DNA of 35,255 nt from IMG/VR virus record IMGVR_UViG_3300030118_002796, positions 1-35,255 of that record. One strand, written 5' to 3'. A program made the translations under genes and the position numbers. This DNA comes from a virus. This document shows positions 1 to 35,255 of this stretch, piece after piece (position 1 is the first letter of the stretch; every line of letters starts with the position of its first letter). The notes under the pieces are model-generated. The model searched no databases. It was not told the origin of the DNA and was given only the letters and a program-made list of their open reading frames with translations.

Positions 1-63
1 TGTTCTAAATCCTAAACTATCAGTAGAAATTTTTATGTCTTTTACTAAATATGTTTTTTTCAT
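1..63 (-). CDS. Partial small protein, 3' end cut by window edge
   Basis: Start of a leftward gene; 21 codons are visible and the reading frame is open to the edge (begins MKKTYLVKDIKISTD). The start is set by the leader GAAAGGCTAAGACAATG, the same motif that precedes most leftward genes here. It follows the 79-aa gene by 4 nt, and that gene's TAA stop sits inside this leader. No family is recognised from this fragment. Confidence 0.6.
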   Translation of the reverse strand, partial: MKKTYLVKDIKISTDSLGFRT

Positions 64-67
64 TGTC

Positions 68-307
68 TTAGCCTTTCTCTTCATTGATTTTATCAAAACG
101 ATTTTCAAGCGCTTCCACAGCCCTCTCAACTCGGCTTGGCGTATAAGTTAAACTAAACTGTTCAAGCCTCACATCTTGAAAAGATGGTGTATGCTCTAAA
201 CACTGTTCAGCAAATAAAAACTTATCTACTTTAGTTTTATATATCGCTGCGTTTTTTGGTGTTGCTGCTTCATCAATTGCAGCCGCTATTTTTTGTGCAA
301 GTGTCAT
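68..307 (-). CDS. Hypothetical protein, 79 aa
   Basis: Small soluble protein with no recognised domain. It is probably mostly helical: an Ala-rich N-terminus (MTLAQKIAAAIDEAATPKNA) and a charged C-terminal helix ending NEEKG. The start is preceded by the repeated leader GAAAGGCTAAAACAATG, and the gene ends in the same leader of the next gene, which supplies its final KG and TAA. Sits in the leftward accessory array with other unknown genes. Confidence 0.7.
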   Translation of the reverse strand: MTLAQKIAAAIDEAATPKNAAIYKTKVDKFLFAEQCLEHTPSFQDVRLEQFSLTYTPSRVERAVEALENRFDKINEEKG

Positions 308-311
308 TGTT

Positions 312-443
312 TTAGCCTTTCATCATTAAAATTATTTCATTTATTAAATCAGCAATTGCATAGCCCATAAACAGCGCTGCAAAGATGCCAGTTAACAAAA
401 GTAAACTTGTGAACGTATACCAAATTTTTTCCCATGTAGTCAT
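312..443 (-). CDS. Small single-span membrane protein, 43 aa
   Basis: Unusually short gene lying exactly in the gap between two larger leftward genes. It begins MTTWEKIWYTF, followed by a hydrophobic stretch of about 20 residues (roughly residues 12-34, rich in L, F, A, I), so it is probably an inner-membrane protein. The start has the repeated leader (GAAAGGTTAAGACAATG) and the stop lies in the next copy of the leader, giving the C-terminus MMKG. Its fit between two leaders at 4-nt spacing is the main evidence that it is real. Function unknown. Confidence 0.65.
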   Translation of the reverse strand: MTTWEKIWYTFTSLLLLTGIFAALFMGYAIADLINEIILMMKG

Positions 444-447
444 TGTC

Positions 448-711
448 TTAACCTTTCGGAGTCAAAGTGTATGGATCGAATATTTCGTTTATATATTCTT
501 GAACAACTAAACGAGGTTGAACATCACCAAAGTATTGGTTGATGTGTTTAGTTGTCGTTTTGCTGTACTTTGTAGTAGTCTTAAAAGCGCCCTTTACGTC
601 ATAACCTGCAACAGGCGTATCATAAGAGAATAACAAAGTTACATCACAATCATCATAATCATTTCTAAAAGTTAATTCTGTGACGTTTGATCCTAAGTTT
701 TTAAGTTTCAT
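448..711 (-). CDS. Hypothetical protein, 87 aa
   Basis: Soluble protein with no recognised domain. The N-terminal half looks beta-rich and has a DYDDCD segment; the middle has two TTTK runs; the C-terminus is TPKG, the KG and stop coming from the leader of the next gene. Start carries the repeated leader AAAGAAAGGCTAAAACAATG. It is the first gene after a 100-bp gap (712-813) holding an inverted repeat and a hairpin, so it may begin a separate transcript. Confidence 0.7.
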   Translation of the reverse strand: MKLKNLGSNVTELTFRNDYDDCDVTLLFSYDTPVAGYDVKGAFKTTTKYSKTTTKHINQYFGDVQPRLVVQEYINEIFDPYTLTPKG

Positions 712-749
712 TGTTTTAGCCTTTCTTTGATTCGTATTTCTATTTAAAC

Positions 750-776
750 AATATTATCTGATATTACAATAATATT
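750..776. repeat. Inverted repeat in 712-813 gap, possible operator
   Basis: AATATTAT (750-757) and its complement ATAATATT (769-776) flank an 11-nt spacer. The gap separates two parts of the leftward array. A similar AATATTA dyad lies over the putative promoter at 2886-2906, so this may be a second binding site for the same regulator. No convincing -35/-10 pair was identified here. Confidence 0.35.
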
Positions 777-780
777 ATGA

Positions 781-802
781 ACTAGCCTAATTAAAGGCTA
801 GT
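781..802 (-). terminator. Hairpin between leftward genes, weak terminator
   Basis: ACTAGCCT and AGGCTAGT form a perfect 8-bp stem with a 6-nt loop, 11 nt beyond the stop of the 56-aa leftward gene. There is no clean U-run on either strand, so termination would be weak; an RNA-processing or attenuation role is also possible. Confidence 0.4.
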
Positions 803-813
803 CTTTAATATTA

Positions 814-984
814 TTAATCGTAATCTATACCCTCTAAATACTCCTCAAGCTTTTCACTTCCGATGTTATTTTCAATAAAGTTTATAGCATCTTGCCTGTT
901 TGGTTTGCCGTAATGGTAATCTTCAGAAAGTTGAATTATTACACGCTCGACAAGCGGCAATTTAGCAGTCGGATTAGTAGCCAT
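814..984 (-). CDS. Hypothetical protein, 56 aa
   Basis: Short acidic protein starting MATNPTAKLPLVERV and ending EYLEGIDYD; the second half looks helical. The start is well supported by an AGGAGG Shine-Dalgarno overlapping the end of the 113-aa gene upstream (2-nt gap), so the two are probably translationally coupled. No domain recognised. It is the last gene before the hairpin at 781-802. Confidence 0.65.
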   Translation of the reverse strand: MATNPTAKLPLVERVIIQLSEDYHYGKPNRQDAINFIENNIGSEKLEEYLEGIDYD

Positions 985-986
985 TT

Positions 987-1328
987 TTAAACCTCCTCTA
1001 TCTCATCATGCAGTCGATTAATTATAGCACTCAGGGCTGATCCTAAGTGCCGCCTATCGCAATTTAAAACAACATCATGCACATCATATTGGTTTAAATC
1101 ACTTGCGCTTGTGGCGCTTCTAGAAAGCTTGTGGCCTTCTGCTTTTCCAATCTCTCTAGCTTTGTCTATTTCTGACATAGCGGTATTGATAAAAGATTGT
1201 CCAAGCTTGTTTAAAAACTTTATTAAGTTTGGTTTATCAGTAGGAACTTCAACGTAACGAGCATTAATCTTTTTAGCTTCAATTTGTGTTCCGCACCATT
1301 GGCCTTGAAGGTTGCAGTATAATCTCAT
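987..1328 (-). CDS. Hypothetical protein, 113 aa
   Basis: Unknown soluble protein. Cysteines near the N-terminus (C5, C12) and one near the C-terminus are visible but do not form a recognisable zinc motif. The ATG overlaps the previous stop in a TAATG junction, with a GGAGAGGG ribosome site upstream. The C-terminus (EIEEV) encodes the AGGAGG site of the next gene. Member of the leftward operon below ardC. Confidence 0.65.
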   Translation of the reverse strand: MRLYCNLQGQWCGTQIEAKKINARYVEVPTDKPNLIKFLNKLGQSFINTAMSEIDKAREIGKAEGHKLSRSATSASDLNQYDVHDVVLNCDRRHLGSALSAIINRLHDEIEEV

Positions 1329-1552
1329 TATGAAGAACCCTCTCCGTTAAATTTACCGTACTTCTCTACTTCTTCTTTGGTTGGGATTGCTTCTCCTCGC
1401 TTTTCAAGTTCTTCTTGATATAAATATGTAAGACGTCTGTTTCTCTCGCATTTTTTATGGCCTAAACAGCCTCGCGTTTCTGAAGCATTCATGTACCATT
1501 GTTTAAGCTCACTTGTTTCAAGTGTCTGATAAGTAGCTATTACATCTGTCAT
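1328..1552 (-). CDS. Hypothetical protein, 74 aa
   Basis: Small charged protein, likely helical, with a central C-x6-C segment (CLGHKKC, residues about 29-35) and a basic RNRR patch, which could hint at nucleic-acid or protein contact but matches no family I recognise. Start carries the repeated leader (AAAGAAAGGTTAAACAATG). Its stop shares one base with the next ATG (TAATG). It lies downstream of the GC-rich hairpin at 1600-1619. Confidence 0.65.
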   Translation of the reverse strand: MTDVIATYQTLETSELKQWYMNASETRGCLGHKKCERNRRLTYLYQEELEKRGEAIPTKEEVEKYGKFNGEGSS

Positions 1553-1599
1553 TGTTTAACCTTTCTTTGTTTTGTTATCCTGCATTAACACAGGGCAAT

Positions 1600-1619
1600 G
1601 CAGCGCCGCTAAGCGCTGC
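1600..1619 (-). other. GC-rich intergenic hairpin A
   Basis: GCAGCGC (1600-1606) and GCGCTGC (1613-1619) pair perfectly around CGCTAA, in the 78-nt gap between ardC and the 74-aa gene. The sequence AATGCAGCGCCGC is shared with hairpin B on the other side of ardC. It is strikingly GC-rich for this DNA and lacks a U-run, so an mRNA-processing or attenuation signal is more likely than a terminator. Confidence 0.5.
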
Positions 1620-1630
1620 TAAGCGCTATA

Positions 1631-2533
1631 TTAACTAGCTATCTTTTGATTTTCTGTTTCTGATTGCTCAGCAGTTTCTAGAATAAAGGTTGCAGCCTTA
1701 TCAGCAGCGCCGCAGGCCTTAGAAATAGCCTCAGGATCATCTTTAAGACACTTGATCCAGCCATTTAAATACTTGGCATGATCTGCCCTAGGTTCAGCGT
1801 CAACCTTGGTTAGGCCTGATAAGATAGCGCTTGTTAGCTCAGCAATTAACTCCTCAAAAGCGTATCCCTCAGAACCGAAGCGAGTCCCGAATTTACGGTC
1901 TAATCTGTCTTTGCTGCCTGTCCAATGGGCAAGCTCATGAAACAGCGTTCCATAGTAGCCAGACGCCGTTTTAAATTGCTCTTTAGCTGGCATATTGATC
2001 GTGTCATTAGATGGGCGATAATAAGCGCTGTTTGCATCATAATTTACAAATTTAGCGCCTGACAACTCAGCAAGATTTTCAGCGTCAATGATGTCTGACC
2101 AATCTTGAGTTAATTCTTTTTCTTCAGGTAAAAAATCACCTTTCCAACCCTTAACATATTGAGAGTTAAAAACTACCCAAGAATTCCATTTAGGATAAAC
2201 CTTTTCTTCGCCTGTTTTCTTGTCTTCATATTTAATAAGTGACCAGAAAACAATTCTAACACCTTTACCTTTAGCACCTTCTAACTCATAACCCAAATCT
2301 TGTGTCCATTGGTTCCAAGTTCCAAAAACAGGTGATGTGTAACCTCTAGCGGCCATAATCATTGATAAATTAATTCTGTTAATACCTCTATATTGATGCT
2401 TTCTGGCGCTCATTGGTTGATTGTGCTGCAATACATTAACCCAAGGTTTTACCCAGTTAAGGCCTTCTGTAGCCATATCAGAAGTAACTCTAGCTGTTAT
2501 TTCGTGCATTGTTTCTTTTGTCTTTTTATCCAT
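1631..2533 (-). CDS. ardC: ArdC-like antirestriction protein with zinc metallopeptidase domain
   Basis: About 300 aa, the usual size for ArdC relatives. The N-terminal domain (about residues 1-135; features such as NPMSARKHQYRGINR-like sequence and a TWNQW segment) is the ssDNA-binding ArdC N domain. The C-terminal domain is a zincin: HELAH at 199-203, with FEELIAEL at 227-234 supplying the downstream glutamate ligand. ArdC proteins of plasmids and phages counter host restriction and bind single-stranded DNA; here it probably protects incoming phage DNA. The start has the repeated leader (GAAAGGTTAAAACAAATG). It is flanked by GC-rich hairpins on both sides. Family call is strong; activity in this phage is inferred. 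Confidence 0.92.
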   Translation of the reverse strand: MDKKTKETMHEITARVTSDMATEGLNWVKPWVNVLQHNQPMSARKHQYRGINRINLSMIMAARGYTSPVFGTWNQWTQDLGYELEGAKGKGVRIVFWSLIKYEDKKTGEEKVYPKWNSWVVFNSQYVKGWKGDFLPEEKELTQDWSDIIDAENLAELSGAKFVNYDANSAYYRPSNDTINMPAKEQFKTASGYYGTLFHELAHWTGSKDRLDRKFGTRFGSEGYAFEELIAELTSAILSGLTKVDAEPRADHAKYLNGWIKCLKDDPEAISKACGAADKAATFILETAEQSETENQKIAS

Positions 2534-2560
2534 TTGTTTTAACCTTTCTTTGCCATACTG

Positions 2561-2606
2561 AATTGTATGATAATGCAGCGCCGCAGCGCTGCACTTTGAT
2601 ACAATT
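2561..2606 (-). other. Two-tier stem-loop B upstream of ardC
   Basis: Outer stem AATTGTAT (2561-2568) with ATACAATT (2599-2606), symmetric 5x5 internal loop, then inner stem TGCAGCG (2574-2580) with CGCTGCA (2587-2593) and a 6-nt apical loop. Both stems are perfect. It lies in the gap between the 64-aa gene and ardC, ending about 28 nt before the ardC start codon. The inner part shares AATGCAGCGCCGC with hairpin A. It could be an RNA control element; no U-run follows. Confidence 0.5.
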
Positions 2607-2607
2607 A

Positions 2608-2802
2608 TTAATAACCTAGTTGATCGCTAGTAGCAGGAATTAGTGTGTCTTTGTCATCGCTAAACATTGTTAATTCAAGTTGATTGCCTTTGTTATCAGT
2701 TACAAGAATTTTTCTTGTGTAAAACTTGTCACCGTTAGCTGTGTTTTCTTTAATGTCAGTAACTCTAAAGTTTTCTACTCTATGTACAGTTTGACTAATC
2801 AT
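2608..2802 (-). CDS. Hypothetical protein, 64 aa, first gene of leftward array
   Basis: Small, apparently beta-rich protein (alternating hydrophobic residues, TRKILVTDNKGNQLELTMF region) with no recognised domain; an OB-like or small beta-barrel fold is possible but not shown. It is promoter-proximal: the putative promoter at 2891-2899 lies about 90 nt upstream. Start carries the repeated leader GGAAAGGTTAAACAAATG. First-gene position upstream of ardC suggests early expression. Confidence 0.7.
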   Translation of the reverse strand: MISQTVHRVENFRVTDIKENTANGDKFYTRKILVTDNKGNQLELTMFSDDKDTLIPATSDQLGY

Positions 2803-2885
2803 TTGTTTAACCTTTCCGAATCAGTTTTTTTTAAAATCTTTTGATACCTTTAATAAGCATATATTTAATATTGGGTCAAATGCTT

Positions 2886-2906
2886 TTAATATTATAGCAA
2901 TATTAA
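2886..2906 (-). promoter_or_regulatory. Extended -10 promoter inside a dyad, leftward
   Basis: Read on the minus strand this gives TGCTATAAT: a consensus -10 (2891-2896) with the extended TGn (2897-2899). No good -35 is seen, as is common for extended -10 promoters. TTAATATT (2886-2893) and AATATTAA (2899-2906) form an 8-bp dyad centred on the -10, so a bound protein would block it. It is suitably placed for the 64-aa gene, ardC and the rest of the left array. Confidence 0.55.
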
Positions 2907-3105
2907 GTGCCTAAAACATAAATTTGCTCAATATTAGCGAAACGGCTTTTTTTGAGTTACGCATTGCAAAAAGTTGTTTGGCTACTCAGCGAGCTTCTCA
3001 GGGCTTCTCAGCGCATTTTGCCTATTTAGTATACAAATGTTTTCAGTTGTTTAGCATTGTTCTGCATTGTTTGGTTTTTGCCAAAAGTGCGACACAGCAA
3101 ACAGT

Positions 3106-3166
3106 AAAGCACAAGGTTGCGCACGGGCGCGCGCGAATAAAACAATGCGAAGCAAAGCACAAGGTT
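3106..3166. repeat. 13-bp direct repeats in control region
   Basis: AAAGCACAAGGTT occurs at 3106-3118 and 3154-3166, 48 bp apart, with a CG-alternating patch (GGGCGCGCGCG) between them. Together with nearby TTGTTTAAACTTGG-type repeats this could be an iteron-like or packaging element; no function can be assigned from sequence. Confidence 0.4.
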
Positions 3167-3293
3167 TTGTTCAACAATCTTTAACTTTGTTTAAACTTGG
3201 TTAAACTTAGAACAACGCCCCATGTTTGACTCTAGCGGTACTGTTTTTGACTAGCTGCAAACAAAGCAATCCAACGGTATACAAAAAATTAGA

Positions 3294-3321
3294 CCCCCCC
3301 TACCTAGCCCCCTCCCCCCCC
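3294..3321 (-). promoter_or_regulatory. C-run tract, G-quadruplex candidate on minus strand
   Basis: Runs of 7, 2, 5 and 8 cytosines lie within 28 bp of otherwise AT-rich DNA. The minus strand therefore reads G8-A-G5-CTA-G2-TA-G7, enough for an intramolecular G-quadruplex. Position, about 270 bp before terS in the only long intergenic region, suggests a role in replication initiation, packaging or transcription control. Mononucleotide runs also make sequencing error possible. Confidence 0.45.
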
Positions 3322-3437
3322 ACCGTTATTATAACACATTCCCACACAGAAAAATTTGTGTTATACAGTTTTTGGGTGTTGTTTAATAAAATCTAACCTC
3401 CCTGAGTTTTATTATGCTTTCTCGCAGCACCCACCCC

Positions 3438-3550
3438 ACTACTAAAACTAATATTAGTAGCTTTTAGTAATATTAGTAATTATACTTTTTCGTACTAATA
3501 CTAAGACTACTAATACTAATAATTACTTTAGTATTATTAGTATTAGTAGT
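3438..3550. repeat. AT-only repeat array with perfect 18-bp hairpin before terS
   Basis: Contains the palindrome ACTAATATTAGT (3447-3458), an inverted pair TACTAAAA/TTTTAGTA (3440-3447, 3462-3469), and a perfect 18-bp inverted repeat: ACTACTAATACTAATAAT at 3506-3523 and its complement at 3533-3550, loop 9 nt. It ends 35 nt before the terS start. There is no U-run or GC core, so it is not a standard terminator. A matching array lies at 33611-33655 (shared ACTACTAATA and TAGTATTATTAGTA). Candidate operator, origin or terminase recognition site. Confidence 0.65.
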
Positions 3551-3585
3551 TGCAGTACGCAGCGAATTAATAATATGAGGAAAGC

Positions 3586-4080
3586 ATGGCAGGTAAACCA
3601 AAATTCAAACAAGCTATTGCAGAGTTAGATAAACGAGGTGGGGTTGAGGTTTTGCAGCAAGAATTACTTGCAGGTAAAACGATACCTATGATTGCAAAAG
3701 AGCTTGGTTTAGATCGTGGCTATTTTAGGCGCAATATTGTAAAGCACGAAAAGTATGGTAACGCCATACGCGAGATAGAGCATCAAGTTGCTGATGCTCA
3801 TGCTGATGCAGCGTTTGATATGTTAAACGATATTCGTGAGAGGCGTGAGATTGAGGTTGGTGAGGCGTTAAACGGTAAGAATAGCCGTGACATTAGCGAA
3901 GCGAATGTTAATCAGGTTGATATTGGTATTGCGAAGGGCTTAGCGCAGCAACATAATTTTATAGCTTCATCTTTAAACAAAAATCGTTATGGTAATGGTA
4001 GTCAGCAAAACATCCAAATTAACATTGGTGATTTGCATTTAGATGCGCTGCGTAAGATGAAGGTTATTGATCATGAATGA
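3586..4080 (+). CDS. terS: Terminase small subunit (putative)
   Basis: 164-aa DNA-binding subunit expected to recognise the packaging site and load the large subunit. An N-terminal helix-turn-helix-like segment is seen at about residues 28-52 (KTIPMIAKELGLDRGYFRRN), then a long helical, charged middle (about 55-105) suited to oligomerisation, and a less ordered C-terminus. Start is supported by GAGG 6 nt before ATG. It overlaps terL by 8 nt, the usual arrangement, and sits directly after the repeat array, which is a plausible pac-like site. Function rests mainly on position plus the HTH. Confidence 0.75.
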   Translation: MAGKPKFKQAIAELDKRGGVEVLQQELLAGKTIPMIAKELGLDRGYFRRNIVKHEKYGNAIREIEHQVADAHADAAFDMLNDIRERREIEVGEALNGKNSRDISEANVNQVDIGIAKGLAQQHNFIASSLNKNRYGNGSQQNIQINIGDLHLDALRKMKVIDHE

Positions 4081-5479
4081 CTTGTCTCAAAATACGATGA
4101 TTGAGTTTACCCAGCGCTACGCTAGAAGCCCAACATTGTTTGTGAGAGAAGTGCTTGGTGTAGAGCCGTTAGATTATCAGGCTGAGTTTCTTGAGGCTAT
4201 AGCTTCTGGTGAACGTAAAATTTCGATCAGGTCGGGTCATGGAACTGGGAAGAGTACAGCAGCATCATGGGCTATGCTTTGGTATTTTTTAATGCACTAC
4301 CCGAATAAGGTGGTTGTGACTGCGCCAACCTCTAGTCAGTTGTTTGATGCTTTATTTGCAGAAATGAAACGCTGGATAAATGAGTTGCCTGATGCGTTTA
4401 AGGAAGTGTTAAACGTTAAGTCTGACCGTGTTGAGCATACGGCTGCGCCTAGTGAGATGTTTATTTCGGCTAGGACAAGTCGTGCTGAGACACCAGAAGC
4501 GCTTGCTGGTGTACACTCAGAACACGTTATGCTGATTGTAGACGAGGCTAGTGGTGTGCCAGAGCAAGTATTTGAGGCTGCTGCTGGTTCTATGTCTGGT
4601 CATAACGCAACTACGATTATGTTAAGTAACCCCACTAGGTCTAGCGGCACGTTTTTTGAAAGCCAAAACAGGCTTGCAGATAGCTGGTGGACAAGGCGTT
4701 GGTCATGTGTGGATAGTCCTTTGGTAAGTGATGAGTTTGTCGAAGAAATGAAGCTACGCTATGGCGAAGACAGTAATGCCTTTAGAATCAGGGTGTTAGG
4801 AGAATTTCCTCAAGCAGATGATGACACAATCATACCATTTCACCTAGTTGAAACAGCTACACACCGCGACATTGAGGGTGATAGTGACCTGCCGAGTGTA
4901 TGGGGTTTGGACGTTAGTAGGTTCGGTAATGACAAAACTGCGTTGTGTAAGCGTCAGGGTTCTGTTGTAACTGAGATTAGGTCTTGGGCTGGCTTAGATT
5001 TGATGCAGACTGTAGGCCGTGTTGTGGCTGAATATGAAGCGTTATTGCCTTCTAAACAGCCTAGAGAGATACTTGTTGATAGTATCGGGCTTGGCTCTGG
5101 TGTTGTTGATAGGTTGCGCGAGTTGGGTTTGCCTGTTCGAGGTATTAATGTTGCAGAAGCGCCAAGTATGGGCGCTACATACTTAAATTTGCGTTCTGAG
5201 TTGTGGTTTAAGACGAAAGCTTGGTTTGAAGATCGTGCGTGTAAGTTGCCGAAAGATGATCAGTTGGTGGCTGAGTTAACTGGTATTCGGTATAGTTTTA
5301 CGTCTAGCGGTAAGATGAAAGCTGAAAGTAAGGACGAGATGCGTAAGCGTGGGTTAGCCTCACCTGACTTAGCTGATGCGCTTTGTTTGACGATGGCTAG
5401 TGATGCTGCAACTGCATTATCTGGAGCATTTTCTAGCTGGAAGGGTGAGATAAAAAGGAATTTGCGTGGAATTGCATAA
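4073..5479 (+). CDS. terL: Terminase large subunit
   Basis: Packaging motor and headful nuclease, 468 aa. ATPase domain: Walker A SGHGTGKS at 54-61, Walker B VMLIVDEA at 152-159 with catalytic E158, and a coupling segment IMLSNPTR near 182-189. RNase H-like nuclease domain: Asp in VWGLDVSRFGND (D280), ILVDSIG (D336) and SPDLADAL (D432, D435). I chose the ATG at 4073, 9 nt after AAGG, over a TTG two codons earlier. All key motifs are present, so it should be active. Followed with a 14-nt overlap by the 172-aa gene. Confidence 0.95.
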   Translation: MNDLSQNTMIEFTQRYARSPTLFVREVLGVEPLDYQAEFLEAIASGERKISIRSGHGTGKSTAASWAMLWYFLMHYPNKVVVTAPTSSQLFDALFAEMKRWINELPDAFKEVLNVKSDRVEHTAAPSEMFISARTSRAETPEALAGVHSEHVMLIVDEASGVPEQVFEAAAGSMSGHNATTIMLSNPTRSSGTFFESQNRLADSWWTRRWSCVDSPLVSDEFVEEMKLRYGEDSNAFRIRVLGEFPQADDDTIIPFHLVETATHRDIEGDSDLPSVWGLDVSRFGNDKTALCKRQGSVVTEIRSWAGLDLMQTVGRVVAEYEALLPSKQPREILVDSIGLGSGVVDRLRELGLPVRGINVAEAPSMGATYLNLRSELWFKTKAWFEDRACKLPKDDQLVAELTGIRYSFTSSGKMKAESKDEMRKRGLASPDLADALCLTMASDAATALSGAFSSWKGEIKRNLRGIA

Positions 5480-5984
5480 TGTTGAAAGTGACTTGAGAAG
5501 CTGGTCGCGTGAGGTTTTAGAGGTTCCTAACGATCATTTAAAAGGTTTGCCGCCGTGTCCATATGCTAAGCAGGCTTGGCATCAAAATAAAGTTTTAGTT
5601 ATAGAAGGTGATGATATTACGATTGACGCTCTTCGTTATTGTAATGAATTTTACGATTTGAGTAAGGAGTTAGTTGTTGTTGCTTCGTTTAACATACCTG
5701 ATTTGGAAGAGTTTTCTGCATTTGTTGAGGGTTTAAACAAAGATTTTAAAACATTGCATTGTATGCAGTTTCACCCCGATTTTGGTGCAGAAGATGCAGA
5801 ACTTGATTTTTTGTACGACAATGATTGGGATAGTAGCTTAGATCGTGATTATTGCATGGTTTTTATTCAAGATTTAAGGCTTGTTGTTAATGCCAGTGAC
5901 AAGTTAGAAAAATTGGGTTATTATAATGCATATCCAAGGTCTGAGTATAATGAACTTGTTGTAAAGCGTAAGGAGAGATTGTAA
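5466..5984 (+). CDS. Conserved phage protein of unknown function, 172 aa
   Basis: Starts at GTG inside the end of terL, with AAGGA 8 nt before it. The sequence has a Cys-Pro-x-Ala-Lys motif (PPCPYAKQAW, about residues 29-38), an acidic middle and a conserved-looking MVFIQDLRLV near the C-terminus; I recall similar proteins beside terminase genes in marine phages, but no function is known to me. Ends in a TAATG junction with the first small basic gene. A packaging-associated role is only suggested by position. Confidence 0.7.
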   Translation: MELHNVESDLRSWSREVLEVPNDHLKGLPPCPYAKQAWHQNKVLVIEGDDITIDALRYCNEFYDLSKELVVVASFNIPDLEEFSAFVEGLNKDFKTLHCMQFHPDFGAEDAELDFLYDNDWDSSLDRDYCMVFIQDLRLVVNASDKLEKLGYYNAYPRSEYNELVVKRKERL

Positions 5985-6082
5985 TGGCTATGAAACCAAG
6001 ATCAATGAAGCGTGGCGGTAAGATGAAAAAAAATACTGTTGTAAAAAGCAAAAAAAAGCAAAAGAAAAAGATGCGTAAATAA
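5984..6082 (+). CDS. Tiny Lys/Arg-rich protein, 32 aa
   Basis: Begins MAMKPRSMKRGGKMKK and continues as an almost pure lysine/arginine peptide; roughly half of all residues are basic. It starts in the TAATG overlap of the 172-aa gene and ends in another TAATG, so its size is fixed by its neighbours. The upstream AAGGAGAG sequence gives a ribosome site. Possibly a DNA-binding or condensing peptide; no homologue can be named. Confidence 0.6.
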   Translation: MAMKPRSMKRGGKMKKNTVVKSKKKQKKKMRK

Positions 6083-6246
6083 TGGCTAAGAAGGCTCGAA
6101 AATCATCTAGCCCCAAGCCTAAAAACCCTGCTTTATATGCTAGAGTTAAAGCTGCTGCTAAGAAAAAGTTTAAGGTTTATCCTTCGGCTTACGCAAATGC
6201 TTGGTTGGTGCGTGAGTACAAAAAACGTGGCGGTACTTATGCCTAG
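6082..6246 (+). CDS. Small basic conserved protein, 54 aa
   Basis: Lys-rich N-terminus, then a conserved-looking core AAAKKKFKVYPSAYANAW followed by REYKKRGGTY. This VYPSAYAN-x-W...YKK-GG pattern is one I recognise from small uncharacterised proteins of phages and large viruses. Starts in a TAATG overlap and overlaps the next gene by 8 nt. Function unknown; the basic charge and the company it keeps suggest nucleic-acid association. Confidence 0.7.
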   Translation: MAKKARKSSSPKPKNPALYARVKAAAKKKFKVYPSAYANAWLVREYKKRGGTYA

Positions 6247-6472
6247 CAGAAAGCCTAAAGGTGGACTGACTAAATGGTTCAAGGAAGATTGGCGAGATGT
6301 TAAGACAGGCAAGAAGTGTGGCAGGAGCGGCAAGAAAGATAAAGGTAGACCTTACCCTGCTTGCCGTCCTAAAAGCAAAGCAAGTTCTGCCTCTGCTAAG
6401 AGGGCGGCTAAACGTAAGACAGGTCCAGCTAGGATAAGTTGGAAAACAAAGAGTAAAAGGGGTAAGAAGTAA
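6239..6472 (+). CDS. Small basic protein with CGR...YPxC motif, 77 aa
   Basis: Pattern GGLTKWFKEDWRDV, then KKCGRSGKK and RPYPACRP (two cysteines near residues 29 and 45), then a Lys/Ala-rich tail. This layout is a conserved family of short viral proteins of unknown function; the two cysteines could help bind a metal but only two are present. Start chosen at the ATG inside the end of the 54-aa gene rather than an earlier in-frame ATG at 6137, because the upstream codons belong to that gene in another frame. Confidence 0.75.
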   Translation: MPSRKPKGGLTKWFKEDWRDVKTGKKCGRSGKKDKGRPYPACRPKSKASSASAKRAAKRKTGPARISWKTKSKRGKK

Positions 6473-6588
6473 TGCCATTTTCTAAGTACAGCAAAAAGCA
6501 AAAGAAGCTGGCTGCCTTAGCCCCACCTCGTAAGAAAATAACAGGTGCAGATTTAAAAAAGTTAAGAAAAAAGAAGGGTAAGAAGTAA
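6472..6588 (+). CDS. Tiny Lys-rich protein, 38 aa
   Basis: Begins MPFSKYSKKQKK and ends KKGKK; over a third lysine/arginine. It is bounded on both sides by TAATG overlaps, and the preceding GGGTAAGAAG gives a weak ribosome site. No domain. It belongs to the run of very short basic genes between terL and the adaptor. Confidence 0.6.
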   Translation: MPFSKYSKKQKKLAALAPPRKKITGADLKKLRKKKGKK

Positions 6589-7439
6589 TGGCGAAGACAG
6601 ATCGAGAAAAACTTGAAACATTCGAAAGAATGGATATGCCTCTTCTTGCTAATATTTATAGAAAAAGGGTAAATAAAGGTTCTTCTTCTGGCTCTGGTAG
6701 TCCTAAAGAGCGCAAAGGTGGCCTTGGTTCAAACAAGGGCGCAGCTAGGTATAAGCGCACTTCTGCTGAAGAGAGAAAGAGAATTAACTCTGATGGCCGT
6801 TTTGGTTATTTTGATGAGGTAAATAAGCGTTACATTCCTGCTTTTATTGATTTTATGGATGGCGGCGGTTTTGATACTCGCGGTGATACATTTGAAGGCG
6901 GTGGTCCATTAAGTGGAATAGCAAATGATCTTGGTATTAAGCCATATGGTTCTCAGCGTGATCGTATGTTTGGTGGTCCTGATACATCTATTCCAAGGCC
7001 AAGAGTAAGGCCAACGCAAACCATGCCAGATGAGTTAACTGGTGTTCCATTTAACAACACGCCACCGACCATGCCAGATGAGTTAACTGGTGTTCCATTT
7101 AACAACACGTCACCGATTATGTCAGATGAAGTTAGTGGAGTGCCGTTTAATAATACGCCACCGACTATGCCAGATGAAGTTAGTGGAGTGCCGTTTAATA
7201 ATACGCCAAATCCATTTACTGGCCCAACTTATGATATGGTTATGGATCAAAGCTTTGGTAATATGTCAGGCCGTAATGCTCCTCGTAGAACAAGAAATTA
7301 TCTTAATAGTGACCCAAAGTTTGCCAGATTTATGGAGCTTGTTGAAAGTAATTCGTTAATGCCAAAAAGAAGTATGGAAGAAAATTATCAAATTTACTTA
7401 CAGATGCAGGAATCAGGTAGCCTTGATAAGTTTATGTAA
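6588..7439 (+). CDS. Hypothetical protein with four 16-aa tandem repeats, 283 aa
   Basis: N-terminal 70 residues are Lys/Arg- and Ser/Gly-rich (SSSGSGSPKERKGG); the middle is Gly- and Pro-rich; residues about 145-208 are four copies of a 16-residue unit with the core MPDExxGVPFNNT; the last 60 residues look helical and charged. Probably extended and partly disordered, perhaps a virion component, given its position before the head-tail adaptor. Function unknown. Begins and ends in TAATG overlaps. Confidence 0.7.
   Translation: MAKTDREKLETFERMDMPLLANIYRKRVNKGSSSGSGSPKERKGGLGSNKGAARYKRTSAEERKRINSDGRFGYFDEVNKRYIPAFIDFMDGGGFDTRGDTFEGGGPLSGIANDLGIKPYGSQRDRMFGGPDTSIPRPRVRPTQTMPDELTGVPFNNTPPTMPDELTGVPFNNTSPIMSDEVSGVPFNNTPPTMPDEVSGVPFNNTPNPFTGPTYDMVMDQSFGNMSGRNAPRRTRNYLNSDPKFARFMELVESNSLMPKRSMEENYQIYLQMQESGSLDKFM
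7020..7211 (+). repeat. Four in-frame 48-bp tandem repeats
   Basis: Units at 7020-7067, 7068-7115, 7116-7163 and 7164-7211. Units 1 and 2 differ at one base; units 3 and 4 also resemble each other closely; the two pairs differ at many third-codon positions (GAG/GAA, GGT/GGA, AAC/AAT) while keeping the protein core. Some amino-acid changes separate the pairs (LT versus VS). Confidence 0.9.
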
Positions 7440-7705
7440 TGCCAAGAACAAAAGAAAAAGCCATACGCAAAACAACTAAAGGTAAAGGTCGTAATTACCG
7501 AACGGTAAAAGAAGGCGCTGGCATGACTGCTGCTGGCGTAGCTGCACATAGAAGAAAAAATCCAAAGTCGAAGTTAAAAACGGCTGTAACAAAAAAGAAA
7601 AATTTAACTGCAAAAGAGAAGGCTCGTAAGAAGTCTTTTTGCGCTAGGTCTAGAGGCTGGACAGGTGAACGTGGCAAAGCTGCTCGTAGAAGATGGAATT
7701 GTTAG
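7439..7705 (+). CDS. Small basic conserved protein, 88 aa
   Basis: Very basic throughout. Recognisable elements: NYRTVKEGAGMTAAGVAAHRR, then NPKSKLKTAV, and a C-terminal RKKSFCARSRGW...ARRRWNC with two cysteines. This is a widespread short phage protein pattern of unknown function, usually near structural genes. TAATG start; directly adjacent to the adaptor gene. A DNA-condensing or capsid-associated role is inference from charge and position. Confidence 0.75.
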   Translation: MPRTKEKAIRKTTKGKGRNYRTVKEGAGMTAAGVAAHRRKNPKSKLKTAVTKKKNLTAKEKARKKSFCARSRGWTGERGKAARRRWNC

Positions 7706-8326
7706 ATGGCTTTAACTAATTATACCGAACTAAAAGCTAGTATAGCTGATTTTTTAAACAGAGATGATTTAACGGCAGTCATACCTGATTTTATTACTCT
7801 TGCAGAGTCTGGTATGAATAGAGAAGTTAGGCATTGGCGTATGGAAACAAGAAAAACAGCCGTTTTAGATACGCAATATACAGCTTTACCAACCGACTTT
7901 TTAGAGCCTATTCGTATGTCTTTAAACACGGCTGATACCAATACTTTGGAAATGGTAAACGCTTTTCAAATATCTAATCTTAGGGCGCAAAATCTTAACA
8001 CTACTGGCAGGCCAGTAAATTTTTCTATTCTTGATGGAAGTATTGAAGTGTTTCCATCTCCAGATTCTAACTACACTTTAGAAATGCTTTATTACCAAAA
8101 AATAGATGAATTAGGTAGTGTAAACACATCGAACTGGGTTTTAAGTAATTTTCCAGATGCTTATCTATATGGTTCTTTAGTTCACTCTTCTCCATATTTA
8201 GCAGAAGATAATAGAATACAAACATGGGCAGCGTTGTATCAAAAAGCAATTAATGATATTAATTTAGAGAGTGAGCGGTCAAAAACTAGCGGATCTGGTC
8301 GCAGAATGAAAATTAGGAGTTACTAA
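7706..8326 (+). CDS. Head-tail adaptor protein (SU10/P22 gp4-like)
   Basis: 206 aa. The opening (YTELKASIADFLNRDD...VIPDFITLAESGMNR) and the following ALPTDFLEPIRM segment are typical of adaptor proteins that bind the portal ring and start the short tail. The rest is helical/beta mixed and ends in a basic tail (GSGRRMKIRSY). Starts right after the previous stop. It lies far upstream of the portal in this genome, unlike the usual order. Confidence 0.75.
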   Translation: MALTNYTELKASIADFLNRDDLTAVIPDFITLAESGMNREVRHWRMETRKTAVLDTQYTALPTDFLEPIRMSLNTADTNTLEMVNAFQISNLRAQNLNTTGRPVNFSILDGSIEVFPSPDSNYTLEMLYYQKIDELGSVNTSNWVLSNFPDAYLYGSLVHSSPYLAEDNRIQTWAALYQKAINDINLESERSKTSGSGRRMKIRSY

Positions 8327-8757
8327 TGGCAAGTTTTACGAAAGTTAATGACTTTGTGGTCAATCTAGCTAACAATATGGATCTTGATAGCGACACTCTA
8401 AAAATTGCGTTGTCTAATACAGATCCATCTAGTGGAACAGATGTGAGGGGTGACGGTGACGGTGTTTTAGCTAACATTACAGAAATATCTTATACCAATT
8501 TATCAGATAGAACTTTACAAAGTGTTTCATCTACTCAAACGTCAGGAACTTATAAACTATCAGCAAATGATTTACAGCTTACAGCGTCAGGCGGCTCTGT
8601 AGCAGCTTTTAGGTACGTTATAGTTTATAATGATACACCCACTTCTCCAGCCGATCCTGTCATTGGCTATTATGATTATGGGTCATCTTTGACATTAAAT
8701 GATGGCGATACCTTCACGGTTGATTTTGGCACAAACGGAATTTTAACCCTTACATAA
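8326..8757 (+). CDS. Putative virion structural protein, 143 aa
   Basis: Beta-rich, Ser/Thr/Gly-rich sequence beginning MASFTKVNDFVVNLAN, with LKIALSNTDPSS near residue 25-37. Marine phages often carry relatives in this position before fibre genes. Likely a decoration or small tail protein, but no enzymatic motif is present. TAATG overlap with the adaptor. Confidence 0.65.
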   Translation: MASFTKVNDFVVNLANNMDLDSDTLKIALSNTDPSSGTDVRGDGDGVLANITEISYTNLSDRTLQSVSSTQTSGTYKLSANDLQLTASGGSVAAFRYVIVYNDTPTSPADPVIGYYDYGSSLTLNDGDTFTVDFGTNGILTLT

Positions 8758-8770
8758 ATAAGGTAGAGCA

Positions 8771-10273
8771 ATGGCTAATGTCTTAGCGAATAGAGTTAAA
8801 GTAACTACCAGCACAACGGGTACAGGCACTATTACATTAGGAAGCGCAGTTGACGGTTTTCAAACTTTTGCGGATGGTGGTATTTCGAATGGTGATGTTG
8901 TTCGTTACGTTATTACAGATGGAACAGATTTTGAAATAGGAACAGGAACCTATACGGCTTCTGGAACTACCCTATCCAGATCACTTACTGAAAGCTCTAC
9001 TGGCTCACTTCTTGATCTGTCTGGATCTAATGTTGAAGTTTTTATTTCGGCGGCTAATGAAGATTTGGTCCGAGCAGATACTTCAGGATTAACAAGTGAT
9101 CAATTTTGTAGAAGTGACGTAGCTGACACGATAACAGGAACCTTGACTATTGGAGGTAGCACCACCGAAAAAATCATCTTAAATGGAGCTAGTACCCCTT
9201 ATATTCGATGGCAAGAGAGTTCGACGGACAAGGCTTACATTCAGTGGAATTCTTCGGGGTATTTTGATTTTAGAAACCAAGAGACAGGTACTTTTAATTT
9301 TCAATCAACGGTTAGCAACTACTCCGCTGATATTTTTCTCACAAGAAACGACACAAGTACTGTTACTGATAATATTCTTGGCAGTATTAACTTTGGACAC
9401 ACAGATGGTAGTTATGATCCACCCGTAGGCCAAGACACAACTGACAGTGCTGCGCGTATTGTAGCAAGAGCAGCAGAGACAACAGGTTCTGGTGACGATG
9501 GTTCTAAATTACAGTTCTACACTAAGCCCATAAACACTAACAAAAACTCGCCCAATGTTGAGGCAATGAGAATTGACCCAGATGGCCATGTTCGCGCTCT
9601 TGGTGATATGACTGTTTCAGGTACACTTAGCGCAAGCATATCTATATCTGCAAGCGATATACCATCAACTCTTAACGCCACAACATTTAACGGTGATGTA
9701 ACCGTTGGCACTACTTCAGCCGATCATCAGCTAAAACTTTATAAAGCCGACAACAACGTAAGTGATCACCTACAATTCCATGTAGGATCTACCCGAATTG
9801 GTGAAATTGGTGGTGAGGATACCACTTGGCTTCGTATCAATCAGGAAACTGCTAAGAACATTTACACCCCAAGGATCATAAGGGCTGACGGTGGGTTTCA
9901 AGCAGCTAGCACTATTTGCGCCCATGTTTCTGATACAAATACTTACCTTCAGTTTCATGCAAATGATCAATTCAGAGTGGTTACTGGCGGTGCTGAAAGG
10001 ATGGAAGTCAATAACTCAAACACCACTATAGCAAATAACTTAGTTATTAGTGGAGGTTTTCCTGTTCCTGCCTCTTCAAATCTTGTCGGAACTTATGGGT
10101 TTTTCTACGACACAAGTAGTATTGCAAATAACGCAACACGCGCAGGGTCTGCTTTACAATGGTCAGGTGTTACGGCGTCTGGCACAGATAAACAGGGAGC
10201 GCCTAGTGGTACTTGGCGCTGTATGGGCTATGGTAGCGGCTCTCAAAATACTCTTTGGGTAAGGATTTCATAA
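8771..10273 (+). CDS. Tail fibre / receptor-binding protein, 500 aa
   Basis: Long Ser/Thr/Gly/Asn-rich protein. The N-terminus (about 1-100) has the beta-rich layout of fibre attachment domains ([21 protein letters not shown]); the middle contains repeated short beta segments such as [14 protein letters not shown]; the C-terminus ([11 protein letters not shown]...LWVRIS) resembles the terminal part of lambdoid and marine fibres. Expected to be a trimer that binds the host surface. AAGG-type ribosome site 7 nt before ATG. The following gene looks like its assembly chaperone, which supports this call. Confidence 0.8.
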
Positions 10274-10698
10274 TGGGCGCTATAAGTCTTGAAATTGCAG
10301 AAGTTCGCAACGCAGTATCTCTAAATGCTGAAAACACATTATTTGATTGTGAGATTAATCATCCAACTTATGGTTGGATACCGTATACACTTAATCCTGA
10401 TGATGAAGACAATCACGTCAACAACGATGATTTAAGGACATTAATAGGTTCCAACTTCACGGCGTATACTGCTCCGACACAAGAAGAGTTGGATGCACAA
10501 GCTGCTGCCTTAGTTCGTGCGGAACGTGATAATAAATTAGTTACAGAGGTTGATCCGATAGTATCAAATCCATTGCGTTGGGCTGATCTTTCAACTGAAA
10601 AACAAAATGAGTGGTCTACATATAGAACAGCTTTATTAAATGTTCCTCAACAATCTGGCTTTCCTCATAATGTGGTTTGGCCTACGAAGCCTGATTAA
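10273..10698 (+). CDS. Tail fibre assembly chaperone-like protein, 141 aa
   Basis: Begins [15 protein letters not shown]; contains an acidic middle with NPDDEDNHVNND, a helical AALVRAERDNKLV...DPIVSNPLRWADLS segment and ends VWPTKPD. The arrangement 'RAxRdxxLxxxDpxvsnplRW...yR.aLlnvpqqxgfP..vvWP' is typical of phage tail assembly chaperones placed after fibre genes. I chose the ATG in the TAATG overlap, 8 nt after AAGGA, rather than an upstream TTG. Role: folding or attaching the preceding fibre. Confidence 0.8.
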   Translation: MGAISLEIAEVRNAVSLNAENTLFDCEINHPTYGWIPYTLNPDDEDNHVNNDDLRTLIGSNFTAYTAPTQEELDAQAAALVRAERDNKLVTEVDPIVSNPLRWADLSTEKQNEWSTYRTALLNVPQQSGFPHNVVWPTKPD

Positions 10699-11441
10699 TG
10701 TTAGGCTTTTCTCCATTAGCATCTGCCCCTCTAGCGGCTGTAGGTGAAACAGGAGAGAGTTTTTCTCTATCTGTGGATGCAGGGTCTTTTGCCACAACAG
10801 GCCAAGCCGTTAATTTTCAAAAAGCTTTACTTTTAGATGCACAAGCAGGGCTAATTACACTTAGTGTACATGGCGCAGCAAAAATAATAACTGAATTTGT
10901 GCCTGACGGACAATTTGTTGTAACTGGCAATGATGTTTCTCTTATTATTTCTCTTGCTGGACCAGCCGCACATGGAACCTTTACCCTAACTGGTCAAAAT
11001 GTAAGTTTATTAAAAAATATTACTTTTGACGGATTAACTACTGGTAGTTTTACTTTAACTGGTCAACCAATAACTTTTGATTTTAGTATAGCAGCGGTCA
11101 ATGGCTCTTTTGTTTTTACTGGTCAAGAAATTACAGAAGATATTTCTGACAAAGTAAGCGCTGGAACTTTTACAGTCACCTTTAATGATGCTGTTCTAGA
11201 ACGAGCAAGGGTAATATCAGCGGATCTTGGGCAATTTACCTATCAAGGTCATTCTGTTGCGTTTAAAGGTTTTTTTGATGTTTCTGATTTGCCAGAAAAA
11301 ATATATACAGAGCAAATTGTTGCTTCCGAAATATACACTGAGCAAGTCGTTGCATTATCAATTTTTACTGAACAAACCATTCCAGTAGAAAATTGGACTG
11401 ACGTTAATACCGAGAGTGAAACATGGACGGATGCAGCATAA
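10698..11441 (+). CDS. Repetitive beta-rich structural protein, 247 aa
   Basis: Starts MLGFSPLASAPLA, a leader I know from marine phage structural proteins. From about residue 25 to 205 it repeats a beta motif with the core G-x-F-x-x-T-G-Q-x-V about every 20-30 residues (for example GTFTLTGQNVSL, GSFTLTGQPITF, GSFVFTGQEITE). The C-terminus has three near-10-residue repeats (IYTEQIVASE, IYTEQVVALS, IFTEQTIPVE). Probably a tail fibre or virion surface protein. TAATG overlap with the chaperone gene. Confidence 0.7.
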   Translation: MLGFSPLASAPLAAVGETGESFSLSVDAGSFATTGQAVNFQKALLLDAQAGLITLSVHGAAKIITEFVPDGQFVVTGNDVSLIISLAGPAAHGTFTLTGQNVSLLKNITFDGLTTGSFTLTGQPITFDFSIAAVNGSFVFTGQEITEDISDKVSAGTFTVTFNDAVLERARVISADLGQFTYQGHSVAFKGFFDVSDLPEKIYTEQIVASEIYTEQVVALSIFTEQTIPVENWTDVNTESETWTDAA

Positions 11442-11473
11442 CGTGATAAGATGATGATAATTAGGAGATAACT

Positions 11474-12202
11474 ATGGCAATAACAATTACTAAGCCTACA
11501 GTCGGCGGCAGCGAGGACACATGGGGGTCTACTATAAATACGGCTCTCGATACTATAGTAGATGCTGCTAATGGTACAACAGGATTAATAGAGCCTAATT
11601 TGACCGAAGGCTCTTGGCAAATTGGCTCAACGGCTGTTACGCCAAGTGCAGCCGATCTAAACATTTTAGATGGCCTTGCCGCTGAGAGTGTTACTGTAAC
11701 AGAGCTTGGGCATTTAAGTGGCGTTACTTCTGATATTCAAACACAGTTGGATGCTAAACAGGTATCTAATGCCATACTTGATGATTTATCTGGGTTAACG
11801 CAAGCTGCTAACAAGATCCCTTACTTTAACGCCGCTGATACCGCTAGTACACTAAGTTTTGTTGATGAAGATAATATGTCATCTAACAGTGATACGGCTG
11901 TTCCTAGTCAGCAATCTGTCAAAGCATATGTGGATGCTAACAGTGGTGACAGTGTTACTTTTAGTGCATCTGGTGGGCAGGCTGATGTGGGTGGTCTACA
12001 AATTCGATTTGGTACATTTAGTAGCACAACGGATAACAACCAGAGCGTTACCTTTGATACAGCTTTCAGTACAGCGTGTCTTGTTGTTACTACAAGTTTT
12101 GGAATGGTAGATATAACCAGTAAAACCACAACAGGTTTTACTGCAAACAGACTTGATGAACACGCTAGTAGTACTTGTGAATACATAGCAATAGGCCACT
12201 AA
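11474..12202 (+). CDS. Short tail fibre/tail spike-like protein, 242 aa
   Basis: N-terminus MAITITKPTVGGSEDTWGST is typical of tail-fibre connector domains, followed by ADLNILDGL and a VPSQQSVKAYVDA segment common in phage fibres. The last 80 residues (QIRFGTF...VTFDTAFSTACLVVTTS...IAIGH) match the layout of the Gp53-like C-terminal fibre domain, which likely contacts the receptor. AGGAG ribosome site before ATG. A second receptor-binding protein alongside the 500-aa fibre. Confidence 0.75.
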   Translation: MAITITKPTVGGSEDTWGSTINTALDTIVDAANGTTGLIEPNLTEGSWQIGSTAVTPSAADLNILDGLAAESVTVTELGHLSGVTSDIQTQLDAKQVSNAILDDLSGLTQAANKIPYFNAADTASTLSFVDEDNMSSNSDTAVPSQQSVKAYVDANSGDSVTFSASGGQADVGGLQIRFGTFSSTTDNNQSVTFDTAFSTACLVVTTSFGMVDITSKTTTGFTANRLDEHASSTCEYIAIGH

Positions 12203-12212
12203 AAGGTGAGAA

Positions 12213-14042
12213 ATGCCATTAGTACCATTAAATATACCATCTGGGTTTTATCGCAACGGAACAGAATACGAGCAAAGCAACCGATGGCGTGACGGTAGCC
12301 TTGTAAGATGGCGTGATGGTTCTTTGCGTCCTGTCGGCGGATGGCAACAACGTAAGGCAGGTTTTTGCACAAACCCAGTTAGAGGTACACACGCTTGGGA
12401 GGCTGAAGGTGGCACAGCTTATTTTGCTGGTGGTTCACATAGCGAATTAAAAATTATGACTGGTGCTGGAATTGCTACAGATATAACTATAGCTGGTTTA
12501 GCTACTGGTAGAGAAGATGCAGCATTAAATTTAGGGTATAGCGGTGGATTTTATGGAACTGGTTATTATGGAACAACTAGACCTTCTACTGGTACATATT
12601 CTGAAGCAACAAGCTGGAGTTTAGATAATTTTGGTGAAGATTTAGTTGCTTGTCACTTTGATGATGGTCGTATTTTGATTTGGGATACTTCTGTTGCGCC
12701 AGCATCCGCGTCTGTTTTAACCAATGCGCCACCAAACAATCTTGGTATTATTGTTACCGAAGAAAGATTTATTTTTGCGCTAGGTGCAGACGGCGATCCT
12801 AGACAAGTTAAATGGTGTGATAAAGAAGCTAATACCACTTGGACGGCTGCGGCAACAAATGAAGCTGGAGATATAATACTTCAAACAAGCGGTCAAATTA
12901 TGCAAGGCATTAGAACCAGAGGCCAGACGCTTATTATTACAGACACAGACGCACATAGCGCAAAATATATTGGACCACCTTATGTTTACGGATTTGACAG
13001 AGTTGGCACTTCTTGTGGCGCTGTTTCAAGAATGAGTGCAGTAGACACTGACATGGGTGCTTTTTGGATGGGGCAAAAAGGCTTCTTTATGTTTGATGGT
13101 AACTCAGTGCGTGAAATTCCATGTCAAGTGCATGACTATGTTTTTGATGATCTTAATGTAAATCAACAGTCAAAAATTTGGGCGTTTAGTAATACTGAAT
13201 TTTCTGAAATTTGGTGGTTTTATCCTTCATCTTCAAGCACAGAAATTGATCGTTATGTAGCTTATGATTTGTTAGAAAATCATTGGCTTATAGGAAATCT
13301 TAGTAGAACAAGCGGAGTACAAAGGGGTGTATTTAGAAATCCTATTTTGTGTGGCGAAAATGTTCAGACAATTACTTATAACGTAACTGTAGCTGATGAT
13401 AGTGGGAATAAATATTATTTATCAACCTATTCAGGATCAGCGCCAACAATTTCTTTAATTAAGGGAAATACTTATATTTTTGATCAATCTGATAGTTCTA
13501 ATGACGGTCATCCATTACAATTTTCTACTACATCTAATGGTACTCATGGTGGTGGAGCAGCATACACAACTGGGGTGACAGTAGTAGGAACGGCGGGTCA
13601 ATCTGGTAGTTACGTTCAAATAGTTACTTCAGATAGTACACCGTCAACGCTTTATTATTATTGCACAAATCATAGTAATATGGGTGGCACAGCAAATGTT
13701 GTTGAGCCAGTTACAGTTTATAATCACGAACAAGGTTTAAATTATGATAGTGGTTCTGTTTTTTGCGAGACAGGCCCCATATCTATTGGTAATGGAGATC
13801 AAGTTACAAAAGTAACCGAAGTTATACCTGATGAGCTAACACAAGGGGATGTTGATTTAAAATTTAAAACAAGATTTCATCCAAATGGCTCTGAAACAAC
13901 TCATGGCGCATTTAATCCAAGCAATCCAACGTCAGTCAGATTTACTGGTCGGCAAGTAAGAATGAGGGTTGAAGGAGATCAAGCTGCAAAATGGCGTGTT
14001 GGAACAATGCGATTAGAGACAAAAGCTGGGGGGCGTAGATAG
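12213..14042 (+). CDS. gp10-like tail/DNA stabilisation protein with inserted cupredoxin-like domain
   Basis: 609 aa. Residues 1-380 and 500-609 match the packaged-DNA stabilisation/tail hub type of marine podoviruses (opening PLNIPSGFYRNGTEYEQSNRW, then VRWRDGSLRPVGGWQ; closing GNGDQVTKVTEVIPDE). Between them, about residues 385-498, is a separate beta domain with H433 (GHPLQF) and C484-x2-H487-x2-M490 (YYYCTNHSNMGG), the ligand spacing of amicyanin-type blue copper proteins. The insert interrupts the host fold between GVFRNPILCG and VYNHEQGLN. Copper binding is inferred from ligands only. AAGGTGAG precedes ATG; the stop overlaps the next GTG. Confidence 0.82.
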   Translation: MPLVPLNIPSGFYRNGTEYEQSNRWRDGSLVRWRDGSLRPVGGWQQRKAGFCTNPVRGTHAWEAEGGTAYFAGGSHSELKIMTGAGIATDITIAGLATGREDAALNLGYSGGFYGTGYYGTTRPSTGTYSEATSWSLDNFGEDLVACHFDDGRILIWDTSVAPASASVLTNAPPNNLGIIVTEERFIFALGADGDPRQVKWCDKEANTTWTAAATNEAGDIILQTSGQIMQGIRTRGQTLIITDTDAHSAKYIGPPYVYGFDRVGTSCGAVSRMSAVDTDMGAFWMGQKGFFMFDGNSVREIPCQVHDYVFDDLNVNQQSKIWAFSNTEFSEIWWFYPSSSSTEIDRYVAYDLLENHWLIGNLSRTSGVQRGVFRNPILCGENVQTITYNVTVADDSGNKYYLSTYSGSAPTISLIKGNTYIFDQSDSSNDGHPLQFSTTSNGTHGGGAAYTTGVTVVGTAGQSGSYVQIVTSDSTPSTLYYYCTNHSNMGGTANVVEPVTVYNHEQGLNYDSGSVFCETGPISIGNGDQVTKVTEVIPDELTQGDVDLKFKTRFHPNGSETTHGAFNPSNPTSVRFTGRQVRMRVEGDQAAKWRVGTMRLETKAGGRR

Positions 14043-14389
14043 TGCCAGTTACACCACCAGTTATAGGTACAGATATTCGTCAATGGGGCAGAGAGCTTAA
14101 TTTGTTTTTAAGTAGAAATTTGGGAAAACTATTTTTTAAACAGTCTGACGATATTCCAGCCGATAATGGTATTTTTCTTTGGGATGAGGAAAGAAACTAT
14201 CCAGTAGTTTCAGCGCAAAATGAATTTAAACAGGTGGCTATGAAACAAACCACACCTAGCTCAAGTGTTGGTGCGGCTGGTGATGGGGCTGGCATGATAG
14301 CTTGGGATATTAATTATATTTATATTTGTACGGCTGCATATGATGGAAGCACAGCGATTTGGAAGAGGGTAGCATTGTCTACATATTAA
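14042..14389 (+). CDS. Conserved structural-region protein, 115 aa
   Basis: Starts with GTG sharing one base with the TAG stop of the tail gene (TAGTG). Sequence begins MPVTPPVIGTDIRQWGRELN; the C-terminal half (GMIAWDINYIYICTAAYDGSTAIWKRVAL) resembles small fibre-head or tail-knob domains seen in many phages. Likely a minor tail protein. No enzymatic motif. Confidence 0.65.
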   Translation: MPVTPPVIGTDIRQWGRELNLFLSRNLGKLFFKQSDDIPADNGIFLWDEERNYPVVSAQNEFKQVAMKQTTPSSSVGAAGDGAGMIAWDINYIYICTAAYDGSTAIWKRVALSTY

Positions 14390-14764
14390 ATGCCTAAAGA
14401 TACACAAGTAAATGAATTAGAAAGATGTCGCCCTTGGATAGAGGCGGCTTTAGAGTATTCTGGCGGAACACATAATTTTGAAGATGTGGCAAAAGGTATT
14501 GTTGAAGGCAATATGCAACTTTGGCCTACGCCAAGGGGGTGCATTGTTACAGAAATTGTGATATATCCTAGAAAAAAGGTATTAAACGTGTTTTTAGGCG
14601 GTGGAGAACTAGATCAGTTGTTAGATATGCACAATGATGTTACAGCTTGGGCTAAGAGCTATGGATGTGAGGCATTGACGATTACAGGTCGTTTTGGATG
14701 GAAGAAACCCTTGAAGGCGCATGGCTGGAAGCCACTGCACGCTTCATTTCAAAAGGAGATATAA
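14390..14764 (+). CDS. Conserved phage protein, 124 aa, possibly GNAT-like
   Basis: Pattern ELERCRPWIEAALEYSGGTH, then QLWPTPRGCIVTEIVIYPRKKVLNVFLGGG and CEALTITGRFGWKKPLKAHGW. I recognise this layout from a conserved protein located between tail and ejection genes in many phages. The central strand-turn-strand and C-terminal GWKK..KAHGW recall acetyltransferase-like folds, but no acetyl-CoA binding motif is clear, so this is tentative. Abuts the previous stop. Confidence 0.7.
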   Translation: MPKDTQVNELERCRPWIEAALEYSGGTHNFEDVAKGIVEGNMQLWPTPRGCIVTEIVIYPRKKVLNVFLGGGELDQLLDMHNDVTAWAKSYGCEALTITGRFGWKKPLKAHGWKPLHASFQKEI

Positions 14765-14765
14765 G

Positions 14766-15260
14766 ATGAGTGGTGGTAAAGGGGGCAGCAGCACTGTTGA
14801 GACAACTGTACCAGAATATATAGAAAACGCAGCCAAATCTAATTTAGCGCTTGCTGATAAAATATCTAATATAGGGTACACCCCTTATTATGGTCCAGAT
14901 GTAGCTGCTTTTAGCCCTATGCAAGAGGCTGCATTTCAAAATACGCAAGATGCCGCTTCAGCATTTGGTATGAATACAGGGGCAGGAAGTTATGTACCAG
15001 AAGCAACAGAGTTTGCTGGTGGCGTTAAGGGGCTATCATCCGCTCCTTTATTTGAGCAGTCTGTTGAAAACCTAGCTAAGTTTAGGCCAGCGCAAAGTCA
15101 GTATATAGATACATTTTTTATGAATCCTCAAACGGGTGAGGCAGGTTCAAATGCTGCGCCCTTGGGAAGCGCAGAAAGTTTTACCCCTACAGATTATACA
15201 AATAACTCACCGTTAGGGGTTCAACCTATATCAAAAGACGCAATGACGAGGGGTAAGTAA
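14766..15260 (+). CDS. Putative internal virion protein, 164 aa
   Basis: Start set at the ATG with AAGGAG 6-7 nt upstream; an earlier in-frame ATG at 14721 lies within the preceding gene. Begins MSGGKGGSSTVETTVPEYIE and contains GYTPYYGPDVAAFSPMQEAAF, a segment typical of marine podovirus ejection-associated proteins. Ends 1 nt before the 302-aa gene, whose sequence continues the same style; the pair may be split from one protein found in other phages. Confidence 0.65.
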   Translation: MSGGKGGSSTVETTVPEYIENAAKSNLALADKISNIGYTPYYGPDVAAFSPMQEAAFQNTQDAASAFGMNTGAGSYVPEATEFAGGVKGLSSAPLFEQSVENLAKFRPAQSQYIDTFFMNPQTGEAGSNAAPLGSAESFTPTDYTNNSPLGVQPISKDAMTRGK

Positions 15261-15261
15261 C

Positions 15262-16170
15262 ATGGGTGCAGCAGCAAATCCAAGTATGATTCAAGCGCTA
15301 GGAACTAATAATTCTGGCGGTGGTTTATCTAACCGCGCAATGACGCCAGTGGGAAGCGGTGAGCCTTTAAATAGACTTGGCGTTGCTCAACGTGTTGGAG
15401 AGAGCCAAGCAGATTACGATGCGCGAAGTGGTATAACCCCAAGGCCAAGCGGTGTTGGAGGAGGTATGGGCGCACCTCAAAATATTACCCCTGCAACTGG
15501 TGTAGAACCTAGAGGCGGCGGAGCAAGCCCTGCTCCATCAGGTGGTGGTATGGGTCTAAACAATCCATACAATCAAGCATCAATGGCGCAAATGGGAGCC
15601 TTATCAACTTATTCAAATCCTGCGGCTGCGGCTGCTAATATGATGAATCCATATAATCAACAAGTTGTTGATGCGACTCTTAGAGATGTTGGCAATGCCT
15701 CACAGATGGCTATGAATAATCTAGATGCCCAAGCACAACAGGCAGGGGCTTTTGGTGGTTCTAGGCATGGCATTGCAATGGCAGAATTAGGTAAAGGATT
15801 TAATCAGCAGGCGCTTGATCAAGTTTCAAGATTAAGGCAGCAAGGCTATAATCAATCAATGAACGATGCATTTAGAGCCGCACAAGGGTTGCAAAGTGCT
15901 GGACAACAATCATTTGGTTACGGTCAAGCAATACAAAACCAACAAATGCAACAGGGCGGTATGCAGCAGGCGCTAATGCAACAATTAATTAACGCTGCTA
16001 AAGGTCAGTATGGTGGTTATACTGATGCGCCAATGAATAAACTCCAGTTACCACTTGCTGCGCTAGGCGTTGCTCCAAAACCTGAAAGCAGCACCACGAC
16101 TAAGGACATGGGGATTTATGATTACTTAACGGCTGGAGCAAGTGCATTGTATGGTACGCCAACATTTTGA
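15262..16170 (+). CDS. Internal virion/ejection protein, 302 aa
   Basis: Gly/Pro/Ser-rich first 100 residues, then Ala/Gln/Met-rich helices. The core NPYNQQVVDATLRDVGN...AGAFGGSRHGIAMAE is a signature I know from marine podovirus internal proteins thought to be released with DNA. Gln-rich run (QNQQMQQGGMQQALMQQ) near residues 225-245. Expected in the capsid interior or tail tube. Start at ATG 1 nt after the previous stop; the ribosome site (GAGGGGTAAGTAAC) is acceptable. Confidence 0.75.
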   Translation: MGAAANPSMIQALGTNNSGGGLSNRAMTPVGSGEPLNRLGVAQRVGESQADYDARSGITPRPSGVGGGMGAPQNITPATGVEPRGGGASPAPSGGGMGLNNPYNQASMAQMGALSTYSNPAAAAANMMNPYNQQVVDATLRDVGNASQMAMNNLDAQAQQAGAFGGSRHGIAMAELGKGFNQQALDQVSRLRQQGYNQSMNDAFRAAQGLQSAGQQSFGYGQAIQNQQMQQGGMQQALMQQLINAAKGQYGGYTDAPMNKLQLPLAALGVAPKPESSTTTKDMGIYDYLTAGASALYGTPTF

Positions 16171-16180
16171 GGTGATATAA

Positions 16181-17290
16181 ATGGTTTCTAGTTTTGATTG
16201 GAGAGATGCCGCAGGAATGGTTGCTAGGTTTAGCAATCAGTTAAGACTTGAGCCAGATGACGGTTTGGAAGCTGCTATGCAGACAATAGAACAGCAAAGA
16301 ACTGCTCAGCGCGGTAAAAATAAAACTATAGAGTATTTAAAAGGTTTGGGTACGCCTATGGGTGATAGGCTTGCTGGCATGGTTGACACAGGTGTATTTG
16401 CTCCGAATGACGCTTTTAAAATTATGTTTGATATGGAGCAAGATGCAAAAAAGAAACAAGATGCGTTTGCATTAGCTGAATTTACAAACAAGCTTGCTAT
16501 GCAAAGAGATGCGGCAAAACCTTCAAAATTATCAACATATGATAAAAAATATGCTGCTTTACTTGGGGCTGGAACCCCAGATGATTTGGCAAAAGGTCTT
16601 GCTTCAGGAAGATTAATAACGCAACAAAATCCTCAAACAGGACTGACTATTGTTTTTGATACTGTGTCGCAAACACAATATACTCTTCCAGATCAAGTTA
16701 CTTCTCAAGTAAATCAAGCTGAAACAAGATTTAATGAAGATGAGGAATTGCTAGGTGAGTTTGATAAATTAAATATAAGATCGGCATTAGGCTTAAAAGG
16801 ATGGTTTAATAATAAATTAAATCTTGTATCGGATGCTGTAGGCGCAGGAAATATTTCTCCTGAATCTGGTGAAGTTGTTGCAGCAATGAAAGTTTTAGAG
16901 TTATCAACTTTAGCTTTAGCTGATACACAATTTGCAGGAAAACCTACAAATTTCGTAAGAGAACAGGTGGCAGATAAATTAACTATACCTCCTTCAGAAA
17001 TATTTACTGGTCCAGCAGGAGCTTTAAATAAAGCAAAAAGTGTTATTCGTATGCTTGAAAAAACTCTTCAGGAAACAGATATTATAAAAGCAGACGTAAA
17101 TGCAACTTCTGATGCAAGAAAGGAAGCTAGTGATGCTCAGCCTCAAGTTAAAAATTTACTTGCTAGTTATAGGTCTCTTGCAAAAGCTTTAGAAAATAAC
17201 ATCCCAACAACATCTGAAACATTTGAAGTTTCACCTGAAGATGCTGCTCTTATTCAGCAGGTTCTTGATGAGGCAGAGCGAGGTTTATAA
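16181..17290 (+). CDS. Internal virion protein, 369 aa
   Basis: Mostly helical, charged protein with no signal sequence and no catalytic motif recognised; a helical run with MEQDAKKKQDAFALAEF near residue 85-100 and a C-terminal helix (SPEDAALIQQVLDEAE). Position between two ejection-type proteins and before the portal suggests an internal core protein. GAGG ribosome site before ATG; 2 nt separate it from the 865-aa gene. Confidence 0.65.
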   Translation: MVSSFDWRDAAGMVARFSNQLRLEPDDGLEAAMQTIEQQRTAQRGKNKTIEYLKGLGTPMGDRLAGMVDTGVFAPNDAFKIMFDMEQDAKKKQDAFALAEFTNKLAMQRDAAKPSKLSTYDKKYAALLGAGTPDDLAKGLASGRLITQQNPQTGLTIVFDTVSQTQYTLPDQVTSQVNQAETRFNEDEELLGEFDKLNIRSALGLKGWFNNKLNLVSDAVGAGNISPESGEVVAAMKVLELSTLALADTQFAGKPTNFVREQVADKLTIPPSEIFTGPAGALNKAKSVIRMLEKTLQETDIIKADVNATSDARKEASDAQPQVKNLLASYRSLAKALENNIPTTSETFEVSPEDAALIQQVLDEAERGL

Positions 17291-17292
17291 TA

Positions 17293-19890
17293 ATGGCTTC
17301 TGTAGAATTTAATGATGTTATGAAAGCTTTAAGAATTGCAAGGTCTAAGGGTGACAACGATAAGGCTCTAAGACTTGCAAGATTAGCAGACTCTATGATG
17401 AACGATAAGCCTAAGAATGTTGGTTCTTTTAGGTCTGTAATGGGGCAAATTAACAAAGAAATTGCAGAAGGTGTAGGCGGTTTAGTAGATTTTATAAATC
17501 CATTTGATAAATATACGGGATCGGCAGAGCAAGGTTTAAAAAACTTAATGGAATCGTCAAACATAAGTGTTGCTGATAGGGAAGCTGAAGGATTAAGAGA
17601 AAGTGCAGGGGCAGGGCTAGGAAGGGCTGCTGCTGCGGTTGTTCCTATAGCAAAAGGTGTTCAGGCATTGCAGGGTGTTGGCGGTTTAACTGGCAGGGTA
17701 GCTCAATCTGTGTTTCCATCCATAGCTAGCACAGGTGGCGTTGGGGCAGAATTATTAGCAGGCGCAGGCGCAGGAGCAGCGCAAGAGGAGGCTAGGCGTA
17801 GAGGTTACGGTGATACTGTTCAGGGTATAGCTGGTGTGGCTGGTGGTTTGGGCGCAGGATTAGCTCCTGCTACAGCTAGAGGTGCTGGCTCTCTTGCTGC
17901 AAATAGTATTGCAGGTCGATTTTTAAAAGGTGGCACTGATAAAGTAAAGTCAACAATAGCTCCATTTACTGAAGCTGGAGCAATGCCATTAGCTTCTCAA
18001 AGAGTGCAAACTGGTGTAGGTGGTAGGGCTGAAGCTGAAAGAATTGCTGATACCGAGCTTACACCTAGTTTATTAAATTTAACTCCTGCGGCAAAAAGTG
18101 GTAATGAGTTTTTAGCAAGACTAGAGCGTGGCGCTATGGATAGAGATGCAGCGCTAAAGAGCAGAATAGAAGAAAGAAGATTAACAGCAGATGATGCAGC
18201 AAGAGCAGAGCTTACGCCTGAAGGTAATGTTTCTGATACGCAATCTTTTGTAACGGAAAGAATTGAATCTTTCACTAAAGCTATGAATGGCTTTATCAAG
18301 TCGGCTCAAGATAATGCTGTTGCAAAAATATCCAGCGAGGGCGCTGATGATGTTCAAGCTAGTGTTATTTTAGCTAACGAACTTTCTGCTGCTAGAAATG
18401 CGGCAAGGTCTAGGCGAAATGAACTTTGGGATAAAATAGACAAAGACCAAGTAATTCCTGCACCACAATCAAGTGCAGCCGTTTTATCTCAGAAAGAAAC
18501 TTTAGGAGCTTTTTCTGAAAAAGATGTTCCTCAAGCAATAAATCAGTTTCGCACAAAATATGCTAAAAAAGGTGAGGATATAAAAGTAAGAGATTTACTT
18601 GATTTATATTCAAAGCTTAGAGCTACAGCTAGAGATGCTTCTTCTGGAGAAAATCCAAACAGCAACATGGCAAGGTTAGCTAATGAGATAGCTCCAATTA
18701 TTTTGAAAGATTTGGATAATGTAGATGCTTCAACATTGCTAGGTAAGCAAATAGCTGATGCGAGAGACTTTACAAAAATATATCACGATAAGTTTTCTCG
18801 TGGAACTGTTGGTCAAATAATGGCTAAAAAATCAACAGGTGATCCTAAAATAAGAGATGAGTTAACCCTAGAAAAGTCTCTTGATAGAGGTAGCAGAACA
18901 GAAAGAGAGCTTGCTGCTAGAGATTTATCTGATGCGTTGGAAGGTAGGGGTGACGAGGGAATAGGTGCAATAGCAACCTTTTTAAGGTCTAGGTTTGACG
19001 ATGAGGCTTTTCCTAACAACCAATATAATCAAGCAAATGCTCAAAGATTTTTAGATAAATATAGTAGAGTTTTGTCTGATGATTCTTTTGGTTCTGTCAG
19101 GGCTGATATTGATAGTGCAATAAAGTCTCAGCAAAAAGTTGCAAATGTTACAGAAAAGGCGACTGCTGCACAAACTGCTGCAACTACAGAAAAAGGAAAT
19201 ACTTTATTAAAATTTGCGTCAGTAAACCCAAATACAGCTATTGATCAAATATTATCTTCAGCTAACCCTAAACTTGCTATGGCCTCTTTATTAAAGACAG
19301 CTAAAAAAGATGCTACTGGTCAAGCACTTGCAGGTATAAAATCAGCTTTATCTCAAAGAATATTAGACAGGTCTATCTCAAGATTAGATGTTGTTAGAGG
19401 TATAGACACTGCAACCTCAGAAGTAAGGGGAACTAAGGTAGCAGAGATTTTAAGAAATAAAGATTTTATGAGCATTGCTAGACAGGTTTATTCTAATGCA
19501 GAGTTAAATAGATTAAAGATATTATCAAGAGAACTTCAAAAACTTGATATAACTAGAGTTGGTTCTGATGCTGGAATTGATCCATTTCCTACAAATAAAC
19601 TTGTTGAAATTATAGGAAGAATTTTAGGTGCTAGATATGGCGCTTCACTTGGCGGTAATACGGCTGGTGGCGGTTTGCAAGGCGCTCAAATTGTTTCAGG
19701 AAGAGTAAGAGACTATTTAGCAAGGTTAACAACTAACAAGGCAGAACAGTTATTAATGAGGGCTGTTGAGGATGAAGAGTTAATGAGAACCTTACTTTTA
19801 AATGCAACGCAGCCTAAAAACTTTGCAAGAATAGAAAGAAGTTTAGCGCCTTACTTGGTTGGAACTGCGGCAGGTCTAGAGGAGCAATAG
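17293..19890 (+). CDS. Large internal virion/DNA ejection protein, 865 aa
   Basis: Largest protein of the window. About residues 95-215 are Gly/Ala-rich with several weakly hydrophobic helices (GVGGLTGRVAQS, GAELLAGAGAGAAQEEA, GIAGVAGGLGAGLAP), as in ejection proteins that insert in the host envelope. The remainder is long charged alpha-helix. No lytic transglycosylase motif was seen. It ends directly before the portal gene, whose AGGAG site lies in its last codons. Function by position and composition. Confidence 0.7.
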   Translation: MASVEFNDVMKALRIARSKGDNDKALRLARLADSMMNDKPKNVGSFRSVMGQINKEIAEGVGGLVDFINPFDKYTGSAEQGLKNLMESSNISVADREAEGLRESAGAGLGRAAAAVVPIAKGVQALQGVGGLTGRVAQSVFPSIASTGGVGAELLAGAGAGAAQEEARRRGYGDTVQGIAGVAGGLGAGLAPATARGAGSLAANSIAGRFLKGGTDKVKSTIAPFTEAGAMPLASQRVQTGVGGRAEAERIADTELTPSLLNLTPAAKSGNEFLARLERGAMDRDAALKSRIEERRLTADDAARAELTPEGNVSDTQSFVTERIESFTKAMNGFIKSAQDNAVAKISSEGADDVQASVILANELSAARNAARSRRNELWDKIDKDQVIPAPQSSAAVLSQKETLGAFSEKDVPQAINQFRTKYAKKGEDIKVRDLLDLYSKLRATARDASSGENPNSNMARLANEIAPIILKDLDNVDASTLLGKQIADARDFTKIYHDKFSRGTVGQIMAKKSTGDPKIRDELTLEKSLDRGSRTERELAARDLSDALEGRGDEGIGAIATFLRSRFDDEAFPNNQYNQANAQRFLDKYSRVLSDDSFGSVRADIDSAIKSQQKVANVTEKATAAQTAATTEKGNTLLKFASVNPNTAIDQILSSANPKLAMASLLKTAKKDATGQALAGIKSALSQRILDRSISRLDVVRGIDTATSEVRGTKVAEILRNKDFMSIARQVYSNAELNRLKILSRELQKLDITRVGSDAGIDPFPTNKLVEIIGRILGARYGASLGGNTAGGGLQGAQIVSGRVRDYLARLTTNKAEQLLMRAVEDEELMRTLLLNATQPKNFARIERSLAPYLVGTAAGLEEQ

Positions 19891-21993
19891 ATGGAATTAA
19901 AAGCTAAAACAGATCGTGAAATAGAGACTATTGTTCAGAACGCTATAGATGATGCTGTAGACTTTGTTGAGAGCGAAATATCTCAAGATAGAATAACTTC
20001 TCAGCGTTATTACGATGGTGAGGTTGATATAGGCTATGAGGATGGTCGCAGTAAGGTAGTTGCAACTAAGGTTCGGGATGTTGTGCGTGCGATTAAACCC
20101 AGTCTAATGCGTGTGTTTTTAAGCACAGCTAGGCCAGTAGAGTTTATGCCTCATGGTCCTGAAGACGTAAATATGGCAGAGCAGGCCACTGATTATGTTC
20201 ACTACGAGTTTCAGCGTAGCAATGGTTATAGGGTGTTGAATGATGCGTTTCACGATGCGCTAATCAAAAAGCAAGGTATAGTTAAGGCTTACTTTGAGGA
20301 AACTCCTACAGCAGAAATATATACTTACACAAACCTATCTGATGATGAGTATACGTTTTTAGTGCAGGATGACGATGTAACGGTTCTTGAGCATACTGTC
20401 GAGCAGGAGATGAGTATGGATGAGCAAGGTGTTGAGATAAGCACACCTGTTCATTCTGCTAAAGTATCGCGTAGAGAAACTACTGGCAGACTTCGTATAG
20501 AAAGCGTACCGCCAGAAGAGTTTTTTGTAGATAGAAATGCAAGAACTATGCAGGATGCTCATGTTGTTGTGCATAGATCAGAAATGAGAGCAAGTGATCT
20601 TATAGCTATGGGCTTTGATTCAGAAGTAGTTCTTGACCTAGATAGCTTTGACGCAGGCACAGAAATGACTGAGGCAGAGCGTATTGAGCGACAAGGTTAT
20701 GAAGATGATTTTAACGAAACAAGCTCTGATCCATCTATGAGGCAAGTCACTGTTACAGAGGCTTATATGAGGATGGACGTAGACGGAACAGGGGTTGCTG
20801 TGTTGCATAGATTTCTATGCGGTGGAACAAAGTACAAATTGCTAGATTATGAGTTAGCAGACGAATTACCTTTTGCAAAATTTGAAGTAGACCCTGAACC
20901 CCACACATTCTATGGCAGAAGTATAGCAGATTTAGTTATAGATGATCAGGACGCAGCAACCTCTATTTTAAGAGGTATATTAGACAATGTAGCTATGACT
21001 AATAATCCTAGAGTTGGTATAGTTGATGGCGCAGTAAATATAGATGATGTCTTAAATAATGAGATAGGCGCTATTGTTCGTATGCGTCAGGCTGGCGCAG
21101 TACAGGATTTAGCTGTGCCTTTTACAGCAGGCCAGACGCTAGGCGCACTAACTTATCTAGATCAGCTTGTAGAGGGCAAGACAGGCGTTACTAAGGCCTC
21201 TATGGGTTTAGACCCTGATGCTATGCAGTCTACAACAAAAGCGGCTGTACAGGCTACTGTGCAAGCTGCTGCTGGGCAAGTAGAGGTAATGGTTCGCAAC
21301 CTAGCTGATGGCGCAAGAGACTTGTTTGGCTTAATGTTAAGATTGCTGCAAAAGAATATGGAAGACGGCGCGATGATGCGTATGAATGGGCGCTTTCAGC
21401 CTGTTGATCCTAAAGCTTTTGACATAGATATGGACGTTACCATTAATGTAGGTCTAGGTACTGGTAGAGAGGAAGAAAAAACAAACTCTTTAGCAATGGC
21501 TTTGCAGCAGCAAACTATGATTTATCAGACATATGGCCCTATGAATGGCTTAGTATCGCTTACAAACATCCGCAATACTCTTGCAGATATGTTAGCCTCT
21601 AGCGGTATTAGAAACGCAGATAGATACTTTGCACCAATTACACCAGAGATAGAAGCGCAGTTATTACAAATGCAACAGCAACAGCAAGCGGCAATGGCGC
21701 AACAAGGCCAGCCACAAGATCCTGCTGCTGTTATGGCGCAAGCAGAACAAGTGAAAGCGCAAACTAGAGCGCAAGTTGACTTACAAAAAGCGCAAATGGA
21801 TGATGCTAGAAAACGTGAAGAAATGGCTATGCAGGATGATTTTAAACGGGATCAAATGGCACAGAACTTATATGTTGATGCAGCTAGAACATTAGGTCAA
21901 TACGGATCAACTGTAGATGTAGCTAGAATAAAAGCAGAGCAAGAAAGAGAGCGGCAAATAAATGATATGACCGCCAGAGCAGCAGGCTTATGA
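19891..21993 (+). CDS. Portal protein (P22-like)
   Basis: 700 aa, the expected length. N-terminal RYYDGEVD...DGRSKVVATKVRDVVRAIKPSLMRVF matches P22-like portals; further typical parts are ESVPPEEFFVDRNAR, YGRSIADLVIDDQ and the helical core near residues 360-480. The last 130 residues are Gln/Met-rich coiled coil (QMQQQQQAAMAQQ), likely the barrel that reaches into the capsid. Forms the dodecameric ring through which DNA is packaged. AGGAG 7 nt before ATG. Overlaps the next gene by ATGA. Confidence 0.9.
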   Translation: MELKAKTDREIETIVQNAIDDAVDFVESEISQDRITSQRYYDGEVDIGYEDGRSKVVATKVRDVVRAIKPSLMRVFLSTARPVEFMPHGPEDVNMAEQATDYVHYEFQRSNGYRVLNDAFHDALIKKQGIVKAYFEETPTAEIYTYTNLSDDEYTFLVQDDDVTVLEHTVEQEMSMDEQGVEISTPVHSAKVSRRETTGRLRIESVPPEEFFVDRNARTMQDAHVVVHRSEMRASDLIAMGFDSEVVLDLDSFDAGTEMTEAERIERQGYEDDFNETSSDPSMRQVTVTEAYMRMDVDGTGVAVLHRFLCGGTKYKLLDYELADELPFAKFEVDPEPHTFYGRSIADLVIDDQDAATSILRGILDNVAMTNNPRVGIVDGAVNIDDVLNNEIGAIVRMRQAGAVQDLAVPFTAGQTLGALTYLDQLVEGKTGVTKASMGLDPDAMQSTTKAAVQATVQAAAGQVEVMVRNLADGARDLFGLMLRLLQKNMEDGAMMRMNGRFQPVDPKAFDIDMDVTINVGLGTGREEEKTNSLAMALQQQTMIYQTYGPMNGLVSLTNIRNTLADMLASSGIRNADRYFAPITPEIEAQLLQMQQQQQAAMAQQGQPQDPAAVMAQAEQVKAQTRAQVDLQKAQMDDARKREEMAMQDDFKRDQMAQNLYVDAARTLGQYGSTVDVARIKAEQERERQINDMTARAAGL

Positions 21994-22226
21994 CAGCAGA
22001 AATAAGAATACAGGCAGAAGATGCCAAAAGGTTAAAAAACGATACTGCTTTTACGCAGTTTGTTGAGGATGTTCGTAATGAGCAAATTAGGCTTTTTACG
22101 ACTAGCGATGCTCAAGACGTTGAGCAACGTGAAGAGGCGCACGCTATTTTGCGTGCATTAAACAAGATCGAAGTGCAACTTGACGCTGCAATAGCAGCAG
22201 AGACACTATTAGATCGTAAGCAATAG
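21990..22226 (+). CDS. Small conserved protein between portal and scaffold, 78 aa
   Basis: Charged, mostly helical protein (RLKNDTAFTQFVEDVRNEQIRLF... ending LLDRKQ). ATGA overlap with portal indicates translational coupling. Similar short proteins occupy this slot in related marine phages; function is not known to me. Possibly a head-assembly helper. Confidence 0.65.
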   Translation: MTAEIRIQAEDAKRLKNDTAFTQFVEDVRNEQIRLFTTSDAQDVEQREEAHAILRALNKIEVQLDAAIAAETLLDRKQ

Positions 22227-22236
22227 GAGCAGCACC

Positions 22237-23214
22237 GTGGAAGCGACTGACACAATAGAAAGCGCACTTGATAAAATCATAGCGCCAGCGCAAGAAGAAA
22301 CAGGCGAAACTAATCAAGTTGAGGAAGAAACAACTGTAAGTCCAGAGGCCGATGAGGTTGAGTTGGAAGCAGTAGAAGAAACTGAGGAGCTTGATGAGCT
22401 AGAGGTATCTGAAGAAGATATTGAGGATGCCGAAATTGAAGCAGATGACATTGAAGAAGAAACTGTTGAGCCAGAGTATTACACCGTTAAATCTGACGGC
22501 AAGGAAGAAAAGGTAACGCTAGAGCAGTTAAAGCAAGATTTTTCAGGTCAAAGAGCAATACAAAATAGATTTCAAGAATTAGCTCAAATGCGTAAGCAAC
22601 TTGAGCAAAAATTCAGCGAAGTCTCGCAACGTGAGCAAACGGTAAATCAGCTTTACAATCAATCGCAACAGCAAGGCTTTATGTCACCACCTCAGTTACC
22701 AGATGCAAATCTGGCAGAGAGTGACCCCATAGCTTATATGGAGCAAAGGGCAAAGTACGATGCTGATATGCAGAGTTACCAGCAGCAACAGATGCAAATG
22801 CAACAATTGCAATATCAACAACAGCAGCAAGCTGATGAGCAGCACCAAGCTTTTGTTAGAGAGCAAGGCGAAATAATCAGAAGCAAAATTCCTGAACTGG
22901 CTGACCCAGCAAAGAGTCAAACTCACTGGCAGTCACTAATGAGTAGCGCTAAAGAGTATGGCTTCAGCGATGATGAAATCGCAGCTACATCCGATGCTAG
23001 ATACATACAGATGGCAAATGACGCTATGAAGTATCGTAGAATTGTTGCAAATCGCAAAAAGGCAGAAGCCAAAGGCAAGAAAGCCAAACCTGTTGTAAAG
23101 GCTGGTGCTAAGAAAGTAGCTGACCCTCAAGGCACACAAATGCGTAAGCAACAGCAAAGGTTGCAAAAAAGCGGTCGAATTGAAGATGCAATCGACTTGA
23201 TCATGAGAACTTAG
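22237..23214 (+). CDS. Capsid scaffolding protein
   Basis: 325 aa; GTG start with AGGAG 7 nt upstream. The N-terminal 80 residues are extremely acidic (EEVELEAVEETEELDELE-like), followed by a short beta segment (YYTVKSDGKEEKVTLEQL), a long Gln-rich coiled coil (about 110-210, QQQQMQMQQLQYQQQQQ) and a basic C-terminus (KKAEAKGKKAKPVVKAG) that can bind capsid protein. This charge layout and the position between portal and capsid gene fit a scaffold. Expected to be lost from the mature head. Confidence 0.85.
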   Translation: MEATDTIESALDKIIAPAQEETGETNQVEEETTVSPEADEVELEAVEETEELDELEVSEEDIEDAEIEADDIEEETVEPEYYTVKSDGKEEKVTLEQLKQDFSGQRAIQNRFQELAQMRKQLEQKFSEVSQREQTVNQLYNQSQQQGFMSPPQLPDANLAESDPIAYMEQRAKYDADMQSYQQQQMQMQQLQYQQQQQADEQHQAFVREQGEIIRSKIPELADPAKSQTHWQSLMSSAKEYGFSDDEIAATSDARYIQMANDAMKYRRIVANRKKAEAKGKKAKPVVKAGAKKVADPQGTQMRKQQQRLQKSGRIEDAIDLIMRT

Positions 23215-23229
23215 CATTAACTTAATGCT
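23213..23229 (+). other. Hairpin between scaffold and capsid genes
   Basis: AGCATTAA (23213-23220) and TTAATGCT (23222-23229) are perfect complements around one base, starting within the stop region of the scaffold gene. The stem is AT-rich with no U-run, so it is more likely a processing or 5'-protecting hairpin for capsid mRNA than a terminator. Confidence 0.35.
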
Positions 23230-23254
23230 TTAAGCCGTTGAAAGGACAGAAAAA

Positions 23255-24211
23255 ATGGCACAACCTACAAATACATTCGACAGCTATGATGCTGTTGGTA
23301 TTAGGGAAGATTTGAGTGATATTATCACTAACGTCAGCCCTGAAGAAACTCCATTCCATACAAAGTGTCGTAAGACTACTGCAAAGAACACTTTGGTAGA
23401 ATGGCAGACCGATGCGTTACGCAGTAGCGCGAGTAATGCGCACATTGAGGGCGATGAGACTACTGCCAATGCAATGACTGCAACAAGCCGTCTGAACAAC
23501 AGAACACAGATTTTCAAAAATGCTGTGACTGTTCCAGATACGGATGAGGGTCTAGACAAGGCAGGACGCCAGCGTGAGATGGCTTATCAGGTGCTAAAAA
23601 TTGCAAAAGAGCAAAAATTAGACATCGAAAAAGCACTCTTTGATAATAACGCAAAAGTAGCAGGCAACTCCTCTACTGCACGCGAATTAGCTGGTGCGCC
23701 TTCTTGGATGATTACAAACGTAGACTTCCAATCAGGTAACTCTGGTGCTAACCCAACTGGTGACGGTACTGACGCTCGAACAGACGATGGTACTCCAACA
23801 GCGTTTTCACAAACCAAATTTGACACAGTTATGCAGTCAATTTGGGAGAACGGGGGGAACCCAGACAGTGTATATTTATCTGCATTTCAGATGAATAAAG
23901 CATTGGCGTTCACTGGTAACAACAACCAACGCTCAAATGTACAAGGCGGCGATGAGCGTGTTATCAAATCGCTTGCGGTATATGTCACACCTTGGGGTAC
24001 TGTGGAGTTCATCCCAAGCCGCGAGAACAGATCGCGTGACGTATTCATCATGCAGGATGATATGTGGGAAGTTGCTGTACTACGTCCAACTAAAAACGTA
24101 GAGCTTGCAAAAACAGGCGATAGCAGCAAACGACAAGTTGTAACTGAGCTTACACTGTGCGCTAAAAATGAAAAAGCAAACGGTATTATTGCTGACAATA
24201 CAACTTCATAA
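23255..24211 (+). CDS. Major capsid protein (SU10/DUF5309-type)
   Basis: 318 aa. The opening (NTFDSYDAVGIREDLSDIITNVSPEETPF) and VEWQTDAL near residue 48-55 are hallmarks of the SU10-like major head protein family with the HK97 fold. Central DKAGRQREMAYQVLKIAKEQKLDIEKALF is the long helix; the C-terminal RDVFIMQDDMWEVAVLRPTKNVELAKTGD is also conserved. Forms the capsid shell. AAAGGAC precedes ATG; the strong terminator at 24223-24248 follows, which fits high, separate expression. Confidence 0.92.
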   Translation: MAQPTNTFDSYDAVGIREDLSDIITNVSPEETPFHTKCRKTTAKNTLVEWQTDALRSSASNAHIEGDETTANAMTATSRLNNRTQIFKNAVTVPDTDEGLDKAGRQREMAYQVLKIAKEQKLDIEKALFDNNAKVAGNSSTARELAGAPSWMITNVDFQSGNSGANPTGDGTDARTDDGTPTAFSQTKFDTVMQSIWENGGNPDSVYLSAFQMNKALAFTGNNNQRSNVQGGDERVIKSLAVYVTPWGTVEFIPSRENRSRDVFIMQDDMWEVAVLRPTKNVELAKTGDSSKRQVVTELTLCAKNEKANGIIADNTTS

Positions 24212-24222
24212 TAAGATAATGG

Positions 24223-24248
24223 GTAGGGGCAGTTTTGCCCCTACTTTT
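24223..24248 (+). terminator. Rho-independent terminator after capsid gene
   Basis: GTAGGGGC (24223-24230), 6-nt loop, GCCCCTAC (24237-24244), then TTTT. A perfect GC-rich 8-bp stem with a short U-run, 11 nt after the capsid stop codon. It probably gives partial termination before the downstream head and lysis genes. Confidence 0.9.
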
Positions 24249-24262
24249 AAAAGGAGAAAGAA

Positions 24263-24523
24263 ATGAAGGTATTAGTAAAAGATAGAAGTATCTCAACATC
24301 TCAAGGTATTTTTAGAAATGGTGATGAGGTTGAGTTACCCGATGCAGAAGTTAAAAAGATCATGGTTATGAAGCCTTCGGCATTTGAAATATTAAAAGCA
24401 GAAACTAAGCCTAAAGCTGCTAAGAAAACTACCGCAAAAAAAAAGAGAGCAAGAAATAAAGACGGCACTCTAAAAGCGGATGACCCTAGCACGCCAGAAA
24501 ATGAGGCTTGGGAAGATGCCTAG
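24263..24523 (+). CDS. Small head-region protein, 86 aa
   Basis: N-terminal half beta-like (MKVLVKDRSISTSQGIFRNGDEVELPD), then a Lys/Ala-rich linker (KPKAAKKTTAKKKRA) and an end RNKDGTLKADDPSTPENEAW, which I recognise as a conserved tail of short phage proteins near the capsid gene. May be a minor head or completion protein. AAAAGGAG before ATG. Overlaps the next gene by 8 nt. Confidence 0.7.
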   Translation: MKVLVKDRSISTSQGIFRNGDEVELPDAEVKKIMVMKPSAFEILKAETKPKAAKKTTAKKKRARNKDGTLKADDPSTPENEAWEDA

Positions 24524-24818
24524 CCACTCTACTAAAATCAAAGAGACAGTTACCTTTAATGATGACAAGATGATCATCAAGAATACTTATGACGCAACGC
24601 ATATGTTAAAAGATGCAGAGCAGGCAAGAGAAGTAACTGGCAATGATTTTGGTTCAGATTATAAGCACGTTGGGAATGTTGATATGGCATTGCTCAACGT
24701 GTGGCTAAAAGAAGCTGGTGTACAATGGGCAGATACCCAAGCTGTTAAGGATGTGTTAAAACGTAAGTTAATGAGTAACGAGTTTAACAAGCTTAGAGTT
24801 TGGGAAGGCAGTTACTAA
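24516..24818 (+). CDS. Conserved small phage protein, 100 aa
   Basis: Start chosen at the ATG 9 nt after GAGG; earlier in-frame codons lie in the previous gene. Contains DDKMIIKNTYDATHMLKDAEQAR and a C-terminal WLKEAGVQWADTQAVKDVLKRKLMS...KLRVWEGSY, a layout found in marine podoviruses after the capsid gene. Possibly a minor virion protein; function unknown. Confidence 0.7.
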   Translation: MPSHSTKIKETVTFNDDKMIIKNTYDATHMLKDAEQAREVTGNDFGSDYKHVGNVDMALLNVWLKEAGVQWADTQAVKDVLKRKLMSNEFNKLRVWEGSY

Positions 24819-24819
24819 C

Positions 24820-25221
24820 ATGGACTTGCCCAAGGTAAACATAGCTGTTGCTGCAAGTGCAGTGGTGGCGATAGTTAGTACCGTGGGCGGTGGTATCTGG
24901 TATGCCTCTCAGCAAGCTTCTGTTATTGAGAGCCTTACAGAGCAAGTAAATATTCTTACCATAGAGAATAATGCTACTGACAGAACTAATTTAATTAGGG
25001 ATGTGCAGAAAAACCAAGAAGATTTACAAGAAATAATCGACATACTTGCAGAGCTTTATGAAGACATGGAAGATGCAGACGATGAGCTTTGGGAAGATGT
25101 TGAGATGATCAATGAGGATTTGGGCGGCATGGCTGCCCATATGATGGAAATTATAAAACTGCAATCACGCATAGCAGTTATAGAAAAAACGATGCAGTAT
25201 ACTAAAAATGATGGGATGTAA
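24820..25221 (+). CDS. Membrane-anchored coiled-coil protein, 133 aa, possible inner spanin
   Basis: One N-terminal membrane segment (about residues 8-28, VAASAVVAIVSTVGGGIWYA) followed by about 100 residues of acidic coiled coil. This is the topology of an inner-membrane spanin, but no lipoprotein gene for the outer subunit was found nested in or after it, so a different membrane role is possible. First gene of the membrane-protein run ahead of the holin; starts 1 nt after the previous stop. Confidence 0.65.
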   Translation: MDLPKVNIAVAASAVVAIVSTVGGGIWYASQQASVIESLTEQVNILTIENNATDRTNLIRDVQKNQEDLQEIIDILAELYEDMEDADDELWEDVEMINEDLGGMAAHMMEIIKLQSRIAVIEKTMQYTKNDGM

Positions 25222-25223
25222 TT

Positions 25224-25679
25224 ATGGACCCATTAACAATTCTGGCAGGGCTGAAAACAGGGCTTGCTGCTGGTAAAACTGTAGCATCTTTATCAAAAGA
25301 AATAGGAAACTTTTTTGACGCAACAGATGCAGCTAAGAAAAAGCTGCAAAAGAAGGGCGTTAGTAGTTCAGATGTAAACTCTATAGCGTTGGACAGATGG
25401 GCAAAAGAGCGTGAGGCTGCTCAAGCTGAAGAAGAGTTACGCGAGTGGGTGACGAACAATCTAGGATTATCGCAGTGGCAGGCGTTGCTACGCATTAGAA
25501 AAGAAGTATTGCAAGAAAAGCGCGAGATGGAGGCTAGGCTGCGCCGTGAGGCTATAGAAAGGCAAGAACTAATAATAACTATAGTAGGAATATTGGTGTT
25601 GTTAATTTTTACGTTTATTGGCGCAACTGGATATTTACATTACATGGGGTGGCTTGATGTTAGAGATTGGTTTAGGTGA
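25224..25679 (+). CDS. Conserved phage membrane protein, 151 aa
   Basis: Begins MDPLTILAGLKTGLAAGK; a central charged coiled coil contains NNLGLSQWQALLRIRKEVLQEKRE, and one strongly hydrophobic segment lies near the C-terminus (about 115-138, LIITIVGILVLLIFTFIGATGY). I recognise relatives in marine and cyanobacterial phages, without known function. Likely acts at the inner membrane with the neighbouring lysis proteins. Its TGA overlaps the GTG of a 38-aa gene. Confidence 0.7.
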   Translation: MDPLTILAGLKTGLAAGKTVASLSKEIGNFFDATDAAKKKLQKKGVSSSDVNSIALDRWAKEREAAQAEEELREWVTNNLGLSQWQALLRIRKEVLQEKREMEARLRREAIERQELIITIVGILVLLIFTFIGATGYLHYMGWLDVRDWFR

Positions 25680-25792
25680 AGATTGTTGAAGTTAAACACG
25701 GTAGATTTGTAGTGTATACAGAAAATGGTAAAGTTGCTATACAAACAAGTGACCTAAAAGTTGCAAGGAGTTTTTTAAATGCCAAAAGCTAA
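25676..25792 (+). CDS. Tiny conserved-looking protein, 38 aa
   Basis: GTG start overlapping the previous TGA (GTGA), reading MKIVEVKHGRFVVYTENGKV and ending FLNAKS, with a 14-nt overlap into the next gene. It fills an otherwise 99-nt gap and looks like a small beta domain. The ribosome site is weak, so coupling to the upstream gene would be needed. No function assigned. Confidence 0.5.
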   Translation: MKIVEVKHGRFVVYTENGKVAIQTSDLKVARSFLNAKS

Positions 25793-26084
25793 GTATGATT
25801 TAAACGATAATGGGAAGATTGACCCCGAAGAGCGCGAAATAATGCTTGAAGATCGTCGTCGGCTCATGCTTGACCAAGACTCTAAACGCGATGCTCAGCG
25901 TAAAATGGCGTGGTTTAGCCTTACTGGTATGCTTTTGTTTCCGTTTGGAGTAATCTTTACAGAGTGGATGGAGCTTCCTAGAGCTTCAGAAATGCTATCG
26001 AGCATGAGTAATATATATTATGTCAGTATTGCCGCTATTGTTGCAGCATACTATGGATTTACAAACATGGGGTCTAAAGAATAA
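25779..26084 (+). CDS. Two-span membrane protein with EF-hand-like loop, 101 aa
   Basis: Residues 7-18 (DLNDNGKIDPEE) match the canonical calcium-binding EF loop: acidic/amide residues at loop positions 1, 3, 5, Gly at 6, Ile at 8, Glu at 12. A charged helix (19-43) then leads into two hydrophobic segments (about 44-61 and 79-95). Related proteins occur in lysis regions of marine phages. It may be a holin or lysis-timing partner; calcium binding is inferred from the motif. Start: AAGGAG 9 nt before ATG. Ends in a TAATG overlap. Confidence 0.7.
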   Translation: MPKAKYDLNDNGKIDPEEREIMLEDRRRLMLDQDSKRDAQRKMAWFSLTGMLLFPFGVIFTEWMELPRASEMLSSMSNIYYVSIAAIVAAYYGFTNMGSKE

Positions 26085-26209
26085 TGGCACATTTAACTAG
26101 CGCAAAGAAAAGGACAGTTAAAAAAGTTATTAAAGGTTTGACTAAAGCATCTAAGTCACACGCTAAACAAGCAAAAACCCTTAAAAAAGTTTTAAGGAAG
26201 AAAAAATGA
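26084..26209 (+). CDS. Tiny Lys-rich protein in lysis cassette, 41 aa
   Basis: Begins MAHLTSAKKRTVKKVIKG and ends KKVLRKKK; about 40 percent lysine/arginine, likely an amphipathic helix. It is held between a TAATG overlap upstream and an ATGA overlap with the holin gene downstream, which is the main evidence that it is translated. Its last codons supply the AAGGAAG ribosome site of the holin. May bind membranes or nucleic acid. Confidence 0.6.
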   Translation: MAHLTSAKKRTVKKVIKGLTKASKSHAKQAKTLKKVLRKKK

Positions 26210-26583
26210 TAGATAAACTTATAGGGCCAGTAAGTGGCATATTAGATAAAGTTATTCCTGATAAAGATCAGGCTGCAAAACTAGCGCATGAAATAGCAAC
26301 AATGAGCGATAAGCACGCTCAAGAGCTTGCTATGGCTCAGTTAGAGATACTCAAAGCTGACGCTCAAGGTAACTGGTTCCAATCGTCTTGGCGACCGCTT
26401 ATCGGCTGGATCGGGGGCATATCGCTAGGCATAAATTATATGGTAGCTCCTATCGCTATGGGTTTTGGTTTTAATATACCGCAGGCTGATATGAGCGTTA
26501 TGATGCCATTACTTTTAGGTATGCTTGGTATGGGTGGAATGAGGTCATTTGACAAGCTAAAGAAAACGGATAGTAAAAAATGA
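26206..26583 (+). CDS. Holin of the three-TM gene-transfer-release type
   Basis: 125 aa. An N-terminal amphipathic part (GPVSGILDKVIPDKDQAAKLAHEIA) precedes NWFQSSWRPLIGWIGGISLGINYM and a second hydrophobic block (about 97-113, MSVMMPLLLGMLGMGGMRS). The W-RP-x-x-GW motif and length match the holin family also present in gene transfer agents. Opens the inner membrane to release the endolysin encoded next. ATGA overlaps on both sides. Confidence 0.88.
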   Translation: MIDKLIGPVSGILDKVIPDKDQAAKLAHEIATMSDKHAQELAMAQLEILKADAQGNWFQSSWRPLIGWIGGISLGINYMVAPIAMGFGFNIPQADMSVMMPLLLGMLGMGGMRSFDKLKKTDSKK

Positions 26584-27209
26584 GTGACGCATTAAAAATA
26601 TTACAAGCTCGGTGCGGTGTAGCTGACGATGGCGCATTTGGTAAAAATACAGCTAGAGCTATAGCGAAACATTACGAGCTATCAGATAAGCGTGGGGCGC
26701 ATCTGTTAGGGCAAGCGCATCATGAGAGTGGTGGCTTCAAGCGCACTAAAGAGGGCTTGTATTACAGCACACCAGAAAGACTAATGGCTGTTTGGCCTAG
26801 TAGGTTTAAATCTGTAGAAGCTGCAATGCCTTACACAAAGAACCCAGAAGCACTAGCAAACAATGTTTACAGTGATCGTATGGGTAACGGTGATGAAGCG
26901 TCTGGCGATGGTTTTAAGTTTGCAGGAAAAGGTTTTATCCAGCTAACAGGGCGCTCTAATTATAGATCATTTAGCAGCGATATGCGCCTACCAGAAGTTA
27001 TGCAGCATCCAAACTTTGTTGAAACTGAGTATGCCTTTGAGTCGGCTCTATGGTTCTTCAGGTCTAACAAACTGTTTACTATATGTGATAAAGGTATTGA
27101 TGATGATACAATCAAGGCTGTGACCAAGCGTGTTAACGGAGGCACGCATGGTCTAAAAGATCGTATAGAGCAAACTAAAAAAATTTATGAGTGGCTTACC
27201 ACGGCCTAA
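26580..27209 (+). CDS. Endolysin, glycoside hydrolase family 19 type
   Basis: 209 aa. N-terminal 30 residues (LQARCGVADDGAFGKNTARAI) look like half a peptidoglycan-binding unit. The catalytic domain follows, with proposed general acid E49 in AHHESGGF and the conserved FAGKGFIQLTGRSNY at 114-128. GH19 phage enzymes cut the glycan chain of peptidoglycan. No signal peptide, so it depends on the upstream holin (ATGA overlap). Its 3' end overlaps the convergent 68-aa gene by 14 nt. Confidence 0.9.
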   Translation: MSDALKILQARCGVADDGAFGKNTARAIAKHYELSDKRGAHLLGQAHHESGGFKRTKEGLYYSTPERLMAVWPSRFKSVEAAMPYTKNPEALANNVYSDRMGNGDEASGDGFKFAGKGFIQLTGRSNYRSFSSDMRLPEVMQHPNFVETEYAFESALWFFRSNKLFTICDKGIDDDTIKAVTKRVNGGTHGLKDRIEQTKKIYEWLTTA

Positions 27210-27402
27210 TCATTGGTTTAACTATCTTAGAGGCTACCTCAGTGACCTGACAGTAGCCTTCTGTAGCCTTAACTCTGTCATATATTGTGTTAACCTCTGT
27301 TAGCACGTTCCAGCATTTATCTTCACTAGGAAACCAAATGCTAAATTCCCATGTGTGACCCATTAATTCATAGACCACTGTTAATAAACTATAGTATTCC
27401 AT
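27196..27402 (-). CDS. Hypothetical protein, 68 aa
   Basis: Small protein with aromatic-rich sequence (WEFSIWFPSEDKCWNVLTEV) and no recognised domain. AGGAT lies 6-7 nt before ATG. Last gene of the leftward seven-gene cluster; it converges on the endolysin gene, overlapping its end by 14 nt, and no clear terminator separates them. Confidence 0.6.
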   Translation of the reverse strand: MEYYSLLTVVYELMGHTWEFSIWFPSEDKCWNVLTEVNTIYDRVKATEGYCQVTEVASKIVKPMIRPW

Positions 27403-27433
27403 TGCTTATCCTGCTCTTTATGTTAATCTGAAT

Positions 27434-27643
27434 TTAGAGGAAGCCTTTTAACTTTATACTTTTCCTGCTCGTATTGGTTTTACTAGAGGCTTCCTCGCGA
27501 TTACGCTTACCGTTATTTTTTAACAGTTTAAATTTATTCTCTTGCGTTATACTTTTGGCTGATCCATGCAGCATCCTGCGATGGGCGTCTTTCTCATCTT
27601 TAACCATGTTTTGCATTTTTTCAGCTATCTCTTCTTCAGTCAT
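27434..27643 (-). CDS. Hypothetical basic protein, 69 aa
   Basis: N-terminal acidic helix (TEEEIAEKMQNMVKDEKDAHRRM) and a strongly basic C-terminal half (KLLKNNGKRNREEASSKTNTSRK). The ATG overlaps the end of the upstream 76-aa gene by 8 nt. No family recognised; the basic tail may contact nucleic acid. Confidence 0.6.
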   Translation of the reverse strand: MTEEEIAEKMQNMVKDEKDAHRRMLHGSAKSITQENKFKLLKNNGKRNREEASSKTNTSRKSIKLKGFL

Positions 27644-27866
27644 CTTTTTTGCCTGAAGAATTATTATTTAACATATAAGATAGCATACTTCCCCAATCAG
27701 TTTTTTCTGTAAACTCTATCTCATCTATTAATTGCTTTATGTGATTAGCAAGCATTAGAGTTTCTTGAGGCGTCAAGCGATATTGCTTCTCAGGCATTGA
27801 TATACCTACCTTACCGTCAACCCTAACAATTTCTACAGAATTAATTAGTTCTTTTATCTGGCTCAT
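27636..27866 (-). CDS. Hypothetical protein, 76 aa
   Basis: Contains a beta stretch (VEIVRVDGKVGISMPEKQYRL) followed by a helical LTPQETLMLANHIKQLIDEIEF and an acidic/basic end (SSGKKDD). AGGAAAAAGATA precedes ATG. Overlaps both neighbours. Unknown function. Confidence 0.6.
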   Translation of the reverse strand: MSQIKELINSVEIVRVDGKVGISMPEKQYRLTPQETLMLANHIKQLIDEIEFTEKTDWGSMLSYMLNNNSSGKKDD

Positions 27867-28104
27867 TATCTTTTTCCTCTATTTGTCTAAATACAGATGC
27901 TAAGCGCAATAGCTCTTTGTGCATCCCTTTCTCGATAAAACCTGAAAACAAGGGTCTACGGTCTTTTGCATTTGCAGCCTCACCAGCTTTCAATGCAAAG
28001 GTTTTATTTTTTCTGCTAAACTCGAAAGTTATATGGCCTACTTGTATGCAATCCCTGTCTGCATCTGGGTGACGCCTGTTAGCCTTTAGCGTGTGCGTAC
28101 TCAT
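27841..28104 (-). CDS. Hypothetical protein, 87 aa
   Basis: Begins MSTHTLKANRRHPDADRDC; a central beta-hairpin-like part (GHITFEFSRKNKTFALKAGE) and a C-terminal helix ending NEPDKRTN. Start region GAAGGCGTAAATATATG resembles a diverged copy of the repeated leader. It overlaps the 76-aa gene by 26 nt and its upstream neighbour by 4 nt. No domain recognised. Confidence 0.6.
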   Translation of the reverse strand: MSTHTLKANRRHPDADRDCIQVGHITFEFSRKNKTFALKAGEAANAKDRRPLFSGFIEKGMHKELLRLASVFRQIEEKDNEPDKRTN

Positions 28105-28280
28105 ATATTTACGCCTTCTGCTTGTAACTTACTAATAAGCACTTTCATTGCAGCTTTTGCTTCTCTGTATTGCTGCTTAACTTCTGGTGACGCATCATCT
28201 AATAGCGCCATTGGTTCTAGTCTCTGTATTTCCCTCTTTAAACTGTCTCTCAGATTCCTGTCTTCTGGTTTCAGTTCCAT
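28101..28280 (-). CDS. Hypothetical helical protein, 59 aa
   Basis: Start chosen at the ATG with GAGG 9 nt upstream; a longer version would need a TTG at 28325. Sequence MELKPEDRNLRDSLKREIQRL and KAAMKVLISKLQAEG is a short two-helix layout. Overlaps the zinc-motif gene by 86 nt. Function unknown. Confidence 0.55.
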   Translation of the reverse strand: MELKPEDRNLRDSLKREIQRLEPMALLDDASPEVKQQYREAKAAMKVLISKLQAEGVNI

Positions 28281-28410
28281 TGTTACAATCCTCGCAAATT
28301 TGTTTCTGCTTGGTGACGTATCCAATGTTAGGCAAAAAGCTCACTGGATACACCACCTCTACCTCAATATAACCTGTATTATTACAAGTGATGCACGTTA
28401 TTTTCTTCAT
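28195..28410 (-). CDS. Small protein with two CxxC motifs, 71 aa
   Basis: Start set at MKKITCITCNNTGY. Cysteine pairs at residues 6/9 (CITCNNTG) and about 39/42 (CEDCNNG) resemble the CxxCxGxG pairs of DnaJ-type zinc fingers, so it probably binds one zinc ion. The C-terminus is charged (RRQESERQFKEGNTETR). GAGG touches the ATG, a poor spacing, so the start is uncertain; the gene overlaps both neighbours. Confidence 0.55.
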   Translation of the reverse strand: MKKITCITCNNTGYIEVEVVYPVSFLPNIGYVTKQKQICEDCNNGTETRRQESERQFKEGNTETRTNGAIR

Positions 28411-29023
28411 CCTCAAAAATTCCAAACACATTATTTCTATACAATTCAGTGGCAATATCTGAGAGACACCAGCAAACTTCACTCACTCTCTTATTCCCAC
28501 CGTCTACAGATAAGGCTAACCTAGCCACCTTACCTACTCTATGTAGGCTGCTCAGCTTATTACCTATATTCGTTCCAGTAAAGTGTGCCTGTCCAGCATC
28601 TTTATATTTTTCTTGTAACGCATCAATCACATCTCTAGTTGTCATGAAATTATCGTTATCTTTTAATATTGTAAGAATAGCCTCATCCCAATTAACAAGT
28701 CGTTCATCAGGTTTTTTCTCACCTATATTAATATTTCCTGTTGCCTTGTATTCTTGCAGCAAGTGAATAAATGGGCTGTTTTCATCATATATAGCTTTTA
28801 TTTTATAATCACTTACGTCTTTGCCTCTGTCGATAAATATCTTTTTTTCACTTTCTGGAGTTTCAGTAACTTCTGCAAAAAAAGTATCATTTACCTCAAG
28901 ATCATAATCAGTAACGAATTTTTTATTTATAAAAATTTCATCAAATGTTCGTAAACATTTACCAAAAGCCTGACCTGATCTTATAATGTGTGTAACCGCA
29001 ATTTGTCTAATATCTACTTTCAT
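28382..29023 (-). CDS. Putative winged-helix regulatory protein, 213 aa
   Basis: Start set at MKVDIRQIAV, preceded by the repeated leader (GAAAGGCTTAAAAAAATG), 17 codons inside the longest open frame. N-terminal half has beta character; residues about 110-185 (FMTTRDVIDALQEKY...IGNKLSSLHRVGKVARL...CWCL) look like a winged helix-turn-helix. It is first of the leftward cluster and divergent from the ribbon-helix-helix gene, so it could regulate the shared promoter region. No family name can be given. Confidence 0.65.
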   Translation of the reverse strand: MKVDIRQIAVTHIIRSGQAFGKCLRTFDEIFINKKFVTDYDLEVNDTFFAEVTETPESEKKIFIDRGKDVSDYKIKAIYDENSPFIHLLQEYKATGNINIGEKKPDERLVNWDEAILTILKDNDNFMTTRDVIDALQEKYKDAGQAHFTGTNIGNKLSSLHRVGKVARLALSVDGGNKRVSEVCWCLSDIATELYRNNVFGIFEDEENNVHHL

Positions 29024-29067
29024 TTTTTTAAGCCTTTCTTTATATCTTCTCATATTACGTTTCCGTG

Positions 29068-29108
29068 TTGACATATTTTCTGATATCGAATAAATGCAAT
29101 AGTGTCAA
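29068..29108. promoter_or_regulatory. Overlapping divergent promoters
   Basis: Two TTGACA boxes face each other: plus strand 29068-29073 and minus strand 29103-29108. The leftward promoter has TATCAG (29080-29085) as -10 after a 17-bp spacer; the rightward one has a poorer TAAATG (29091-29096) at 17 bp. Each -10 lies between the two -35 boxes, so polymerase at one excludes the other. Drives the winged-helix gene leftward and the ribbon-helix-helix gene rightward. Confidence 0.5.
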
Positions 29109-29129
29109 ACAAAATATTGAGGAGTGACT

Positions 29130-29339
29130 ATGAAACAAAGACAAGAGGTAAAACAGCAGTGTTTGCGATTAAGTAGCAAGACTACTGTAATGCTCGATAG
29201 TATAAGTAATTATACTCGCATACCTAAAGGCGTATTGGCTGACATGGCTATGCAAGACTACCTGTCTGACCAAATCAAAACACTCGGCATTAATGTTGAG
29301 TATGATGATGATGAGGAGCTTATAGAGGCAGATGGTTAA
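29130..29339 (+). CDS. Ribbon-helix-helix-like regulator, 69 aa
   Basis: Pattern QCLRLSSKTTVMLDSISNYTRIPKGVLADMAMQDYL fits a ribbon-helix-helix DNA-binding fold: short strand then two helices, as in CopG/Arc repressors. Acidic C-terminus (YDDDEELIEADG). ATG 7 nt after GAGG chosen over an upstream GTG. First gene of the rightward replication operon; likely an autoregulator. Overlaps the resolvase gene by 8 nt. Confidence 0.7.
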   Translation: MKQRQEVKQQCLRLSSKTTVMLDSISNYTRIPKGVLADMAMQDYLSDQIKTLGINVEYDDDEELIEADG

Positions 29340-29733
29340 CAGCCGTGCGAAAGGGGCATCTTTCGAGCGAGAAATATGTAAGAATTTACAACTTGATCTA
29401 AACATCAAGGGTTTCGTGAAGAGAGACATAGAGCAGTACAGGACGGCAGATAGAGGAGACATATTAATAGAAGACGATAGTTTTCCATACCTTATAGAGT
29501 GTAAAAGGTACAAAGCAGGAAACACTTATTCAGATGCTTGGTGGCAGCAGGTAGAAAGAGCCGCAGAGAATATGAAGAAAGAACCTGTTTTAGTTTACAA
29601 GTTTGATAGACAACCTGTTACAGTTGTTATGCGATTAGAACACCTTATGAAAGATGGTGCGCTGCATGAGGAAAAGGTTAAAATGGATTGGGAAGCTTTC
29701 TGTTATGTGGCTAGAGAGAATTGGAACGGCTAA
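29332..29733 (+). CDS. PD-(D/E)xK endonuclease, Holliday-junction-resolvase-like
   Basis: 133 aa. Motifs of the Hjc-type nuclease fold: SRAKGASFEREI (E12), DRGDILI with D43, and the catalytic ECK at 56-58 followed by a helix (DAWWQQVERAAENM). Such phage enzymes resolve branched replication and recombination DNA before packaging. Neighbours are an exonuclease and an SSB-like gene, which supports this. Ends NWNG, just before the leader of the next gene. Confidence 0.82.
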   Translation: MVNSRAKGASFEREICKNLQLDLNIKGFVKRDIEQYRTADRGDILIEDDSFPYLIECKRYKAGNTYSDAWWQQVERAAENMKKEPVLVYKFDRQPVTVVMRLEHLMKDGALHEEKVKMDWEAFCYVARENWNG

Positions 29734-29747
29734 GAAAGGCTAAAATT

Positions 29748-29978
29748 ATGATAGAACATAAAATAATTAAAAGTAAAAAATGCGTAAGATTTGATTTAAA
29801 ACTTGCTGAGATAGGTTGCATTAAAAGCAACTTGCAACAAAGCAGCAATGTAGTTGAATTATACGGTAATGTAATAAGCGGCTTAGATGATCGGCAAGCA
29901 GACATTTTGCAAAGGCTGACCAAAGAGTTTGAGCAAGCTGAAGAACAACTATACGATTATCAATTAACGGAAGGCTAA
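29748..29978 (+). CDS. Hypothetical protein, 76 aa
   Basis: Start taken at MIEHKIIKSKK because the repeated leader (AAGAAAGGCTAAAATTATG) sits there; an ATG 27 nt earlier overlaps the end of the nuclease gene. Mixed alpha/beta protein (KKCVRFDLKLAEIGCIKSN) with a helical C-terminus ending LTEG. Function unknown; its position suggests a replication-recombination accessory. Confidence 0.65.
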   Translation: MIEHKIIKSKKCVRFDLKLAEIGCIKSNLQQSSNVVELYGNVISGLDDRQADILQRLTKEFEQAEEQLYDYQLTEG

Positions 29979-29980
29979 AT

Positions 29981-30820
29981 ATGACGCACATTGATTATGA
30001 GATGTCTAACGAGGATTACCATAATACGGAATTACATCCGCATTTTAGCTCGTCAGATATTAAAGAGGTAGTTAAAAACTCACCGCTTCACTGGGTAATA
30101 AAACAAGAGCTACCTAAAAAAGAACCTACGCCTGCTATGCTGTTAGGCAGCGCAGTGCATGGATTTATATTAGAGCCAGACAAAGGCGAGTTTGTGCGTG
30201 GAGAAGGTTCTGGCAGAACTAAGGATTTTAAAACACAGAAAGAGGAGCTTGCTAAAGAAGGTAAAACACTTTTACCTGAAGCTACCTTTGATGATGCTTT
30301 GCGTATTGCTACAAAAGCGATGGAGACAAACGCATACTTAGTTAAGCTTTTAAAACACAAGCGCTTCGTTGCTGAAGCTTCTGTATTTACAGAGTGTTCA
30401 GAAACAAAGCTTGATATACGCTGTAGGCCTGACGGTATGATTATGCCTGATGATAAAGGTAAGGGTGGTATAATCTTTGACATAAAGACTACCAACAATA
30501 TACATCCTTTTACCTTTTTTAAGGATGTTAAAATGTGGTCTTATGATATTCAGGCAGCGTTTTACTTGCATACTTGTGCAGCAGCAGGAATACCGATTGA
30601 GAAGTTTATCTTTTTTGCAGTTTGTAAAGAAACAGGTATTTGTCAGGCACACGTTTTATCGGAATTGTATTTAGCACACGCACACAAGCGTATGTTAAAA
30701 GCAATGAGTGACCTATTAGACAGTCAAGTGTCAGGTCGCTTTACAACAGGGTGGGAGATGGAGAATACTATACACCTGCCTCAATATCTTCAGGAAGATA
30801 CTGAAGACCAACCATTCTAA
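29981..30820 (+). CDS. RecE/YqaJ-like exonuclease (PD-(D/E)xK)
   Basis: 279 aa. Conserved features: HFSSSDIKEVVKNSPLHW near residues 21-38, GSAVH with H60, EASVF with E132, RPDGM with D151, catalytic DIK at 167-169 and QAAFY at 191-195. This is the phage exonuclease family related to RecE and Cas4, which chews duplex ends to give single-stranded DNA for annealing. Lies next to the SSB-like gene. Starts 8 nt after AAGG in a shortened copy of the leader. Confidence 0.88.
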   Translation: MTHIDYEMSNEDYHNTELHPHFSSSDIKEVVKNSPLHWVIKQELPKKEPTPAMLLGSAVHGFILEPDKGEFVRGEGSGRTKDFKTQKEELAKEGKTLLPEATFDDALRIATKAMETNAYLVKLLKHKRFVAEASVFTECSETKLDIRCRPDGMIMPDDKGKGGIIFDIKTTNNIHPFTFFKDVKMWSYDIQAAFYLHTCAAAGIPIEKFIFFAVCKETGICQAHVLSELYLAHAHKRMLKAMSDLLDSQVSGRFTTGWEMENTIHLPQYLQEDTEDQPF

Positions 30821-30839
30821 TTAGTGAAAGGCTAATGAT

Positions 30840-31514
30840 ATGATCTATAAATTCATGAACGTGGTGGCACGTTATCCAAAGCTTAATCAACCTTACGTTT
30901 GGTCTGATGATGCTAACTCTTATGTCGGCACAACACACGATACGCCCAACGCAGCGTTTTATTGTGATGCTTTCTTAACTAATGAGCAGTGGCAGCAAGC
31001 TGACGCAGCTATTAAAAAGGTTTGGAAAGAGTTTGTTGCTGAACAAGAGAAAGCAGGTAAGCCTCTTAAAAAGCCAAATGATTTTCGCACACCATTAGAT
31101 GAGGATGGCGAAGGTAAAGGCTACGTTAAAATGAAGCTGAATTGCTATGACGAAAAAACTAACGTCAGGCAGCTTGACTCACAGCTTAATAAGTTACCGC
31201 CAAAGTTTGAACTTACTTCTGGCAGTAATATTAATGCTAGAGTTATTATAAAGGCTTACAAATCAGGAGCGCAACAAGGCATAACTTTGCGCTTAACTGA
31301 TGTAATGGTCAACGAGCTTGCTGATAAAGCAGAGCGTCCTGTTGATTTTGAGCAAGGCAGTGGGAGCTTTACTTATAAGCAGCAGGAAGAAGTTGCAGAG
31401 GAAATGAAAGGTATACCTCAAGAGAAAGTTTTATTCGGTGACATGGAAGCTGATGTTGAAAGCGAAAATCAAACCGAATCAAAAAATGAGTTTGAGGACG
31501 AAATACCCTTCTAA
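30840..31514 (+). CDS. ssb: Single-stranded DNA-binding protein (phage type)
   Basis: 224 aa. The body (PKLNQPYVWSDDAN...ALFTNEQW-like N-terminus, RTPLDEDGEGKGYVKMKLN, GSNINARVIIKAYKSGAQQGITLRLTD-type middle) follows the layout of the DUF2815-type phage ssDNA-binding proteins with an OB fold. The last 20 residues are acidic and end EDEIPF, the classic SSB C-terminal tip that recruits partner proteins. Expected to cover ssDNA made by the exonuclease and helicase. Start has the leader (GAAAGGCTAATGATATG). A strong hairpin follows. Confidence 0.85.
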   Translation: MIYKFMNVVARYPKLNQPYVWSDDANSYVGTTHDTPNAAFYCDAFLTNEQWQQADAAIKKVWKEFVAEQEKAGKPLKKPNDFRTPLDEDGEGKGYVKMKLNCYDEKTNVRQLDSQLNKLPPKFELTSGSNINARVIIKAYKSGAQQGITLRLTDVMVNELADKAERPVDFEQGSGSFTYKQQEEVAEEMKGIPQEKVLFGDMEADVESENQTESKNEFEDEIPF

Positions 31515-31522
31515 AATAAAAT

Positions 31523-31544
31523 AGCCCCCTCAAGCGAGGGGGCT
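31523..31544. terminator. Strong hairpin after ssb, bidirectional terminator-like
   Basis: AGCCCCCTC (31523-31531), AAGC loop, GAGGGGGCT (31536-31544): a perfect 9-bp GC-rich stem 8 nt after the ssb stop. The rightward side is followed only by TAATAAG, while on the minus strand it is followed by ATTTTATTTT, so it terminates better leftward. In the rightward operon it probably causes partial termination or protects the ssb mRNA end. Confidence 0.75.
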
Positions 31545-31575
31545 TAATAAGTTAGTCTGACAGAAAGGCTAATAA

Positions 31576-31644
31576 ATGCCAGACAGCAGTAAAATAAACC
31601 TAAAGCGGAGTATTTGTAGAGATGTTACAAGATATAGGGAGTAA
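31576..31644 (+). CDS. 22-codon leader ORF overlapping the primase start
   Basis: The repeated leader (GAAAGGCTAATAAATG) points not at the primase but at this short open frame (MPDSSKINLKRSICRDVTRY, then RE and stop), which runs 23 nt into the primase gene in another frame. It could couple translation of the primase, act as a leader peptide, or be an ancient remnant. Kept with moderate confidence because of the conserved leader. Confidence 0.45.
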   Translation: MPDSSKINLKRSICRDVTRYRE

Positions 31645-33523
31645 ACGCAACACATCCACAGCATATTGGAGTGATTATGCGGCAGGAATTATAGACAGGT
31701 TAGGATTAAAGAAGGTCAACGAAAACGAGTATTGCGGTAGTTGTCCTAATTGTGGTGGAGTTGATCGGTTTCGAATAAATAACTACAATGGTGAAATCCG
31801 TGTAAACTGTCGAAAGTGTAACGACTTTGTGCAGCTATTTAAGATACTCAGGGAAGACTACAAGTTGCTACCAGAATACTCAGCAGAAAAAGATGTAATT
31901 AACTTGCACAAGGTTGAGGACATACATCCGTATCTCACGCGCAAGAAAATTAAATTACATAACGCTGAGATTGATGAGACTGACCTTGTAGTGCCAATTA
32001 TTGATAAAACAGGTAAGAAGCAGGGATCACAATTCATTGATGCTGATGGAAACAAAAAGTTTAACTTTGGGTTAAAGTTTAAGGGCTGCTTTTCTGTACT
32101 TAATGGCAAGATAAAAGACTTTGCTTGGCTGTGCGAGGGCTTTGCTACGGCTGCTGCTGTAACTGAAGCAACTGGTCAACCTGCAATACATTGTCTTAAC
32201 GCTGCAAATATCATTGATGTGATCGAAGCGTTCAAAGAGGTTAGACCTGAAGTAAGCCTTGTAATAGCAGGTGATAATGATGATGCAGGCCGCAAGGTAT
32301 GCGCTAAAGCTTTGGAGCAACACGGAATAACATATGTCCTACCTGATGAAGAGGGTGAGGATTGGAATGACGTTTATGTGAGGGAGGGCGCTGCTTATAC
32401 AAGACGAGCGCTAAAACCTACTAGCGTTCTAGATGAAATAGTTATGCCTGAAGACGCAGTTATACCAACGCAATCGAATTACATAGTTAAAGGTTGGCTA
32501 TCTGAAGACACAACTAGCATTGTATTCGGTGCGTCAAACGTAGGAAAAAGCTTTTTCTGTTTGGATATGGCCTATCATATTGGAGCTAATCAAAACTGGA
32601 TGGGCTGCAAAGTTAGAGGTGGCTCAGTGCTTTACCTTCAAACAGAAGGCGGCACAGCGTTTAACACACGCTTAGTCGCGCTTAGAAATAAATATCCAGA
32701 GTTTAAAAATGTTAAACTTGCAGTTAGGGCTTTGCCTATAAATCTATTTAATGATGAGAATGATATAGCCAAGGTTAAGCTTCTTATAAAAGAGATTAGT
32801 AAAAAGCATGGCGATGTTAAGGTTTTGTGCGTAGATACAATTGCCAGAGCGACACAAGGGCAGTTAGAGGAAAATTCAAATTCAGAGTTTTCTAAATTCC
32901 TAGCGAACTTGGATTTAATTCGAGCAGAAACAGGCGTGCATATTATGCTTGTCGGACACACTGGCAAAGACTTGAGCAAAGGTTTGAGAGGCTCTTACTC
33001 TGCTGTAGCAGCAGCAGAAACATTAATAGAAATAACTTTAGATAGTAACTCAGGAATAAGAACGGCTGTAACAACTAAGCAGCGAGACATGGAGCTAGGC
33101 AAAAGCATAGACTTTATACTAACGCGAGAGGAACTTGGGCAAGATGAGGATGGTGATGACATAACAACTTGCACTATTAGACAGCCAACAGAGGAAGAAA
33201 TAAAAGAGGGAAGTAAGCCTAAAATATCTGGCAAGAATCAATTATTATTTAAACAGGTATTTTACCAGTTAAGAGGTGAAGGTATTGGCAAGCCTAATCC
33301 AAGCGGTGCTGGATGGCCTAAAGGTAAAACTTACTGGTGCATAGATGAGAAGATAATTAAGGATCACTTTAAAGGCAAGCTCATAGGCGCTGCTAATCCT
33401 ACACAGACTTATAAACAGGCTGTAACGGCTTTGATGGGCGCTGGGCATATAGCTGCAAATGAAGGTTATATTTGGTTTGTAGATAAAGACGGAACAATTA
33501 AAAATCCGTTTGATGAGGACTAA
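31622..33523 (+). CDS. Primase-helicase (zinc ribbon, TOPRIM, RepA-like ATPase)
   Basis: 633 aa. Zinc ribbon: C38, C41 or C44, C63, C66. TOPRIM primase domain: E172 in CEGFATA and GDNDDAG at 217-223. Helicase domain: Walker A GASNVGKS at 303-310, Walker B VLCVDT at 401-406, and HIMLVGHTGKD at 440-450 for the sensor motif, as in RepA/DnaB-type ATPases. It should unwind DNA and make primers. GGAG lies 11 nt before ATG. No polymerase gene accompanies it. C-terminal 100 residues may be a DNA-binding tail. Confidence 0.92.
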   Translation: MLQDIGSKRNTSTAYWSDYAAGIIDRLGLKKVNENEYCGSCPNCGGVDRFRINNYNGEIRVNCRKCNDFVQLFKILREDYKLLPEYSAEKDVINLHKVEDIHPYLTRKKIKLHNAEIDETDLVVPIIDKTGKKQGSQFIDADGNKKFNFGLKFKGCFSVLNGKIKDFAWLCEGFATAAAVTEATGQPAIHCLNAANIIDVIEAFKEVRPEVSLVIAGDNDDAGRKVCAKALEQHGITYVLPDEEGEDWNDVYVREGAAYTRRALKPTSVLDEIVMPEDAVIPTQSNYIVKGWLSEDTTSIVFGASNVGKSFFCLDMAYHIGANQNWMGCKVRGGSVLYLQTEGGTAFNTRLVALRNKYPEFKNVKLAVRALPINLFNDENDIAKVKLLIKEISKKHGDVKVLCVDTIARATQGQLEENSNSEFSKFLANLDLIRAETGVHIMLVGHTGKDLSKGLRGSYSAVAAAETLIEITLDSNSGIRTAVTTKQRDMELGKSIDFILTREELGQDEDGDDITTCTIRQPTEEEIKEGSKPKISGKNQLLFKQVFYQLRGEGIGKPNPSGAGWPKGKTYWCIDEKIIKDHFKGKLIGAANPTQTYKQAVTALMGAGHIAANEGYIWFVDKDGTIKNPFDED

Positions 33524-33610
33524 TAAAATGTTTTGTATTATTAACAATAACTTAGATAGTAAATTATTAATTTTAGTAGTTAATTATTATTTAAATAGTA
33601 CAAAACATTA

Positions 33611-33655
33611 ATAATACTACTAATAATACTATTTTTCTAAATAGTATTATTAGTA
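33611..33655. repeat. AT-only array with perfect 17-bp hairpin
   Basis: TACTAATAATACTATTT (33618-33634) and its complement (33639-33655) form a 17-bp stem with a TTCT loop, preceded by ATACTAC to give ACTACTAATA, the same core as the array before terS. It lies between the primase-helicase and the 81-aa gene, 22 nt before that start. A further 11-bp inverted pair (33527-33537 and 33599-33609) flanks the region. No U-run follows. Confidence 0.65.
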
Positions 33656-33677
33656 ATTTGATGTAGGGAAAATTAGT

Positions 33678-33923
33678 ATGGATTATTCTAACTATATAAA
33701 AGACAAGTTAAGCAAAGGCCTTGCGAGGACATTCGAGCATGGAACAAGTAAGATTAAACCTTTGCAGAGCTTTGAAGATAAACTGGCAAGTATTACAACT
33801 GAAGAGGAGCTTTACGGTTTTGCTAATCGTAGGCGTGTTCTAGGTGTTAATCTGCCTGAATGGAGTGACGAACAAGTAAAGGCTATTAAATGGCGTCTAA
33901 TGGAAATAAGAAACAAGCGATAA
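33678..33923 (+). CDS. Hypothetical protein, 81 aa
   Basis: Begins MDYSNYIKDKLSKGLARTFEH and ends KWRLMEIRNKR. Mixed charged, likely helical C-terminus. AGGG lies 9-10 nt before ATG, immediately after the 17-bp hairpin. No family recognised. Its last codons carry the start and leader of the next gene. Confidence 0.65.
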   Translation: MDYSNYIKDKLSKGLARTFEHGTSKIKPLQSFEDKLASITTEEELYGFANRRRVLGVNLPEWSDEQVKAIKWRLMEIRNKR

Positions 33924-34093
33924 GGTGGGCTGTATATCCAGATGGCCTTCACATCTTCTCAGAAGGCCGTACAGTGGGGGTAATACCTTTTGATGAGGCT
34001 AACCACCTGATAGCAGAATTAAGTAACTCTATTCGTTGGATATACGGCAAGGGATCACAAAAAAAAGACCCTGCGGAACAGGGTCAAGTTTGA
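33890..34093 (+). CDS. Hypothetical protein, 67 aa
   Basis: Start at ATG 33890, where AAAGGCTATTAAATG repeats the leader even though it lies inside the coding sequence of the 81-aa gene (34-nt overlap). Compact alpha/beta sequence (AIRWAVYPDGLHIFSEGRTVGVIPFDEANHLIAEL). The final codons (KKDPAEQGQV) lie in the terminator of the convergent leftward genes. Function unknown. Confidence 0.6.
   Translation: MASNGNKKQAIRWAVYPDGLHIFSEGRTVGVIPFDEANHLIAELSNSIRWIYGKGSQKKDPAEQGQV
34059..34085 (-). terminator. Rho-independent terminator of right-hand leftward array
   Basis: Read on the minus strand: GACCCTG (34085-34079), 5-nt loop, CAGGGTC (34073-34067), then eight U. A perfect 7-bp stem with strong U-run, about 42 nt past the end of the last leftward gene. 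It lies entirely inside the 3' coding end of the convergent 67-aa gene. Confidence 0.92.
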
Positions 34094-34127
34094 TTCAAGA
34101 AAGGTTATTATTATTTTAATGTTCTAC

Positions 34128-34331
34128 TTAGCCCCCTTGCCATTCTTCACACTCTACTACCATGTAGTCACGATGCACTACGTCAGGCGAATACTCACTT
34201 GAGTAAGAAACACTAGCTTCATCAAGTAGTATTTTGTTAGCTTTCTCTTGTGCTTGTTCAGGGCTATCTGCATCAATATATAAGATAGTACCCTCATCAT
34301 AGTGTACACTCACTTTATACTCAGTCGTCAT
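34128..34331 (-). CDS. Hypothetical protein, 67 aa, tandem paralogue 1
   Basis: I chose the ATG 9 nt after AGGAGG; nearer candidates are too close to it. Sequence TTEYKVSVHYDEGTILYIDADSPEQAQEKANK shares its layout with the next gene (YKVS...Y-x-DA-x-x-EQ). The strand followed by a helix with DADSPEQAQ resembles small DpnD/PcfM-like domains, which is only a similarity of pattern. Last gene of the leftward array, followed by the terminator. Confidence 0.6.
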   Translation of the reverse strand: MTTEYKVSVHYDEGTILYIDADSPEQAQEKANKILLDEASVSYSSEYSPDVVHRDYMVVECEEWQGG

Positions 34332-34518
34332 CTTCATCAACCTCCTCTTCTACTCCAACAAGATCAAAATCTTTTGCCTTATCGTAGCCAATGTCCATTT
34401 TAAACTCATCTCTTCCCAAGCTTTTAGCTTCCTGTTCATCAGAAGCATCAACCCAATACACATATCTAGGTGTGTCATAAGGTTCAAAACTTACTTTATA
34501 CCTTTTAACATCTGTCAT
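34321..34518 (-). CDS. Hypothetical protein, 65 aa, tandem paralogue 2
   Basis: Start set at MTDVKRYKVS, directly after the leader (GAAAGGCTAGAACAATG) and not at the upstream in-frame ATGs. Contains YKVSFEPYDTPRYVYWVDASDEQEAKSL, matching the neighbour at YKVS and at DASDEQEA/DADSPEQA, and ends with a very acidic tail (EEEVDEDDD). Function unknown. Confidence 0.65.
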   Translation of the reverse strand: MTDVKRYKVSFEPYDTPRYVYWVDASDEQEAKSLGRDEFKMDIGYDKAKDFDLVGVEEEVDEDDD

Positions 34519-34522
34519 TGTT

Positions 34523-34813
34523 CTAGCCTTTCTCTTCAATCGGATATATGCCGTTTTTATCATAATGTATTTGCATTTCGTCCATTTCGCCAAAATGTTC
34601 ACTTATGGTTTCCCATTTAACAATCTCTCTTTTTGGATAGCCATGCTCACACTTAACCACCTTACCGTTTTTGTGCTTCTTTTCTGCCCAAACTGGTTTT
34701 TCAAATTTAATCCAAATGTCATCATATTCAGCATGACGCCATTCTATATTTTTGCTTTTTAAATGTGCGTGTATCGCTTCCATTAAATCAAAATAAGTTA
34801 AAGTTAATTGCAT
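34523..34813 (-). CDS. Hypothetical protein, 96 aa
   Basis: Alpha/beta protein with many aromatic and charged residues (EWRHAEYDDIWIKFEKPVWAEKKHKNGK) and one cysteine next to histidine (KCEHGYPKR). No family recognised. Start has the leader (GAAAGGCTAGAACAATG), and its C-terminus EEKG and stop come from the leader of the next gene. Confidence 0.65.
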   Translation of the reverse strand: MQLTLTYFDLMEAIHAHLKSKNIEWRHAEYDDIWIKFEKPVWAEKKHKNGKVVKCEHGYPKREIVKWETISEHFGEMDEMQIHYDKNGIYPIEEKG

Positions 34814-34817
34814 TGTT

Positions 34818-35012
34818 CTAGCCTTTCTTTCTTTTGGTTTCGTTTACATCTTTGGTTAGCTCTACAAATTGATCTGCAAGTCTAGCCATTTTTAAAATTT
34901 CATCTTTAGCCCATTGTCTATTTTTAGGCGTCTTTGAACCCTCGTAAATAATTAATAAAGAGCTTGTTATGCCTTCATATGTAGGAGTCGCGTCTATGTA
35001 TTGTGTAGTCAT
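34818..35012 (-). CDS. Hypothetical protein, 64 aa
   Basis: Begins MTTQYIDATPTYEGITSSLL and continues as charged helices ending ETKRKKG. Start has the leader (GAAAGGCTAAACCAATG); the last KG and stop come from the next leader. Overlaps the upstream partial gene by ATGA. Unknown function. Confidence 0.65.
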   Translation of the reverse strand: MTTQYIDATPTYEGITSSLLIIYEGSKTPKNRQWAKDEILKMARLADQFVELTKDVNETKRKKG

Positions 35013-35255
35013 TGGTTTAGCCTTTCTTTTAATAAATTTTCATAAGCGCTATCTTTAGCAAATTTAATTAACTTTTCAGCCTCTTCTATGTTTGGCGCTG
35101 CAAAATAAACAAAGTTTAAAACAGATTGCAGTAATCCTGCCAAAGCAGCTTCTGGGCTTTCATTACATTTAGTTGTTTTGTTTGAGTCATATAAAGTTGA
35201 TATAGCCTCAACCCCTGCGTCATACCCTGCGCTGTGTCGTTCTTCTATTTGATTA
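35009..35255 (-). CDS. Partial protein, 5' end cut by window edge (81 aa seen)
   Basis: Open frame entering from the right edge (codons from 35254), ending ERLNQ with TGA overlapping the next ATG. Helical sequence with EERHSAGYDAGVEAIS and an acidic/basic C-terminus (IEEAEKLIKFAKDSAYENLLKERLNQ). The repeated leader of the next gene lies in its last codons, read here in a different frame from the KG* form. No start codon is inside the window and no domain recognised. Confidence 0.6.
   Translation of the reverse strand, partial: NQIEERHSAGYDAGVEAISTLYDSNKTTKCNESPEAALAGLLQSVLNFVYFAAPNIEEAEKLIKFAKDSAYENLLKERLNQ

Follow-up and report, generated by a model that had tools for sequence, protein, structure and literature searches.

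The window analyzed here, the whole 35,255-base stretch of IMG/VR record IMGVR_UViG_3300030118_002796, has the gene order of a short-tailed phage and encodes a terminase, structural genes, a portal, a scaffold, a major capsid protein, an endolysin, and replication genes; an anti-restriction protein (phrog_7245, E 1.5e-67) lies on the minus strand at 1631-2533. The ORF at 12213-14042, on the plus strand like every feature described within it below, is a real gene that sits within the virion gene block. Its 609-aa product has an N-terminal part that falls into the virion structural family PHROG 3287 (phrog_3287, E 1.7e-81), and its cultured relatives are annotated as "phage stabilization protein", the name of P22 gp10. 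AlphaFold2 supplied with a 110-row alignment modeled the protein with a mean pLDDT of 77.5; a single-sequence model (pLDDT 32) was set aside. The best Foldseek and VIA matches to the alignment-based model were the tail-nozzle beta-propellers of Pa223, VP1, SU10, and P22 gp10, with VIA Z values of 24-29 against nozzle chains (28.9 for Pa223). The protein is thus a tail nozzle/hub protein of the P22 gp10/T7 gp12 type, a tail beta-propeller adjoining structural genes, and it has in common with the Pa223, VP1, SU10, and P22 nozzles a propeller with a platform. P22 gp10, however, lacks an inserted domain such as the one found here. These matches, together with the insert-less relatives described next, bear out the view of the initial annotation that a gp10-like tail protein has its normal fold interrupted.

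The boundaries of the insert were drawn from an alignment of 80 IMG/VR relatives of the 609-aa protein, which places it at residues ~383-503 (13359-13721). The relatives L001-L034 carry it, whereas L035-L039 and L067, which are 73-81% identical, lack exactly that stretch and have a short GHNxDxD linker instead (...GHNSDS-DVYSHET...). Since relatives this similar are missing precisely that block, the insert is a discrete insertion, in agreement with the earlier proposal of a separate beta domain at residues ~385-498. Within it, a cupredoxin-like core was delimited at residues 387-498 (13371-13706) using a domain HMM, hhalign against a cupredoxin profile, and pLDDT. A tree of the protein built without the insert columns implies four switches between presence and absence of the insert, three of which well-supported branches make unavoidable, so that the insert has been gained or lost at least three times among close relatives. 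In a tree of the domain itself, the nozzle inserts form nearly one group, with support of 97 for a set of 47 rows that includes few outsiders, a grouping compatible with one acquisition and later losses or exchange. The insert appears to be under purifying selection, with a median dN/dS of 0.15 compared to 0.08 in the rest of the protein, although these values are rough because synonymous distances are near saturation. A separate observation concerns the 247-aa protein encoded upstream at 10698-11441, which contains repeated GxFxxTGQxVxF motifs: related genes occur mostly alongside insert-bearing relatives, and weakly also in the insert-less L038 and L067.

The insert had been described as a blue-copper-like domain with H433 and a C484-x2-H487-x2-M490 loop as type 1 copper ligands, and the translated ORF places these residues at exactly those numbers (H433 at 13509-13511; the loop at 13662-13682). 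Amicyanin of Paracoccus denitrificans has the same ligand order and loop length in C92-x2-H95-x2-M98, which we verified against the 1aac sequence. The claim of "exactly the amicyanin spacing" therefore stands for the C-terminal ligand loop but not for the distance from the first His to the Cys, which amounts to 51 residues in the insert as against 39 in amicyanin. Pseudoazurin and plastocyanin have the fold class and ligand types of the insert in common with it; their Cys-His-Met loop is C-x2-H-x4-M, longer than the C-x2-H-x2-M of the insert. The insert also differs from amicyanin in lying inside a virion protein, in having an extra conserved FSTTxxGTH loop, and in having neither a signal peptide nor a methylamine dehydrogenase partner. 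Thus, while it possesses the C-x2-H-x2-M loop typical of the amicyanin family, it is not a secreted electron carrier encoded beside methylamine dehydrogenase genes, being encoded within a phage tail gene among virion genes.

Profile comparisons support a relationship to cupredoxins. The 609-aa protein of the window has no Pfam match of its own, so the link to Copper-bind (PF00127) runs via its relatives: this family matches 20 of 58 diverse members of the domain family, with L195 (25.3 bits) and L197 (24.8 bits) exceeding the curated cut-off of 21.2, and the PF00127 ligand arrangement, His...Cys-x-x-His-x(2-4)-Met, is found in register in the domain family. When the phage family was aligned by hhalign with an amicyanin-type cupredoxin profile (from which L213 and the family members L211 and L214 were left out), the P-value was 1.1e-5 and the probability 82%, compared to 1% for a reversed decoy, and H433, C484, H487, and M490 fell on amicyanin H53, C92, H95, and M98, respectively. 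This profile replaced amicyanin as a single sequence, which had yielded a wrong, short alignment. An iterated search seeded with amicyanin reached phage family members in its second round (E 5e-6), and a canonical-cupredoxin profile gave weak matches to phage ORFs (best E 0.006). Against the PDB, phmmer with the insert returned chance matches to ribosomal L31 and a weak nitrite-reductase match (E 0.85), while the A3 family profile matched antibodies by chance and, weakly, pseudoazurin 3tu6 across the ligand loop. At the sequence level, the similarity to cupredoxins is accordingly remote but consistent.

The structural model agrees in layout. Block mean pLDDT was 78-97 over residues 390-500, where nine short strands are predicted, mostly with high pLDDT; the cupredoxin fold is a Greek-key beta sandwich with 7-8 strands. 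H433 precedes a strand at 435-438 immediately, C484 ends the next-to-last strand (479-484), and the loop that leads from there to the last strand (492-497) contains H487 and M490. Cupredoxins arrange their His, Cys, His, and Met ligands on strands and loops in this way, and the strands and ligand loops of the modeled insert fall at cupredoxin positions, with a placement like that in amicyanin. Foldseek and VIA searches with the whole model gave propeller matches alone among the best 50 listed; since the propeller fills the list, they are uninformative on the insert. Taken together, the profile alignment, the Copper-bind scores of the family, the conserved ligand set, and the predicted strand and loop pattern support the blue-copper-like assignment, and we class the insert, by sequence, as a cupredoxin-type domain that is plastocyanin/amicyanin-like and related to PF00127.

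Conservation of the ligands among homologous inserts had been set beforehand as one of two tests on which the proposal could fail. Each of the four predicted ligands is kept in 160 of 161 domain copies, a set that includes some duplicates and the window itself and that came mostly from searches with ligand-free patterns, the remaining copies deriving from a whole-protein search in which one pattern included the CxxHxxM loop. A ligand-blind search, seeded solely on the segment preceding the first His, recovered 80 loci, of which 79 were long enough to judge; the complete H + CxxHxxM set is present in 76 of these 79, while of the other three, one differs in a longer spacing between Cys and His and two have lost Cys and His jointly. 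Among 58 diverse copies with a mean column identity of 49%, just seven columns are invariant (H, P, F, C, H, M, and G), all four ligands being among them. This last result and the ligand-blind count indicate that the motif did not arise by chance, and the proposal passed this test.

A fifth His, H445 (13545-13547), lies in the FSTTxxGTH loop and is conserved in the subfamily of the window (159/159 where aligned). Cultured phages keep the ligand set down to ~30% identity but not this loop, and H445 is missing in Melnitz, Bellamy, Mosig, P-SSM2, Syn1, and gp9-type members and has no counterpart in canonical cupredoxins. Its absence from distant subfamilies rules it out as a residue that completes the site in all members. 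One copy (L174, 704-1015) has C-x2-H-x2-Q, with Gln replacing the axial Met; Gln is the axial residue of stellacyanin. In Prochlorococcus phage Syn1 (L203), ORF 3167 contains degenerate extra cupredoxin-like copies at residues 781-862 and 899-950 from which Cys, His, and Met have been lost together. A second copy among the 161 (L175 copy 2) has lost three ligands. Decay of a second copy within a protein thus removes the ligands jointly; single copies retain the full set of four at about 30-60% identity. Because the ligands are retained in 160/161 copies and in 76/79 ligand-blind loci and disappear jointly in decaying second copies, a conserved metal site in the domain is likely, and it is probably a type 1 copper site.

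The domain is not confined to nozzles. The family occurs at hundreds of marine phage loci, in tail fibers, baseplate-connector proteins, and other structural proteins, and we found it in 141 phage records, nearly all from marine cyanophages, pelagiphages, and Methylophilales phages, with carriers annotated as tail fiber, virion structural protein, or baseplate-wedge tail-fiber connector. This matches the earlier statement that similar CxxHxxM domains exist in other marine phage structural proteins. Cultured phages sharing the domain include S-TIM5, Syn1, P-SSM2, S-RIM2 and S-H25 (connector), Baldr, HTVC028P, Mosig, and Melnitz. We regard the domain as a mobile module that several marine phage lineages have attached to tail fibers, baseplate connectors, and nozzles. 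Copies were also seen in bacterial sequences: a Pelagibacteraceae genome (L172, 2708-4465) has a T7-type tail-fiber gene with a C-terminal cupredoxin-like domain, whose source is likely an integrated or co-sequenced pelagiphage, and two Bacteroidetes sequences (L166 and L173) encode giant adhesin-like proteins of >2700 aa with one domain copy each, combined in L166 with DUF285, FG-GAP, and Ig-like repeats in a scan of that protein.

We propose that the tail-nozzle beta-propeller received the insert in the loop that leads into its closing strand and that H433, C484, H487, and M490 very probably hold one metal ion, which we infer to be copper, most likely in a type 1 site. Solved tail-nozzle relatives are hexamers (PMC9509320), so about six insert domains would ring the tail. 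In SU10, the short tail fibers dock on a part that extends from blade 1 close to the closing strand, and Ig-like domains, but no cupredoxin, lie between blades 2 and 3 (PMC9509320). VIA pairs model residues 42-507 with SU10 46-884, which by these ranges would put our insert at about the position of the dock. A role in docking the neighboring tail fiber is nevertheless not supported, since the N-terminal anchor of the fiber is the same in relatives with and without the insert, which is therefore not needed for fiber docking; phages without the insert are evidently viable. The best-fitting role, and the one we favor, is that of an exposed accessory module rigidified by metal, presumably on the virion surface, that would contribute to host contact and adhesion in a manner comparable to Ig-like decoration domains. 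In the phiCrAss001 muzzle protein, too, a tail propeller bears additional beta-sandwich domains, but the text consulted on it and on Ig-like virion decoration domains reports no metal ligand set. As a whole, the reading of a cupredoxin-type insert with a predicted type 1 copper site that acts as an exposed host-contact module seems to us reasonably probable.

Other explanations place less weight on the metal or give it another purpose. The ligands are nearly invariant, beyond the residues that maintain the fold, which argues against a metal-free fold kept merely for stability. That a cupredoxin fold has been retained by descent and is metal-free in the virion is nonetheless suggested by the ligand-less copies (Syn1 copies 2 and 3, L175 copy 2, L278, and L283), which indicate that such a fold is viable; the rarity of these copies, with the joint loss and single-copy retention of ligands noted above, makes this account improbable. 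A metal serving solely for folding or stability, in a small spacer or decoration domain that the metal holds together and that has no ligand of its own, would accommodate the modular placement of the domain in many proteins and the way it comes and goes while the phage lineage persists. The nozzle proteins of SU10 (PMC9509320) and crAss001 also bear Ig-like domains of structural role. However, Ig-like domains could act as spacers without scarce copper, and conservation at the ligand residues exceeds that at most core positions, so we regard this explanation as rather unlikely, if still a serious contender.

More active uses of the site can also be envisaged. Canonical cupredoxins are electron carriers, and a complete type 1 ligand set under selection is unnecessary for a purely structural domain; both points would suit a module whose copper exchanges electrons with, or docks on, redox proteins of the host periplasm or outer membrane, and thereby senses the host or triggers DNA release. 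Before ejection, however, virions meet the cell surface rather than soluble periplasmic partners, the occurrence of the domain in very different virion proteins and hosts speaks against one dedicated redox partner, and no partner was found; we consider such a function distinctly unlikely. Alternatively, metal displayed on the tail could be bait that exploits host metal-uptake receptors, a role that the "Ferrojan horse" hypothesis proposes for iron. The carriers in culture come almost exclusively from the sea, where metals are scarce, and HxH iron sites have been proposed in phage tail fibers (T4 gp37 and alterophage R22Y), which are likewise metal sites in phage tails but consist of octahedral iron at a trimer axis, in contrast with the single-domain Cys/His/Met site of the insert (PMC11705849). 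A type 1 site buries its copper and holds it tightly, receptor evidence is lacking, and the iron hypothesis is itself unproven, leaving bait as a very slim prospect next to the accessory host-contact module that we favor.

As far as can be told, the cupredoxin fold is known but its virion setting is new. Known cupredoxins, among them the blue copper proteins that work in respiration and photosynthesis, serve as electron carriers and as oxidase domains, and a widespread cupredoxin family of virion domains would constitute a new use of the fold. Searches of open-licence papers turned up none that describes a cupredoxin domain in a virion, which argues weakly for novelty. The plastocyanin petE that phages encode is a distinct protein with a metabolic role (PMC2984593). 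Because hundreds of ocean phages share the domain with its ligands almost always intact, copper may be present in many virus particles of the ocean. Since the carriers infect bacteria that dominate the ocean (Synechococcus, Prochlorococcus, Pelagibacter, and Methylophilales), the domain could have wide consequences for phage biology and perhaps also for metal cycling. A wider scenario, in which a mobile type 1 copper domain is common to the tails of several unrelated marine phage lineages, the virion copper aids host contact or infection, and virions form a copper pool in the surface ocean, is conceivable but on balance doubtful. The claim that virions carry stoichiometric copper is concrete and cheaply testable, and cultured carrier phages exist, so the copper question does not depend on an uncultured contig.
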